From assembly GCF_000019165.1 (NCBI RefSeq), contig NC_010337.2, positions 2,924,001 through 2,988,000 on the forward strand: a DNA stretch of 64,000 nucleotides. The letters are read 5' to 3'. The notes beneath the pieces were generated by a model. That model was not told the origin of the DNA, searched no databases, and saw nothing but the letters and a program-made list of their open reading frames with translations. This DNA is from Heliomicrobium modesticaldum Ice1. GTDB lineage: Bacteria > Bacillota > Desulfitobacteriia > Heliobacteriales > Heliobacteriaceae. Both the position numbers and the translations under genes were made by a program. This document shows, piece by piece, positions 1 through 64,000 of this stretch (position 1 is the first letter of the stretch; every line of letters starts with the position of its first letter).

Positions 1-55
1 GTTGATATTACTTGGGTTCAGAGGTAATATGTCATGCTGACAAGGAGGTGAGAAT

Positions 56-1618
56 TTGAAAAAGGTAACGAAAATCGCCCAAAATACAGCTGATTTTACC
101 GAACGGCCCAAGCTACGTGTTGCGGCTTACTGCCGTGTGTCCACCGACAGCGATGAGCAGCTGGTCAGCCTTGAAACCCAAATTAGGCACTACGAATCCT
201 ATATCAATGCAAATCCTGATTGGGAGTTTGCCGGTCTTTATTATGACGAGGGCATCACAGGTACGAAAAAGGAAAAACGGCATGAGCTGCTTCGGATGAT
301 ATCCGACTGTGAAAATAAAAAAATCGACTTCATCGTAACCAAGTCTATCAGCCGGTTTGCACGAAATACCACCGACTGTCTTGAACTGGTCAGGAAGCTG
401 ATTGACCTTGGCATCTTCATTTATTTTGAGAAAGAAAACATCAACACCGGGTCAATGGAAAGCGAACTCATGCTGTCAATCCTGAGTGGACTGGCTGAAA
501 GCGAGTCGGTCTCCATCTCGGAAAACAATAAGTGGTCGGTAAAGCGCAGGTTTCAAAGCGGCACTTTCAAAATCTCCTATCCGCCCTATGGCTACGATGC
601 CGTTGACGGGAAGATGGTCGTGAATGAATCCCAGGCTGAAATCGTCCGGTTCATCTTTGCTGAAATCTTGTCAGGCAAAGGCACCCATAAAATTGCGGAT
701 GACCTGAACCGCCGAAAGGTACCGACCAAGAAAGGCGGGCGCTGGACGGCAACAACCATTCGCGGGATGGTCAGCAACGAAAAATATACCGGCGACGCAA
801 TTTTTCAAAAGACCTATACCGATGAGCACTTCAACCGACACAACAACTACGGCGAGAAAGACCAGTATCTGATCAAAAACCATCATGAACCGATTATCAG
901 CCATGAAGATTTTGAAGCCGCACAGATGATCATCGAACAGCGCGGCAAGGAAAAAGGTGTAGTAAAGTATAACGAAAAATACCAGAGCCGTTATCCTTTT
1001 TCCGGTAAAATCATCTGCGGTCAGTGTGGCAGTAAATTCAAACGCCGAATTCACGGGAGCGGCAGAAAATACATCGCATGGTGCTGCTCCACTCACATTG
1101 CGGACATCAAGAAATGTCCTATGAAATATATCCCGGAGTCCGATTTTGAATACGCATTCGTCACCATGATGAACAAGCTCATCTTCGGACATGAAACCGT
1201 CCTAAAGCCACTGCTTGCGAGCCTGCGCGGCATGAATTCCGACGACAGTCTGACAAGCATTCGGGAGCTTGACAAGAAACTCGAAGAAAACACGGAACAG
1301 CGAAAGGTGCTGGTGGGGCTTCTCACCAAAGGATACCTTGAGCCTGCCGTTTACAATAAGGGCAACAATGAACTTCTGCAGGAGGCCGAAAGGTTACACC
1401 GTCAAAAGGAATCCTTAGTACGCTTCTTAAACAGTGACACCCAACACTTAAGCGAAGTCAGTGAGTTGCTGCACTATACCACAAAAACACCGATGCTGAC
1501 CTGCTTTGACAGAGACATTTTTAAACGCTTTGTGGAGCGGATTATTGTTTATTCCAGGACAGAAATAGGATTTGAGTTAAAATGCGGCATAACGCTGAAA
1601 GAAAGGCTGGTGAAATAG
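56..1618 (+). CDS. Large serine recombinase 1 of a recombinase triplet
   Basis: Site-specific recombinase of the large serine (resolvase/invertase) family, which catalyses integration and excision of mobile elements through a phosphoserine DNA link. The 520-aa protein shows the N-terminal catalytic domain (about 20-165) with [10 protein letters not shown] carrying the nucleophilic Ser, a 'Recombinase' domain (about 180-285, starting YPPYGY), a zinc ribbon (CGQC near 320 and a CC...C pair near 345) and a C-terminal coiled coil. The TTG start is chosen because AAGGAGGTG (42-50) lies 5 nt upstream. It is the first of three head-to-tail genes; the next start codon follows its stop directly. The stretch is less GC-rich than the chromosome beyond 5.1 kb, consistent with transfer. 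The family is certain; the target site is unknown. Confidence 0.93.
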   Translation: MKKVTKIAQNTADFTERPKLRVAAYCRVSTDSDEQLVSLETQIRHYESYINANPDWEFAGLYYDEGITGTKKEKRHELLRMISDCENKKIDFIVTKSISRFARNTTDCLELVRKLIDLGIFIYFEKENINTGSMESELMLSILSGLAESESVSISENNKWSVKRRFQSGTFKISYPPYGYDAVDGKMVVNESQAEIVRFIFAEILSGKGTHKIADDLNRRKVPTKKGGRWTATTIRGMVSNEKYTGDAIFQKTYTDEHFNRHNNYGEKDQYLIKNHHEPIISHEDFEAAQMIIEQRGKEKGVVKYNEKYQSRYPFSGKIICGQCGSKFKRRIHGSGRKYIAWCCSTHIADIKKCPMKYIPESDFEYAFVTMMNKLIFGHETVLKPLLASLRGMNSDDSLTSIRELDKKLEENTEQRKVLVGLLTKGYLEPAVYNKGNNELLQEAERLHRQKESLVRFLNSDTQHLSEVSELLHYTTKTPMLTCFDRDIFKRFVERIIVYSRTEIGFELKCGITLKERLVK

Positions 1619-2050
1619 ATGGGACACACACCATTTGGCTACCGGATTGAAAACGGTAAAGCCGTGATAGACAAGGCCGCCGCTGAGCAGATAAAGATTC
1701 TGTATCAATCCTATCTATCCGGCGATTCTTTGGATACTGCCGCCAAAAAGGCCGGCATCCAATCCTTCCATGCCGGTATTAGCAGGATACTGCGGAATGC
1801 TTGTTACCTTGGCAACGAGTATTATCCTGCAATCATTGACCCCAACATATTTGCGGCTGCCGAAGCCGAGCGTATCAAGCGGGCGGAAAAGCTTGGCCGC
1901 ATCCTTGAACCAAAAGAAGAAACCGAGGTGGTCTTTCCCACTGTCTTCTATATAAAAGAAGCAGCACAGCGGTTTGATGACCCGTTCCAGCAGGCGGAAT
2001 ACGCCTACAGTCTGATAGAAATGGAGGTGCACGAAGATGGAAGTCAGTAA
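1619..2050 (+). CDS. Small recombinase-domain protein lacking the catalytic domain
   Basis: A 143-aa protein that begins with [11 protein letters not shown], the motif that opens the 'Recombinase' DNA-binding domain of large serine recombinases. It has no resolvase catalytic domain and no active-site serine. It follows the first recombinase without a gap (TAG then ATG) and overlaps the third by 14 nt, so the three are translated as a unit. It probably acts as a DNA-binding accessory to the two catalytic partners. Triplets of this form (catalytic, short, catalytic) are known from Firmicute conjugative elements. It could be a decayed recombinase, but the clean junctions and intact frame argue for a maintained gene. 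Confidence 0.8.
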
Positions 2051-3605
2051 GAATGTCACAGTGATTCCTGCGAGGAAGCACATCCGCAAAAGTAAAGATG
2101 AAGAAAAACCGAAGCTCCGTGTGGCAGCTTACTGCCGCGTCTCCACCGACAGCGACGAACAGGCCACCAGCTATGAAACGCAGATTGAGCATTACACGGC
2201 CTACATCAACGGTCACCCGGACTGGGTGCTGGCCGGCATCTTTGCGGACGACGGCATTTCCGGCACCAACACCAAAAAGCGCGACGAATTCAACCGCATG
2301 ATTGACGAGTGTATGGCGGGCAATATCGATATGGTCATCACCAAGTCCATCAGCAGGTTTGCGCGCAATACCCTGGACTGCCTGAAATACATCCGCCAGC
2401 TGAAGGAAAAGAATATTCCCGTGTACTTTGAAAAAGAAAACATTAACACCATGGATTCCAAGGGTGAGGTCCTGCTGACGATTATGGCATCCCTCGCTCA
2501 GCAGGAGAGCCAGTCCCTGAGCCAGAACGTGAAGCTGGGCCTGCAGTACCGCTACCAGCAGGGCGAGATTCAGGTCAACTGTGCCCGCTTCCTCGGCTAC
2601 ACCAAGGACGAAAACAAACATCTGGTGGTCGTGCCGGAGGAAGCCGAAGTCGTCAAGCGCATCTACCGGGAATATCTTGAAGGGGCCAGCATGCTAAAAA
2701 TTGCCCGCGGGCTGGAAGCCGACGGCATCCTAAACGGCGCGGGCAAAGAACGCTGGCATACCAGCAATATCAACCAGATTCTGCGGAATGAAAAGTACAT
2801 CGGAGACGCCCTATTACAGAAAACCTACACAGTTGATTTTCTCACAAAAAAGCGGGTCAAGAATAACGGCCTTGTCCCGCAATACTATGTGGAAAACAGC
2901 CATGAAGCCATCATCCCGCGTGAAATTTTCATGCAGGTGCAGGAGGAACTGGTGCGTCGGCGTTTAATCCATAAAAGCCCGAACGGAAAGAACCGGGTGT
3001 TCAGCAGCAGCCACTGTCTGGCGAACATCGTGTATTGTGGCGTTTGCGGGGAGTTTTACCGCCGGATTCACTGGTACAACCGGGGCAAAAAGTCCATTGT
3101 CTGGCGCTGCATCAGTCGCCTGGAAAACACCGGATTGTTCTGCGACGCCCGCACCGTGCCGGAAAGCCAAATCGAGCAGGTGCTGGTCAAGGCCATTAAC
3201 CAAACGCTTTGCGACAGGGACACCTTTCTTACGACGCTTCAGAACAACATTGAAACCGTCCTGAGCCACGGGAACGACCAGGTCCTTGCCGACATCGACA
3301 AGCGATTGAAAGAGTTGCAGGCGGAGCTTTTGAAACTGGCTACTTCCAATGCGGATTACGAAAAAGTAGGCAACGAAATTTACCACCTGCGCGAGGAAAA
3401 GCAAAAGCTTCAGCTGGAAAGCGCCGGGCGGGATGAACAGAAAAAACGTATCTCCGACATGGGCACCTTCCTTCGGGAGCAGCCCACCGCCCTGACCGAA
3501 TACGATGAGTCGCTTATCCGGCGGCTAATTGAAAAAGTCACCGTCTACGAGGACAAATTCACTGTTGAATTCAAATCTGGTGTCAATGTTGAGATAAACG
3601 AATAA
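2037..3605 (+). CDS. Large serine recombinase 2 of the triplet
   Basis: A 522-aa large serine recombinase, clearly related to the first one. It has the catalytic motif [13 protein letters not shown] near residue 30, a Recombinase domain from about 190, a zinc ribbon (CGVCGEF near 340) and a C-terminal coiled coil rich in Lys/Glu (about 415-470). The start lies inside the end of the preceding gene, with GGAGGTG 7 nt upstream. Codon use is more GC-rich than in the first recombinase, so the two catalytic genes are diverged rather than a recent duplication. It probably works together with the first to move an element whose body lies left of this window. Confidence 0.93.
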
Positions 3606-3619
3606 TCGCACCAAAGCAA

Positions 3620-3667
3620 AGACTCCTCAGAACTGGAACAAATCCGGTGATGGGGAGTCTTGTTTGA
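3620..3667. terminator. Candidate bidirectional terminator after the recombinases
   Basis: AGACTCC pairs with GGAGTCT around an internal loop that can itself fold, followed by a T-rich stretch. It lies between the convergent recombinase and small-protein genes and could serve both strands. Confidence 0.5.
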
Positions 3668-3674
3668 TTTTCAA

Positions 3675-3998
3675 CTATTTCTTTGGTTTGAACATGGCAC
3701 TATAGGCTTTAACCGCCTCATCCTTCATAAGCCACCCGAACTTTCTAAGAAATTCTAACTTCTGCTCGTCATTCGCCCATTCCTGCAACGTGTGCATCAC
3801 ACCTTCAAAGTGCTCATTCTCCTTGCCATTAAAGAACTTTCCTCCAGGGCCTTGCTTGAACATTACTGGTACTCCATTCTTGATTGCCTTCCAAACTGTG
3901 GAGCCTCCGGTAGTAGTTAAATCGTCACCTACAAATCCATCTAATTCACCTGAAGCCAATTTTTTCAAAAGACTCTTTTCTTCATTCGTTATCGCCAT
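3675..3998 (-). CDS. Hypothetical protein, partner of the MerR-type regulator
   Basis: An unrecognised soluble protein of 107 aa. Start set at the ATG of MAITNEEK because GGAGG lies about 8 nt upstream. The upstream in-frame ATG overlaps the regulator's stop and would place the Shine-Dalgarno inside the coding region. The sequence is charged, without membrane segments or signal peptide, and ends in a basic MFKPKK tail. It follows the MerR-type regulator by 2 nt and must be co-transcribed with it. Lower GC content than the chromosome suggests it came with the mobile element. No function can be assigned. Confidence 0.75.
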   Translation of the reverse strand: MAITNEEKSLLKKLASGELDGFVGDDLTTTGGSTVWKAIKNGVPVMFKQGPGGKFFNGKENEHFEGVMHTLQEWANDEQKLEFLRKFGWLMKDEAVKAYSAMFKPKK

Positions 3999-4000
3999 AA

Positions 4001-4684
4001 TCAGTCCTCCCATTCATCAAGATTAATATCCTCAGAGTCATAAGCACCAACTGGATACTCTCGAATCCATCCTTCAATTTGTATTACCTTACCGCACTTT
4101 GGGCATTCGAAATTATCTTCGGAATTAAAGCTGTACACTATATCAGGCCCCATCCCATTTTCTCTTTCATCGCTACTCTGGTCATAAAGGTAATCTTCCA
4201 AATCGACTTCATACTCTTCACCACAGTGAGGGCACTGGATATTACGGATAAACGACACTGGACGGTAACCATACATATCTTCGATGTCGATGAATTCCTC
4301 TCCAGCTGCTTCCTTCTTCGTAATAACATTCCAGTAACGGTCAGTTTCAAATGTCTCAAATTCCGCCTTATCATCAAGCAGTTCTGAAAGTAAAGACAGA
4401 GAGTTTCGTTTTCTGGCTATCTCAGCATCAATACTCTGTTTACGAGAAACAATCGCTTCTTCCAAAGTCCATTCGCCATCCTGCAGTTTTCTTATATCAC
4501 TACAGGTAAGCCCAGATTTAGTTAGCACTACAAGAAGACGTAAATTTTCACAGTCTGTTTCTGTATAATTTGTACTCCTGTTTCCGGATGGCGGATTCTC
4601 CGGAAAGAAGATGCCCTCTCTCTTAAATAGCTTAATTCTGTCGGCATCGATACCAAGTTTTTCTTGAATTTCTTTTGGTCTCAT
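4001..4684 (-). CDS. MerR-family-like regulator with C-terminal zinc ribbons
   Basis: A 227-aa protein. Residues 1-75 look like a MerR winged helix: the opening KEIQEKLGIDADRI, then an aromatic/Gly-rich wing and TNYTETDCENLRLL, where MerR proteins have a conserved RxY/YxxxDl pattern. A helical linker follows (about 80-120), then two CPxCG knuckles (CPHCGEE near 169, CPKCGKV near 205), which probably bind one zinc. GGAGGTCG precedes the start. Its own promoter has the long 20-bp spacer with a dyad that is diagnostic of MerR control, so it probably regulates itself and the small downstream gene. The ligand is unknown; zinc or redox sensing is possible. Confidence 0.75.
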   Translation of the reverse strand: MRPKEIQEKLGIDADRIKLFKREGIFFPENPPSGNRSTNYTETDCENLRLLVVLTKSGLTCSDIRKLQDGEWTLEEAIVSRKQSIDAEIARKRNSLSLLSELLDDKAEFETFETDRYWNVITKKEAAGEEFIDIEDMYGYRPVSFIRNIQCPHCGEEYEVDLEDYLYDQSSDERENGMGPDIVYSFNSEDNFECPKCGKVIQIEGWIREYPVGAYDSEDINLDEWED

Positions 4685-4710
4685 TTAAGTTCGACCTCCT
4701 TTCAAGACTC

Positions 4711-4742
4711 ATTCTAACAAGTGGGGACTTTATCCCCGTCAA
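4711..4742 (-). promoter_or_regulatory. MerR-type promoter with 20-bp spacer and operator dyad
   Basis: On the minus strand TTGACG (4742-4737) and TAGAAT (4716-4711) are separated by 20 bp instead of 17. The spacer contains the perfect dyad GGGGA-N5-TCCCC (4737-4723). Overlong spacers with a central palindrome are the hallmark of promoters activated by MerR-family twisting. Confidence 0.75.
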
Positions 4743-4900
4743 GCATCTTTTCAAAAAATTAAAGAATTTCTTTACTCAAAAACATCCCCAATTCTTTACT
4801 GTTTTTCGTTCCATTTTATCCATAATAAGATTCTACATCATAAATTAACAGATACTTATCAACATCCAACCTGACCACACAACCTCGGAAAATCCAAAAA

Positions 4901-4999
4901 ACATCTAAATCGACCACTCGCGAACACCCAACATCTAAATCGACCACTCGTCAAACACTGACATCTAAATCGCTCTGTCACACTCAAAACTGTCAGCTT
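4901..4999 (-). repeat. Three 30-bp-spaced repeats, possible solo IS21-family end
   Basis: ACATCTAAATCG recurs at 4901, 4931 and 4961, exactly 30 bp apart. The first two copies extend to ACCACTCG. Read on the minus strand the stretch starts TGACAG at about 4999 and repeats CGATTTAGATGT. Multiple internal repeats next to a TG terminus are typical of IS21-family ends, but no istA/istB gene lies nearby. The IS21 assignment is inference. Confidence 0.5.
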
Positions 5000-5097
5000 T
5001 GACTTGTTCCCGCGAACCGATATTTTTATGATTTTTACACATCAGGTTTTTGCGCTCAAACATCGAAAAGCCTTTATTTACAGGACTTTTTGCACAC

Positions 5098-6570
5098 TCA
5101 CCCTTTTACCCTCGACATCAATACTACCGTCTCCACGTGCCCCGTTTGCGGAAACATATCCACCGGCGTCACCTGCTTCACCTGCCACCCGTGAGCGGTC
5201 AAACGCGCCGCATCGCGGGCCAAGCTCGCTGGATCGCAACTGACATAGACGATCCGGTCAGGTCCGGTCTGAGCGATGGCTTCAATCACACGCGCATGAC
5301 AGCCGCGCCGAGGCGGATCCAACACGATCACGTCGGGAACACATGCCCGTTCGAGCAGCGACGGTAGCAGGTCTTCTACCTTGCCGGTCAGAAACTCAAC
5401 GTTGGTGATGCCATTTTGCTCGGCATTTTTTTGGGCATCTTCGACCGCCATAGGGACCTCTTCGATGCCGATGACGCGGGCACAGTCGCGGGCCAGGAAG
5501 AGGCTGATAGTGCCAGCGCCGCAATAAGCGTCAATGATTGTCTCCCGTCCGGTGAGGCCGCAGACTTCCTTCGTCAACTGATAGAGTATCTCTGTCTGCC
5601 TGGGATTTACCTGGGTGAAGCTGGCGGGGCCGACTTCGATCTGCAAACCACCAGGCAGATAGTCAGTGAGCCGCTCTTTGCCCGGCTTGCTCACATGGAA
5701 AGGGTAGTCGGGGCCGAGAACCTCTCCCTCTTTTTTTTCGTTCACGTTTACGTAAAGAGAAACCAGGTTGTATCGTTCCCCCGTGAGTCCTTCCCCTGTG
5801 GCTCCTTCCCCTGTGGCTCCTTCCCCTGTGGCTCCTTCCCCTGTGGCTCCTTCCCCTGTGGCTCCTTCCCCCATCAGCCGCTTCGCCAAATCTCCCACGG
5901 CCTTGCGCCAGGCAGAGCGCCATGCGGAAAAGACGAGGATCAACATCATCTCCCCCGCTCTTTCAAGCGGGGTTGTTGTTTTCAGGACCACATGGCGGAT
6001 CGGCAGTTCACCTGCCGGGTCGATTTCGGGCAAATGCCGTCGCAGTGCTTTCAGCACCGGCGGAAAGCTCTCCGGCAGAAGAGGGCATTCGTCGTTTTCC
6101 ACGAGTTCATGGCTAGACAGGCGGTAGTAGCCCATTTGCAGCGGCTTTCCCGGCGCTCCGGCTTCCCGGCGCAGGTGCATCTGCACCCGGTTGCGGTACC
6201 GCCAGGGGTTTGCCGCGCCGACGATCTCGCCAACGGGTACGTTCTCCAGGCGGCCCAACCGCCGTAATGCGTCCCGGACCCCTTCCGTCTTCACGCGGCA
6301 TTGTGCGGGGTAGTCTATCATCTGGAGCTGACAGCCGCCACAACGCGAAAAGACGCGGCAGGGCGGTTCCACCCGCTCCGGCGCCGCTTCGAGCACCTCC
6401 AGCAGTTCGGCGCGGGCAAAATTCTTTTTCACCTGGGTGATACGGGCCTTCACCCGCTCACCAGGCATGCACTCCGGGATAAACAGAGCCATCCCGCCGG
6501 GGCGGGCCACGCCCTCGCCTTGCAAGGTCATCCGTTCTATGGAAAAGGTATCGATATCGCCGGGTCGCAT
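5098..6570 (-). CDS. 23S rRNA (uracil-5-)-methyltransferase, RlmD/RlmCD (TrmA/RumA) family
   Basis: SAM-dependent RNA methyltransferase that makes 5-methyluridine in 23S rRNA. Domains in order: N-terminal TRAM/OB fold (about 1-60); a 4Fe-4S site with C71, C77 and C80 and probably the Cys of ENDECP near 160; a central domain; and a Rossmann methyltransferase (IIDAYCGAGT near 340, DPPRRGC near 420, catalytic Cys in YVSCDP). At 490 aa it is longer than usual, partly because of a run of GEGAT pentapeptides (about 233-261) encoded by 15-bp tandem repeats. These lie in a loop before the SAM domain and are probably tolerated. The rum/rlmD 3' end is a known integration hotspot for streptococcal ICEs, and here the recombinase triplet lies just beyond it. 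Confidence 0.9.
   Translation of the reverse strand: MRPGDIDTFSIERMTLQGEGVARPGGMALFIPECMPGERVKARITQVKKNFARAELLEVLEAAPERVEPPCRVFSRCGGCQLQMIDYPAQCRVKTEGVRDALRRLGRLENVPVGEIVGAANPWRYRNRVQMHLRREAGAPGKPLQMGYYRLSSHELVENDECPLLPESFPPVLKALRRHLPEIDPAGELPIRHVVLKTTTPLERAGEMMLILVFSAWRSAWRKAVGDLAKRLMGEGATGEGATGEGATGEGATGEGATGEGLTGERYNLVSLYVNVNEKKEGEVLGPDYPFHVSKPGKERLTDYLPGGLQIEVGPASFTQVNPRQTEILYQLTKEVCGLTGRETIIDAYCGAGTISLFLARDCARVIGIEEVPMAVEDAQKNAEQNGITNVEFLTGKVEDLLPSLLERACVPDVIVLDPPRRGCHARVIEAIAQTGPDRIVYVSCDPASLARDAARLTAHGWQVKQVTPVDMFPQTGHVETVVLMSRVKG
5785..5872 (-). repeat. 15-bp coding minisatellite (GEGAT x about 6) in the rRNA methyltransferase
   Basis: Near-identical tandem copies of a 15-bp unit, CCTTCCCCTGTGGCT on the plus strand, add a Gly-Glu-Gly-Ala-Thr repeat in frame. 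Copy number is likely to vary between strains. Confidence 0.95.
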
Positions 6571-6755
6571 GGGGAGACCCTCCTAACACATCTTGAGCCT
6601 TTTACTGTAAGGCAGTCTGTTTTGCGCTGGGGTTACATGTTCACACGCTGGAATCATGCCTGCTTCGTGGGATGCGAAAAACCGGAACCATCGGCTTTCC
6701 GATTTTTTCTATGCACAGCGGGGAATACATAACAAAAAAACAGGGGAGGTCTGCC

Positions 6756-8018
6756 ATGTTCACCGCCGAACTGTTTTTGTCTCTGCTTTGGTCGGTCACT
6801 GGCGGCCTGCTCACGCTGCTCGGTTCTACAGGAATTTTCGTCTCCCTCGTCGTGCAGCGGCGAATCGAACGGTTGCAGGACATCCTCGAAGAGTTTCTCG
6901 AACTGCCGTACCAGGAGAACAAAAACCTGGCCGCGCCCATGGTCAACCTGGTCCGCAAGTACCAAGTCCACTACCTTTTCCCGGACAGGCCGGGCCGAAC
7001 GATCCTCTTCTACCTCGACTTCACCCTCCTGCTGATCGCCCTGATCTGGCTGTGGGTGCTCTTTTTGGCCATCGACAGGCCGATCCGCCCGCTCTTCTGG
7101 TTCCAGGGGCTCCTCCTTGTCCTGATCGGCGGCAACATCATTCTATTCCGCCGCCTGCTCCAACAAACGATCAACCCGACGGGCAATCCGCTCTTCAATC
7201 CGATCATTCCGCCGCCGGAGCGGTTGCGCAGCGTCTCCTACTTGTCGCGTTATGTGAACGTGTCCGTCAAATCGATGCTCCAACAGGCCCGTTTCGCCCT
7301 GGTCATGACCGGTGACGGCGAACTGCGGTTGAAGCAGGAACTTTCCTTCGATGACTTCTATTATCTTCTCCACTGCCCTACCCGAGATTGGCTGGCCTGG
7401 GGGGAACTGCGCCTCACTTTTCCGCCTGATCCCATCACAGGAAAACCCGTTCCCTTGCAGCGGAACGTCGAGATCCCGCTGGGGCGGCTTGCCTCCTGCG
7501 ACCGCGCCAGCAGGGGTACCGATGCTGTTGTACAGACCGGCGCCGGTGCTGAATCCTGTGCTTCATCCTTTCCCGCCATCCTCTACATTTTCCCGTCAGG
7601 TGAAAAACATCCCATCCAAATCGAATTCGAACTGCGCAAAGAGGGGGTGGGATACCACTCCCGTCCCTTTCCGGAGATGACGGTCCAATCGACGATCCTC
7701 TACCGTTTTAAGACGGAAGGGCAGCTCGAAGGCTTCAAGCATAGCGAGCACATAAAAGGCAAGAATCGTTGGAGCCGCGCCGAGCACTCGGATCAATTGG
7801 ATTACTCGGTTCAATTGAACCACTCGGATCAACTGAACCGCTCGGATCGACTGAACCGCTCGGATCGATTGGATCGGCTAGACATCTTAGAAGACGGCGG
7901 TCGTCTCACCGTCTTCAAGCCCTTTTGCTCCTACTTCGTATGTGACCAAGAGCGTTACTTCTGCCCGCTGTCCCAACAGACACCTGAGCGATGTATCGAA
8001 CCGTTGGAGGTACGCTGA
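6756..8018 (+). CDS. Membrane protein of unknown function with C-terminal SDRLN repeats
   Basis: A 420-aa protein I do not recognise. Start set at 6756 because GGGGAGG lies 6 nt upstream. It has an N-terminal hydrophobic segment (about 5-32), an amphipathic region, two further membrane segments (about 85-105 and 112-132), then a long soluble part with beta-rich character. Near residues 345-375 there is a run of six-residue repeats (HSDQLN, RSDRLN, RSDRLD) encoded by an 18-bp tandem repeat. It is divergent from the rRNA methyltransferase and convergent with the amidohydrolase-like gene. Topology suggests a membrane-anchored cytoplasmic or extracytoplasmic domain; function is unknown. Confidence 0.75.
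   Translation: MFTAELFLSLLWSVTGGLLTLLGSTGIFVSLVVQRRIERLQDILEEFLELPYQENKNLAAPMVNLVRKYQVHYLFPDRPGRTILFYLDFTLLLIALIWLWVLFLAIDRPIRPLFWFQGLLLVLIGGNIILFRRLLQQTINPTGNPLFNPIIPPPERLRSVSYLSRYVNVSVKSMLQQARFALVMTGDGELRLKQELSFDDFYYLLHCPTRDWLAWGELRLTFPPDPITGKPVPLQRNVEIPLGRLASCDRASRGTDAVVQTGAGAESCASSFPAILYIFPSGEKHPIQIEFELRKEGVGYHSRPFPEMTVQSTILYRFKTEGQLEGFKHSEHIKGKNRWSRAEHSDQLDYSVQLNHSDQLNRSDRLNRSDRLDRLDILEDGGRLTVFKPFCSYFVCDQERYFCPLSQQTPERCIEPLEVR
7785..7878 (+). repeat. 18-bp coding minisatellite
   Basis: Five imperfect copies of an 18-bp unit of the form CTCGGATCAACTGAACCG inside the membrane-protein gene, each adding a Ser-Asp-Arg/Gln-Leu-Asn/Asp type hexapeptide. Confidence 0.9.
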
Positions 8019-8059
8019 CAGCGAGAAGCCGGTCTTCACCGTCTCCCCTACAAAAACGA

Positions 8060-9706
8060 TCATTCTTCCTCTTCTTCCTCTTCCGTCGGTCCGGGCACGG
8101 GCGGCGCTTTCGCCGGCGCCGGTTCGGGCATGAGCGGCTTGCTCTTAAAGCGCAACAGTTGTCCCTTTCCCTGTCCCTCTTGCAAAATCTTGCCTTTGGA
8201 GAAGGCCAAGGCACCATTGACAAAGACGTAACGGATGCCATTCTTCTTCTCCGTGCTGGGTGGCAGCAGTTTCGGGTCGATGAGCACCAGATCGGCCCAC
8301 TTGCCCTTTTCCACAGTTCCCCGGTCTTCGATGCCCAGGAGGGCACTGGGACGACCTGACAGTTTCAGAGCCGCCTCTTCCCAAGAAATCTTGTTCTGGT
8401 CGCGCACAGTGCGGCCCAGAAACTCCTTCAGGGCGTCGGGGCTGTACTGGGCGGCACTGCCCATGCCCGAGTCGACGGTCAGTGCGACGAAAGGCGCGCC
8501 GGCGAGGCGGTCGATCCGTTCCAAGGTGGTCGTGCGCAGGATGATCCGGACAAGGCCTGCAGAGGACATCTGCCGGGCCGCTTCCGCCGGCGCAATTCCC
8601 CGCTCCTGAGCGATCTCCTGTAAGGTTTTTCCCACCACCGTGGGCGAGTTCTGACCTCCCGCCTCTGCGATCTCGATCATCTCCGGTGGATAGAGAGCGA
8701 CGGCTCGCTGCAACGTCTGACGGACGCCGGCCGGTTGGCGGTTGCTCGGGTAGAGGGTGGTATAGATGTTTCGCGATGACAAGTAGCCTGCCTGCAGATC
8801 CTGTTCCATGTCGGCGATGCGGGCGTCCGGGGCATTACCGAGATACCCCCACGGCGCCATCAAAATGCGCACCTTCGTCTCCCGGTGCAGGTCGATGACC
8901 CGCTTGAGGAGGACCGCCGGATCAGCAGAGGTGGCCGGTAAGGTCAAAGACAAGATGGCGCCCCTTTCTTCCAAGGCTTTGGCCAACTGGCGAATCTCGT
9001 CAAAGGTCAATTGCCGTCCCAATTCGTCATCAAAATCGATAGAAAGACCGAAGGCGCCCTGCTCCAGAGATGTCTGCAATTCAAGAACCAGATCCTCCAC
9101 TGCCGGTTTGGGCTTCTCCGTCACCGGCGGCGGCGGGGGCGGAATCTGGCCGAACTCCAGGGGCGGCTCTTCGGCCATGACTGCATCGGTGTTCTCCTCG
9201 GCTTTGAGCAGTTTAAACAGGCCCTGGTGGCCGGCCAAGAGGGCGTAATTGACGGGCAGACCAGACTTGGACGCCTGCTTCAGGTGCAGTGTCACGTCAT
9301 CCTGGGCGATTTCGCCGTAACCCGACAAGATGGTGGTGATTCCCTGTTTGATCAGGCCGTCGAAAGCGTCCGGGCCATCCAACGTGCCGTCCAGCCGCGA
9401 ATGGAGGTCCACAAATCCGGGCAGGATGAGCAGGCCCGATGCGTCGATGACCTTCACCTTCGCCGGCGGCTGGATGATGCCGATGAAGGCGATCTTCCCT
9501 TTTTTGATCCCGATGTCAGCCTGATAGCTTTTCTTGCCTGTCCCGTCGACGATGGTGCCGTTTTTAAGGACATAGTCATAATGCAAGGGCCTGTCCACCA
9601 GTTCGATGCCCTCTTTTTCCAGATAGCCCAAGCCGAAATATATCCCGGCAAAAACGGCCGCAAAAAGGGCGATAAGTCCACCCACGATCGCCAGAACGCG
9701 ATTCAT
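8060..9706 (-). CDS. Membrane-anchored amidohydrolase-like protein with altered metal motif
   Basis: A 548-aa member of the amidohydrolase superfamily, closest in layout to N-acyl-D-amino-acid deacylases. The start is the ATG of MNRVLAIVGG, which overlaps the upstream protease stop as ATGA. Residues 5-28 form an uncleaved membrane anchor. Then come the small beta domain (YDYVLKNGTIVDGTG), the barrel start PGFVDLHSRLD, a downstream GHQGL where deacylases carry a conserved GH, and the closing ADLVLIDP strand. The first metal motif, normally HxH, reads HSR, so one ligand is missing and activity is doubtful. The C-terminus is Pro/Ala-rich and ends in a run of Glu. A proline-rich insertion lies near 190-205. 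The substrate cannot be inferred. Confidence 0.8.
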   Translation of the reverse strand: MNRVLAIVGGLIALFAAVFAGIYFGLGYLEKEGIELVDRPLHYDYVLKNGTIVDGTGKKSYQADIGIKKGKIAFIGIIQPPAKVKVIDASGLLILPGFVDLHSRLDGTLDGPDAFDGLIKQGITTILSGYGEIAQDDVTLHLKQASKSGLPVNYALLAGHQGLFKLLKAEENTDAVMAEEPPLEFGQIPPPPPPVTEKPKPAVEDLVLELQTSLEQGAFGLSIDFDDELGRQLTFDEIRQLAKALEERGAILSLTLPATSADPAVLLKRVIDLHRETKVRILMAPWGYLGNAPDARIADMEQDLQAGYLSSRNIYTTLYPSNRQPAGVRQTLQRAVALYPPEMIEIAEAGGQNSPTVVGKTLQEIAQERGIAPAEAARQMSSAGLVRIILRTTTLERIDRLAGAPFVALTVDSGMGSAAQYSPDALKEFLGRTVRDQNKISWEEAALKLSGRPSALLGIEDRGTVEKGKWADLVLIDPKLLPPSTEKKNGIRYVFVNGALAFSKGKILQEGQGKGQLLRFKSKPLMPEPAPAKAPPVPGPTEEEEEEE

Positions 9707-10377
9707 CCAATCCACCCCATATATAACAGGCCCAGGTAGATAAAACCAAGGCCGATCAGATTCCAAACGGCATGGGCGACGATCGCCGGGAGGATGGTCC
9801 CTTCCCGCGAAACGACAAGTCCAAGCCAATAACCGGCAACGTACAGAGGCAGGAAGCGGTATGGATCACCATGCATGGCCGCAAAGACGAACGCCGTCCC
9901 ATGGATCGCCTTCGTCCATCCCCACCGCCGGGCCAAGGCTGGCAGAAAAAAGCCGCGAAAAAAACTCTCTTCCGCTACCGGTGCGAAGACCGCGGCGGCA
10001 AACAGGAGCAGCAACCACGTCGACAGCGCCGGTTCGCCATCGGGTCCAAGTCTCGATCCAATGCCCGCGCCGGCGGCTATCCCCCTTTCAAGGCCAGTCC
10101 CCGTTCCCTGTAATAACTGCTCCACCGGATGGGGTGGAGCCGGGAAAAAGCGACTGATCAGCCCACCCAGCAGGGAAACGAGGAAAAAAACAAAAACGCC
10201 TTGGCGAAGGCCTTGTAAAATATCCTGGCGGAAACCAGCCTCCCAGCCCCAGGGCAGCAATAACCCGCTTCCCGGCCGTACCATCCCCTTGCGACGAAAC
10301 CAGGCGCTCCCTCCGAAGGCCAGTCCCAGCATGATCGCCCCGGCGCCCATACTTTTTAACACATTCCACTCGGCCAT
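9703..10377 (-). CDS. CPBP-family intramembrane metalloprotease (CAAX-protease-like)
   Basis: A 224-aa polytopic membrane protein with the CPBP/ABI signature EESFFRG near residue 136, a following FAAMHGD and a last-helix AHAVWN. These supply the Glu and His residues of the proposed active site. About six hydrophobic segments are visible. The gene overlaps the amidohydrolase-like gene by 4 nt, so the two are translationally coupled and may act on the same envelope substrate. Family members process prenylated proteins in eukaryotes and are linked to bacteriocin immunity or membrane signalling in bacteria; the role here is not known. A tandem repeat block lies directly upstream. Confidence 0.88.
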   Translation of the reverse strand: MAEWNVLKSMGAGAIMLGLAFGGSAWFRRKGMVRPGSGLLLPWGWEAGFRQDILQGLRQGVFVFFLVSLLGGLISRFFPAPPHPVEQLLQGTGTGLERGIAAGAGIGSRLGPDGEPALSTWLLLLFAAAVFAPVAEESFFRGFFLPALARRWGWTKAIHGTAFVFAAMHGDPYRFLPLYVAGYWLGLVVSREGTILPAIVAHAVWNLIGLGFIYLGLLYMGWIG

Positions 10378-10764
10378 TTCGCTCTCCTTGCAGCTTCGAC
10401 CGAAGACCTCCGCCGCTTTCGCGCAGACCTGCCGCTCCGTCGCAGGCCGCAGCTACTTCGTCGCAGGCCGCAGCCGCTTCGTCGCAGGCCGCAGCCGCTC
10501 CGTCGCAGGCCGCAGCCGCTCCGTCGCAGGCCGCAGCCACTTCGTCGCAGGCCGCAGCCACTTCGTCGCAGGCCGCAGCCGCTTCGTCGCACCTAAGCCG
10601 CTTCGCCACAGAATCTAAGTCGCTTCGCCGACCTGGACTGCTTTGCCGCAGACCTGTTCATTCTTTTCGGGATGACGGGGAAAAATCCCTGCCGACTCAT
10701 TTAAATAGGGAGCGGGGAGGCGGGAATACTAGGGGAGCAATCAGCCCTGAGGAGGTGCTCTGCC
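10378..10764. other. Intergenic region between divergent genes
   Basis: 387 bp between the divergent CPBP protease and DUF4912 genes. It is dominated by the 21-bp repeat block. The only other signal seen is the Shine-Dalgarno GAGGAGGTG just before the TTG start at 10765. Confidence 0.7.
10427..10600. repeat. 21-bp tandem repeat block upstream of the CPBP protease
   Basis: About eight copies of a 21-bp unit (GCAGGCCGCAGCCGCTTCGTC with C/T and G/A variants) in head-to-tail order. All frames are open across it because the unit is a multiple of three, but no start with a Shine-Dalgarno was seen, so I call it non-coding. Partial units continue to about 10650. Confidence 0.92.
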
Positions 10765-11442
10765 TTGCTGCCTTGGCTTAATATCGGCCTGTTCGCGCTT
10801 GCGCTGCTGATGATCGCTATCACTTTTACACTCGTCTACTCCTGGTTCCAGCGCCAGAGCCGTCGTTCGCCCTTGCCTGTAAAAAAGATATATGAAGAGT
10901 ATGCCGGTGAACTGAGCCCTCTTCCAATCCCCAAGCGCTTCGACGCTGACCTGCCGCCCTTGCAGCATCGCGTTGACGAGGATACCATCAGCCTGCTCCC
11001 CCGCTCCCCCTACTCCCTCTACACCTACTGGGAGATCTCAGGTGAGCGGGAAGCGGCGGCAGCTTCCGTTTACCACCCGGAAGAATGGCGGACGGCGCCG
11101 CGCCAGATCCGCCTCTACGACATCACCGAGACAGCGGAACTGGAAGAGGCGCCTTTTTTGGAGATCAACATACCTGACCACGCCGATCACTGGTTCATCC
11201 AGGGCGTCTTGCCGGCCCACCGCTACCGTTTGGCTGTAGGACGCCTCTTGCCGGATCGCTTTGTCATCTTGCTGCTCTCTGATGCGATCGAAACGCCTGC
11301 AGCTTCACCCTCTCCCGTCATCGACCCAAACTGGCCGCCCATCCCGGAACTTGCAGGCCAGGCGGTCCCCCTGGTCATGGCGACGTCGCCCGTCGGCGCT
11401 CATCCCTGCCAAAGCACTGATGACTGGAGGCACCGCCCATGA
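10765..11442 (+). CDS. DUF4912 domain protein, membrane-anchored
   Basis: A 225-aa protein with one N-terminal membrane helix (about 5-27) followed by a DUF4912 domain (about 60-175). That domain is recognisable from the TYWEISGE-type core (SPYSLYTYWEIS) and a beta-sandwich that ends near YRLAVGRL. DUF4912 proteins are found beside glycosyl hydrolases and glycogen enzymes in Firmicutes and are thought to bind carbohydrate or protein. The TTG start has GAGGAGGTG 7 nt upstream. The stop overlaps the GH57 start by 4 nt, so the two are coupled and this protein probably assists glucan metabolism. Confidence 0.82.
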   Translation: MLPWLNIGLFALALLMIAITFTLVYSWFQRQSRRSPLPVKKIYEEYAGELSPLPIPKRFDADLPPLQHRVDEDTISLLPRSPYSLYTYWEISGEREAAAASVYHPEEWRTAPRQIRLYDITETAELEEAPFLEINIPDHADHWFIQGVLPAHRYRLAVGRLLPDRFVILLLSDAIETPAASPSPVIDPNWPPIPELAGQAVPLVMATSPVGAHPCQSTDDWRHRP

Positions 11443-13049
11443 CTAAAGGTTGGATCGCCTTTGTGCTGCATGCTCATCTTCCCTTCGTCCGCCATTTCGA
11501 CCGAGAAGACTACCTGGAAGAGCGCTGGCTATTCGAGGCCATCACCGAATGCTACCTGCCGCTGCTCTCCGTCTTCGAAGGCTGGCAGCGTGACCGCCTG
11601 CCTGTCGCGATCACCTTGACCATGAGCCCTACGCTGCTCACCATGTTGGCTGACCCGCTTTTACAGGAGCGCTACGCCAAACATGTCTCGAAACTGACCC
11701 TGCTGGCGGAGTTGGAGATCGAACGCACCCACGATGACCCGGCCTTCGCGCCCCTGGCCCGGATGTACCGGGACTGCTTCAACGACGCCCTGTCTACCTT
11801 CAATGACCGGTACGGGCGCGATCTGGTCGGCGCCTTCCGCAGACTGATGGACGCCGGGATCCTCGAGATCATCCCCTGCCCGGCCACCCACGGCTACCTG
11901 CCGCTGATGCGCCCCCATCCCGTCGCCGAACGGGCGCAAATCGCTGTCGCCGTCGAAACCTATCAAGACTTTTTTCACCGCTCGCCGCCGGGGATCTGGC
12001 TGTCCGAATGCGCCTTCCACCCGGGTTTAGAAAAAATCCTTGCCGACTTTCATCTTCGCTATTTCATCACTGACGCCCACGGAATCCTCTATGCCACCCC
12101 CAGGCCGCGTTACGGCCTCTACGCCCCGCTGATGACACCTGCCGGCGTGGCCGCCTTCGGACGCGACGTGGAATCGTCGAAACAGGTCTGGAGCAAGGAC
12201 GAGGGCTACCCCGGCGACGGCGACTACCGCGAGTACTACCGCGATATCGGCTACGACTTGGATTTCGAGTATGTGCGCCCCTTCATCCACCCTGAGGGGA
12301 TCCGGTTGCACACAGGTTTTAAGTACCACCGCATCACCGACCGGGAGGGCAGCCACAAAGCGCCCTACGTGCCTGCTTGGGCGGAGGCGAAGGCGGCCCT
12401 CCATGCGAGAAACTTCCTCTTTAACCGCTCCCGCCAGTTAGAGTGGCTAAACAGCCTGATGCCGGAACGAACGCCCTTGATCGTCTGCCCCTATGACGCC
12501 GAGTTGTTTGGCCACTGGTGGTATGAGGGACCACGCTTCCTCGACCAGGTGATCCGCCAGCAGGGACAGGTGAACCCCGAGATCGCCTTCATCACGCCGA
12601 CGCGCTACCTGGACGAGAACCCGCTCATCCAACCAGCCATGCCCAACGAGTCCAGCTGGGGCGACGCCGGCTACCATGAGGTCTGGCTGGAAAACAGCAA
12701 CCATTGGCTCTACCGCCACCTGCACCGGGCAGCCGAACGGATGATCCGCCTGGCGCAGGAACAACCCTTTCCGGAGGCGCTACCCCGGCGCGCCCTCAAC
12801 CAAATGGCGAGGGAACTGCTGCTGGCCCAGAGCAGCGACTGGGCTTTTATCATGAAAACGGACACGGCTGTCCGTTACGCCGTCAACCGCTCTGTCTATC
12901 ACCTCAACAATTGTTCGCTCCTCTATGAGATGCTCCGCGGCAAGAGGGCTCTGAAGGAATCGATCATCGCCGACCTGGAGGAACGAAGTCCCATCTTCCC
13001 GCGCATCGACTACCGCGCCTACGCTGGGACAGGATCGCCGGCGCACTGA
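11439..13049 (+). CDS. GH57-family 1,4-alpha-glucan branching enzyme
   Basis: A 536-aa glycoside hydrolase of family 57 with the C-terminal DUF1957 region, the layout of GH57 glycogen branching enzymes. It forms alpha-1,6 branches by transferring cleaved alpha-1,4 glucan chains. Family motifs: HAHLPFVRH near residue 11, the catalytic-Glu motif WLSECAFHP near 188, and PYDAELFGHWW near 350, which holds the acid/base Asp. The length fits the family. The ATG overlaps the DUF4912 stop as ATGA. Together with the GT4 synthase-like gene it would build a branched storage glucan. Tandem repeats follow the gene. Confidence 0.92.
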   Translation: MTKGWIAFVLHAHLPFVRHFDREDYLEERWLFEAITECYLPLLSVFEGWQRDRLPVAITLTMSPTLLTMLADPLLQERYAKHVSKLTLLAELEIERTHDDPAFAPLARMYRDCFNDALSTFNDRYGRDLVGAFRRLMDAGILEIIPCPATHGYLPLMRPHPVAERAQIAVAVETYQDFFHRSPPGIWLSECAFHPGLEKILADFHLRYFITDAHGILYATPRPRYGLYAPLMTPAGVAAFGRDVESSKQVWSKDEGYPGDGDYREYYRDIGYDLDFEYVRPFIHPEGIRLHTGFKYHRITDREGSHKAPYVPAWAEAKAALHARNFLFNRSRQLEWLNSLMPERTPLIVCPYDAELFGHWWYEGPRFLDQVIRQQGQVNPEIAFITPTRYLDENPLIQPAMPNESSWGDAGYHEVWLENSNHWLYRHLHRAAERMIRLAQEQPFPEALPRRALNQMARELLLAQSSDWAFIMKTDTAVRYAVNRSVYHLNNCSLLYEMLRGKRALKESIIADLEERSPIFPRIDYRAYAGTGSPAH

Positions 13050-13463
13050 AACAAAAAGCCGCCCCGCATTCCCGGAAAAAGAGGCTGTTGCGGGCGGCCA
13101 TACATAAAAAAACACAGTGTTACTGTAAGCTGCATCGGTGCGGGTGCGACGTAGTTGGTGTTGCGGGCGGCCATACATAAAAAATGCAGTGTTACTGTAA
13201 GCTGCATCAGTGCGGGTGCGACGTAGTTGGTGTTGCGGGCGGCCGTACATAAAAAAATCCAATGTTACTGCACTGCGGCGAGGCGTCCTCCAGATGCTTG
13301 TGGCCCTTTTATCCTGAGTTGATTGCCGTTATACTTTGTTCATGCCCCATTCTACCTTTTGCCGAAACATACAACGCCTGTTTGCCCGGAAGGGGTTTTA
13401 TCTTCAATGAACCGCTACAAAGGAAACCGCCGCCTCACCCATTGGATCGAGGAGGTCTCGACG
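13050..13463. other. Intergenic region after the branching enzyme
   Basis: 414 bp that hold the 72-bp repeat array and a unique stretch upstream of the next small gene. No further gene or clear terminator was found. Confidence 0.6.
13088..13275. repeat. Three tandem copies of a 72/73-bp repeat
   Basis: Units starting TTGCGGGCGGCC begin at 13088, 13161 and 13233. Each holds CATACATAAAAAA, GTGTTACTGTAAGCTGCAT and GGGTGCGACGTAGTTGG. The third copy breaks off after about 40 bp. The poly-A runs drift in length between copies. Non-coding. Confidence 0.92.
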
Positions 13464-13679
13464 ATGGAACGGGTGGCCTTTATTCGCTTCGCCGACGGGC
13501 AGGCCTCCGGCCTGGGGTTGCGGCTGCTTGAAGGCTACACCCACCTGATCAACGTTGTCGCCGTCGAACCTGCGCAGGGGTGGTATGCCGTGCATGCCAC
13601 CCCTGACGGTTGGACGGAGTTGCCGGCAATCCTGACCAGCCTCCCCCACCGGCCAGTCGAGATCCGCTACTCCTGCTAA
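13464..13679 (+). CDS. Small hypothetical protein
   Basis: A 71-aa protein starting MERVAFIRFADG. The start at 13464 is preferred over the upstream in-frame ATG at 13407 because AGGAGGT lies 8 nt before it. The sequence has alternating short strands and an Arg-Tyr-Ser-Cys end, without membrane segment or known motif. It is convergent with the GT4 gene. Unknown function; conservation in relatives would decide whether it is real. Confidence 0.6.
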   Translation: MERVAFIRFADGQASGLGLRLLEGYTHLINVVAVEPAQGWYAVHATPDGWTELPAILTSLPHRPVEIRYSC

Positions 13680-13685
13680 GGCTGC

Positions 13686-14936
13686 TTAATGTTTTCCGCC
13701 TGCCTGCAGCAGTTGGCCCAACCCTCGAAAGCGCAAGAGGGAGACAGGACCGCGCTTTATCGCCATCGCCGCTTCAGTCTTGACCGTCTTATAGACCTGG
13801 AGCGTCCGATCCGCGATGGCTGACCAGGAATAGACTTCCCGCACCTCTCGGGCGGCCTGCCTCGTCATCGCCTTGACGAGCAACTCGTCATCGAGGGCGG
13901 TGATGATCTGTTCGGCCAGGGAATTGACATTGCCCGTCAACGCCTTCAGCCCATTTTGCCGGTGCCGGACGATTTCGGACAAACCGCCCGTATCGGAGAC
14001 GACCACTGGCGTTTCTGCGGCCATCCCCTCCAGGGCGACAATGCCGAAAGGCTCATAGAGACTTGGAAACACAGCCACATCGGCGGCGCGGAGGAGACCC
14101 ACCTTAGTGGCGCCATGGACATAGCCGGCAAAATGGACCTTGTCGCCAACGCCGCAACGATTGGCTAGATGCTTTAGATAGCTCATCTGCGCACCGGTTC
14201 CGCCGATGACCAGTTTGACGGGATGGCGGCGGAGGATCTGAGGCAGCGCCTCGACGAGGACCTGAACCCCTTTCTCCCAGACGAGGCGGCCTACATAGAA
14301 GATGATCCGTTCATGATCAGCAGCGTAGTCGCTGCGGCGGAATCCCTGCGCCTTGTCGGCGGAAAAGTCGTCGGGATGGACGCCATTGGGGATGACGGCG
14401 ATCTTGTCGCCGGGCATCTGAAAGATCCGACCCAGTTCGCGCTCCATATGTTGGCTGCAAACGATCACCCGCCATGCCTCATAGCCCAGCCACCACTCAA
14501 CCTGGCTGATGTAGCGCTGCAGGTCGTTATGCAGCCCGTTGTGGCGTCCCCATTCAGTGGCATGAATGGTGGCGATGAGCGGCTTTTGCCAACCGTGCTT
14601 GAGCGCCCGTCCCGCATAAGCGACAAGCCAGTCATGGGCGTGGACGATGTCAAAGTCGCCGTATTCGCTGGCGACGGCCAGCGCTTTTTCCAAAAAGGCG
14701 AAGTTCAGGTGATGGATGTCGCCGGCAAAATCGAGAGACCATAAAGAATAAGGGTGGATGCGGTGAACGGTGACGCCCCGATCCCGCTCCGTTTCCGGCA
14801 GCCCATCGCCACCCTGGGTGATCACATGGACCTCATGGCCCCGCTCTGTCAGCGCACCTGCCAGACCGTGGACATGGGGCGCCAGACCGCCGACGACGCG
14901 GGGCGGATATTCCCAAGATAGCATCAAGATGCGCAA
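13686..14936 (-). CDS. GT4-family glycosyltransferase, glycogen-synthase-like
   Basis: A 416-aa retaining glycosyltransferase of family GT4/GT-B. The N-terminal Rossmann half opens with MLSWEYPPRVVGGL, the sugar-nucleotide loop of glycogen-synthase-like enzymes. HDWLVAYAG follows near 105. The C-terminal half has YVGRLVWEKGV near 215 and the E-x7-E element in YEPFGIVALEGM near 295. The start is placed at a TTG 15 nt inside the longest frame, because GGAGGT (14948-14943) is ideally spaced to it and would otherwise be coding. With the adjacent GH57 branching enzyme it probably elongates alpha-glucan from ADP- or UDP-glucose. The acceptor is not proven, and trehalose or sucrose-phosphate-type products are possible. 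Confidence 0.87.
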   Translation of the reverse strand: MRILMLSWEYPPRVVGGLAPHVHGLAGALTERGHEVHVITQGGDGLPETERDRGVTVHRIHPYSLWSLDFAGDIHHLNFAFLEKALAVASEYGDFDIVHAHDWLVAYAGRALKHGWQKPLIATIHATEWGRHNGLHNDLQRYISQVEWWLGYEAWRVIVCSQHMERELGRIFQMPGDKIAVIPNGVHPDDFSADKAQGFRRSDYAADHERIIFYVGRLVWEKGVQVLVEALPQILRRHPVKLVIGGTGAQMSYLKHLANRCGVGDKVHFAGYVHGATKVGLLRAADVAVFPSLYEPFGIVALEGMAAETPVVVSDTGGLSEIVRHRQNGLKALTGNVNSLAEQIITALDDELLVKAMTRQAAREVREVYSWSAIADRTLQVYKTVKTEAAMAIKRGPVSLLRFRGLGQLLQAGGKH

Positions 14937-14980
14937 AAAAATACCTCCCATTAAACGGAGGCCGGGGGCCGGAGTGGCCC

Positions 14981-15181
14981 CTAGCCGTTGTGCACCTGTA
15001 TGGTCCAGTTAAGGCCGTTGTTGTTGTCCCAGTTGTGGGCGGAGTCGTGAAAGCAGAAATGCACTCCATCACCTCCATTGTACTCGGCGTTGGGGGACCT
15101 CTGGCCTTTCCTAGTATGCGGCGCGATCCGTACCCCTATGAACGGCCCTGCCGGGGAAAGCCTTTCAGCAGCGGAAATCAT
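14981..15181 (-). pseudogene. Possible remnant of a CBM25-like carbohydrate-binding module
   Basis: The minus-strand frame ends with a stretch containing HFCFHDSAHNWDNNNGLNW, close to the WDNN-G-N-Y/W signature that ends CBM25-type starch-binding modules. The N-terminal half expected for the module is not recognisable. A Shine-Dalgarno GGAGGTG sits inside the frame just before an in-frame GTG, so a 27-residue peptide could also be made. The location upstream of GT4 and close to GH57 fits a glucan-binding origin. Low certainty. Confidence 0.4.
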
Positions 15182-15213
15182 TTCAGGAATAGAGGCTCCG
15201 GTAAAATTTCCAG

Positions 15214-15262
15214 CGAAAAAAACGGCTCCGGCGCAAAAAATACGCGCGGAACCGTTTTTTTA
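15214..15262 (-). terminator. Rho-independent terminator of nifV
   Basis: ACGGTTCCGCGC and GCGCCGGAGCCGT pair with one bulge and end in TTTTTTT on the minus strand, about 65 bp after the nifV stop. Confidence 0.75.
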
Positions 15263-15326
15263 CTCATCCTATTGCTTCCGGAGGCCGTCCCGGCAGGCCA
15301 ACAAATCATGCCGGTGCAGGGGCGGC

Positions 15327-16472
15327 TCAGTGTTCGGGATACCCGTAGAGCTCTTCGTAAATGAACATGAGTTCCTTGTCGAAGAGGGGGCGCTTGAGTT
15401 CGACAGCCGTCTCGCGGACGCGAGCCAGCACTTCGGCGGCCTGCACCTCGGTCATGTCGATCTCGAATTCGCGAAACTTGGCCTTGATCGAGGCGGTGCC
15501 GGAGTGTTTGCCGATGACGATCTGACGGGTAAGGCCCACTTCTTCAGGGGAGATGACTTCATAGGTCTTGGGGTTTTTCAAGACGCCGTCGCCGTGGATG
15601 CCGGACTCGTGGGCGAACATGTTGCTGCCGACGATGGACTTCCAGGTGGGCAGGAAACGGCCGGAGGCTTTGGAAACGTATTCGCAGAGCTCGCGGAATT
15701 TTTCCGACTTGAAGCCAAGGTCGATGTTGTCGCAGTATTTGAGCGCCATGACGACTTCTTCCAGGGCGGCGTTGCCGGCCCGCTCACCAAGGCCGTTGAC
15801 GGTCACGCCGATATGGGTGGCGCCGGCGCGGACACCGGCGATAGCGTTGGCCGTGGCCATGCCAAAGTCGTCGTGGGTGTGCATTTCAATGTCGATATCG
15901 ACGGCTTCGCGCAGCCGCTTGATGTGTTCATAGATCGTGAAAGGCTCCATAATGCCGACGGTGTCGCAGTAGCGCAGGCGGTTGGCGCCCAGCTTTTTGG
16001 CTTCCGTGGCAAACTGGATCAAAAACTCAATATCAGAACGGGAAGCGTCTTCCGCGTTGATGGAGACGTACAAGCCTTGGGACTTGGCGAAGTCTACGGC
16101 CTTCATCATCGATTCGAGGACCCATTCGCGGGAGGTGCGCAACTTATGTTGGATGTGAATGTCGGAAGTGGAGATGGAGATGGCGACAGCGTCACAGCCG
16201 CAGTCGATGGAGTGCTGGATGTCAGAGATGACGGCGCGGTTCCAACCCATGATGCTGGCCTTCAGGCCCATCTTGCAAATCTTGGCGATCGTTTCTTTCT
16301 CGTCACCGCCCATGACGGGAATACCCGCCTCGATCTGGTGAACCCCGATTTCATCCAGCATCTTGGCGATACGGATTTTTTCTTTGTTTGCGAAAACTAC
16401 GCCTGCTGTCTGTTCACCGTCACGCAACGTAGTGTCGACGATGGTAATTTGCCGGTTGTTCAACACCCTCAC
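15327..16472 (-). CDS. nifV: Homocitrate synthase
   Basis: A 381-aa enzyme of the alpha-isopropylmalate/homocitrate synthase family. It condenses acetyl-CoA with 2-oxoglutarate to homocitrate, the organic ligand of the nitrogenase FeMo-cofactor. The barrel starts with DTTLRDGEQTAGV (metal-binding Asp and catalytic Arg), and the HTHDDFGMA motif near 195 supplies the two metal-binding His. The length matches NifV, and the long regulatory domain of LeuA is absent, which favours NifV over isopropylmalate synthase. It stands alone, with no other nif gene in the window. A 22-bp palindrome and a TATAAT-like box lie upstream. Assignment as nifV rather than a lysine-pathway homocitrate synthase is inference. 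Confidence 0.88.
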   Translation of the reverse strand: MRVLNNRQITIVDTTLRDGEQTAGVVFANKEKIRIAKMLDEIGVHQIEAGIPVMGGDEKETIAKICKMGLKASIMGWNRAVISDIQHSIDCGCDAVAISISTSDIHIQHKLRTSREWVLESMMKAVDFAKSQGLYVSINAEDASRSDIEFLIQFATEAKKLGANRLRYCDTVGIMEPFTIYEHIKRLREAVDIDIEMHTHDDFGMATANAIAGVRAGATHIGVTVNGLGERAGNAALEEVVMALKYCDNIDLGFKSEKFRELCEYVSKASGRFLPTWKSIVGSNMFAHESGIHGDGVLKNPKTYEVISPEEVGLTRQIVIGKHSGTASIKAKFREFEIDMTEVQAAEVLARVRETAVELKRPLFDKELMFIYEELYGYPEH

Positions 16473-16566
16473 CCCTCTAAAGTATTTTTTCTTTCTGTTT
16501 GGTAAAGACTATTATATTTTAGCATAACTTCAAGCAAAGGCAAGAATACATAGCTTCATATACTGT

Positions 16567-16588
16567 ATACAGGCCAATTTGCCTGTAT
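16567..16588. promoter_or_regulatory. Palindromic operator candidate upstream of nifV
   Basis: ATACAGGC-N6-GCCTGTAT is a perfect 8-bp inverted repeat about 95 bp upstream of the nifV start. A second, overlapping inverted repeat GGCCAAA/ATTGGCC shares its arms. There is no T-run on the minus strand, so it is not a terminator. The binding protein is unknown. Confidence 0.5.
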
Positions 16589-16641
16589 TTGGCCATTTTT
16601 GACCGTTTTTTGTCTTTTCCGTCGACACCTTTCGATATGAT

Positions 16642-16824
16642 TCATGCCCACTCCACAGCGGTGACTTTTGTGATCGGAATGGATTGTGTCGTCGAGTCGG
16701 CAATGTCGTCCCGAATCCCATAGGCGATCGGCGGCGTCACATCTACGATCCGGAACCGTTTGACGGTGCCGTCGGCAAAAAAGATATACACCTTGCGTTC
16801 CTGCTCTTTTGCCTGTTCCAGCAT
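16642..16824 (-). CDS. Small hypothetical protein
   Basis: A 60-aa protein starting MLEQAKEQERKVYIFFADGTVKRF. This ATG is chosen because AAAGGTG lies 7 nt upstream, while the longer frame has no ribosome site. The short beta-strand pattern (VYIFFADGT, VKRFRIVDV) resembles a small beta-barrel, but no family was recognised. It lies between nifV and the peroxiredoxin gene, all on the same strand. A ten-base C tract lies upstream. Confidence 0.65.
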   Translation of the reverse strand: MLEQAKEQERKVYIFFADGTVKRFRIVDVTPPIAYGIRDDIADSTTQSIPITKVTAVEWA

Positions 16825-16929
16825 GCTATACACCTTTCCCCGGTGCAAGCCCATGGTTTCGCCCCCCGCTTGCCCGATTCAGAAGCACTCCCCAGGCTCC
16901 CCTGGGCAGGCAAAGACCGTCCTCGATAG

Positions 16930-16939
16930 CCCCCCCCCC
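16930..16939. repeat. Poly-C/poly-G tract of ten bases
   Basis: A run of ten C just beyond the peroxiredoxin stop and upstream of the next small gene. Homopolymers of this length are prone to slipped-strand variation. Confidence 0.9.
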
Positions 16940-16946
16940 GCAAAAA

Positions 16947-17414
16947 TCAGCGTTGCTGCAACGCCTGGAGCACTGCGGCGGCATGGCCCGCCGACTTGAC
17001 CTTGCGATAGATCTGCTGAATATTTCCCTCCGGGTCGATGATGAAGGTTGACCGCTCGATACCGATAGACTTTTTGCCGTAGAGCGTCTTTTCTTTGAGC
17101 ACCTGGTAAGCGTTGCACACAGCGCCATCCCTGTCGCTGAGCAGCAGGAAAGGCAACCCCTGTTTGGCCGCAAAGCGCTCGTGCGATTGGACGCTGTCGC
17201 GGCTGACGCCGAGAATGACGGCCTTCTTTTGGACGAATTGGTCGTACAGATCGCGAAACTCTCGGGCTTCCAGGGTACATCCCGCCGTATTGTCTTTGGG
17301 ATAGAAATAAAGCACCACAGCGTTCCCGGCATACTGGCTCAGGCGCACTGTCTTCCCGTTGGAAGCGGGCAGTTCGAAATCGGGCGCCTTCTGGCCGATA
17401 AGCAATTCCTCCAT
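16947..17414 (-). CDS. Peroxiredoxin of the BCP/PrxQ type
   Basis: Thiol peroxidase of 155 aa that reduces hydroperoxides in the cytoplasm. The thioredoxin fold begins IGQKAPDFELP, and the peroxidatic Cys46 sits in DNTAGCTLEA (usual family motif DNTPGCT). The family's resolving Cys five residues later is replaced (EAREFRD), so it works as a 1-Cys enzyme or with a partner thiol. The start is the ATG of MEELLIGQ; AAGG is about 11 nt upstream and a stronger AAGGAGG lies further off, so the start is not fully certain. Such enzymes protect oxygen-sensitive anaerobes. Confidence 0.88.
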   Translation of the reverse strand: MEELLIGQKAPDFELPASNGKTVRLSQYAGNAVVLYFYPKDNTAGCTLEAREFRDLYDQFVQKKAVILGVSRDSVQSHERFAAKQGLPFLLLSDRDGAVCNAYQVLKEKTLYGKKSIGIERSTFIIDPEGNIQQIYRKVKSAGHAAAVLQALQQR

Positions 17415-17598
17415 AAATATATGACCTTGCGCCTCCTTCATGATCGCATTGTTTCCCGGCGAGTTGGTAGGATACCTGATTGTATGGTGGCACGGCGGCA
17501 TCAATCTTGTCAACTCGTTTCGCTTCCAGTTAACGCGGGACGCCTTCACGGAACCTTTGACCGGGTAAGGAAACTCGCTTGGCTTGGGGCCTTTTTCT

Positions 17599-20500
17599 TT
17601 ACAGCGCCATCTCACGTCCAATAGACAGCAGGAATAGGCAACGGCCTTTTACTTTCACTTTCAGCACCGATTCGACAGCCCGATGATAGAGGTTCACCTG
17701 ACCAAGATAGGAATCGCGAAGTTGTTGCAGCCACCTTTCCCTGTCCATGCCGACGGGACAGCGGTCCGTCTTGTAGTCCAGCAACAGCCACCCGTCATCT
17801 TCCTCAAAAAGGCAGTCGATGACCCCTTGGATGATGACAGACTCCCCCTCTGCCCTTTTTTCCGGATAGATTTCCGCCGCCGGCAAGGCCAGCGTAAAGG
17901 GGACCTCCCGCATGACTTGTTTTGCCTTGCGCAGGCGATGCCCGAGCGGGCTCTCTAGAAAACGCAGGATCTCCTCTTCGTTGAGGGCCTGCCGCTGTTC
18001 AAGGGACAGCAATTCCAACTTGACGAGCCGGTCGGCCTGCCCGGCAATCCCTGCTTGAGATATCTCTCCGGCAAGGTCGAGGTGTTGCAAAAAGAGGTGA
18101 ACGGCAGAACCCCGCTCCGTTGCCGTCAGGCGCCGATCTTGTTGCAGAAAACGGGGGCGAAGGTCGACGAGGGCATCAGGTGAAGGGGTTTGGGTTTCTA
18201 GGGAGGGTGGCGTTTCTAGGGAGGGTGGTATTTCTAGGGAGGGTGGCGTTTCTGAGGAGGGTGGTGTTTCTGGGGAGTGCCAGACGAATTGTTTCTTGAT
18301 GCGGCTTACAGCCACTTTGGCCGCGATTCCCGATAGGCCGGTGTAAGGATAGGACCAGGACAGCGACGCATCGACAAGGTCCGTCGGGATGATTGGTTCA
18401 AGGCGCCGCAGTTTTTCGAGCCAAACCGGGTTGAAAGGGGTTTCCGAGCCTGTTTCTTTACGAAGTCCGATCAACTCTTTTTTCGCCGCGTAGAAGAGCC
18501 GCCACCGGGAGCTTCCGTCTATCCGCTCCTGTTCAGTCATCGTCTCGTTTTTCGTCATCGTCAGGTTGTTCTCCGGCAAAGTCGCCCCTAACGCCGGCGC
18601 GCCCTCTGCCCAGCGCCGAATCTCTTGTCCGTCCGGATGTCCAACCAAGGCGGGGCCGATCCAGTCGAGGTAGCACTTGGCCCGCAACAGCACCTCGTCG
18701 GGAAGGGCTGCGGCAACGGGGATCCCTTCGGCGTCGTGCAGCCACTGCTGAGCCGACTTGGCGACTTCGCGGACAGTTCCCAGGAGGATCAGCTTTTCCT
18801 TGGCCCGGGTCAGGGCTACGTAGAGGATGCGCATCTCCTCGGCGAGCGTCTCCCGGTGGAGGCGGCGCTGAATAGCCAGTTTGGCGACAGTGGGATAACG
18901 GTAGCGCAGTTGCGTATCGACGACGACGGGACCGAGGCCGAGATTTTTGTGGATCAACAAGTCCCGGCGCAGATCCTGGAGGTTGAACTGGCTGCCCAGA
19001 CCGGCGACAAAGACGACGGGAAATTCGAGGCCCTTGCTCTTGTGGATGCTCATGATGCGGACGACGTCTTCTTTCTCCCCGAGCGTCCGGGCGGTTCCGA
19101 GATCACCGCCCTGATCCTGAAGCCGTTCGATGAAGCGCAGGAAACGAAAGAGCCCTCGCAAAGTGGTGGCCTCATACTGGCGCGCCCGATCGTAGAGGGC
19201 GCGCAGGTTGGCCTGCCGCTGCCCCCCGCCGGGCATGGCGCCGGCGTAGTCGTAAAAACCGGTCTCCCGATAGATGGTGGCAATCAATTTGGCCAGGGAA
19301 TCGCGGCGGGCCAGCGTCCGCCAGGCGTCTATCTGACGCAGAAATTCGCGAAGGCGGATGGCGACGGGATCGATGGGGGTAAACGTGTCCCGGGCTGCGG
19401 CTTCCGCCTGCCCGATGAAGGCCTCGATGGCATCGAAGAAGGTCTTCCGCGGCTCAGCCAAGCGGATGCGAGCCAAATCTTCTCCGGTAAAGCGGAAGAT
19501 GGGCGAACGCAAGACAGCAGCCAGGGGAATATCCTGGCAGGGGTTGTCAATGACCCGCAGCAGCGAAAGCAGGATGGAAACCTCAGTAGCTTCGAAGTAA
19601 CCGGCACCGGTATCGGCGTAGGCGGGAATGGCGGCAGCGCGAAACTCCTCTAAGAAGATGTCCGCCCGCCCCTTCGTGCTGCGCATCAGGATGACGATGT
19701 CACGGTAACAGACAGGCCGGTAGCCGCCCTGTTCCCGATCGTAGACCGGCATGGCTGATTTCATCAGTTCCTCGATGCGCCGGGCCGCCAGCCGGGCCTC
19801 ATACTGGGCGGTTTCGAGAAGCAGCAACTCCTCTTCCCCACCGGTCGGCTGCCCGGCGTCTTCGCCGGCATCGTCAGAAGGGCTCTCTCCGGCAACGTCA
19901 GCAGTATTTTGGGCCGGACTCTCGCCTGCTTTCGCTATGTTTTTGTGATCGCCGTCGATGGCGCCCTTTGTCTCATTCGCATTCTGTTGTGTTTCAATGC
20001 TCTCTTCAGAGCCATCCGCGTCAGGCTGCCGCTGCAGCAGCCACAGTTCAATGACGGGATCGCCAGATCGGCCGGGCAGTTCGGGAAAAGCGGCGCCGTA
20101 GACGAGTTCAGCCTGCCGATCATAGGCCATCTCGCCGGCGCGAGGGGTCATGATCCGGCGAAAGAGGTCATTGACTGCCGACAGGACATTGCGGCGGCTG
20201 CGAAAGTTCTTCGCCAGGTCGATGCGGGCGCCTGGGACAGAAGCGCCCTGACCGGAAAAGGCATGGTCGGGGGCCCCATGGTCAGAATTAACCGGACCAG
20301 GCGTGTCGTAGGGCGAAAAAGACCGATACTTTTCCAGGAACAGATTCGGTTCGGCGAGGCGGAAGCGATAGATGCTCTGCTTGACGTCGCCGACCATAAA
20401 GCGGTTGTTCCGCGACAGAAGGGTCAGGATCGTCTCCTGGACGGTGTTCGTATCCTGATACTCGTCTGTGAGGACCTCGGCGAAGTGTTCCTTCAGTTCC

Positions 20501-21789
20501 AGTGCCAGCGACGACGGGACCGGGACGCCGGGACTTGCCGACTCGTCGAGCAGCAGGCGCAGGCAGAAATGCTCCAGGTCGTTGAAATCGACGAGCCTTT
20601 TTTCCCGTTTCGCTGCCTGGAAGGCGCGGTCGAAGGCCAGGACCACATCGACAAGGGTTGCCATCAGCGGCAGCACCTGTGTCAGATCACTGACCAGATC
20701 GTGAGGCGTCCGGAGGAAATACTTTTTCTGCAGGTCCGTAAGCTTTTTTTTGGCCTGGTAGCGCAGGCGGCTGACTTCTTTTTTTAGGGATTCGTCGACA
20801 GGACCGCGAACAGCCTTGACACGCGTGAAAGAAAGGGCCTGAAAACACTCGTGCAGTTGCGTCCAGGAACGCCCGGCGGCCAGATGCAGGTCCTGGGTCA
20901 GTTGCAGATCGGCCGTGACGGCGTCGCCATAGGCCGCCGGCCCGCCGGGCTGCCGACAAAGGGACAGCGCCCGGACGAGGAGACTCTCGACCTCGGCCAA
21001 GTCGATCGACATCTCCTCGCGCAAGGCGGCGAACCAGGGCAGGGCTTCCCAAGCCGGCAGTTCACCGGGCAAGGTTTGTTCAGCAATGGTGTCACCGGCC
21101 TCTTGAAATTTGCCGAGGATGTCTTGAAGCCACTGTTCCGGCCAGGGTTGGCTGAGCGCTTTTTCATAAAGTTGGAGGACGATATCCTGCAAAGGGCTGT
21201 CGTCGCGGTCCCCGCCATAAGCGTCGACCAGGGCGGTGAAGTACTCACCCTTCGACTCCGTCCCCTCTTTTGCTCCGGCGCGCTCGTAAAAGCGCTCGAA
21301 GACTTCGTCGAGCACGTCCTGGCGGAGCAGGGCGATCTCCGTCTCGTCGGCGACACGGAAGGCCGGATCGAGGTCGAGGCGGTAATAGTACTTGCGGACC
21401 AGGTCAAGGCAAAAGGAGTGCAGTGTCGTGATGGTGGCCCGGTTGAGCAGGACCAGTTGCTGCCGCAGCCAGGTCTGGTGGGGATGGCGGGCCAACTCCT
21501 TCGTCAAGGCTGTCCGGATGCGTTCGCGCATCTCCGCCGCCGCCGCGTTGGTGAAGGTGACGACGAGCAATCGGTCCACATCGACGCCTTCTTTGATGAT
21601 GCCGATGAGCCGTTCCACGAGGACGGCCGTCTTGCCGGCGCCGGCTGCCGCCGCCACGAGGATATCGCTATTGCGGGCGGTGATGGCCTGCCACTGTTCG
21701 TCAGTCCATTTGGGATCGCGAGGTATCGAATCGGGGCGCAGCCTGTCATGGCCTATGGGGTCGTCGTGGCACAGGGCTTCGCGGTTCAT
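17599..21789 (-). CDS. addA: Helicase-nuclease AddA subunit
   Basis: Large subunit of the AddAB helicase/exonuclease that resects double-strand breaks up to Chi for RecA loading. At 1396 aa it is longer than typical AddA (about 1230). Walker A AAAAGAGKT is at 46-54, and TDEYQDTNTVQE near 440 is the Walker B. SIHKSKGLEFPVV near 950 is a UvrD-family motif, and the C-terminal RecB-type nuclease shows LLLDYKTDR near 1350. Extra length comes from acidic and repeat-rich linkers, notably a run of ETPPSL repeats near 1170-1200 encoded by an 18-bp minisatellite. The ATG overlaps the addB stop by 4 nt. It forms an operon with addB and the yhaM-like gene. Confidence 0.95.
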   Translation of the reverse strand: MNREALCHDDPIGHDRLRPDSIPRDPKWTDEQWQAITARNSDILVAAAAGAGKTAVLVERLIGIIKEGVDVDRLLVVTFTNAAAAEMRERIRTALTKELARHPHQTWLRQQLVLLNRATITTLHSFCLDLVRKYYYRLDLDPAFRVADETEIALLRQDVLDEVFERFYERAGAKEGTESKGEYFTALVDAYGGDRDDSPLQDIVLQLYEKALSQPWPEQWLQDILGKFQEAGDTIAEQTLPGELPAWEALPWFAALREEMSIDLAEVESLLVRALSLCRQPGGPAAYGDAVTADLQLTQDLHLAAGRSWTQLHECFQALSFTRVKAVRGPVDESLKKEVSRLRYQAKKKLTDLQKKYFLRTPHDLVSDLTQVLPLMATLVDVVLAFDRAFQAAKREKRLVDFNDLEHFCLRLLLDESASPGVPVPSSLALELKEHFAEVLTDEYQDTNTVQETILTLLSRNNRFMVGDVKQSIYRFRLAEPNLFLEKYRSFSPYDTPGPVNSDHGAPDHAFSGQGASVPGARIDLAKNFRSRRNVLSAVNDLFRRIMTPRAGEMAYDRQAELVYGAAFPELPGRSGDPVIELWLLQRQPDADGSEESIETQQNANETKGAIDGDHKNIAKAGESPAQNTADVAGESPSDDAGEDAGQPTGGEEELLLLETAQYEARLAARRIEELMKSAMPVYDREQGGYRPVCYRDIVILMRSTKGRADIFLEEFRAAAIPAYADTGAGYFEATEVSILLSLLRVIDNPCQDIPLAAVLRSPIFRFTGEDLARIRLAEPRKTFFDAIEAFIGQAEAAARDTFTPIDPVAIRLREFLRQIDAWRTLARRDSLAKLIATIYRETGFYDYAGAMPGGGQRQANLRALYDRARQYEATTLRGLFRFLRFIERLQDQGGDLGTARTLGEKEDVVRIMSIHKSKGLEFPVVFVAGLGSQFNLQDLRRDLLIHKNLGLGPVVVDTQLRYRYPTVAKLAIQRRLHRETLAEEMRILYVALTRAKEKLILLGTVREVAKSAQQWLHDAEGIPVAAALPDEVLLRAKCYLDWIGPALVGHPDGQEIRRWAEGAPALGATLPENNLTMTKNETMTEQERIDGSSRWRLFYAAKKELIGLRKETGSETPFNPVWLEKLRRLEPIIPTDLVDASLSWSYPYTGLSGIAAKVAVSRIKKQFVWHSPETPPSSETPPSLEIPPSLETPPSLETQTPSPDALVDLRPRFLQQDRRLTATERGSAVHLFLQHLDLAGEISQAGIAGQADRLVKLELLSLEQRQALNEEEILRFLESPLGHRLRKAKQVMREVPFTLALPAAEIYPEKRAEGESVIIQGVIDCLFEEDDGWLLLDYKTDRCPVGMDRERWLQQLRDSYLGQVNLYHRAVESVLKVKVKGRCLFLLSIGREMAL
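18194..18275 (-). repeat. 18-bp coding minisatellite in addA
   Basis: Five copies of an 18-bp unit (TCTAGGGAGGGTGGCGTT and variants on the plus strand) encode Ser/Leu-Glu-Thr/Ile-Pro-Pro-Ser repeats in the linker ahead of the nuclease domain. Confidence 0.93.
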
Positions 21790-24700
21790 CGGATCACCCC
21801 TTCAAAAATAGCCTTGGGACCGGCGGCAATTTTTTCCCAGATCTTCTCCGGCGGGTCGTCAATGAGCAGGCGGTAGTCGTTATCCTGCAGCAGCAGGTCA
21901 AACTGGCAGACCGATTTATAAGGACAAAAGCTGCAGGCAAGCCGATCGTCGCGGCGGTGGGGGCGGATGGAGACCAACCCATCCAGGATGGCCTCGCCAA
22001 CGCGGGCAACGATGCTCTGCAGGTATTGGCGCAGGAGGGCGAACTGTTCCATCGTCAAGACAGAGGAAGCGCTGTAGAAGCCGCCTTCTTTTTTCAGGCC
22101 CACCGGGATGAGCGGCGAATAGCCCTGCCGGGTTTGACCGTCCATGGCGGCCACCACAGCCGGATCGGCGAGGACATGGCCGCACATCTTCGCTTCCTTG
22201 AGGATGGCCCGTTCTGCCTCATCCCTTGTCAAGGGGCCACCTGTCGAGAGGAGCGGATCGCAGATGCCGAAGTAGAGCATCCCGCCGGGGTGACAGGCCG
22301 TCGCAGCCGACAGTGACGACGGCCTGTCCTCGCCAAGGGCGCATCCTTGCAACAGCCGGTTGCCGTGGCGCAGCGCCACGTCAAGGTAAGCGAGCAGTTG
22401 CAACTTCAGGCCGTGGGCTATGTCGGCCAATTTCAGATTGGCCCGGTTGGACTTGTAGTCGATGACGCGCAGCCAGGACGCGTCACCGACGAAGAAGCCG
22501 TCGATGCGGTCGATGCGGCCCACCAGGTCCATCCATCGTCCGCCCGTCAGGGGCACCTGTACCGGCGGCAGCAGCTCTTCCGGTCCAAAGCCGACCTCCA
22601 GGGCCAGAGGCCGAAATTGGCCGCGCCGGGCATGTTCGCCAAGGACGATGACGGCCCTGGACAAGGTCTGCTGCAACCGCCCGGTCAGATAGCGGTGACG
22701 GGCGGTGCTGAGCAGGATCTCGTTTTGCAGTTGCGGCGCCAAGTCCGACACGACCTCGCCGGTGAGGCGGAACAGTTCCTCCCGGGGAAGAGCGCCCCAA
22801 TCGAGCCGGTCCCGGCGCAGTCGCTCGCCGAACTGCTTCAAGGCGGCATGGAAAAACTCGCCCAGATCGGGCGCTGCGAGACGGAAGATCCGCCGTTCTT
22901 TCAGCCGAAGGCCATGGGAAATAAAATGGGAAAAGGGGCAGGCCAGAAAGCGCTCGATCCGGGAGACGCTGGCCCGCAAGGGATCGCCGAAAAGGCGGCG
23001 ACTGACGGGCTTCGGCAGGTCCTGCTCGCGGTTTTTATGCCAGAGACCGGAAAGCACCCGCGCCAAAAGCTCCCGCCATGCAGGCCGTTCGGCGAGCCAA
23101 GAGTAGACCGCCCACCAGACGAGCGGCACCGGACGACGGGCCAAGGCCTCCCGCAAGGAGGGGATCAGGTAAGAGAGACTGCGCGCGGGGTGGACGATAT
23201 ATTCCTCGGCCAGTTCGCGTTCAACAGCGCTCATGGCTGCCTCTTTTGTTGTCCGGGCTGCCAAAGCGGTTTGAGCCATGGCAGCAGTTTCTGCCGTTGC
23301 AGCCCCTGCAAAAGCGCTGCCTGAAAGGCCGGCGCCTGTCGGCAAGCTGCCCGGCTCCAGCAGCCAGGTCCGTTCCGTCACTTGCGGGAACAGTTCCCGC
23401 ACCCGGGCGATCACCGAAGAGGGCAGTTGCGCCCGCCCTTCCGCATCGGCCAGAGGATAGCTGAGGTAACAGCGTTCACTGGCGCGGGTGAGGGCCACAT
23501 AGATGTGGTACTCTTCATCAAAAAGCCGGCGACGGCTGCCTGGCGCCAGTTCGAGGCCAGTCAAGGCGTAAATGCGCTCGCGCTCTTTGTCGTCGAAGAT
23601 GCCGTCGTCTTTCGGCCGCGCCGGGAGCACCCCTTCGGATACACCGAGGACGAAGGCGGCCCGGATCCCCGGGCAGCGGGAGCGATCAAGGCTGCCGACG
23701 AAGACCTGGTCGAGTTCCGGCGGGATGAGGCTGAGCTTCAAGCTGTCCAGGCCTGCTTCCATGACGACGGCATAGGTGGCGAGATCCAGGGGCGTCTCTC
23801 CCAAGGACTCAACGATCTGGTCAAAGAGGTCGATGACGGCTGCCCAGACCTGCCGGTGGGCGTGGGCCTCCTCGATCCGTCCCGCCGCTTCCGCCTCAGC
23901 GATCCAGCAGGAAATCTGCTCAGGCGCCTTCAGGTCCACGAGCAGTTGATAGAGGGCCGCCGTGATCGGGCGCACCGCTTTTGCGCCGACGACTGCTTTG
24001 TGAAAAGAGGCCAAGGCGGCGCGGGCCCGGTCTCGGGCGCCGTTGATCTCGGCCAGTTCGGCCAGTTCCTGATCGCTGAATTCGCTCAAGGCGTCTTCAC
24101 CCAGGGTCAAGCGGCGGCGAAAAAGCCAGGGCTCCCGATCGCGCCAGCGCCGGCCCCGAATGCCGTGAGCCAGCACGTAGTTTTCCAACCGGTCTGTCTC
24201 CCCTCGAGAAAGGGGGACCAGGTCGGTTTTTAAGTAGCGAAACACAGGCTCATAAGCCCAGTCGCGCAGGACCGCCTCCAAGGCCGACCGGATCAGTTCG
24301 ACCAGCGGATGGTGGGGCGCCGGGCGCTTGCTGTCTATGAAGAGTGGGATGCCGAAATCGCTGAAGACGCTCTCGATAGAATCATAGTAGGATTCGAGGT
24401 CGCGCAAGAGGACCGCCACGTCGCGCCAGCGATAGCCCTGATCGCGGCAGAGGCGGATGATTTCCCGAGCTGCCCCTTCTACTTCACTGCGGCGGTTGGC
24501 GGCGGCGCAGACGAAGAGGCTTTGCGTCCCACCGAGCCAGGGCGGCGCAGGACGGCGGAAATAAAAGGACTCCAGGTGCTGCAGTTCGGGGTGCTGAAAA
24601 CGCGGGGCGCTTTGGCCGGGAGCGGGGACGAGATGGAGCGCTTTTTCGATGACAATCCCTCGGTCAAAGGCCAGCTGCAACAACTTGGCCTGAGTCTCGC

Positions 24701-25460
24701 GGGTGCGAAAAAAGGGATCGTCAAGGTCGCAAGGTTCATCCAGTTCGGTCGGATCGAGGCAGAGCGCCACGTTGACGCGGCGGCAGGCGGACATGAGCGC
24801 CGCCAGGACAGACAACTCCTGGGGGGTAAAGCCGGCAAAGCCGTCGACCCAGACTTCGGCATCGCGGAGCATGACCGAGCCGGGGATGCGCTGGGCCAAC
24901 AGATGCAAATAATCGTCGGGATCGGTGTACTTACCTTCCAGAAATGTCTTCAAGGCGCCATACAAGAGTGCCAGGTCGTGGAGCTTATCAGCGAGCAGTC
25001 CGGCGCCCTGGCGCTCGATCACCTCGGTCTGGCAGCGGTCCAAGCTGGTGGCGTCGATGTTGTACAGTTTCAGCTCGGACAAGGCGCCGGCAAGGGCGTC
25101 GGCGAAGCCGGGCTGACCGGCGGAACGGTGAAAAAGGCGCAGTTCGTCCTTGTGCTTCTCCAGAAGGTTACGCAGGATCATGCGCTTGCCCAAATCGCCG
25201 ATGGGGATGCGGGCGCTGCCGCCCACCTCCTGGAGCACCCGATAGGCGAGGCGGCGGAAGCTGAAGACCTGCGCCCGGATCGTGCCGCCCAATCCCGGCA
25301 TGGTGGCCAGCGCCCGCTCCGTCTGGAAGGTGGCTTGCTCGGGAACGAGAAACAGCAGCGGCGGACCTTGGGGAGACCCTTTCAGTTCTTGTGCGATCTC
25401 ATCGAGACAAGCGCGGCTCTTCCCTGTCCCGGCCCGTCCCAGGATGAAGCGCAGGCTCAT
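21786..25460 (-). CDS. addB: Helicase-nuclease AddB subunit
   Basis: Partner subunit of AddAB, 1224 aa. The start is the ATG of MSLRFILGRAGTGKS, after GAGGAGGGGAG; the longer frame upstream is the antisense of nothing and lacks a ribosome site. Walker A GRAGTGKS is at 8-15. The C-terminal RecB-type nuclease shows VIDYKSNRA. The iron-sulfur cluster of AddB is supported by Cys in FLACPFSHF and the later CSFCPYKSVC group, matching the four-Cys pattern of the family. The ATG overlaps the yhaM-like stop and its stop overlaps the addA start, both as ATGA, so the three are translationally coupled. Confidence 0.95.
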   Translation of the reverse strand: MSLRFILGRAGTGKSRACLDEIAQELKGSPQGPPLLFLVPEQATFQTERALATMPGLGGTIRAQVFSFRRLAYRVLQEVGGSARIPIGDLGKRMILRNLLEKHKDELRLFHRSAGQPGFADALAGALSELKLYNIDATSLDRCQTEVIERQGAGLLADKLHDLALLYGALKTFLEGKYTDPDDYLHLLAQRIPGSVMLRDAEVWVDGFAGFTPQELSVLAALMSACRRVNVALCLDPTELDEPCDLDDPFFRTRETQAKLLQLAFDRGIVIEKALHLVPAPGQSAPRFQHPELQHLESFYFRRPAPPWLGGTQSLFVCAAANRRSEVEGAAREIIRLCRDQGYRWRDVAVLLRDLESYYDSIESVFSDFGIPLFIDSKRPAPHHPLVELIRSALEAVLRDWAYEPVFRYLKTDLVPLSRGETDRLENYVLAHGIRGRRWRDREPWLFRRRLTLGEDALSEFSDQELAELAEINGARDRARAALASFHKAVVGAKAVRPITAALYQLLVDLKAPEQISCWIAEAEAAGRIEEAHAHRQVWAAVIDLFDQIVESLGETPLDLATYAVVMEAGLDSLKLSLIPPELDQVFVGSLDRSRCPGIRAAFVLGVSEGVLPARPKDDGIFDDKERERIYALTGLELAPGSRRRLFDEEYHIYVALTRASERCYLSYPLADAEGRAQLPSSVIARVRELFPQVTERTWLLEPGSLPTGAGLSGSAFAGAATAETAAMAQTALAARTTKEAAMSAVERELAEEYIVHPARSLSYLIPSLREALARRPVPLVWWAVYSWLAERPAWRELLARVLSGLWHKNREQDLPKPVSRRLFGDPLRASVSRIERFLACPFSHFISHGLRLKERRIFRLAAPDLGEFFHAALKQFGERLRRDRLDWGALPREELFRLTGEVVSDLAPQLQNEILLSTARHRYLTGRLQQTLSRAVIVLGEHARRGQFRPLALEVGFGPEELLPPVQVPLTGGRWMDLVGRIDRIDGFFVGDASWLRVIDYKSNRANLKLADIAHGLKLQLLAYLDVALRHGNRLLQGCALGEDRPSSLSAATACHPGGMLYFGICDPLLSTGGPLTRDEAERAILKEAKMCGHVLADPAVVAAMDGQTRQGYSPLIPVGLKKEGGFYSASSVLTMEQFALLRQYLQSIVARVGEAILDGLVSIRPHRRDDRLACSFCPYKSVCQFDLLLQDNDYRLLIDDPPEKIWEKIAAGPKAIFEGVIR

Positions 25461-26533
25461 GGGCGCTCCCCTCCTCCTCCCCTGTGGTGCCGCCTCTCGC
25501 CGGAAGAGTGGTTGCTCGTCTCGGTGTTGTATACGAAGCTGTTTTTGGCGGCGCTCGTATCGGCGATGCCGGCGTAGAAACGGCGCTCCATACCTTTTAA
25601 ATAGGGAGACCAGCCGTCCTTCGCTTCGGCCAAGGCTTGGCGCACCTTGAACATGTCGGCGTCGAAGCGGTCGGCGTAATGGAGGATCAAAGCCTCTGCC
25701 GTCTGGGGCCGCTTGGGCGATTGCCACTCGTACTCGCCGTGGTGGCTGGCGATGAGGTGCAGAAGTCGTAGGCGCAGTTCTTCCGGAAAATCCGGCAACT
25801 GGCGGATCTGCCGATCGAGCAGGTTGATGCCGATGACGATATGGCCGAGCAGGTTGCCGGCGACGGTGTAGCCGATGATGCTCTGATACTGCAGCTCCTC
25901 GATTTTTCCAATATCGTGGACGAGGGCGCCGGCGCTCAGGAGGTCCCGATCGGCTTCCGGCACGCTGGCAGCGAGGCCGAGCGCTGTCGCACGGACGCCG
26001 AGCGAGTGCTCCAGGAGACCGCCGATATAGGCCTGGTGGTGGGTCATCGCCGCCGGGGCGCATAGGTAGGCGCGGCGGATGTCCCCTTCGGCGAAAAGGC
26101 GAACCAGCAGTGCTTGCAGGTGGCGATTGGCGATAGCGGCGATGGCGCTGTCCAGGTTCGCTTCCAGTTGGTTGCGATCCAAGGGCGTCACGGGCAGGAA
26201 CCGTCCCCAGTCGATCTCCCGATTATCGACCGGTTCAATGCCGTGGATATGCAACTGGATGGCTCCCTGGTATTCGGTAGCCTGACCGCGGATACGAAAG
26301 ACCGTCTCCTCCTTCAGGATCTGGGCGAACTGCTCTCCCTTGTCCCAGGCTCTCGCCTCCACCTTGCCTGATCGATCTTCCAAGGTGGCCGTGAGGTAAT
26401 GCCCCTTGGCGGCATCGCGATAAGGCATCAGGGAAAAACGGCGAACAACCAGGAGGTCGTGAAAAGCTTGGCCGTGTTTGAGGTCTTTGAGCATGAGGCG
26501 GTCGGTTGGGGCAGCAACGGATGCGTGCGTCAC
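25457..26533 (-). CDS. YhaM-type HD-domain 3'-5' exoribonuclease
   Basis: A 358-aa protein with an N-terminal OB-fold nucleic-acid-binding domain (about 15-100) and an HD phosphohydrolase domain (about 150-310). HSLGVRA near 180 and LVHDIGKIEE near 210 hold metal-binding His/Asp, and ASHHGEYEW follows near 265. This layout is that of YhaM, which trims RNA or single-stranded DNA from the 3' end. The GTG start of VTHASVAAP has AAAGGAG 7 nt upstream. It leads the operon and overlaps addB by 4 nt, which suggests a link to DNA end processing. The His-rich C-terminus (RRHHRGGGGER) is unusual. Confidence 0.88.
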   Translation of the reverse strand: MTHASVAAPTDRLMLKDLKHGQAFHDLLVVRRFSLMPYRDAAKGHYLTATLEDRSGKVEARAWDKGEQFAQILKEETVFRIRGQATEYQGAIQLHIHGIEPVDNREIDWGRFLPVTPLDRNQLEANLDSAIAAIANRHLQALLVRLFAEGDIRRAYLCAPAAMTHHQAYIGGLLEHSLGVRATALGLAASVPEADRDLLSAGALVHDIGKIEELQYQSIIGYTVAGNLLGHIVIGINLLDRQIRQLPDFPEELRLRLLHLIASHHGEYEWQSPKRPQTAEALILHYADRFDADMFKVRQALAEAKDGWSPYLKGMERRFYAGIADTSAAKNSFVYNTETSNHSSGERRHHRGGGGERP

Positions 26534-26688
26534 AGGGACAACTCCTTTACTGTCTCGGATCGGCAGGTTTGTAAAAACTGCTTTTCCTGTATTCGTTCGG
26601 CAAAAGGTTTCCGATCTCCTTGCACAAAAATGCCTTTCAGTCATCGCCTGCGGGGAGGTTATGGAAAGGCCCATCCTCTGGATTGAGG

Positions 26689-26717
26689 TTGTTGCTTCTT
26701 GTGTGCCGACTTATAAT
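26689..26717 (+). promoter_or_regulatory. Sigma-A-type promoter for the exporter gene
   Basis: TTGTTG (26689-26694), a 17-bp spacer, and a perfect TATAAT (26712-26717), about 40 bp before the ATG at 26758. Confidence 0.8.
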
Positions 26718-26757
26718 GAATTCAGCACAACAGGCTTATGCGCCGGAGGTGACATCC

Positions 26758-28050
26758 ATGAGCAGTCCCCTACATACTATCATGAACCGCGCCACCAACA
26801 GCCCTGTCAACGGCGCTATCGAGTTCATCGTCAACGCCGGCCGCGTGCTCCTCGAATCGAGCGCCGAGGTCTACCGTGTGCAAGATACGGTCCAGAAGAT
26901 GGGGAACGCCCTCGGTGTCGACAAACTGGAGAGTTATGTCACCCCGGCAGGCGTCTTCGTCAGCTACATCGACGGCGAGGGGAACCTGCGCACCTTCTTC
27001 CGGCGCGTAGCGAAGCGGCAAGTCAATCTCGACCGGATCGCGGCCATCAATCATCTTTCCCGCCAGGTGGCCCGCAGGGACATTTCACTGGATCAAGCCT
27101 TTTCGGAGCTGAAAGAAATCGAAAACACCCCGCCCCTCTACTCCCCGCTGGTGAAGTTGTACATCAGCGCCGTCACAGCCGCCGGCATCGCCGCTATCTT
27201 TGGCGGCGGCTGGACCGAGTGCGGCCTCGCCTTACTGATGGCCTTTCTCGCCTTTTTGCTGGTCGACGGGACGAAAGTTGTCGCCATCAACTATCTGCGG
27301 GAATTGCTCCTCGGCGCTGTCGGTACAGGCCTCGTCCTGGCGGCGCGCACGACTGTCAATTTCGACATCGGTCCTGTCGTTGTCGGTGTGCTGCTGTCTG
27401 CCATCCCCGGCGCTTATATGGTCAACTCGGTCCGGGACATCATCGCCGGCGACCTGATCTCCGGCACCATCCGGGGCTTGGAATCGAGCGGCCTCACGGC
27501 GGCCCTCTTCGGCGGAGCGGGCATCACGCTGGCTCTGGTGGGCACCCAGTACCTGTCCGAACCGGTAGAGCCGCAGTCACCGATCATCGCCGTCAGTTTT
27601 TTCGTTTCCGCCCTCTTCAGCGTCTATAATCAGGCGCCCCCGCGGACAGTGGTTTCGGCGGGACTGACGGGGATGCTCAGCGCCACGATTCTCTATCTGA
27701 CGGTCGCCAAGGGGTACACACTGATCCTCGGCATGTTCTGGGGCGCCATCGCCGTGGCCGTCGCCAGCGAGGTCCTCGCCCGCATCCACCTCGTCCCGGT
27801 CACCGTCTTTATCGTCGGCGGCTTTGTGCCGCTGATCCCGGGGATCTGGTTTTTTCGGGCCACCCAGTTTCTCTTCACGGGAAACTACCTCCACGCCCTG
27901 GAGCCGCTGATAGTCGGCGTCGGCGGCATCGCCGCCGTTGGGGCCGGTGTGGCCATTGTGACGGCGGTAATGCGGCACTGGAAACAGAACCGCTGGAATA
28001 TCCGCCTCGACTGGCGGTACTGGAAGAAACGGGTGAACCGGGGTTTATAG
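26758..28050 (+). CDS. ThrE-type threonine/serine exporter (fused YjjP/YjjB-like halves)
   Basis: A 430-aa integral membrane protein. Residues 15-115 are a soluble DUF1212 N-terminal part (GRVLLESSAEVYRVQDTV), followed by about five helices of the ThrE domain (to about 260) and a second membrane block equivalent to DUF3815/YjjB (about 270-410). In many bacteria these halves are separate proteins; here they are fused as in actinobacterial ThrE. The predicted role is export of threonine and serine or related small metabolites. ATG chosen for GGAGGT 7 nt upstream. It is monocistronic and divergent from the yhaM-addBA operon. Confidence 0.85.
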   Translation: MSSPLHTIMNRATNSPVNGAIEFIVNAGRVLLESSAEVYRVQDTVQKMGNALGVDKLESYVTPAGVFVSYIDGEGNLRTFFRRVAKRQVNLDRIAAINHLSRQVARRDISLDQAFSELKEIENTPPLYSPLVKLYISAVTAAGIAAIFGGGWTECGLALLMAFLAFLLVDGTKVVAINYLRELLLGAVGTGLVLAARTTVNFDIGPVVVGVLLSAIPGAYMVNSVRDIIAGDLISGTIRGLESSGLTAALFGGAGITLALVGTQYLSEPVEPQSPIIAVSFFVSALFSVYNQAPPRTVVSAGLTGMLSATILYLTVAKGYTLILGMFWGAIAVAVASEVLARIHLVPVTVFIVGGFVPLIPGIWFFRATQFLFTGNYLHALEPLIVGVGGIAAVGAGVAIVTAVMRHWKQNRWNIRLDWRYWKKRVNRGL

Positions 28051-28199
28051 AATTGAAAGGGAATTTCGCCAACGGTCAGGCAAGTTCAAAGATGTCTCAC
28101 TGCAGGTCTCTTTTTGCGTGCAGTTCGGTCATGTTTCTGTTTCGTCGTTTTAAACATTCGATTTTGTCGTCCCGTCCGGGGCAGGCAGATGTAAGCGCC

Positions 28200-28955
28200 T
28201 TAGGCGCGCCGACCGCACACCGGGCAACCTTGCACGGCCGGCGGCAGCTCCAACCCGCTCGCTTCCATCAGTTTTGCATCAAGCAGGACCCTTTTCGTCA
28301 TCCCGTCGGCGATGATTTGGCCGTTTTGGACGACGATCGTCCGGTCGCAGCATTCGTACACCATGTCCAGATCGTGGCTGGTGATGATCTTCGTATGGGG
28401 AAAGCGGCGCAGCAGGTCCATAAATCGCCGGCGCGATGTCGGGTCCAAGGCCGAGGTGGGCTCGTCCATGACGAGAATATCGGGACCCATTGACAAGACG
28501 GAGGCGATGGCGGCGGCGCGCTTTTCCCCGCCGGAGAGCTTAAAGGGCGCCCGATCCTTAAGATGGCTGATCCCGACAGCCGCCAGGGCCGCCTCAACCC
28601 GTTTTTCCACCTCTGTTTCATCGAGCTTATTGTTGCGCGGGCCGAAGGCCACATCGTCATAGACGGTCGTCATGAACAACTGATCATCGGGATCCTGAAA
28701 GACCATGCCCATCCGCTGCCGGATCTGGGGCAGGGTCTTTTTCGTCACCGGAAGGTCATCGACGAGGATCTCCCCGTGCGAGGGCCACAAAAGGCCCATC
28801 AGCAACAACAGCAGCGTCGTCTTGCCGGCGCCGTTGCCCCCGATGATGGCCACCGACTCTCCCGGCGCGACGCGAAAGGACAGCCCCTTGACGGCCGGGT
28901 GCCCATCGGGATAGCTGTAGCGCAGGTCTTTTACTTCCAATTTTCCGCCGTTCAT
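28200..28955 (-). CDS. cbiO: Energy-coupling ATPase of cobalt/nickel ECF transporter (CbiO)
   Basis: A 251-aa ABC ATPase that powers the CbiMQO uptake system. Walker A GGNGAGKTT near 42, Q-loop in FQDPDDQLF (typical of CbiO), signature LSGGEKRAAAIA near 138, Walker B ILVMDEPTSALDP and switch His in TSHDLDMV. Start at ATG of MNGGKLEV after GGGGGTGG. It overlaps the cbiQ stop by 4 nt. The C-terminus ends GCPVCGRRA; a CxxC tail is not part of the standard ATPase and might bind metal. Confidence 0.93.
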   Translation of the reverse strand: MNGGKLEVKDLRYSYPDGHPAVKGLSFRVAPGESVAIIGGNGAGKTTLLLLLMGLLWPSHGEILVDDLPVTKKTLPQIRQRMGMVFQDPDDQLFMTTVYDDVAFGPRNNKLDETEVEKRVEAALAAVGISHLKDRAPFKLSGGEKRAAAIASVLSMGPDILVMDEPTSALDPTSRRRFMDLLRRFPHTKIITSHDLDMVYECCDRTIVVQNGQIIADGMTKRVLLDAKLMEASGLELPPAVQGCPVCGRRA

Positions 28956-29764
28956 GGAGCCACCCCCGTAATCAAAGAACCGAGCCACGATGAAAGGTTC
29001 ACCCAACGGGCCGTTAAGAAAAATCCGATCCAACCGGCGGCGAAGAGGATATCCCTTGCGCCCAGCTTCAGTCCCACCTCTCCGGCGTGATAATCGCCGG
29101 TAAAACCGCGCAGGCGCATGGCCTCATAGACACGCCGGGCCCTGTCCATGGTCCTGAGCAGCAGTTGCCCCGCCAGAGAGCCCCAGGCCGACCGGTGGAC
29201 GCCCTTTTGCTCCGGCGCGCGCAGCGCATAGGCCATGACGGTGCGCTGCACCTCTTCCAGCAGCAAGGAAATGTACCGATAGGTCAGCATCATCTGGAGC
29301 ACGAAGAGCTTCGGAACTTTGAGGATGCGCAGGGCGACGGCGATCCGGTCCATCCCGGTCGTGGCGATCAGGATCATCGTCGCCGTCACCGTGAGGGCGG
29401 TCTTGAGGAGCAGGGAGAAAAAGGTGAGCCATCCCGCCGAGAGAGCCACGCCGCCGATGCTGACGACCTCCCGGTTCAAAAAGGGGCTCACGATGCCGAG
29501 CGTCAGCACAAAGATCTCCACGAAGAGGACGCGCTTGAAGATGGCCGCAGGCGGCAGTTCGGCGAGGGTCAGCAGCACGACCGGAAAGAGAATTAGCGGC
29601 AACAGTCCCCCGATGGCCCGGCTGTCAAAAGAAGTAACCACAGCTAAGTAAATAACTGTGGTTAGCAACTTCGTGACCGGGTGAAGCCGGTGGATGGACG
29701 TCTGCTGACGCGCCAGATCGTCCAGTTGTCTCATGCTAAGGAGCGAATCGGTAATATTCAACAT
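28952..29764 (-). CDS. cbiQ: ECF transporter T component (CbiQ)
   Basis: A 270-aa transmembrane coupling protein of the cobalt/nickel ECF transporter. About five hydrophobic segments surround the cytoplasmic coupling helices. The family's two short signature motifs show as AYALRAPEQ (near 183) and YEAMRLRGF (near 220), each with the Ala-Arg-Gly type pattern that contacts the ATPases. The gene lies between cbiM and cbiO and overlaps cbiO by 4 nt. The first about 25 residues are soluble and charged. Confidence 0.92.
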   Translation of the reverse strand: MLNITDSLLSMRQLDDLARQQTSIHRLHPVTKLLTTVIYLAVVTSFDSRAIGGLLPLILFPVVLLTLAELPPAAIFKRVLFVEIFVLTLGIVSPFLNREVVSIGGVALSAGWLTFFSLLLKTALTVTATMILIATTGMDRIAVALRILKVPKLFVLQMMLTYRYISLLLEEVQRTVMAYALRAPEQKGVHRSAWGSLAGQLLLRTMDRARRVYEAMRLRGFTGDYHAGEVGLKLGARDILFAAGWIGFFLTARWVNLSSWLGSLITGVAP

Positions 29765-29810
29765 CGTTGCCCGTCCCCGTCGGGTTTTTTACCGGAAGAA
29801 GTCCTTTTGT

Positions 29811-30968
29811 TTAGACGTTCAGCTTTCGTTGCTGTCGCTTTGTCAAATGGATCAGAAATCCGATCAGCCCAGACAGGGCCAGCGTGAGCAGGCCGCCGAC
29901 GATGCCCGCTACAGAGGTTCCCGCGTTGACATTGGGCCAAGCTGGTTCGTCGGATTCACTTGATGCAAGCGGATCTGCCGACGCTGAGCCGTTGCTTTCA
30001 ACGGATCCGGCGTCGTCCGGTTGCTTTTCCGGTATTCCCGTTGCTCTCGGCGTCATCGCCGCCTGTGTCTCCAGGGGCTTCGTCTCAGCGGTTTTGAAGT
30101 CGTAATCCGGTAAAATGGCCGTTTTGCTCTGGATGTCGGCGAAAACATGATAGAGGTCACCGGAGGCCTCCAGTTCGGCTGTTCCCGCCACCTTCTCTAT
30201 GGACCATTCCAATCCGTCCGGATTGGCCGAGGCAAACCAGGACAGCAGGCCGCCCATGAGGACGGCTGAAATCGCCAACCCCCGCACCACTCTGCGGTAA
30301 GAGATAGCGCCGTAGGGCCGACCGGCGGTCACCTGTTCTAGGATCTCCGGACGGCTTTTCCAGACGAAGGTGACGACAGCGGCTGTGACCAGCCCTTCCA
30401 CGACGCCGATGGCCAGGTGGATCGGCTGCATCAACAAGAGGAACATGTTAAAAGGCAGTTCCGTCTTGCCCGATAAGAGCGTCTCCATGACGACGCTGAA
30501 GGCGCCCAGTTGGAGACCGACGATCGCCGAGATGAGCGAAGCCACGAGGATACGCTTCGCCGTCAGGCCTTTTTTTATGATGCCTTTATAAATGAATGGG
30601 TAAGCGACAAAAGAGGTATAAACGCCGAGATTGAAGAGGTTGCAGCCGTAAGCGAGCAGACCGCCGTCGGCAAAAAAGAGCGCCTGAATGAGTAAGATGG
30701 AGGCCATCGTCAAAAAGCCGGCATGAGGACCAAGCAGGATCGATAGCAGCATGCCGCCGCCAAGATGTCCGCTCGACCCGGTTCCGGGAATGGAAAAGTT
30801 GATCATCTGGGCGGCGAAGACGAAAGCGCCCATCACCCCCATCATGGGGATGATCTTCTCATCGATATTGCGCTGGACTTTTTTCATGGAATAGGCCGCC
30901 ACTCCAGCGGCAGCCGCCCACAGGGTCCCTCCCACGACAGGAGAGATGAGCGCGTCGGCCATATGCAT
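29811..30968 (-). CDS. cbiM: Cobalt/nickel ECF transporter substrate protein CbiM fused to a PDGLE (CbiN-like) domain
   Basis: Substrate-binding membrane subunit. The N-terminus MHMADALISP carries the invariant His2 that coordinates Co(II)/Ni(II) with the amino end. Then come seven to eight helices to about 255. A PDGLE motif (ANPDGLEWSIEKVAG) marks the fused CbiN/NikN-like domain with its own last helix (about 355-375). Between them is a low-complexity Ser/Glu/Pro-rich linker (about 300-345). At 385 aa it is the long MN-fused form. Whether Co or Ni is the cargo is not clear. It is preceded by a leader with four hairpins and a good promoter. Confidence 0.92.
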   Translation of the reverse strand: MHMADALISPVVGGTLWAAAAGVAAYSMKKVQRNIDEKIIPMMGVMGAFVFAAQMINFSIPGTGSSGHLGGGMLLSILLGPHAGFLTMASILLIQALFFADGGLLAYGCNLFNLGVYTSFVAYPFIYKGIIKKGLTAKRILVASLISAIVGLQLGAFSVVMETLLSGKTELPFNMFLLLMQPIHLAIGVVEGLVTAAVVTFVWKSRPEILEQVTAGRPYGAISYRRVVRGLAISAVLMGGLLSWFASANPDGLEWSIEKVAGTAELEASGDLYHVFADIQSKTAILPDYDFKTAETKPLETQAAMTPRATGIPEKQPDDAGSVESNGSASADPLASSESDEPAWPNVNAGTSVAGIVGGLLTLALSGLIGFLIHLTKRQQRKLNV

Positions 30969-30994
30969 GTTGCTTTACCCCTCTCAAAAAAATA

Positions 30995-31096
30995 ACCCAT
31001 TACGGGTGTGTCACCAATCCCTTTCATAGGGACAACTACCCTTCATGGGCCGAGTTTTGAGATATTAATCCGAACCGCGCAAAGTCTTCATGACTT
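30995..31096 (-). promoter_or_regulatory. Structured leader of cbiMQO, candidate metal- or cobalamin-responsive element
   Basis: Four short hairpins follow each other in the leader: AAGTC-ATGAA-GACTT (31096-31082), CCC-ATGAA-GGG (31049-31039), TCCC-TATGAAA-GGGA (31032-31018) and ACCC-GTAAT-GGGT (31007-30995), the last followed by TTATTTTTTT. The first three share the loop ATGAA. The GGG/CCC arms can also pair with one another. The conserved boxes of the cobalamin riboswitch were not found. Regulation by Ni/Co is inference from context. Confidence 0.45.
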
Positions 31097-31106
31097 CAGT
31101 GTTTCT

Positions 31107-31135
31107 AATCTATCATCATCTTTGGGGAGCGTCAA
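31107..31135 (-). promoter_or_regulatory. Promoter of the cbiMQO operon
   Basis: On the minus strand TTGACG (31135-31130), a 17-bp spacer and TAGATT (31112-31107), which gives an expected transcript start near 31100 and a leader of about 130 nt. Confidence 0.75.
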
Positions 31136-31171
31136 GTAATGGAAGCTTGGTCATCGTTATTGCCAGGCCTG

Positions 31172-34100
31172 CTATACAGTGATCTTCAGCAAAAAGTCGT
31201 CATAATTCTTCGCTTGCTTAAACTGAACATCTTGGGCAACGGCTTTGAAGTGAAGTTTGCCGCACTTGATCTTTGTTTTTTCCACTTCATTCAGATCCTT
31301 ATCCTCTTTGTCTATCTTCGTTTCCACGATAAAGAAGAGCCTGGCTTGATCATCCTCTCCTTTACGGATCACAGCCCAGTCAGGAGAATATTCGCCATAG
31401 GGGGTATCAATGACGAAGCCTCCCTTTTTGATCTTGGTATATAGCAGCACTTTTTCGTCTTCTTCGAGTCTTTTGGCGAATTGGAGTTCACCATCGCTGT
31501 CGAACTTGTAATACTTATGGACGGCTCTGCCTTTATCTGCGCTCGTTTGAAAGACGAGCGATGCGACGTCTTCAAGCATGCCCATGTCGATCGAATCGGC
31601 TTCGAATATGGTCGACTCGTCAAAGACATAGCCGTCAATGGCTTCATAGCGGACAACGCCTTTGGCCATGAATTCGGTTCGTTTTTCCTTGATCTTTTGC
31701 GTCACTACATCGAGGATGTCTTGATTCTTTAGGAGGGTTGCCTTCTCCAGCTTCGATATGATCCTATAAATGGCCAGACGGGGCAGCAGGGTGTGGTACA
31801 TGATATAGTTGATGATCTCGAATTGGCTTTTTTGCAAATCCAGCCCTTCCGGTTCACTGAAAAAGGTCTGTTGCACCGACTCAGAGAGGCGGAACTTTTT
31901 CTGTTCGTCAAACTCTGCCTTGCCTGTTTCAATATTGTATTCGTAGAGGACCCGCTTAAACCGCAGGAGTTCGTTCAGTTCTCTCGCCGATTCTTCGATG
32001 AAGGCATCACTATCGATGTTAACTTGATAGAGGGTCCGTTGGGACATGCGCTTGCCCAGTTCCTTGAGCAGTTGTTCAAATTGCTCTTCTGATATATAAC
32101 TGTGGGCGCCATTCTCGATGGGTTCTTCGTCGCCGTTTTTAATGAGAATCTTCTTGCTGCCTTTTGCCTGCATCGCTTCAATAAACGCTTTCTTGATCAT
32201 GATGCTGTGCTCTTGCAGCGTTTCATGGATAAAGGTGATGGCTTCAATTTTCTTGGCGTCTTTGGTCAGCATGCCCTCTTTGTTGATGATGTTCTGTTCG
32301 ATCAGTTCTTTTCGAAGGGGTTCCGTCAGGTCGATGATCTTGTTTTCCGGAATGCCGGCATTCCGGAGTGAGGCATGAATCACATCGATGGTGACTTCTT
32401 CCTTATTGAAGCCGGCCTGTTCATTAAAATCTTTTTGGAGTGCTGCGGCAAACTGGTCATAGTAATCATTGGCGATGACGGTCAATTCATTAATCGTCTT
32501 GTCTGTGCATCGGGTGCCTTCAATATCTACGGAGAGGCGCAATCCTCTGCCGATCTCTTGTTTTTTTGCAATATCGGAGCCGCCTTTTTTCAAGGTGCAG
32601 AGGGTAAAGACATTCGGGTTATCCCAGCCTTCCCGCAACGCCGAGTGGGAGAAGATGAACGCCAAGGGTTCCTCAAAGGATATGAGCTCGTCTTTCTTCT
32701 CTAGGATCAGTTCAATGCCCCGGTCGATATCTTCTTGAGACTTGGCTTTCAGCTTATCTTCATCCATCACCTTGTCCCAATCTTCAATCTCTACGGCATT
32801 TTTGTGCTTATCGACGGCAAAATAGCCTTCTCTCACCTTGTGTACATTTTTATAATCTTTAAACAGCTCCGGGTATTCGACAAAAAGCTGCTTCCCCTTT
32901 TTATCCGTGATGATCTTGCTATACTCTTCGTCAAAAATGCGCAGGTACTCCCCTCGGCCATCAGGGGAGCTGGTGTCTCGATACTTGTTGACGGCGTCTA
33001 TGAAGAACAAGGTGAGGACTTTGATTTTTCTTCCGCTCTTCAAGATCTTGTATTGCTTCTCCAGGTGACTCTTAATGGCCAGCCTGATCTGGATTCGGAT
33101 CGTTTCTTCTTCACTGATGTCGGCATTGTTTTCTCCGACGGCAAGCTCCAGGATATCGTCCCACTTGCTGATCTTCAGCTTTTTTAGCTTGTGCGGATCT
33201 TCCATGACGAACATGTTTTTGTATTGATCCAGGTTCCCAGAACATTCAAAAAGAGAATCGCCGCCTCGAACTTTGACCTGCTTCTTGCGAATCTGCCCGC
33301 CCTGCTCCACACAGAACAGTTCGATCTTGGCAAAGAGGTCTTTTGTGAACTCTACGTAACGAACGTATGGGAAGTCTTTCGGTATGGCGCCGTGGACGGT
33401 TTTTACCTGGATCTTCTTGACCAGATCCTTTTGATAGGCATCGAAGGAGTCGAGCTTGTAGACCTGGTTGTACCGGCTTTTATGGGTGGCTGAATAACGC
33501 AGGACAAACAAAGGATCGATCCCCTCGATGGCTTCCAGAGAGGCGCTCTTCTTCTTCGCTGTGCCCTCGATTTTTTGCGGTTCGTCGATGATGACGATGG
33601 GGTGAATATACCGGATGTCTTCCCATAGGATCTGGCCATATTCGTCGGATTGACGGATTTTGTTGGAATCTTTATTGAAGGCCTGGATGTTCATGACCAC
33701 GATGCTGAGGTCTCTCGTCTCCACAAAACTGCTGCTGATCTTTTTCAAGTTCTTGGAGTCGTAGACGAAGGCATGGTTCATTATGTCCAGGCCGTCGTAG
33801 ATGCCTTTGAAGTGTTCCCGCAACATGGCCATGGTTTTCTCTACGCCTTTTCGAATGGCAATGGTCGGTACAACGATCATGAACTTCGTAAAGCCATAAG
33901 CGCGGTATAATTCGAGAATGGTCCGCAGGTACACGTAGGTCTTGCCTGTGCCTGTTTCCATCTCGATGGTAAAGTTGTTCCCTTTCAGTTCATGATCGGT
34001 GAACAGCTTGTTCTTTTGCTGCACCTCGCGAAGGTTGTGCAGGAGCCTTGCCGGTGAAACCAGTTGCGGGTTGCGCACAGGATCGCCTTCGACGAGTTTC

Positions 34101-34240
34101 TTCATTCTCTGTAGTTGGCGATAGATAGTTCCGTCATCGTGGCGGCTAACGCCTTTAAAGAGGTTGACGACAGAGTTGACGGCATCTTTCTGATAGCCCA
34201 ACTTGTCATCAAATTGAAAGGCAATACGGTTGGTCATCAT
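31172..34240 (-). CDS. res: Type III restriction enzyme, Res subunit
   Basis: The ATP-dependent restriction subunit of a type III system, 1022 aa. A superfamily 2 helicase core shows METGTGKT (94-101), IIDEPQKI (about 217-224, the DExx box), LRYSATHK (motif III) and EIGRGLRLSVD (motif VI). The C-terminal PD-(D/E)xK nuclease is visible as YSPDWAVI...FFIVETK near 960-985. It needs Mod, which gives the sequence specificity, to translocate and cleave. It is the last gene of a four-gene operon and starts 8 nt after mod, behind GGGGTG. All signature residues are present, so it should be active. Confidence 0.93.
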   Translation of the reverse strand: MMTNRIAFQFDDKLGYQKDAVNSVVNLFKGVSRHDDGTIYRQLQRMKKLVEGDPVRNPQLVSPARLLHNLREVQQKNKLFTDHELKGNNFTIEMETGTGKTYVYLRTILELYRAYGFTKFMIVVPTIAIRKGVEKTMAMLREHFKGIYDGLDIMNHAFVYDSKNLKKISSSFVETRDLSIVVMNIQAFNKDSNKIRQSDEYGQILWEDIRYIHPIVIIDEPQKIEGTAKKKSASLEAIEGIDPLFVLRYSATHKSRYNQVYKLDSFDAYQKDLVKKIQVKTVHGAIPKDFPYVRYVEFTKDLFAKIELFCVEQGGQIRKKQVKVRGGDSLFECSGNLDQYKNMFVMEDPHKLKKLKISKWDDILELAVGENNADISEEETIRIQIRLAIKSHLEKQYKILKSGRKIKVLTLFFIDAVNKYRDTSSPDGRGEYLRIFDEEYSKIITDKKGKQLFVEYPELFKDYKNVHKVREGYFAVDKHKNAVEIEDWDKVMDEDKLKAKSQEDIDRGIELILEKKDELISFEEPLAFIFSHSALREGWDNPNVFTLCTLKKGGSDIAKKQEIGRGLRLSVDIEGTRCTDKTINELTVIANDYYDQFAAALQKDFNEQAGFNKEEVTIDVIHASLRNAGIPENKIIDLTEPLRKELIEQNIINKEGMLTKDAKKIEAITFIHETLQEHSIMIKKAFIEAMQAKGSKKILIKNGDEEPIENGAHSYISEEQFEQLLKELGKRMSQRTLYQVNIDSDAFIEESARELNELLRFKRVLYEYNIETGKAEFDEQKKFRLSESVQQTFFSEPEGLDLQKSQFEIINYIMYHTLLPRLAIYRIISKLEKATLLKNQDILDVVTQKIKEKRTEFMAKGVVRYEAIDGYVFDESTIFEADSIDMGMLEDVASLVFQTSADKGRAVHKYYKFDSDGELQFAKRLEEDEKVLLYTKIKKGGFVIDTPYGEYSPDWAVIRKGEDDQARLFFIVETKIDKEDKDLNEVEKTKIKCGKLHFKAVAQDVQFKQAKNYDDFLLKITV

Positions 34241-34248
34241 GGCACCCC

Positions 34249-36162
34249 TTATATGAACTCGACGCGATAGGCTTTCTTCTTCAGGCCGCTGTTTTTCTTC
34301 ATCTGCGCTTCCAATCGGAGCATGCTGTTCGTTTTCAAGCTGATGTCGGCGCCGAAGGCGCTGTCACGGAAGATGATCTTGGTGGGCATGGGCTCGATGG
34401 CGGCGATTTTATCAATCATGCTTTCCGTTACGTTTTCTTCCAAGCAAACGAGAACGGTGTCGGCGAAGATATAGGTTCTCTCTCCAATAGAAGCTACTTT
34501 CTCCACCTTGGACGATAAGGGGATATCCCGGTGACGGAGCAGGATCTCATAGACCACATCGAGATCGGTAAAGCCGGGGGTGAAGTCCAACCTGTCTTTA
34601 TCGGTCATGGCGCTTTCATCAAGTGTCATTTGATCGGATTTCATCGCTTCACTGAACCAACGGATATTGGTGTCGGCCACTTTGAAGACCTTGAAGCCGA
34701 TGTCGAGGTTTTCGATGCCCTTCTTGTCTTTGTTTTCTTCGATGATCTTGTCTCCGGCTCTGCGGATGCGTTCTTTGCCGATTTCGCAGATGTTCTTTAA
34801 CTTAACGGCATTTCCATAATCTCCACTCTCACAAACTTCAGGTAATTGAACCATAATAAACTTTCTTTTACCCCCATCTTCAGCATTTAGCTGCATAACA
34901 GCATCCGCTGATGTTGCTGAACCTGAAAAAAAATCCAAAACAATAGCATTATTATCCGAAGCTATTGTTAGTATATATTTCAATAATAACGTTGGCTTTG
35001 GAGTGCTAAATAAACTTGTTACAGGTACTTCTGGAAACAACTTTTTTAATTCATATTTCGCTCTTCTTGTGTGCCCAGTTATCTCCAAATCAATACACAA
35101 GCTTGAAGGCGGTAACCCTTTCATTTCATATAAATAAGTCCTTCTTATAAGGCGTGTTTCATCTTCAGAGAAGCGCAGTTCACCTGTCTTTAATTTTTCT
35201 TCAATAGTTTCTTTGGACCATCTCCATCCGTTTGGTGGATGTTTAATAAGTTTCCCACTTGGCGTTATTATATCAAATTGGAGATTTGGTCTTAATCCTG
35301 GATTATTTACGGGATTTCCATCAAACCATGGACCTCGAGGATCATTATCTGGGTTTTTAAAGTGTTGCCTTTTGCTATCATTATTAAGGAAATTAGGTTT
35401 CCAATCCGGACTTTTTGCGTATACCAAAATATAATTATGATCCTCCGAAAACGTCAACGCATTATTGTTACTATTGTCACTTGATCGCCAAACAATGTCT
35501 CCAATAAAGCTATTAGAACCAAATACCTCGTCACATAATAATTTTAAGTTTGAGTGTTCATTATCATCAATGCTAATAAAGATCACACCATCTTCTTTTA
35601 GCAAATCCTTGGCAACTTTCAACCGAGGATACATCATCGACAACCAGTTGGAATGATACCGCCCGTTACTCTTTTGATTAACAATCAGACGCTCTCCCAT
35701 TTCATCTATCTCGCCTTCCAATGCACTGTTTTCACGCTGATTCATCGCAAAGTTGTCTTTGTAGATAAAATCATTGCCCGTGTTGTACGGAGGATCAATG
35801 TAAATCATCTTCACCTTATTGTAATAACTGTTCCGGAGTAGCTTCAAAACCTCTAAGTTGTCCCCTTCAATATACAGGTTCTCTGTCGTTTCAGGGTGTT
35901 TGCTTTCCTCTGGCACATATTTCAAGGTTCGGCCGACCACGTCCTGGTTGGCAAGCTTCTTCGCTTCTTCCTTGCCAACCCAACCGAGTTCATAGCGCTC
36001 CGACATTTTTTCGCTGACCGATTCAAATTGTCCCAGCTCCGCTTTCAAGGCTTCCAAGTCCACTTGCCCGTCTTTCACGGCAGCAGGAAAGAGTTGGGCC
36101 AGCTTTTTTACATTTTCAGCGATCGGATTGAATATTTCCTTTTGAACTTTTGAGAACTCCAT
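34249..36162 (-). CDS. mod: Type III DNA methyltransferase, Mod subunit, with mosaic centre
   Basis: A 637-aa adenine N6 methyltransferase of beta-class order: DPPYNTGNDF (motif IV, 123-132) before the target recognition region and FFSGSAT (motif I, 411-417). Together with Res it recognises an asymmetric site. Residues about 168-457 are encoded by clearly AT-rich DNA (about 34790-35660), whereas both ends match the GC level of the operon. This suggests exchange of the recognition region by recombination. Start follows GGGAGGAAG. It is 11 nt from the DUF4391 gene. The frame is intact and both catalytic motifs are present. Confidence 0.93.
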   Translation of the reverse strand: MEFSKVQKEIFNPIAENVKKLAQLFPAAVKDGQVDLEALKAELGQFESVSEKMSERYELGWVGKEEAKKLANQDVVGRTLKYVPEESKHPETTENLYIEGDNLEVLKLLRNSYYNKVKMIYIDPPYNTGNDFIYKDNFAMNQRENSALEGEIDEMGERLIVNQKSNGRYHSNWLSMMYPRLKVAKDLLKEDGVIFISIDDNEHSNLKLLCDEVFGSNSFIGDIVWRSSDNSNNNALTFSEDHNYILVYAKSPDWKPNFLNNDSKRQHFKNPDNDPRGPWFDGNPVNNPGLRPNLQFDIITPSGKLIKHPPNGWRWSKETIEEKLKTGELRFSEDETRLIRRTYLYEMKGLPPSSLCIDLEITGHTRRAKYELKKLFPEVPVTSLFSTPKPTLLLKYILTIASDNNAIVLDFFSGSATSADAVMQLNAEDGGKRKFIMVQLPEVCESGDYGNAVKLKNICEIGKERIRRAGDKIIEENKDKKGIENLDIGFKVFKVADTNIRWFSEAMKSDQMTLDESAMTDKDRLDFTPGFTDLDVVYEILLRHRDIPLSSKVEKVASIGERTYIFADTVLVCLEENVTESMIDKIAAIEPMPTKIIFRDSAFGADISLKTNSMLRLEAQMKKNSGLKKKAYRVEFI

Positions 36163-36173
36163 GTTCTTCCTCC

Positions 36174-36902
36174 CTAAGTAGTTTCGATTATGTCGTTCAA
36201 TCGGGCATATAGGCGTTTTAGCTCTCCGTTGATCTGCGCCTGCTCGGCGACGGTCCTGGCGGATTTCAGTTCATTTTTCTTCTGTTGCGTTTCCTTGAGA
36301 CAACGGTAGAGGTGCAATGTCTTCTCCCGGTTATACCATGCCTTTGAATGCAGGAGCCCCTTCATGCCTGACCACAGGGACAGGTTAGAAATGATAAAGG
36401 CCTTGCCCATCATTTCCAGGTAATAGTCCAGTTTGTTGCCCCTGTTGCCGATTTTGTCAAAAAAGATGTGCTCTTCCATCAACCTGCTGACCTCGTCGGC
36501 GAAGCGCATCGACGTGGCAGCGGAGCATAGCATATCTTCGAGGACGATCTGGGTCCTGTCTTGTCGATTCAGCCTTTTGTGGGCAAAGCAAAAGAGCTGG
36601 TGTTGGCTGTGGTCATAGAACCGGATGACACAGAGGGGTTTGACGAGACGCTGAAAAAGCGTTCCGGTAAAGGGGGCATGCTTCAAGTCACTCAGGCGGA
36701 CCGTGAAAAAGAGGATCGCCTGGCAGTCATATTCGTCATCGATCAGGGACGGGATCGCTTCTCCGGCGATCTGGTAGGATAGCCGCACCTCTTGTACGTT
36801 CTCTTTGAGTCGCTTTTTCTCTGCCGGTGTGACATCGGATGTCAGGAAGGTTTTCAAGGCAAAGGTTTTCTCGATCCGATAGGCGTCGGGAATGGCCAGC
36901 AT
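36174..36902 (-). CDS. DUF4391 family protein of the extended type III system
   Basis: A 242-aa protein that matches the DUF4391 layout: an alpha/beta N-terminal domain (about 1-170) with ICRFYDH-like FYDHSQHQLFCFAHKRL and a predicted coiled-coil C-terminus with EVSRLMEEH and a Lys/Glu-rich end (about 205-242). DUF4391 genes occur next to SNF2-like helicases and mod/res genes in many bacteria; the biochemical role is not known. Start at ATG after AGAGGTG. It sits 10 nt after the helicase and 11 nt before mod, so it is part of one transcript. It might bridge the helicase to the methyltransferase, which is speculation. Confidence 0.8.
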   Translation of the reverse strand: MLAIPDAYRIEKTFALKTFLTSDVTPAEKKRLKENVQEVRLSYQIAGEAIPSLIDDEYDCQAILFFTVRLSDLKHAPFTGTLFQRLVKPLCVIRFYDHSQHQLFCFAHKRLNRQDRTQIVLEDMLCSAATSMRFADEVSRLMEEHIFFDKIGNRGNKLDYYLEMMGKAFIISNLSLWSGMKGLLHSKAWYNREKTLHLYRCLKETQQKKNELKSARTVAEQAQINGELKRLYARLNDIIETT

Positions 36903-36912
36903 GGCTTCACCT

Positions 36913-39900
36913 CTATTCGACGACCAGAAAAGAGATCAACTCAAAATCGTCGCTAGTTGTATTGGCAAATTCGTTGTTATAGCCGCCGAAGTCAAAGATG
37001 GTTGCCTCTGCCTTTCTCTCTTCATCGCCCTGTATGGCCGCTATGGCTTGATTGAGCAGGTGGGAATAGACGGACATATCTTCGGCATTCTTGGTGCGCT
37101 TGTTAAAGGCTTTGAACAAGGCGGGATCAGGCTTGTCTCTGCCAACAGCCATTTTCCGGAAGGCTTTCAAGGCTTCACGGGCATTGTGGTTGCCATAGTA
37201 AACCTGGCCGTCTTTGCTGATGTAAATGACATAATAGGGATAGATGGAACTGTCTGTGGCGGGTTTCGCCTTATCCTTCTGGTATCGGAAACAGAAAAGG
37301 CAACCCTGCTTTTCGCCATCCACTATGGAATAGACCCCAGGGGGGACGCGATTGATCTCAGGATGGTTCTGGACATATCCCGATAATTCGTACAGGTAAT
37401 CGTTCATGTTCAAGTCGGTCAGGGATAGGTTGTCATTCAGTTCGTCTATCTCAATCACTTCTTCTTGCAAGCGCTCCAACTGTCTTTTCCGGAAGATGAA
37501 GTCGTTCATTTCAGGGGAGAGGAAGTCTTCATCGCCTGTCGATGACAGGTTTACGGCCATCATTTTTCCTTTGACTCTCTGTTCGAGTTGGAGATATTCG
37601 TTCAGTTCCAGGTTCGGGAAGAAGTTGATCATGGCGATCTGTTTGTTCTGGCTGCCGATGCGATCGATCCGGCCAAAGCGCTGAATGAGAACGACGGGAT
37701 TCCATTGGATGTCGTAGTTGATCACGGTGTCACAGTCTTGCAGGTTCTGTCCTTCTGAAATGCAGTCGGTAGCGATGACCACATCGATCTGCTCCTGTTT
37801 CGGCAACGTTTGCCCCAGTTTTGACAGGGGAGAAAAGTGGCGCAGGATCGTGTTGAATTCGGAACGGATCTGCTTCATCGTTGTCCGTGGTTCGCCTGAG
37901 CCTGTAATGGAAGCTACGTTGATTTGATGCTTGGAGAGTTCTGGGGCGATGTGGCGGTAGAGATAGTTGGCTGTATCGGCAAAGGCCGTGAAGATGAGGA
38001 TTTTTCGGTTTCCCTGGTTATAGGGCGTATGGATGATTTTATCGACAATGACCTCTTCCAGCTTTTTTAGCTTGGCGTCCCTTTTTTCGTTCAACAGTTG
38101 TTGAGCCTTGCTGTACAAGCCTTCTAAGATGTTTTTGTCGTAGTACAGGTCTTCGAGAAAATCGGCCGCGATCAGATGCTCCACTTTGATCTCATATTTG
38201 TAGTTCAAGACGACATCTTCTTCGCTGTAGTCTTCGCCTTCCAGTTGCACGTCCCCCGATTGACTGCGGCTGATCGCATCGATGTAATCGTTTATTCTCG
38301 CGAGCAGTCTCCGGATCGTCTCGGAAAAGGCAAAGACGGAGCTTTCCAGCCGTTTGAAGAGGTTAAACCGGTGCAGCCGAGCGTTGATCAGTTCGCGGCT
38401 TTCATGGTAGAACAAAACCCTGTCGCCGTGAACGGTCTGATATTTTTTTCGGTAATACTCTTTATATTCTGATTTGATGTAGGTCATGGGCGCATAGACA
38501 GCCAGTTTTAGAGATTCTAACACTTCATTGGTCTCTTGAAAGGATAACAGGCGATTTTGTGTGTCGATTTCTGGATAATAGGTCTTTGGCGGAAGTTTTT
38601 CCGGAAATTTTCCTATGTTTTGATTGCCGTAATAGGCTGTGATGTGCCGGCGGCTGCGGGAGATGGTCAGCATTTCAAGAAGCTTAAAGAAGTCGCCCGG
38701 CAGCCGATCGAGGAGGGCGTTCTTCGTCCGCTCATCGTCTTTCATCCAGTCATTGATTTCCTTCTGGGCTTTGCGAAGCAGGTTGGATAGGCTGCTGATG
38801 CCGGCTTCCTCAAAGGCATGGTCTTGGTCTGCCGTGATGATGTTGATCTGGTTTTTTAGATCAACCAATGAGTTGTTCACGGGGGTTGCCGATAAGAGCA
38901 GCACTTTTGTGCCACGCCCTCGTTTGATGATGTCATTGAGCAGTTTCATGTAGCGGCTCTGGTGTTCGGGGTCCTCGTTACGATTGCGGAAGTTATGGGA
39001 TTCGTCGATGACAACCAGATCGAAGTTGCTCCAGTTGATCCTAGCCAAGTCGATGCCGCTTTTCGAGTAGCCTTTGGTGCGTGTTAGATCGGTATGACAG
39101 AGGATTTTGTAGTTAAAGTTGTCTTTGACAAAAGCGTTATCGACATAAGGGTTTTTGAAGGAGTCCCAGTTGTCATAGAGTTTGGCCGGACACAAGACGA
39201 GCACATTGTCTTCCCTGAGTTCAAAATACTTGATCACTGCGAGGGCCTCAAAGGTTTTGCCTAAGCCTACGCTGTCTGCGATAATGCAGCCGTTGTATTT
39301 GTTGATCTTTTGAATGGCCGAGACGACGGCGTCTTTTTGGAATTCGTAGAGGCTGTTCCAGATGATCGTCTTCTTGAATCCGCTTTTGTCCTTTTCAAAG
39401 CGGTCAATGCCGCTGTCAAGGTACTCTCCAAAGATCTCTTTCAAGGTGAAGTAGTAGAGGAATTCCGGGGAGTAGTCTTTGTATACGTAGTTTAGGCTTT
39501 CAAGCAACTGTTCTTTGTAATCTTCCGTATAGGCCGGGTTGTTCCATACGATCTGAAACATTCGTTGGAACTTTTCTATCTCGGTCTTAGACAGGACCAT
39601 CGAGTTGAAATGAATAGGCGCAACGTCGCCTCGCTTCGTCTTCTTGGCGAGTTCCAGGGAGGATGTGCCGTGGATGGCCACTTCATCATCGATCATGATG
39701 ATGTTGCCGGTTATCTTGTCCGGTTCTTTGGTCTTGTGGACGTTTACATGCTTTTGGATAAAGGTGTACATCGACTTGGCTTTGGCAAAATGCTGGAGCT
39801 TGTTTTTCTGGATGATGTCATAGGCATTAAAGAACAGTTCCCGATCGCGGTGTTGGATTTCAAACTCGCGAGGCACTTCGTTGCTGCCGGGGATGTTTTG

Positions 39901-40077
39901 GGTATTGCGGATAATCAAGTTGATGGTGTCAACGTTACTCAGATTCTTCGAGAGTTCGCTAAAGACGGATAAGGTGAGTTTGTCGTTGATGATATTTATC
40001 TTTCTGCCTTTTTTCGCCTTCAATAATCCATTGATCGTCTCTATCAGTTGGTCGTTGGAAGTGATCACTTCGTTCAC
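36913..40077 (-). CDS. SNF2-family helicase with PLD-like N-terminal region, extended type III system
   Basis: A 1054-aa protein. Residues about 50-185 look like a phospholipase-D-type domain (IIMIDDEVAIHGTSSLEL near 128-145), but the catalytic HxK pattern is degenerate. The SNF2/Rad54-type ATPase follows: DSVGLGKTFEAL (about 268), VIDESHNFRNR (about 357), LLSATPVNNS, and C-terminal motifs CISEGQNLQDCD and QRFGRIDRIGS. The GTG start of VNEVITSND is chosen because GGAGG is 8 nt upstream. First gene of the four-gene operon. It is not part of canonical type III systems, so it probably adds a translocating or remodelling step to defence. Function is inferred from domains and context. Confidence 0.82.
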   Translation of the reverse strand: MNEVITSNDQLIETINGLLKAKKGRKINIINDKLTLSVFSELSKNLSNVDTINLIIRNTQNIPGSNEVPREFEIQHRDRELFFNAYDIIQKNKLQHFAKAKSMYTFIQKHVNVHKTKEPDKITGNIIMIDDEVAIHGTSSLELAKKTKRGDVAPIHFNSMVLSKTEIEKFQRMFQIVWNNPAYTEDYKEQLLESLNYVYKDYSPEFLYYFTLKEIFGEYLDSGIDRFEKDKSGFKKTIIWNSLYEFQKDAVVSAIQKINKYNGCIIADSVGLGKTFEALAVIKYFELREDNVLVLCPAKLYDNWDSFKNPYVDNAFVKDNFNYKILCHTDLTRTKGYSKSGIDLARINWSNFDLVVIDESHNFRNRNEDPEHQSRYMKLLNDIIKRGRGTKVLLLSATPVNNSLVDLKNQINIITADQDHAFEEAGISSLSNLLRKAQKEINDWMKDDERTKNALLDRLPGDFFKLLEMLTISRSRRHITAYYGNQNIGKFPEKLPPKTYYPEIDTQNRLLSFQETNEVLESLKLAVYAPMTYIKSEYKEYYRKKYQTVHGDRVLFYHESRELINARLHRFNLFKRLESSVFAFSETIRRLLARINDYIDAISRSQSGDVQLEGEDYSEEDVVLNYKYEIKVEHLIAADFLEDLYYDKNILEGLYSKAQQLLNEKRDAKLKKLEEVIVDKIIHTPYNQGNRKILIFTAFADTANYLYRHIAPELSKHQINVASITGSGEPRTTMKQIRSEFNTILRHFSPLSKLGQTLPKQEQIDVVIATDCISEGQNLQDCDTVINYDIQWNPVVLIQRFGRIDRIGSQNKQIAMINFFPNLELNEYLQLEQRVKGKMMAVNLSSTGDEDFLSPEMNDFIFRKRQLERLQEEVIEIDELNDNLSLTDLNMNDYLYELSGYVQNHPEINRVPPGVYSIVDGEKQGCLFCFRYQKDKAKPATDSSIYPYYVIYISKDGQVYYGNHNAREALKAFRKMAVGRDKPDPALFKAFNKRTKNAEDMSVYSHLLNQAIAAIQGDEERKAEATIFDFGGYNNEFANTTSDDFELISFLVVE

Positions 40078-40138
40078 CCTGCCAGCCTCCAAGTTTAACA
40101 ACTGTTATATAACGCGTCGCATCAGGAACCTTTTTTCT

Positions 40139-40147
40139 ATTATAGCA
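40139..40147 (-). promoter_or_regulatory. Extended -10 promoter of the restriction operon
   Basis: TGCTATAAT on the minus strand, an extended -10 element about 60 bp before the helicase start. No good -35 was seen. It lies only about 55 bp from the IS1380-like element. Confidence 0.6.
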
Positions 40148-40202
40148 GGTCTTTTATTGATTGGCTCTCATTGGTAATATACTGCAATAGTGTTTAGAAT
40201 TC

Positions 40203-41267
40203 CCTGAATCCGTGACAGGATAAGAAGTAAACAGTCGAAATTCAGCGCATTTCCCCGTATAATAGAGATAAACGAGTTTAATCGGAGTGATTTGAACTCA
40301 CCGACGGGGTGAATGCATAACCATGAAGAAGTTCATTATCGAGCAATCGAATGAGGAGCTTACACCGGTAACTGGATTGGCGCTCGTGGGCGCCTTGTTA
40401 AGAAAGACTTCATTGAAATTGCGATTGGATAAGTCCACTGTGCCCACTTGTTTGACACCAGATATAAGCCACGGAACTGTTGCTCTGAGCTACCTGGGCC
40501 TTCTCTGTCAGGGAAAGAATGACTTCGATGCGATTGAGCTGGCTCGTGGAGATGACTTTTTTCGATACGCCGATACGCCATGGGCGTCGACATCGTACCC
40601 TCCAGTCCCACGTTACGACAACGATTTGAAAAGGTTGTTGAGACGGATTTGAAATGGAACGACATCATTATGGAAGAATCTGCTCGTCTCATCAAAAAAG
40701 CAAAAGCTCCCTTGACACCTGTTCGGGTCGGCGCTACGGACTATCTGACGGTAGACGTAGATGTGATCGTTGATCAAATGAGCTTACGCCGTCTGGATTC
40801 TCCTCTAAAGAGAAAGGCCCATACGCAGCGCCGCCGGATACTCACGGTACTTCAAAATGTGATCACCATTGCGTCTCGATTGGTGAGACATGCCAGACAA
40901 GTGAAGCTCCGGCTCGGGGCGCATAGTCCCTGGTACGCAACGTTTAAGGATCTCTATCTTGCTTTTTCGTAAACGGCAAGGATTTCCTAAAAAATCAAAT
41001 TCATTCGATGGGATAGACCTTTAGATGTAAAATGTGTCAAAGGTTAGCTTTGTACGCTTCTATGGATCTCGTTTCTTGACGGCACCACCTTCTTTGATAA
41101 GGCGACGTGTTCAAATGGCTATCTAATGAAATTGGATTAAATTCTTGTAACACGAATTACTTTTTGTGGAAAATCATTGGGGTACTGCTAAGTCGACTCA
41201 CGGATTCAGGACGGGGGAAATGCGCTGAATTTCGACTGTTTACTTCTTATCCTGTCACGGATTCAGG
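40203..41267 (+). mobile_element. Deleted IS1380-family element with perfect 54-bp inverted repeats
   Basis: The 1065-bp element is bounded by perfect inverted repeats of 54 bp (40203-40256 and 41214-41267), starting CCTGAATCCGTGACAGGATA. It carries a broken transposase with an internal deletion. A further partial copy of the terminal CACGGATTCAGG lies at 41199-41210. No clear target-site duplication was visible. It can move only if a complete relative supplies transposase. Confidence 0.85.
40323..40972 (+). pseudogene. IS1380-family transposase, frameshifted and internally deleted
   Basis: Two frames make up the remnant. The first (from 40323) reads as the N-terminus of an IS1380 transposase (LTPVTGLALVGALL). 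An 8-bp tandem duplication of CGATACGC (40563-40578) shifts the frame. The second frame continues MGVDIVPSSPTLRQRFE and ends as the C-terminal segment (LVRHARQVKLRLG). The catalytic core between VDVIVDQ and MSLRRLDS is missing, which leaves about half the normal length. Confidence 0.82.
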
Positions 41268-41296
41268 TTTCTAGTATGTGGGTTTACTCGCAAAAT

Positions 41297-41339
41297 CCGC
41301 CGTTCATCCCCGTGGTTAAAACCAGGGGCTTTCCGGCGG
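41297..41339. mobile_element. IS200/IS605-like end hairpin (solo)
   Basis: A nested palindrome, with CCGCCG and CGGCGG as outer arms and CCCCGTGGTT/AACCAGGGG as an inner stem with one mismatch. It resembles the subterminal hairpins of IS200/IS605-family elements and PATE-type derivatives. No tnpA or tnpB is nearby. Confidence 0.5.
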
Positions 41340-41449
41340 ACGATGGTAAAATGAGGTGTAGGCGTGAGATAAAAGTATGTCCTTTATAGCTCGCTTTTGG
41401 GATATAATGTTAGCTGTAAGTGGTGGATGAGCACAAGGAAGGTGATTCG

Positions 41450-41815
41450 ATGATGATTTTGGATAGCCAAAAGACGTTGGAAAGCCTTGCGCTATCAGGC
41501 AATCAACGCAAAGCCCTTCAAGAATTTAAAGAAAGGTTAGAGAAAACTATTCCATTACGATACCTTGTGCTATTTGGTTCAGTCGCTCGTCAAACTGCTG
41601 GGGAGGATTCGGACGTAGATATCCTGGTTGTAGCAGATAAGGAACTGTCTGATTCCGAATGCAGACTTATTTCGGATATCGTCTTTGAAACAAATCTAAA
41701 GTACGATACAACGCTGAGCTTCGTCCCAGTGGAAATCAATCAATGGGAACGAAGGAGTCCTTTTATAGCAAATCTGTATAAAGAAGTCAGAAGGGACGGG
41801 GTGATAATCGAGTGA
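41450..41815 (+). CDS. MNT-type nucleotidyltransferase antitoxin, now without its HEPN partner
   Basis: A 121-aa minimal nucleotidyltransferase. The signature is LVLFGSVARQ with SDVDILVV 11 residues later, giving the GS and DxD active-site residues. Members pair with HEPN-domain RNase toxins and inactivate them, in some cases by AMPylating a tyrosine. The ATG is chosen for GGAAGG about 8 nt upstream. A GTG that overlaps its stop (GTGA) begins VSLTEQES, the expected beginning of a HEPN gene, but a group II intron end follows after eight codons. The antitoxin thus appears orphaned. A TATAAT lies at 41403-41408. Confidence 0.85.
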   Translation: MMILDSQKTLESLALSGNQRKALQEFKERLEKTIPLRYLVLFGSVARQTAGEDSDVDILVVADKELSDSECRLISDIVFETNLKYDTTLSFVPVEINQWERRSPFIANLYKEVRRDGVIIE

Positions 41816-41836
41816 GTTTAACGGAACAAGAATCGA
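41812..41836 (+). pseudogene. 5' stub of a HEPN toxin gene
   Basis: Starts with GTG in a 4-nt overlap with the MNT stop and reads VSLTEQES, like the N-terminus of small HEPN proteins, then runs into the 3' end of the group II intron. The remainder of the gene is not found on the other side of the intron. The identification rests on position and eight residues only. Confidence 0.4.
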
Positions 41837-42596
41837 GTAGGAGGGGGTGATTAACCCCTGTCCTCTCACACCACCGTACGTACCGTTCGGTATACGGCGG
41901 TTCATGCTGGTTGACGATGAGATTGGTATGTTTCGACTAAACTGACTAAGCCCTGTTCCCGCCAGTAGGCGAGGCCAAGGGCTTTATTCATTTGCGGGGT
42001 CAAGGACAGACGCCAATATCCTTTTCGTGAGCCGCTGATGTTGCATGCCCATTCCTCCGGAATGCCCAACGCCACTAGGTTTCGTCTTCGTGTCTTCGGG
42101 CGCTTCCATTGCTTGAGCAGGCACATCCGCAGTCGTCGGCGAAGCCACTCATCCAGCTCTTTTAGCACGCTTGGCGTATCAATGAGTCGAAAGTAGCCCA
42201 TCCAGCCTTTCAGGTATTGGTTGAGGGTGTCCAGTCGGTCCTCCATCGCGATGCTTCGACTCCGCCCAGTGATTGACGCGATCAAAGAACTGGGCCAGGT
42301 CCATGTCAACCACCCATCGGTAGCCGTCGGCGATGTATTCCTTCGCTTTCTTCACCGCTTGGTGCGCACTCTTTCCCGGACGAAATCCGTAGCTGTTCGT
42401 GGAAAAGTCAGGGTCGAAGATCGGCATCAGGATCTGGTTCAGGGCCTGTTGGATCAGTCGAGCGACGACAAAGGTTTGCCGCTGGCTTCCTTCAGATTCC
42501 GCCTCGCGACGGACACCCTTGCCTTAAGCTAACGCCTACTGCCACCTTCGGCGTTCGGGACTTCCACCCTAGAGACAACGCCCATGCCGGGCGCAC
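41837..42596 (-). mobile_element. Group IIC intron, multiply deleted
   Basis: On the minus strand the element starts GTGCGCCCGGCATGGG (42596 onward), a typical 5' end. It continues with the domain I segment containing GGTGGAAGTCCCGAACGCC and ends with domains V (41902-41871) and VI and the terminal CCTAC at 41837. The intron-encoded protein is truncated. At 760 nt it has lost well over half of the usual length of about 1.9 kb. It lies two bases after the T-run of an intrinsic terminator, the preferred target of class C introns. Confidence 0.85.
41902..42490 (-). pseudogene. Remnant of group II intron reverse transcriptase/maturase
   Basis: Fragments of the intron-encoded protein in two frames. 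One has the reverse-transcriptase motif segment STNSYGFRPGKSAHQAV and DMDLAQFFDRVNH; the YADD catalytic block after it is deleted. The other, from about 42250, has the maturase/thumb C-terminus (LNQYLKGWMGYFRL, NISGSRKGYWRLS). The N-terminal fingers are missing. It cannot be active. Confidence 0.85.
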
Positions 42597-42598
42597 TG

Positions 42599-42629
42599 AA
42601 AAAACGCCCCGGATATGCTCCGGAGCGTT
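42599..42629 (-). terminator. Rho-independent terminator used as intron target
   Basis: AACGCTCCGGA-GCATA-TCCGGGGCGTT forms an 11-bp stem with one G-U pair, followed by TTTTTT on the minus strand. It ends the small HTH gene, and the intron begins 2 nt after the T-run. Confidence 0.88.
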
Positions 42630-42637
42630 CAAAAAAG

Positions 42638-42850
42638 TCACAACCACTTCATCTTATCCGTATCATCCCCCCGCAAAATCGGGGTTATCTTCGACTGCAA
42701 CGGTTCTGGCACATCTTTCAACCGCATGTCCTCGATTTGCAGGATGTCGATCGCATCTAGTTTGAGTCGCTGGGCCAGTTCCTTCGCCGTCAGCCCTTGG
42801 TTCTTGCGCAATTCTTTTACGGTTTTATTCTTGATGCCAAAGCCAAACAC
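42638..42850 (-). CDS. Small helix-turn-helix protein
   Basis: A 70-aa protein. Residues 8-45 read as an XRE/Cro-type helix-turn-helix (TVKELRKNQGLTAKELAQRL), followed by a short tail with acidic and basic patches (RGDDTDKMKWL). It lacks a dimerisation domain, as in small regulators of mobile elements, but similar short HTH proteins also occur as chromosomal genes in Firmicutes. It has its own terminator. The target is unknown. Confidence 0.72.
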   Translation of the reverse strand: MFGFGIKNKTVKELRKNQGLTAKELAQRLKLDAIDILQIEDMRLKDVPEPLQSKITPILRGDDTDKMKWL

Positions 42851-42955
42851 TTAGACCGCCTCCCCTGCCCTTACTTTCAACAAGGGCAGGCGTAAAACCT
42901 GTCTTGCCCGCCGATAACTATCGCTTTACAACGCTGAACCTGGCCCACCTCCGCG

Positions 42956-43624
42956 CTACCCCACCGTCCGCGTTCCGCTCTTCTGATAGAGCCACCAGGC
43001 GTAGACGGTCGGGACAAAGATGATGGCGAGGACGGTCGTCAACAATAGGGCGATCCCGGCGGCTTGCGGCAGTCGCGGCGCAAACAATCCGAGCAGCATG
43101 ATCGCCAGGCCGCCCAGCACCATCGTGTATCCGCCGACGCGCTGGGTTTTGTCCCAAACGCGCGGGTCGGCCAGCGTCCAGGGGACGCGGAAACCCATGA
43201 AGTGATTCTGCTTGACGCGCGGCATCACATTGCCCAGGATGATGAACAGGATGCCGACGGCGACGGGGACGATTCTTCCCACGTTGACGGCCCAACCGAG
43301 GCCGTTGGCGATGACGGTCATCTGGAGAAAGAACATAAAGGCTATCACACTTGTCATCACAGTGTCATGGGACGATGAAAACCTTCCGTAGTTCGCTTTC
43401 AGTGGGTCGAGTCGGCGTAACACTTGCGAAAGCACCAGGACCAGCAATGTGATGGCCGGACCGACAGCGACAAGTTCCAGCTTGCTGCCGTAGCGGTCCG
43501 CTTCACCGGCATAATTCCAGTGCACCGGCGCTTGTTCCGGCAGTTGTGGATAGGCCCATAGGGAGACCAGAACGGTGGCAAGCCAAAGGGTGACATTAAG
43601 CCAGAAAGAAACTCCTTTTTTCAT
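42956..43624 (-). CDS. sdpI: SdpI-family immunity/signal membrane protein
   Basis: A 222-aa integral membrane protein with an N-terminal DUF1648 segment (about 5-55, containing PVHWNYAGEADRYG) and a C-terminal SdpI domain (NHFMGFRVPWTL near 145, the conserved xGxRtpWt motif). About six membrane helices are visible. In Bacillus subtilis SdpI gives immunity against the SdpC killing factor and sequesters the repressor SdpR. Here it follows the sdpR-like gene by about 45 bp, but no sdpABC toxin genes are present, so it is a stand-alone immunity or sensor pair. Confidence 0.88.
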   Translation of the reverse strand: MKKGVSFWLNVTLWLATVLVSLWAYPQLPEQAPVHWNYAGEADRYGSKLELVAVGPAITLLVLVLSQVLRRLDPLKANYGRFSSSHDTVMTSVIAFMFFLQMTVIANGLGWAVNVGRIVPVAVGILFIILGNVMPRVKQNHFMGFRVPWTLADPRVWDKTQRVGGYTMVLGGLAIMLLGLFAPRLPQAAGIALLLTTVLAIIFVPTVYAWWLYQKSGTRTVG

Positions 43625-43669
43625 GGCTTCTCTCTCCTTTTTGTATTTTGCTTTTTTGAGTTCATGTGC

Positions 43670-43942
43670 TTACTTGGGCGGCTCGCCCCGCTCGGTCATC
43701 GTCAGGATCCAGGCCATCACATCCTGAAAGACGGTGGTGTTCAAGCTGTAGTAGATCTGCTGCCCTCGCCGCTCATCGGTAACGAGTCCGGCCCCCTTGA
43801 GCACCTGTAGATGATGGGACACGCTCGGTTTGGAGATGTTGAACGGCGCCGCCAGCTCTCCGGCGTTTTTCTCCCCCTCGCGGAGCAAGTGGAGAATGGC
43901 TCGCCGTGTCGGGTCGGCCAAAGCCGAAAAGACTTGGTTCAT
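43670..43942 (-). CDS. sdpR: ArsR-family repressor, SdpR-like
   Basis: A 90-aa winged-helix repressor. ALADPTRRAILHLL opens the ArsR/SmtB fold, and the recognition helix is in NISKPSVSHHLQVLKGAGLV. No metal-binding Cys motif is visible, which fits the SdpR subgroup. AAAAGGAG precedes the ATG. It lies just before sdpI, so the pair forms an autorepressed operon. A palindrome directly upstream is a good candidate for its operator. Confidence 0.88.
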   Translation of the reverse strand: MNQVFSALADPTRRAILHLLREGEKNAGELAAPFNISKPSVSHHLQVLKGAGLVTDERRGQQIYYSLNTTVFQDVMAWILTMTERGEPPK

Positions 43943-43966
43943 CGGCAGCCACTCCTTTTGATATTA

Positions 43967-43992
43967 TTTAGATGATTGTCTAATTATCTAAA
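43967..43992. promoter_or_regulatory. Palindromic operator upstream of sdpR
   Basis: TTTAGAT-N12-ATCTAAA, a perfect 7-bp inverted repeat 25 bp before the sdpR start, with an AT-rich centre. The spacing and position fit an ArsR-type autoregulatory site. Confidence 0.65.
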
Positions 43993-44182
43993 TTGTAGGC
44001 TCTATTTGCTCTCCTGTCAAGGAAAAAGGGGTGAGAATCGACCCAATCAGCCCCATCTTCATAGGATGGATTCAAATCAAAAAATCATTGAAACCAGGAA
44101 GACGATGGTGACGACCGGCAACCGGTGGCGCACGGCCGTGATTATTTCGGGAAAGATCGATGTTCATACCACCGTCGCCCGT

Positions 44183-44217
44183 GAGGGGTTAAACCCCTTC
44201 CCCCATTGTGGTATAAT
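44183..44217 (+). promoter_or_regulatory. Promoter and inverted repeat for the permease gene
   Basis: TTAAAC (44189-44194), a 17-bp spacer and a perfect TATAAT (44212-44217). The -35 is embedded in the inverted repeat AGGGG-N5-CCCCT, a plausible repressor site. Confidence 0.65.
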
Positions 44218-44259
44218 CGAACTCAAAAAAATATGTCCAAGTATGGGAGGACGGTAGTT

Positions 44260-45828
44260 TTGGCACTTTCTCTTTCTCTGACCCTGCTTCCGATCGCAGT
44301 CATTGTCCTGTTGATGACCTGGCGGCGGATGGCGGCTGACCTCAGCGGCATGGTAGGATGGTTGCTCACTTTGTTGATCGCCTGTGTCTTCTTCGCCACC
44401 AGTTGGGAGGCTGGATTGCGCGCCAGCCTCGCCGGCGTCGTCTCCTCTTTTCCTGTTTCCCTGATGGTGCTCACCTCGATCCTGCAGATCACCTTTATGG
44501 AACGGACGGGCGCATTAAAGCGCATCGTCGTCTTCGTCAAGACCTTAGCCCCCCAGGACAAGGCTGTGCAGATCATGCTTCTCAACGTGGGCGCCGGCAC
44601 GCTCCTCGTCTCCATCGGCGCCACGCCCGTTTCGATCCTGCCGCCGATCCTGGTGGCCCTCGGCTATTCGACCTTCGTCGCCGTGGCATTGCCGGCCATC
44701 GGCTTTGACGCCCTCTGCACCTATGCGCTGCTCGGCGCGCCGCTGGTCGTCTTTGCCGACCTGACGGGCACATCACTCGTCCAGTCGGCCCAGGTCTTTT
44801 CCAAGTTTCTGCCCGTCATTTCGACGCTGATCGGTTTCGGCATGCTCTGGATCGTCGGGCGCTGGGAACTCGTCCGCAAGGGCTTCCTGCCCTGCCTGAT
44901 CGCCGGAGTGACCAACGGCGGTACGGCCGTCGCTATCAGTTACATACCCTTTTTCGCCTCCGGTGTCGTGCTGACCGGCGTGATCGCCGGCTTCTTCACC
45001 ATCTTGTCCATGCTCCTCTACCTCAAGGTGACGGGACGGCCGATCATCGACCGTTCCAACCTGACCGAGGCGGACCGGGCCGTGGAAGCACAGATGTCTC
45101 TGCCGGTCGCGCTGTCGCCTTGGCTGATCCTCTGTGCCATTTTGCTCTTGACGAACTTCTTCCCGCCCCTCTTCAAACTGCTCTTTGCCGACTGGGCCAT
45201 GCCGGTCTCGATCATCCCCGGACAGGTGATCAAGACGCGCATGCTCTGGAACGCCTACACCTGGGTACTCGTCAGCACGGCCTTGTCCATGATCTGGCTC
45301 AAACCGAACCGGGGGACCCTGTCGGAGACGGTATCGAAGTGGCTCCAGCGGGCGCCGCGACCAACCTTGGCCGCCGCCGTCTTCTTCGCCATCGCCTTTG
45401 TGATGAACAATTCGGGCATGCAGAATGTGGAGGGCGCCTGGAAGATCGCCGACCCGGCCACCAATATGATCTCCATCCTCGCGAAAGCGTCTGCTTCGGC
45501 CTTCGGCAGTCTCTATCCCTTCATCAGCGGCTACCTGGGGCTCTTCGGCGGCTTTGTCAGCGGCAGCGAGGCCTCGACGATCGCCATGTTCACCAAGTAC
45601 CACCTGCTCACGTCCAAACTCCTCAATGTGGATCCCCTGATCGTCATCGCCGGGACTGCCATCGGCGGCGGTCTGGCCAGCGTCATCTCGCCAGCGAAGC
45701 TGCAAAACGCCGCCGCTACGATTGATGCCCTCGGCATCGAGAGCGAAGTGATCAAGACGGCCTTCGTGCTATCGGCGCTGCTGACGTTTGTCACGGCGAT
45801 TATGGCGCAGTTGCTGGCCTTTGCTTGA
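44260..45828 (+). CDS. L-lactate/glycolate permease family transporter
   Basis: A 522-aa polytopic membrane protein of the LctP family with about 12-13 hydrophobic segments. LctP features include a conserved GATPVSILPP in the first half and the FVSGSEASTIAMF segment (about residue 435), which resembles the conserved GSN/T-motif of LctP. Members import lactate, glycolate or related hydroxyacids with protons. The TTG start follows GGGAGG by 9 nt, whereas the upstream ATG has no ribosome site. No lactate dehydrogenase gene lies nearby. Substrate is not certain. Confidence 0.85.
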   Translation: MALSLSLTLLPIAVIVLLMTWRRMAADLSGMVGWLLTLLIACVFFATSWEAGLRASLAGVVSSFPVSLMVLTSILQITFMERTGALKRIVVFVKTLAPQDKAVQIMLLNVGAGTLLVSIGATPVSILPPILVALGYSTFVAVALPAIGFDALCTYALLGAPLVVFADLTGTSLVQSAQVFSKFLPVISTLIGFGMLWIVGRWELVRKGFLPCLIAGVTNGGTAVAISYIPFFASGVVLTGVIAGFFTILSMLLYLKVTGRPIIDRSNLTEADRAVEAQMSLPVALSPWLILCAILLLTNFFPPLFKLLFADWAMPVSIIPGQVIKTRMLWNAYTWVLVSTALSMIWLKPNRGTLSETVSKWLQRAPRPTLAAAVFFAIAFVMNNSGMQNVEGAWKIADPATNMISILAKASASAFGSLYPFISGYLGLFGGFVSGSEASTIAMFTKYHLLTSKLLNVDPLIVIAGTAIGGGLASVISPAKLQNAAATIDALGIESEVIKTAFVLSALLTFVTAIMAQLLAFA

Positions 45829-45857
45829 GGTTAGCCCATAAAAAAGGAATAACCTAA

Positions 45858-45894
45858 GAAGCCCGCTGTAACAATGCACAGCGGGCTTCTTTTT
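45858..45894 (+). terminator. Rho-independent terminator after the permease
   Basis: A perfect 12-bp stem (GAAGCCCGCTGT / ACAGCGGGCTTC) with an 8-nt loop, followed by TTTTT. Confidence 0.93.
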
Positions 45895-46013
45895 AGGAAA
45901 ATTTCACCGTTTCCTATCCCCATTCATATGTTATGGCAGACCGGAGTCTTTCCCGTAAAAGACAACTCGATGGGAAGACTCCGCGATTGATCGGTAAGGA
46001 TGGTGTCGCCTCG

Positions 46014-46838
46014 ATGTATCATGATGATGACGAACTCTTGGGGGCTTCACAGCAACCCGGCCAGCCGCCGGGGCAGCAGCCCCGCAGACCCCAGCCCGGA
46101 CCGGGAGCTTTCCCAGGACCGGGAGCTTTCCCAGGACCAGGACCCTTCCCCGGACCGGGAGTTTTCCCAGGACCGGGAGCTTTCCCAGGACCGGGTCCTT
46201 TCCCCGGACCGGGACCCTTCCCCGGACCGGGTCCTTTCCCCGGAGCGGGTCCTTTCCCCGGACCGGGTCCCTTCCCCGGACCGGGACCTTTCCCCGGACC
46301 GGGACCTTTCCCCGGACCGGGTCCTTTCCCTGGTCCCGGCCCCTTTCCGGGACCGAGACCTACGCCGGGAGAGCCCGAAGAGTTCGGCGAGTTTCGCCAG
46401 CGCAATCTTGTTCCCTTTTACCGTTACTTCAACCCGTCCATCACCGACCATTTCTACACGACCAACTTTAACGAGCTCGGCTTCGGTCGCAGCGGTTACC
46501 GCTTCGAAGGGATCGCCTGCCTCGTCTTCGCGAGACAGCGTCCCGGCACAACGCCCCTTTACCGGTACTGGAACCCCACCATCGGGGACCACTTCTACAC
46601 CACCAACTTCAATGAGCTGGGCTCCGGCGCCCAGGGGTACCAATTCGAAGGAATCGCCTGTTACGTCTTCCCGACCCAGCGTCCCCGAACTGCTCCCTTG
46701 TACCGCTACTGGAACCCCACCGCCGGCGATCATTTCTATACGACCAATTTCAACGAATTGGGCCGGGGCAGAGGCGGCTATATCTTCGAAGGCGTCCAGT
46801 GCTATGTCTATCCCACATTCCCCTTCTTCGGGCGGTGA
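46014..46838 (+). CDS. Collagen-like Gly/Pro repeat protein with three DUF5648 repeats
   Basis: A 274-aa protein from the ATG at 46014 (AAGGA about 11 nt upstream; an earlier ATG at 45933 lacks a ribosome site). Residues about 15-120 are a tandem run of six-residue FPGPGP/A units. Residues about 130-274 hold three copies of a 47-residue module with YRYWNPTIGDHFYTTNFNELG and GYxFEGIACYV. This is the DUF5648 pattern, found in secreted or surface proteins. No signal peptide is visible, so export is uncertain. The proline stretch probably acts as an extended stalk. It is flanked by terminators and is a single-gene unit. Confidence 0.8.
   Translation: MYHDDDELLGASQQPGQPPGQQPRRPQPGPGAFPGPGAFPGPGPFPGPGVFPGPGAFPGPGPFPGPGPFPGPGPFPGAGPFPGPGPFPGPGPFPGPGPFPGPGPFPGPGPFPGPRPTPGEPEEFGEFRQRNLVPFYRYFNPSITDHFYTTNFNELGFGRSGYRFEGIACLVFARQRPGTTPLYRYWNPTIGDHFYTTNFNELGSGAQGYQFEGIACYVFPTQRPRTAPLYRYWNPTAGDHFYTTNFNELGRGRGGYIFEGVQCYVYPTFPFFGR
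46086..46356 (+). repeat. 18-bp coding minisatellite (FPGPGP, about 15 copies)
   Basis: Tandem 18-bp units of the form CCGGGTCCTTTCCCCGGA, with runs of almost identical copies, encode Phe-Pro-Gly-Pro-Gly-Pro/Ala hexapeptides. Strong candidate for length variation. Confidence 0.95.
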
Positions 46839-46977
46839 TCTGCCCAAGCGCGAATCCAACAGGGCATCACAAAAAGGCTTTGAAACATCAACCGTGAAGC
46901 AGAGATATCACAGGTAAAAGCGGACGTCGCCCAAGCGAGACATCACCCGCTACAATTCAAAAAAACCGTAAACGCCG

Positions 46978-47018
46978 AAAGGCCGGTCCCGTAAAAAAAA
47001 TCGGGCGCCGGCCTTTTT
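46978..47018. terminator. Bidirectional Rho-independent terminator
   Basis: AAAGGCCGG.CCCG pairs with CGGG.CCGGCCTTT around an A-rich loop, with T-runs for both directions. It lies between the DUF5648 gene and the convergent nitroreductase gene. Confidence 0.85.
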
Positions 47019-47033
47019 ATATCGGTGTTTCTC

Positions 47034-47603
47034 TTATTCCAGGATAAGTTCTCTCAGCGGACGCTTCGGCACATGGTGGGTGCCATCCTCATCACGCCAG
47101 TACCTCACATCGCCGTCCGCCCCGATCTGCTCGATGACGACCGTCTCTTTCGGCTTGCCAAGGGCGATGACGAGGAGAATCTCGTAACGTTCGGGTATCT
47201 GCAAGGCCTCTGCAAGTTCCTGACGCTTGATGGAGGCGATGATGCATCCCCCTAGACCTTTTTCCACAGCACCAAGCAGGATGCTCTGGCTGGCGATGCC
47301 GTGGTCGACGAAGTAGTTTTGGCTGATCTCCCGATCGCCAAGGATGATGATATAAGCGGAGGGTCTTTCGCCGGCGACAGGTCCCGGCCACTCCTTCAGG
47401 TAGCCTGCCCAAGCCAAGGTCGGAAAGATCCGTTCGTTCTTCTCCCGGTCACAGGAGAGGATGTACTTAAGCGGTTGCCGGTTTGCCCCCGAGGCAGACA
47501 GACGGGCCAATTCGATCAGTTCCGTCAGCGTCTCCCGGCTGACGACATGGCTCTCATGAAAGCGCCGAAAGCTGCGATTGCGTGCGACGAGTTGGTAGAG
47601 CAC
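47034..47603 (-). CDS. Nitroreductase family protein
   Basis: A 189-aa FMN-dependent oxidoreductase fold. The N-terminal RNRSFRRFHES motif contacts the flavin phosphate, SASGANRQPLKYI follows near 37, and the glycine-rich GLGGCIIASI lies near 120. The length and order fit the nitroreductase/BluB-like superfamily. Substrates cannot be told from sequence; quinones, nitro compounds or other electron acceptors are usual. It is a single gene with a terminator shared with the convergent neighbour. Confidence 0.88.
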   Translation of the reverse strand: MLYQLVARNRSFRRFHESHVVSRETLTELIELARLSASGANRQPLKYILSCDREKNERIFPTLAWAGYLKEWPGPVAGERPSAYIIILGDREISQNYFVDHGIASQSILLGAVEKGLGGCIIASIKRQELAEALQIPERYEILLVIALGKPKETVVIEQIGADGDVRYWRDEDGTHHVPKRPLRELILE

Positions 47604-47778
47604 AGAACAACCCCCTTGTTGCTGTCATCACAATACAGCATACCATGAAGCAGGCGATTACGCATGCCCTATTTCACGCCGACAGAGCGGCCTTCGAAAA
47701 ATAGCCTTCCTCCCATGTGTCGAAAAGGATAGAATAGTAGCATCGCCGCCGCTGCGGCGGGATTGGAGGAAATGCACC

Positions 47779-48948
47779 TTGTCCGGCCTTTTCTTCGGTG
47801 AAGTGAAAACAGCCGCCTTTCTCCGCCGGCCCAACCGTTTTATCGTAGAATGCGACTTAGATGGAGAAACCGTCCGGGCCTATCTGCCCAATCCGGGGCG
47901 ACTCTGGGAGTTGTTTTTTCCCGGTGTGAACCTCTATCTGTCCGCCGCCGCCAAAGGCCGGCGAACCGCCTATACCGTCGTCGCTGTCGAGCGCGATGGA
48001 CTGCCGGTGATGCTGCACACCCACAAGACGAACGAGGTGATCCACCAGCTGCTTGCCGAAGGGCGCATACCTGGCCTGGAGGATGCCGCTGTCATCCGGC
48101 CGGAAGTGAAAGTGGGCCGTCATCGCTTTGATTTTCTCCTGGAACGCCAGGGCAAGCCCTTCTATCTGGAGGTGAAATCGTGCACCCTCTTTGAAGGCGC
48201 CATGGCCATGTTCCCGGATGCCGTCACCGACCGAGGGCGGCGGCACCTGGAAGAACTGGCTGCCCTCTCGCGCCAAGAGGGCGTGGCCTGCGGCGTGCTC
48301 ATCGCCGTGCAATGGCCCCGGGCGCGCTGGTTTCTGCCCGACTATCACACCGACTATGCCTTCGCCCAAACCTTCCTGGCAGTCCGAAAGGATTTGTGGC
48401 TCCAGGCTCTTGCCTTGTCCTGGCACGACGACCTGAGCCTTGGCGACGCCGTTGCCCCGGTGGCCATCCCCTGGGATTTTCTCGAAAAAGAACTTCAAGA
48501 CGGGGGCTGTTACCTCCTCGTCCTGGCAGTGACCGCAGAGTTGGGGCTGACCATAGGCAGCCTAGGAGAGCGATTGTTCCGCCCCGGCTATTATGTATAT
48601 ACGGGCAGCGCCCGGAAAAACCTAAGCCGGCGCATCGAGCGCCACTGCCGCAAGCGCAAGAACTTCCACTGGCACATCGACTACCTGCGCCATGCGGCGG
48701 CGAGCTGCACCGCCCTGGCCGTGCGGACGACGGAAGACCTGGAACATGAGCTGGCCCAGGCGCTCCGTCCCATCGCCGAGGGGGAGACGCCCCGTTTCGG
48801 CTGCTCTGATTGCGCCTGTTCCAGCCACCTGTTTTATTTTGCCGAAAACCCGCTGCACCACCGGCCCTTCATCGACATGCTGCAGCGTTTCCGGATGGGA
48901 CGCATCGAAGCGCAGTTACTCTCCCCCACCGAGGCTTGTTCCACATAG
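47779..48948 (+). CDS. SfsA protein fused to a DUF123 (GIY-YIG-like) domain
   Basis: A 389-aa two-domain protein. Residues 1-232 are SfsA (AYLPNPGRLWELF near 34, HTHKTNEV near 80, FYLEVKSCTLFEG near 135, and FPDAVTDRG), a sugar-fermentation-linked, nucleic-acid-binding nuclease-like fold. Residues about 240-370 are DUF123, related to GIY-YIG nucleases: GCYLLVL, GYYVYTGSA and LSRRIERHCR, then HWHIDYL. TTG start with GGAGGA 8 nt upstream. The combination suggests a nucleic-acid-processing enzyme with two nuclease-like modules; the exact role is unknown. No operon partner. Confidence 0.87.
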   Translation: MSGLFFGEVKTAAFLRRPNRFIVECDLDGETVRAYLPNPGRLWELFFPGVNLYLSAAAKGRRTAYTVVAVERDGLPVMLHTHKTNEVIHQLLAEGRIPGLEDAAVIRPEVKVGRHRFDFLLERQGKPFYLEVKSCTLFEGAMAMFPDAVTDRGRRHLEELAALSRQEGVACGVLIAVQWPRARWFLPDYHTDYAFAQTFLAVRKDLWLQALALSWHDDLSLGDAVAPVAIPWDFLEKELQDGGCYLLVLAVTAELGLTIGSLGERLFRPGYYVYTGSARKNLSRRIERHCRKRKNFHWHIDYLRHAAASCTALAVRTTEDLEHELAQALRPIAEGETPRFGCSDCACSSHLFYFAENPLHHRPFIDMLQRFRMGRIEAQLLSPTEACST

Positions 48949-48978
48949 CATTCGAGGAAACCAAGCCGATTTGCGCGC

Positions 48979-49818
48979 TTACATGTCTTTCGCGAGCATT
49001 TGAATTTTTTCCGCCGTCAGGGCCAATTGTTCCATCGCTTCGGAGATTTGGTGGGTAGCCTGGGCCTGGACAGAGCTGAGTTCGTCCGACCGGGAGATTT
49101 TCTGGCCCATCTTCTGGATCTCTTCGGCGATGGCGGTGAGGATGTTTTTGATCTCCTTCACCGATTGTTCGCTGTCCATGGACATCTTGCGGATTTCTCC
49201 GGCTACGACGGAAAAGCCGCGGCCATGTTCCCCCGCCCGGGCCGACTCGATGGAGGCGTTCAACCCGAGCAGGTTGGTCTTGTTGGCGATGCCGGTGATG
49301 AATTTGAGGATATCGTCCGTCTTTTTCAGGCGTTGCAGTACCGCTTCGCTGGAGGCTTTCAATTCGGAAAGGTGCGAAGCCAGGTTGCCGGCGGTGGCGG
49401 CCACCTCCTGACTGGTGGCCGTCATCTCTTCCGACGATGCGGCCAACGACTGGGCGATATCTTGAAGTTCCATTTGAGCCGACATATCCAGCCCCAGCCC
49501 CAACGCCCCGATGATCTGCCCCTGCTCGTTTCGGATAGGGGCTGTCGCCGCTTTAAAAGGTACGCCAAAGGCCTCCTTGGGGATGATCGCTGTGTACGGC
49601 GCCCCCGAGCGCAACGCCTCGTACATACCGTCGCCCGGTTTTACGGCCTCACCGACGCGGATCCGGATATCGATAGCCTTGCCGGGCGAGTAATAGATAA
49701 AATGCTCCCTGTCTGTGATCCCCATCATGCAGTCAAAGGGAATGATTGCTTTAAAATAGGGGGCGCTGCGAATCAATTCATTGAGGATCTCGGCGCCGGT
49801 CTTTTCCCGGTTATCCAT
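48979..49818 (-). CDS. Soluble methyl-accepting chemotaxis-like protein
   Basis: A 279-aa protein with an N-terminal PAS/sensor-like domain (about 10-120; APIRNEQGQIIGALGLGLD resembles the end of a PAS/Cache domain) joined directly to an MCP signalling domain. The conserved hairpin tip shows as ANKTNLLGLNASIESARAGEHGRGF (central Glu/Arg region), here split from the usual by a Leu tip. No membrane segment, HAMP domain or signal peptide is present, so it is cytoplasmic and would sense an internal cue. The start follows AAAGGAGCG. No chemotaxis genes lie nearby. Confidence 0.86.
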   Translation of the reverse strand: MDNREKTGAEILNELIRSAPYFKAIIPFDCMMGITDREHFIYYSPGKAIDIRIRVGEAVKPGDGMYEALRSGAPYTAIIPKEAFGVPFKAATAPIRNEQGQIIGALGLGLDMSAQMELQDIAQSLAASSEEMTATSQEVAATAGNLASHLSELKASSEAVLQRLKKTDDILKFITGIANKTNLLGLNASIESARAGEHGRGFSVVAGEIRKMSMDSEQSVKEIKNILTAIAEEIQKMGQKISRSDELSSVQAQATHQISEAMEQLALTAEKIQMLAKDM

Positions 49819-50124
49819 AATTCGACGCTCCTTTCACTGGGCTACATGAATCTTTCCACGAAAGGGTCCTCTGTGCAACATGAAACTCCGAAACAGGTGC
49901 CTGGACGAAGGAATTTTCTTGTTATTCTGTTCGACGGAAAAAATCGTTCTCCTGTTCTTTCCATGGAGAAAACCACTTGATTCAATATCGGTTTTTGGCT
50001 TTTTGGAAAAGTCACCATGACGCAGAACCGGCGGCGGTTTTTTCTGCGGTGAAGAAAAAGAGGCTACACCACCGTTCATGGGTGTGTGCAGCCTCTTTTT
50101 TTCATCTGGTTTGGTCGATACCGT
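49819..50124. other. Intergenic region between chemoreceptor-like and PanE-like genes
   Basis: 306 bp. It holds the terminator at 50048-50101 and the leader of the chemoreceptor-like gene. An 81-codon frame on the minus strand (49834-50079) has no ribosome site and crosses the terminator arm, so I do not call it. Confidence 0.55.
50048..50101. terminator. Terminator after the PanE-like gene
   Basis: AAAAAGAGGCT and AGCCTCTTTTTTT form the outer stem, with ACACC and GGTGT pairing inside. It works on the minus strand for the PanE-like gene. Confidence 0.75.
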
Positions 50125-51060
50125 TCAGCCGCTTTGTCCGATAAGCTTAGCATATACCTCGCCGTGGGTCGGCGTCGGAACGCCGAGCTCGGCGCCTGTA
50201 CGGACGATATACCCGGAAAAAGACTCCAGTTCTGTCCGATTTCCCTTCTCAAAATCCCGTTGCATCGATGTGGTGCTGTCAGGGCCAAAGGAAAAGACCG
50301 ACTTCATGGTCTCTTCGACAATCGCCTCCGGCAAGGGAACGCCTTGGGCACGCGCAACAGCCTCCACCTCTTCCATCATGGCGCGCAACTGGGCCAGTCG
50401 CCGGGGATCGCCGGTGATGGCGCCGACAGGGGCCTGATAGTAGGAAGTGATGCCGCCGAGGGAACAGATGAGCAGATACTTGCTCCACAGGGCCACGTCA
50501 GCATTAGCGACATGCTTGGCCGCGATGCCGGACCGACGAAACAGGCCCGCGATCGCTTCGAGTTCCTCGGGAAGGATTTCCGGTAAGCCCGGCTGGCTGT
50601 CGACGCCGTAGACAATGCGGCCGGCACCACCGGAGATGACGCCGGGCGATTCGATCATCGAGAAGATATAGCAACACCCATTGAGCACCCGGCCCCGAGG
50701 CAGGGCGGCCCGCAAACGCTTGGCATGATCGACACCGTTTAACAGAGGCAGGATGATCGTCTGTTCCCCGACGAGGGGTATCATTTTGGCCGCCGCCGAT
50801 TCGAGATCATAGGTCTTCACACAGAAGAGCACAAAGTCGACAGGGCCGATCTCAGCGGCGTCCTCTGTCGCTAGAGCCGGCTTGGCTGTAAACTCGCCCT
50901 CCCGGCCTTTGACTACCAATCCGCGCGCTGCGATGGCTTCCCGGTGTCGGCCGCGGACCAGGAAAAACACTTCATCTTCCCCTGACGCTGCGGCGGCAGC
51001 AGCGATTTTTCCGCCAAAATACCCGCCGACACCGCCCAACCCGACGATTGCGATGCGCAT
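50125..51060 (-). CDS. panE: 2-dehydropantoate 2-reductase family protein
   Basis: A 311-aa NADP-dependent oxidoreductase of the ApbA/PanE family, which reduces ketopantoate to pantoate for coenzyme A synthesis. The Rossmann motif is GLGGVGGYFGG at 7-17. The central catalytic Lys is likely in WSKYLLICSLGG near 190, and the C-terminal helical domain follows, with a conserved PTHGEVYAKL near 295. Families with the same fold act on other 2-keto acids, and no other pantothenate gene is here, so the gene symbol is tentative. Confidence 0.83.
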   Translation of the reverse strand: MRIAIVGLGGVGGYFGGKIAAAAAASGEDEVFFLVRGRHREAIAARGLVVKGREGEFTAKPALATEDAAEIGPVDFVLFCVKTYDLESAAAKMIPLVGEQTIILPLLNGVDHAKRLRAALPRGRVLNGCCYIFSMIESPGVISGGAGRIVYGVDSQPGLPEILPEELEAIAGLFRRSGIAAKHVANADVALWSKYLLICSLGGITSYYQAPVGAITGDPRRLAQLRAMMEEVEAVARAQGVPLPEAIVEETMKSVFSFGPDSTTSMQRDFEKGNRTELESFSGYIVRTGAELGVPTPTHGEVYAKLIGQSG

Positions 51061-51169
51061 GTCTCTTCGCCTTCCTTGTTCTCATGTGTAGAGGTGTTTG
51101 TCCGTGCGCGGAAAGGGCAATCTCTTATCTCACCGGAGTTTTGTGCGCTGTTCGGCTGACTCGGGTCCG

Positions 51170-52726
51170 TTACATCTTCGCCAGTTCTTCTTTCAGGAGT
51201 TTGTTCACCAGACCGGGATTGGCTTTCCCTTTTGTCGCCTTCATGGCTTGGCCGACGAGGAAACCCATGGCCTTCTCTTTGCCAGCCTTATAGTCGGCAA
51301 CGACGGAAGGGTTGGCGGCGACGATCTCGCTGATGACGCTGGCGATGGCGCCCTCATCAGAGATCTGGACGAGGCCCTTTTCCTCGACGACCGTCTTGGC
51401 CGCCTTGCCGGTGGCAAACATCTCCTCAAAGACGGTCTTGGCGATCTTCGTCGAGATGGTGCCTTCTTCCAGCAGGCGCAGGAGGCCGACCAGGTTATCG
51501 GGGCTGATCGGGCTGTCCTGGAAGCCCTTTTCCGAAGCGTTGAGGAAGCGCGTCAGTTCGCCCATCATGTAGTTGGAGATCTGCTTGGCCCGCTCCTTCG
51601 CCTTACCGTCAGCTTCCGTTCCGGCGGGGACGGCGATGCCGTAAGCGGCGCAGGCGGCGTCGAAGTAATCGGCCATGGCCTTCGAGCTGACGATGATGTC
51701 GGCGTCATACCGGGGCAGGCCGTAAGATTGGATGAGACGCGCGCGCCGCGCTTGTGGCAACTCGGGCAGGGTCCGGCGGACCTTGTCTACCCACTCGCGG
51801 GAGATGACGAGAGGAACCAGGTCAGGGTCGGGGAAGTAGCGGTAGTCGTGGGCCTCTTCCTTGCTGCGCAGAGAGATGGTCATGCCCTTCGCCTCGTCCC
51901 ACATGCGCGTCTCCTGGACGACCGCGCCGCCTTCGCGCAAGATCTCGGCCTGGCGCTCGATCTCGTATTCGAGGGCGCGCTGAAGGGCCTTGAAGGAGTT
52001 CATGTTCTTCAGTTCCGTCCTGGTGCCGAATTCCTTCTGCCCCCAGGGACGCAGAGACACGTTGGCGTCACAGCGCAGGCTGCCTTGCTCCATCTTGCAG
52101 TCGGAGACCTCGGTGTACTCTAGGATCGCCTTCAGCTGTTCCAGATAGGCGATGGCCTCCTCGATGGAGCGGATATCCGGCTCGGAGACGATCTCGATCA
52201 GCGGCACGCCGGTCCGGTTGTAATCGGCGAGGGAATAATCGGCGCCGGAGAGGTTCACGGCGCCGGCGTGAACGAGCTTGCCGGCGTCTTCTTCCATGTG
52301 AACGCGGGTGATGCCGATGCGCTTTTGCTTGCCACCTGCCTCGATCTCGATATACCCGTTCTTGGCGATGGGCAGGTCGTACTGGGAGATCTGGTACGCC
52401 TTCGGCAGGTCGGGGTAGAAGTAGTTTTTGCGGTCGAACTTGGAAAACTCGGCAATCTCGCAGTTGAGGGCAAGACCGGCCTTCATGGCGTAGTCGACCA
52501 CCTGACGGTTGAGGACCGGCAACACGCCGGGCAAACCAAGGCATACGGGACAGACGTGGCTATTCTGTTCGCCGCCGAACTCGGTCGTGCAGCCGCAGAA
52601 GATTTTGCTCTTCGTGTGCAGTTCGACATGGACTTCGAGGCCCATGACGATCTCAAAATCGAATTCTCTTTCCATCGTTTCGTGCATTGCATTCGTTTCA
52701 TTCATGACGTTCATTGATTGGCCCAA
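51170..52726 (-). CDS. gatB: Aspartyl/glutamyl-tRNA amidotransferase subunit B
   Basis: A 518-aa subunit that binds the mischarged Glu-tRNA(Gln) or Asp-tRNA(Asn) and phosphorylates the acyl group before amidation. MGLEVHVEL near 28, the zinc site Cys pair in [10 protein letters not shown] with [11 protein letters not shown], and [11 protein letters not shown] near 100 are diagnostic. The YqeY-like tail domain is at the end. TTG start with GGGGGTG 7 nt upstream; the ATG at 52714 is an alternative. Last gene of gatC-gatA-gatB. Confidence 0.96.
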
Positions 52727-52729
52727 CGG

Positions 52730-54193
52730 TCACACCCCCAAATCCGGCATCTTGCTGTGGCAACCGGTCGCCTCTTCATAGGCGTAGGCGATCTGGAGCA
52801 GGCGGGCCTCATCAAAGGGTTTGCCGATGATCTGGAGGCCCACCGGCATGCCCTTGGCGAAGCCGGCGTTGATCGAAAGGCCGGGGATGCCCGCCAGATT
52901 GACCGACAGGGTGTAGATGTCGGACAGATACATCTGAAGGGGGTTGTCGGTGCGGTCACCGAACTTGAAAGCCACCGTAGGCGTCGTCGGTGAAAGGATG
53001 ACGTCGAACTTCTCGAAGGCCTGGTCGAAATCGTTCTTGATCAGGGTGCGCACCTTGAGCGCCTTCAGGTAGTAGGCATCATAGTAACCGGAGCTGAGGG
53101 CGTAGGTGCCCAGCATGATGCGGCGCTTCACCTCGTCGCCGAAGCCTTCAGCGCGGGTCTTTTTGAACATAGTGATCAGGTCGTCGGCCGACTCAGAACG
53201 GTAGCCGTAACGGACGCCGTCATAGCGGGCCAGGTTGGACGACGCCTCGGCCGGGGCGATCAGGTAGTAGACGGGGAGGGCGTACTCCGTATGGGGCAGC
53301 GAGCATTCGGCCACTTCGGCGCCGAGGTCTTCGATGGTCTTGACGGCCTTCTCGATGACCTCTTTCACCTCAGGGTCCATGCCGTCGCCGAAGTACTCCT
53401 TCGGCAGGCCGACGCGCCAGCCCTTGATCGGTTTGCCGAGCAGCGACGTGTAGTCGGGGTAGTCGACTGGGGCTGATGTAGAGTCCTTGGCGTCATGGCC
53501 GGCGATGGCGTTCATGACGTGGGCGCAGTCGCGCACATCGCGGGTGAAGGGGCCGATCTGATCGAGGGAAGAAGCGAAGGCGATGAGGCCGAAGCGGGAC
53601 ACGGCGCCATAGGTGGGCTTCAAGCCGACGACGCCGCAAAAGGCGGCGGGCTGGCGGATGGAACCGCCCGTGTCGGAGCCGAGGGAAAAGACAGCCTGTC
53701 CGGCGGCGACGGAAGCGGCAGAACCGCCTGAGGAGCCGCCCGGCACCCGCTCGATGTCCCAAGGGTTGCAGGTGGCGAAAAAGCCTGAGTTCTCTGTGGA
53801 AGAACCCATAGCGAACTCGTCGAGGTTGGTCTTGCCCATCATGACGGCGCCGGCTTCTTTCAGTTTGGTGACAACGGTGGCGTCATAGGGCGGCACAAAG
53901 TTGTTGAGAATTTTCGAGGAGCAGGTGGTGCGCACGCCGTCGGTGCACATGTTATCTTTGATGGCCATGGGGATGCCTTCGAGGGGACCGATGGCCTCAC
54001 CAGCGGCGATCTTAGCGTCGACGCGGGCAGCTTGTTCGAGGGCCTTGTCCACCGTCAGGGTGACGAAAGCCCGGATCTTCGGTTCCAGCGCCTGCATCCT
54101 GTCGGCCTGGGTCTTGACAATTTCAGTGGCGCTGACTTCCTTGCGGACGAGCAGGTCGTGTAGTTCATGGGCTGTTTTCGTGTACAGCTTCAC
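52730..54193 (-). CDS. gatA: Aspartyl/glutamyl-tRNA amidotransferase subunit A
   Basis: A 487-aa amidase-signature subunit that releases ammonia from glutamine for the GatB reaction. The catalytic Ser-cisSer-Lys triad is visible: Lys in AIKDNMCT near 78, Ser in [12 protein letters not shown] near 173, and the GGSSGGSAA motif near 150. GTG start for [11 protein letters not shown] is chosen because GGAGG lies 6 nt upstream, which removes 29 residues from the longest frame. It lies 84 nt after gatC and 3 nt before gatB. Confidence 0.96.
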
Positions 54194-54276
54194 GGAGATC
54201 CTCCATTCGTCGGTTCCGGCGACCGGTTCCGATGCTGATCGTTGGGGGTCGGTGATCAGGGCAGGTCTACCACTCA

Positions 54277-54561
54277 TCACACGATCCGGGGAACGCGGAA
54301 AAAGCCATCTTCCTCTTCAGGCGCGTTGGCGACGATCCTCTCCCGTTCCATGGAGGGGTCGATGCGATCATCGCGCATGACGTTGTGGAGCGGGAAGACA
54401 TGAGCTGTCGGGGGGACGTCTTTCGTGTCCAGCCCTTGCAGGCGCTGGGCGTAATCGAGGATGGCGTTGAGTTGGGTCGTGTATCGTTCCAAGTCCGCCT
54501 CAGACAGTTCCAGGCGAGCCAGCATGGCGACGTATTCCACTTCCGCTTTGGTAAGGGCCAT
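54277..54561 (-). CDS. gatC: Aspartyl/glutamyl-tRNA amidotransferase subunit C
   Basis: A 94-aa subunit that stabilises the GatA-GatB complex. It matches the family from [16 protein letters not shown] through [20 protein letters not shown] to the FFRVPRIV end. ATG start of [10 protein letters not shown] with GGAGGAAGG about 9 nt upstream. First gene of the gat operon. It comes just after the long hypothetical gene, whose stop is 26 nt upstream. Confidence 0.95.
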
Positions 54562-54587
54562 CGGTTGCACCTTCCTCCGTCTAAAAA

Positions 54588-56900
54588 TCACTTCATCTTG
54601 TTATTCTTGACGAGGTTCGAGCCCAGGGTCTCGGGCTCCTCAAAGATATCTTCCTCATGGGTGAGGTAAAAGCCACAGAACTTTATGAGCACCCGCTTCA
54701 GGATATCGAGCCGTTCCTTCGATATGGTATCAATGACGGCATACTGCCGGTATAAGGTGAGATTGCCTACCTGCCGCACCATTTCCCCGCCTGGGTTTAG
54801 GCAGTGAATATCGGTAAGGGGGATGCCGTCGACGGTATGCTCAACAGCGACAGCGCGCAGGGCGTTCATCAATTGAGCCGTCAACCCGGCTTCCAGCCAC
54901 TTGTAGCGGAAGATGTCACCCTGCCCCTTCTGCCAGTCCCGTTCGGGCGGCGACAGATCAGGCAACTTCTCGATAGCATCCTGCAAGGCGGTCTGATCGG
55001 CGATCCGGAAGATGGACCGACAGGAGCTGGCGCGGTGCCCTTCGGCGGTGATCAGCTTCGGTTGAATCTGCTTGCGCCGCAATTCTATGACGAAGTAAAG
55101 GATCCGCCTCGATTTCCGCCGCCAAAGGCTGAGCCATTCAAAAGGCATTTCATTGCCGGTGTTCAAACCCAGTTCTCGGATATAGCTGACGACAGGCGTA
55201 CGGTACCAGGGGGGGAAGAAGAAGGCGATGCCGCCGTAGCGATAACCCTCCTCCCAGGGCATGAGACGGCAGAAGAGCAGGAAACCCGCTTCATAGGGCG
55301 GTGTTTTCGGGTTGTACTCCGGGTCGCGGATGAAGAACCTTTCCTCGCCGAAGACATCGCGAACCCAGTAGCCTTTTTCTTCCAGAGAGAGGATCACATA
55401 AAAGCCCGGCCTGTTCCGCTTCCAGTTCTTCAAGGCATCCCGCAGGGCCGGCGGCAGGTGACTGGCCACCTCCTGTTCGAAAGCGTCCAAGGTCGTGCCG
55501 CCGCCGCGCAGACGGCGGTCAAAGACAAACCATTCCCAGAAGAGGGTGCCGAGCGGGTGGTCGGCAAAGGATGTCTCCGGTTCGTCCGTATGGCGGGCGA
55601 ACTGGCTCCACTCCCGCTTCCACTGTTCGGCGAAGCGCCAGTGGATAAATTGGGTCATCAGGGAGCCGATCTGCGCCGTTTCGGCGACAGCCCGGGCAAC
55701 AGGGTCATCATCGGTATCCCGCCCCCAGCCTTCAGGCCCGATGAGCGGATCGTCGAGCTTGACTTCCCAAGCGTCAAGCAGTTCTTCAAAGTTGGTGTAA
55801 TTGCCTTGCCGGAAAGCATAGTTGGCGATCTCCGGCAATCGGTACGGTCCTCGCCCGGGGGTATGGCCGATGAGACGGCTGCGGCGCAGGTCGCGGATCA
55901 GCGCGTTGAGCCGCTCCTCAGAGACGGTGCCGACGGCGATCTCGCGGCGGCCGACCCAGACCTGGCCGCGGGCGTCACGGGCCACATCGACGCCCATCTC
56001 AATGGCGTCGTTCATGTGGCTCATATAGACGACAGCCGTCCCTCGCTCGCCATCTTCCACATGGCAACCCTCTTCATTGCGGAGGGTCTCTAGGATCAGA
56101 TCGCTATTGCGCGTCGGAAAGACGCGCCAGTACCAGAACCCTTGAAAAAAAGGATCCTGGCCAAAGGGCACCTTCAGGGAAGGCTCGCGGCGGATGCTCG
56201 AAATGACCCAGCGGCCTTCCTCCCGGATGAGGTAAAAATGGGCGCGGAAGGTGAGGAGAAACTGGTCCCGGCCGATGAGCGACTCAGCGATCAGGTGGAC
56301 GCCCTTGGCGCTGGGCGATTCCTCGACGACGACGCCGCGGAGGACGCTTTCCCCCTCATGTTTTTTCAGCATACGCCGGGAAAATTCCTCCCAGTTCGCA
56401 TTCCGCTGCCGGACCCGGCGAGGCAGGAGACAGTAGACGAGGCCCCAGTCATCGACAGCCCTGGCCTGGAAATAGGCGTGCACCACTTCCCTCGGTTTGA
56501 GGGGACGGTCGAATAGGCGCGTCATCAAGGCGTGCCATTGGTCATCTGTCAGGGGATCCTGGTCTTGCAATGTTCGGCGCAGCGCCGTAATCTCTGTAGG
56601 GATCTCTACATCAGCCTGTTCCAGATCGCGCAGGATCTGATCAAAGAGGTTCAGGGCTTCTTGTATGGTGAGATCGACCGTGAGGTCGGGCAAACCGGAA
56701 AAAAGACTGTCCCCTTGGCCAAAGGGCACTTGGTCGAACCAGTCGATCTGGGATTCAACAGGATTGCCCACGACGAAATGGACAGAGATCCCCTGCACGC
56801 CGATCCGCCTGGTCCCCCAGACCATCATCATGGAGATGACGCCCTGGAGCCGGAAGGGCGCCGCTTTGGCGATAAATTGGAATATTGGAACAACCTTCAC
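54588..56900 (-). CDS. Large hypothetical protein between ligA and gatC
   Basis: A 770-aa protein of unknown function. No signal peptide or membrane segment is seen. A region near 145-245 looks like an NTF2/SnoaL-type fold (VVHAYFQARAVDDWGLVYCLLP, then a long beta-rich stretch). The remainder is rich in Trp, Arg and Glu (LFWEWFVFDRRLRGG). The GTG start is weakly supported, because AGGAAAGG lies about 15-20 nt upstream. In Bacillus the corresponding slot downstream of ligA holds the lipoprotein gene camS, to which this protein shows no visible similarity. Intact and long, so likely a real gene. Confidence 0.72.
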   Translation of the reverse strand: MKVVPIFQFIAKAAPFRLQGVISMMMVWGTRRIGVQGISVHFVVGNPVESQIDWFDQVPFGQGDSLFSGLPDLTVDLTIQEALNLFDQILRDLEQADVEIPTEITALRRTLQDQDPLTDDQWHALMTRLFDRPLKPREVVHAYFQARAVDDWGLVYCLLPRRVRQRNANWEEFSRRMLKKHEGESVLRGVVVEESPSAKGVHLIAESLIGRDQFLLTFRAHFYLIREEGRWVISSIRREPSLKVPFGQDPFFQGFWYWRVFPTRNSDLILETLRNEEGCHVEDGERGTAVVYMSHMNDAIEMGVDVARDARGQVWVGRREIAVGTVSEERLNALIRDLRRSRLIGHTPGRGPYRLPEIANYAFRQGNYTNFEELLDAWEVKLDDPLIGPEGWGRDTDDDPVARAVAETAQIGSLMTQFIHWRFAEQWKREWSQFARHTDEPETSFADHPLGTLFWEWFVFDRRLRGGGTTLDAFEQEVASHLPPALRDALKNWKRNRPGFYVILSLEEKGYWVRDVFGEERFFIRDPEYNPKTPPYEAGFLLFCRLMPWEEGYRYGGIAFFFPPWYRTPVVSYIRELGLNTGNEMPFEWLSLWRRKSRRILYFVIELRRKQIQPKLITAEGHRASSCRSIFRIADQTALQDAIEKLPDLSPPERDWQKGQGDIFRYKWLEAGLTAQLMNALRAVAVEHTVDGIPLTDIHCLNPGGEMVRQVGNLTLYRQYAVIDTISKERLDILKRVLIKFCGFYLTHEEDIFEEPETLGSNLVKNNKMK

Positions 56901-57206
56901 GCTCGACGGCCTGCCTTTCCTACGTGGATATCCGATGGTGTATATGCAAGCGGTCCGTCAACAGAGAACCGAAACCCCTCTTTGGCGGTGTGATCGGCCC
57001 ACAGGAAGGGCGCAGCAAATAGACATCTTTCCGACGGCCATCTGGATTAAGGCCTGGACGACGTCGACAGGCGGGACTTCAGGCGAGTCAGCAACGACAA
57101 CCGTCGTCCCGTGGGGCATGACAGCGTCGGCAAAGGCCTGCTAGCCGCCGCTGAGCAGAATGTCCCCATTCTGTTTCTTTTTCGCCGTCACACCAGTCCT
57201 TCCCTG
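56901..57206. other. Intergenic region downstream of ligA
   Basis: 306 bp. A minus-strand 53-codon frame (57119-56958) opens MPHGTTVVVADSPEVPP and looks protein-like, but it has no Shine-Dalgarno site and a TAG just upstream, so I do not call it. It might be a remnant of a longer gene. No terminator was found. Confidence 0.5.
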
Positions 57207-61513
<4,307 letters not shown>

Positions 61514-61664
61514 TGGTTTTCCCCCTTCTGGATGCCCTCCAACATGGTCTTTATTGTACCACAAAATGGGCTTTTGTGAGAAAAGGCAGTCGCGGCGGCG
61601 GTTTAAAATGCTGGACCCCGCGGGAAAACTAGGCGCAGTGAAGGTGACAGGAGGAGAGACAAGG

Positions 61665-61841
61665 ATGCGGTACAATCCGGTCTATTCGGCATTTGAAAAA
61701 ATCCAGGCCATGAACAGTCTGAAAAACTATCAACGCCTGCTGGACGAAGAGATCCGCAAGTCGGATCCGAATCTGGAAGTGATCAAGTACTACCGCTCTC
61801 GCCTCAGCCGTTGCCGGCAGATCCTGGGGGGACGGGGGTGA
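61665..61841 (+). CDS. Small hypothetical protein
   Basis: A 58-aa protein, MRYNPVYSAFEKIQAMNSL..., entirely alpha-helical and Arg/Lys-rich with two Tyr-rich helices. The ATG at 61665 has GGAGGAG about 8 nt upstream. It is divergent from pcrA and ends in a strong terminator. No family recognised. The small size and intact signals suggest a real, perhaps lineage-specific gene. Confidence 0.68.
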   Translation: MRYNPVYSAFEKIQAMNSLKNYQRLLDEEIRKSDPNLEVIKYYRSRLSRCRQILGGRG

Positions 61842-61863
61842 CCGCTGGCCTGAATAAACATAC

Positions 61864-61911
61864 AAGAAGGAGTGGCTGTACGCTTAGGCAGAACAGTCAC
61901 TCCTTCTTTTG
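61864..61911. terminator. Bidirectional terminator
   Basis: A 16-bp stem with one mismatch (AAGAAGGAGTGGCTGT / ACAGTCACTCCTTCTT), a 13-nt loop and a TT tail. It lies between two convergent small genes. Confidence 0.88.
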
Positions 61912-61925
61912 GTGAGGATGAGGAG

Positions 61926-62330
61926 TTATTTGTACCGGTCCTTATCCCCCATCCCATCGGCGGTGATCTGGTTGTGAAAGCCCTCTTCCACCTCATGCTC
62001 CCGGACAACGGCATCGAAGGTCTCCAAATCCGACTTCTGGGCCGGGATGGTCTCCAGGTTGTTCCGGGCGCGGGGCGTGAAGTCGGCGCCCAGTTCCGCT
62101 TCGGCCCGCGCCTCAGCGTCATTCATGGCGTTGCGGGTTGTCGGCCCTTCCGCATCCTGTCCCGGAATAGCCCGCGCCTTCATATGAGGGATGCCGAAAC
62201 CGAAGTTGCCTTCCCCGCTGAAACCGGCCGTGCCCGCCGATATGATGCCCGGCGTCTCTCCCTCACCCGGGTTGGGCAGCGCGTCGAGCTTGCCCTTCGG
62301 CAGTTCAAATTGATCCAAGTCCCTACTCAT
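61926..62330 (-). CDS. Hypothetical acidic protein
   Basis: A 134-aa protein, MSRDLDQFELPKGK..., without signal peptide or membrane segment. It has Gly/Ala-rich low-complexity parts (GTAGFSGEGNFGFGIP) and charged stretches, so it may be largely disordered. No domain recognised. It sits 44 nt downstream of the beta-propeller gene on the same strand and may be co-transcribed. Confidence 0.62.
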   Translation of the reverse strand: MSRDLDQFELPKGKLDALPNPGEGETPGIISAGTAGFSGEGNFGFGIPHMKARAIPGQDAEGPTTRNAMNDAEARAEAELGADFTPRARNNLETIPAQKSDLETFDAVVREHEVEEGFHNQITADGMGDKDRYK

Positions 62331-62374
62331 AGGCGTACACCTCCCGGATCTAGTATCCGGGGCGGCTATTCGCC

Positions 62375-64000
62375 TTATTCGCCGGGAATGGCCAGATTTC
62401 CCCGCTCTTCCAAGGTGTCCATGCCGTGGGCCTTGATCATGCGGTTGGACAGGGTGTAGAGAGAATCATTGATGAAAAGGATACGGTTGACGAATTTCTC
62501 ACTGTCATAGTAGTACTGGCCAGCCTTCTGATAATCCTCGTCGCTCAAGTGGGTGATCCGCCCGCGCAGTTCGAAACCCTTTTCCAGACCGACAGTGTAC
62601 ACGTAAGCGCCCTGAAAGGCGAAGGTGCCGTAGGCGGGAACAGGGGAGACTTTTTCACCGGAGGGTGCGCCGGTCGGCTTATCCACTTCCATCAACTGGA
62701 CCGGGAAGGCGAGCAGGCGCTTCTCCTTGCTGAAGAGGAGTGCCCGGTGGTCGTAGAGCAGTTCCGAGTCGGTACCCCGGTCGCCGATGAAGGCCACATG
62801 CTTTTCGACGGGATGCTCCACGTCGGATACGTCGAAAAGGGCCATCTTCATGCCCTGGTAGTAGGCGTTCGTGCCGATGACGCGGCCTTCATGGTCGGTG
62901 ATCGATTGTTCGATTGTGTCCTTGCCGAAACCGATGATATGGTTATCGTCATAAGGGTGCAGATAATTGCTGTAGCCGGGGATCTTCAGTTTGCCCAGGA
63001 TACGGGGCGCCTTCGGCTCCTTCAGGTCGATGACAAAGAGGGGATCGACAGTGCGAAAAGTGACCATGTAGGCCTTCTCGCCCATGAATCGGACTGAGTA
63101 GATCTGCTCGCCCGGCGCGATGCCTTCAAGCTTGCCCACCGGCTTCAGGGACTCATCGAGGATGTAGAGGTTGTTTTTCGATGTGTCAGCGCCCTGCGCC
63201 CAGGGGCTGCCGACAGTGGTAGCGATGCGGAAGAAACCGTCCTTTTCGTCCATGGAGAACTGGTTCAAAACCCGGCCGGGCGCCTCGCCCATGCCGACAT
63301 AGCGCGTCTTGGCGCCTTCGAGGGCGAACTTGAAGAGGCGCGTCTTTTCTTCCGGCGCCGTCTGCGGCCACGCCCTCTCGCCCCCCATGATCCGGAAAAC
63401 AGGGCCGCGGTAGGTGTGCAAGGCCACGTAGAGATTTTTGGTGGAGGCATAGACGGTCTCACCGGCGCCCAAGTAGGTTGACAGGTGGGGCGATTCCTTG
63501 GGGTTCTCTGTATTCACCGCGGCCACGATCAGGTAGTTCGGCTCCATAAAGTCCGGAAAACAGCGGATCTGGTCATAGCCGATGCGCGCTTTTTCGGCGC
63601 CTGTCGCCGTATCTTTGTACCAAGGAAGGACTTCAGGGGTCTCCTTTTCCGGAAGACTGACCCCAAGATAACGGTTAGCGATAAGATATAAAGATGCACC
63701 GATCTTGCGGGAAGACACGTAGTTGCCTTCCAAGATGGTCTCTCGCAGCTTTTGCGGATGGGCTTTATTAGCGATATCGTAGACAATGGCCTTCACCGTG
63801 CCCTGGTAAGGGCGGTACGGGGGCGCGATCATGGCCCTCTTCGCGGTTCCATCAGTGGGGACGAAAAAGGCCTCATCACGGCCGCTGCCGATGACGATGA
63901 GGTGTTCGGCGTCTACATAGATCTCCCGGGGAGCAAAGAAGGCATCATCAAAGGTGATGACTGAGGCGATGGCCAATTGGCCGACCGGGTGGGCTTTGGC
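62375..64000 (-). CDS. Beta-propeller domain protein (partial, runs off the right edge)
   Basis: 542 residues of a longer protein; its N-terminus lies beyond the window, as the frame is open to base 64000. The sequence matches the secreted beta-propeller family (PF09826-like): repeated strands with DPLFVIDLKEPKAPRILGKLKIPGYS, YLHPYDDNHIIGFG and MALFDVSDVEHPVEKHV. Members are exported proteins with a signal peptide, not visible here. The role is unknown; it probably binds or scaffolds at the cell envelope. An in-frame TTG near the edge is not the true start. Confidence 0.82.
   Translation of the reverse strand, partial: AKAHPVGQLAIASVITFDDAFFAPREIYVDAEHLIVIGSGRDEAFFVPTDGTAKRAMIAPPYRPYQGTVKAIVYDIANKAHPQKLRETILEGNYVSSRKIGASLYLIANRYLGVSLPEKETPEVLPWYKDTATGAEKARIGYDQIRCFPDFMEPNYLIVAAVNTENPKESPHLSTYLGAGETVYASTKNLYVALHTYRGPVFRIMGGERAWPQTAPEEKTRLFKFALEGAKTRYVGMGEAPGRVLNQFSMDEKDGFFRIATTVGSPWAQGADTSKNNLYILDESLKPVGKLEGIAPGEQIYSVRFMGEKAYMVTFRTVDPLFVIDLKEPKAPRILGKLKIPGYSNYLHPYDDNHIIGFGKDTIEQSITDHEGRVIGTNAYYQGMKMALFDVSDVEHPVEKHVAFIGDRGTDSELLYDHRALLFSKEKRLLAFPVQLMEVDKPTGAPSGEKVSPVPAYGTFAFQGAYVYTVGLEKGFELRGRITHLSDEDYQKAGQYYYDSEKFVNRILFINDSLYTLSNRMIKAHGMDTLEERGNLAIPGE

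Follow-up and report, generated by a model that had tools for sequence, protein, structure and literature searches.

A conserved four-gene operon in Heliomicrobium modesticaldum joins an SNF2-family helicase and a DUF4391 protein to type III Mod and Res

Classical type III restriction-modification (R-M) enzymes use ATP, slide along DNA, and require two inversely oriented unmodified sites (PMC12707154). BREX-related and CxC/Pbe systems are known to employ HKD-SF2 helicases as effectors (PMC12839542, PMC10853773). Specifically, type-2 BREX-related (BR) systems combine a helicase having an N-terminal HKD domain and an SNF2 motor with an adenine methylase and DUF3780, a small alpha+beta protein that stands alone (PMC12839542). 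The present study compares with such systems an operon found in a 64,000-nt stretch of the Heliomicrobium modesticaldum Ice1 genome (hereafter, the window). The current annotation reads "type III RM" and leaves the helicase and DUF4391 genes of the operon without a role. We found no description of the four-gene set in the open-access papers searched, supplementary files and subscription papers being outside our scope; in the open-paper literature, DUF4391 surfaced in a single unrelated table row and PF14335 nowhere. PADLOC likewise has no model matching DUF4391. Thus, as far as we could find, the four-gene type III arrangement, its dead HKD domain, and the adaptor role proposed here for DUF4391 are new, while the helicase type itself is familiar.

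The operon consists of four co-directional minus-strand genes (window positions 31172-40101), encoding in order the helicase (36913..40077), the DUF4391 protein (36174..36902), the type III DNA methyltransferase Mod (34249..36162), and the type III nuclease Res (31172..34240), with intergenic gaps of 10, 11, and 8 nt. A preliminary description of this DNA had proposed just such an operon with gaps of 8-11 nt; the ORFs lie where it placed them, and the families are confirmed here. For the helicase, a GTG start at 40077 (1054 aa) is predicted as more likely than the TTG at 40101 because GGAGG lies just upstream, and this start agrees with the shorter N-terminus seen in a related helicase that is 83% identical to it (L086).

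Mod belongs to the N6_N4_Mtase family (PADLOC MTase_III, E 4e-196) and is homologous to a solved type III Mod (6k0w) and to EcoP15I Mod (4zcf). Its DPPY (residues 123-126 in the window protein) and FSGS (412-415) motifs are kept in 95/95 and 91-95/95 systems, respectively, and adenine-N6 specificity is inferred from the family. Res carries ResIII and RE_endonuc domains (PADLOC REase_III, E 4e-200) and is homologous to EcoP15I Res (4zcf_C, E 3e-55); its nuclease motif comprises PD at residues 953-954 and ETK at 973-975. The Walker A/B motifs, the arginine motif GRGLR, and PD..ExK of Res are kept in 94-95 of the 95 complete systems. Besides this homology of both subunits, the window system resembles EcoP15I and EcoP1I in placing mod before res, in its methylase motifs, and in the PD-(D/E)XK nuclease at the C-terminus of Res. 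It meets the type III requirements of a beta-order Mod (DPPY before FxGxx) and of a Res with an SF2 helicase and a C-terminal PD-(D/E)XK domain. In contrast, the requirement of Mod and Res only is not met, as the helicase and DUF4391 genes are conserved in the operon. Since it has these two extra conserved subunits, we consider the window system a variant and not a plain type III member. Furthermore, in a tree of Res proteins, the EcoP15I-like two-gene pair (L293, L295) branches outside the four-gene clade, on a long branch.

The likeness to DISARM lies in an SNF2 motor beside a methylase (DrmD and DrmMI in that system), and DrmD models are the next best helicase matches after the PADLOC model C3a139 (NCBIfam E 6e-48). 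However, at 164 bits the helicase scores well short of the 610-bit DrmD cut-off, and the operon has neither DrmA, DrmB (DUF1998), nor DrmC, leaving the membership core of DISARM unmet. DrmMI was also sought as a check for a DUF4391-like N-terminal domain in DISARM methylases, and no match was found in 249 genomes. The type-2 BREX-related systems offer a parallel in their HKD-SNF2 helicase, adenine methylase, and small alpha+beta DUF protein (PMC12839542). Nevertheless, the DUF499 ATPase and DUF3780 are absent from the four operon genes (Pfam), so membership is unmet here as well, and the window system would cut through a separate Res, its own HKD domain being dead. DUF3780 is not among the 25 Pfam families listed for 100 DUF4391 proteins.

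The helicase matches SNF2-rel_dom and Helicase_C in Pfam and C3a139 ("HKD+Snf2") in PADLOC (E 9e-264). Its Walker A/B motifs and motif VI are invariant in 100/100 sequences. In an AF2 model (pLDDT 81.5), residues ~228-903 match the INO80 and ISWI motors with Z ~20. Chromatin remodellers are double-strand DNA translocases, and a motor function of the helicase is inferred from its family and from this fold match. Some C3a139 matches that had looked like partnerless helicases were rejected: the one in G253 showed no similarity to the helicase family on direct check, and those in G261 and G381, where long ORFs gave no match, were not counted.

The second protein is a clear DUF4391 member (PF14335, E 9e-56). 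Its AF2 model (pLDDT 96.4) shows an alpha/beta head followed by a C-terminal pair of long helices, for which Foldseek gave no convincing fold match (lowest E 0.19 for PDB, 0.05 for BFVD); further structural matches, with Z no higher than 7.3, are largely confined to the helices. No residue is invariant across an alignment of 100 members. From this alignment, DUF4391 appears unlikely to be an enzyme and would fit a scaffold.

Are the two extra genes genuine parts of the system? In a sample of 398 Bacillota genomes, 33 encode DUF4391 and 32 have a match to the helicase model; the two stand side by side in 27 genomes, where ~3 genomes holding both would be expected by chance. The other 6 DUF4391 genomes show contig ends or decayed copies. 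Wherever the helicase is intact and at least 4 kb follow it, DUF4391, Mod, and Res all come next (24/24 Bacillota loci). A wider scan by helicase alignment yielded 80 loci, 62 of them with enough downstream sequence, and all three partners are present in 57 of these 62; 61 loci of the scan, from 14 named phyla, hold all four families. Contigs of viral collections, many of which are probably prophages or host DNA, carry the full set in 45/54 loci with room. As the loci outside Bacillota were picked by helicase similarity, the unbiased test remains the DUF4391 family search in the 398 genomes. The preliminary description would have been refuted had the helicase and DUF4391 genes lain mostly apart from mod and res; the opposite was found, as they occur with mod/res almost always. 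Its suggestion of a distinct defence type stands insofar as a four-gene extended type III operon is supported, but "distinct type" is too strong a term for a variant built on a type III Mod/Res core. The Res family of the window system was found in 52/398 Bacillota genomes, and set against the 33 genomes with DUF4391, the four-gene form looks like the common form of this Res family.

Clustering is common among defence genes, and the helicase and DUF4391 could form an independent defence module that merely sits beside a self-sufficient two-gene type III system. Mod-Res pairs without helicase and DUF4391 do exist, and EcoP15I requires Mod and Res only (PMC12707154). We nonetheless regard this explanation as unlikely. 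Helicase-DUF4391 pairs without nearby Mod/Res are rare where sequence sufficed, the gene order is constant across loci, and the helicase and DUF4391 genes overlap by 4 nt at 50 of 132 junctions. In addition, pairwise protein distances among the 95 complete loci correlate with coefficients of 0.76-0.92, where permutation gave at most 0.13, and the helicase co-varies with Res (r=0.92) more tightly than Mod does (0.84), the helicase-DUF4391 value being 0.87. The permutation leaves shared host descent in; in the Res tree, however, different phyla intermingle. As precisely these four genes recur together in more than a dozen bacterial phyla and on many plasmids, they probably make up a single machine rather than a two-gene enzyme accompanied by passengers.

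The two-gene Mod-Res loci that fall within the four-gene clade of the Res tree are scattered tips. The simpler reading of these tips would be loss of the motor module, with the caveat that the rooting rests on the long branch; in other words, the position of two-gene loci inside the clade suggests that the module can be lost. Contig edges cut several of these loci short, so partner genes may have gone unseen. Genuine two-gene loci are L285, L286, and L296, whose Res has no nuclease region; such loci may be decayed or altered. At L297, a neighbour of L065 in the Res tree, only a 90-aa helicase remnant is left.

The possible task of DUF4391 is suggested by four helicase relatives (L254, L259, L260, and L264) that keep the HxK motif of the HKD domain and have no separate DUF4391, Mod, or Res genes. 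Directly after the helicase, or one gene further on, these relatives carry a large gene, identified as an Eco57I-type methylase (Pfam; L260, L254) or as type IIG-like (PADLOC; L264), and all four products align. The N-terminal region of this methylase is DUF4391-like: in two of the proteins Pfam matches it at E 9e-5, which does not reach the curated cut-off, and a profile-profile comparison with DUF4391 gave a probability of 96% (E 4e-9) and a shared RLN..D stretch. When one system encodes a domain as a separate protein and another fuses it to a methylase, this usually points to an interaction. We therefore infer from this fusion that DUF4391 docks the translocase onto the methylase. The base of this inference is narrow: a domain match under the cut-off in four proteins from viral contigs, without a model of the complex. 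Loci L254, L260, and L264 further encode an SMC/ABC ATPase, and none was seen at L259, where the helicase and DUF4391-Eco57I methylase arrangement is otherwise the same; we found no name for the arrangement of HKD-SNF2 helicase, DUF4391-Eco57I methylase, and SMC/ABC ATPase. The helicase family and the DUF4391-like domain are common to these loci and the window, whereas the loci differ in that HxK is intact, the type IIG-like methylase replaces Mod, and there is no Res.

The same fusion could be taken to mean that the helicase and DUF4391 serve modification or safety in place of cutting, with the motor clearing DNA for Mod or holding Res off the host until it is fully methylated. The two genes also lead the operon, ahead of mod and res, as such a module might. 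Against it, the relatives' helicase has a nuclease motif of its own, which points to a restriction subunit, and Mod and Res also occur at loci that lack helicase and DUF4391. We give this possibility little credence.

The preliminary description had offered its PLD-like reading of the helicase N-terminus with caution, and that caution was justified: the domain is PLD-like (HKD), an assignment resting on sequence matches in relatives, yet almost every system has lost HxK. The relatives L065 and L260 are matched by Pfam PLDc_2 and RE_NgoFVII. In the window helicase (GNIIMIDD / GTSSLE), the HxK position reads GNIIMIDD, so the motif expected of an active PLD/HKD nuclease is not met. Death of the domain is not absolute, as the four-gene helicase L065 retains HxK. 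A dual-nuclease system with an active PLD domain, for which only L065 and the PLDc_2 and RE_NgoFVII matches could speak, is very improbable, as HxK is missing in 94 of the 95 four-gene helicases, the window's included, with L065 the sole exception.

Our best explanation, held with no more than even confidence, is a four-subunit variant of type III R-M in which an SNF2 motor module is docked through DUF4391 onto a Mod/Res core. Mod would recognise and methylate a short site and Res would be the cutting nuclease, both roles being inferred from the protein families and their intact motifs. The motor module would be an SNF2-type double-strand DNA translocase with a dead ancestral PLD nuclease, and DUF4391 a non-enzymatic adaptor that docks it onto Mod. 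When Mod or Mod-Res meets an unmodified site, the motor may be recruited through DUF4391; it would then translocate along DNA and deliver or activate Res for cleavage, giving a type I-like motor step upon a type III core. Physical docking, translocation, and the order of these events are inferences, with no biochemistry or phage data behind them. A true motor could also relax the need for two inverted sites, as in type I enzymes. More tentatively, with the module a type III enzyme that slides and needs two sites may become a type I/type III hybrid, driven one way by its motor and able to cut DNA in which every site has the same orientation, a task beyond classical type III enzymes, and DUF4391 may be a general adaptor of SNF2 motors to unrelated methylases; we consider this extension possible but doubtful. 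If all four proteins are needed, many predicted type III systems have been interpreted from only half of their components, and mod-res pairs that were cloned alone may lack activity because helicase and DUF4391 are absent. Under this proposal, DUF4391 acquires a role that can be tested, and the site-orientation rule of type III enzymes can itself be put to the test.

The helicase is found in 102 plasmid records, 69 of which are mobilizable or conjugative. In nine plasmid regions examined, the order helicase, small gene, methylase, Res was kept in 9/9; the small second gene is annotated as DUF4391 in seven, and the other two call it a chemotaxis protein or hypothetical. Conjugative plasmids bearing the set come from Shewanella, Paraburkholderia, Raoultella, and Enterococcus, and the set also lies on a mobilizable Listeria plasmid and on an E. 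coli plasmid whose replication genes are phage-like. On an Acinetobacter plasmid, TnsA, TniB, and TniQ genes precede it. Some loci hold defence-type genes between DUF4391, Mod, and Res, namely SIR2 with HerA, a GajA-like OLD ATPase, schlafen AlbA_2, RhuM, and BRO; no such gene is embedded within the window operon. Phage-defence activity is inferred from context only, that is, from these embedded genes, the plasmids, and the insert described below. In the archaeon Methanobrevibacter curvatus, a copy of the four-gene set is present but partly broken (L173).

In the window, the operon lies within a genomic insert (31137..42636) that is absent in the sister species G400. There (locus L404), the counterparts of window positions 31136 and 42637 are separated by 10 nt, and GC is ~46% within the 11.5 kb against ~58% outside. 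Because of this near junction and the GC difference, we interpret the 11.5 kb as an insertion in the H. modesticaldum lineage; a clean loss in G400 seems less likely. Family searches found the sister species G303 likewise without helicase and DUF4391. The mobile-element remnants and the broken HEPN-MNT module that had been proposed to border the operon are both real. Inside the insert but outside the system lies an internally deleted IS remnant (40203..41267) with perfect 54-bp terminal inverted repeats (40203-40256 and 41214-41267; 54 nt, 100%), the internal DDE transposase fragment of which gave a weak DDE_Tnp_1_4 match. A neighbouring plus-strand MNT nucleotidyltransferase gene (41420..41815; NTP_transf_2, E 3e-10), also outside the system, has no downstream HEPN partner; the downstream frame that overlaps it stops after ~9 codons and is followed by a group II intron maturase fragment.

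Comparison with the window revealed a precise empty site in a sister species (L404), at the place of window positions 31137-42636. A single insert of 11.5 kb is made up of the four-gene operon together with an MNT gene and the remains of two mobile elements, an IS remnant and a group II intron fragment.

Some plasmid copies of the four-gene system carry regulator genes immediately 5′ of the helicase. Directly upstream of it lie a WYL domain regulator in one plasmid (L395, 8108-9013) and a helix-turn-helix regulator in another (L393, 1921-2121); no such regulator gene was seen upstream of the helicase in the window. In an Acinetobacter gerneri plasmid, the system is directly adjoined on its 5′ side by Tn7-like genes encoding TnsA, a Mu-type transposase, TniB and TniQ (L389, 3235-8847).

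The type III Res of four loci (L285, L286, L292 and L296) is about 760 to 810 aa long and lacks the PD-(D/E)XK nuclease region. At a further locus (L249, 5858-12114), Res directly follows the helicase with a 1-nt overlap, neither DUF4391 nor Mod lying in between.

The search with the PADLOC model C3a139 (HKD+Snf2) scored a protein of genome G253 (L035, 1501-5301) at 581 bits, and similarity of this protein to the helicase family was not detectable. Either the model or this match looks faulty.

A sister arrangement, possibly an unnamed defence system, was observed at four loci (L254, L259, L260 and L264), where a SNF2 helicase with an intact HxK nuclease motif is accompanied by an Eco57I-type methylase bearing an N-terminal DUF4391-like domain. 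An SMC/ABC-type ATPase is present in three of the four.
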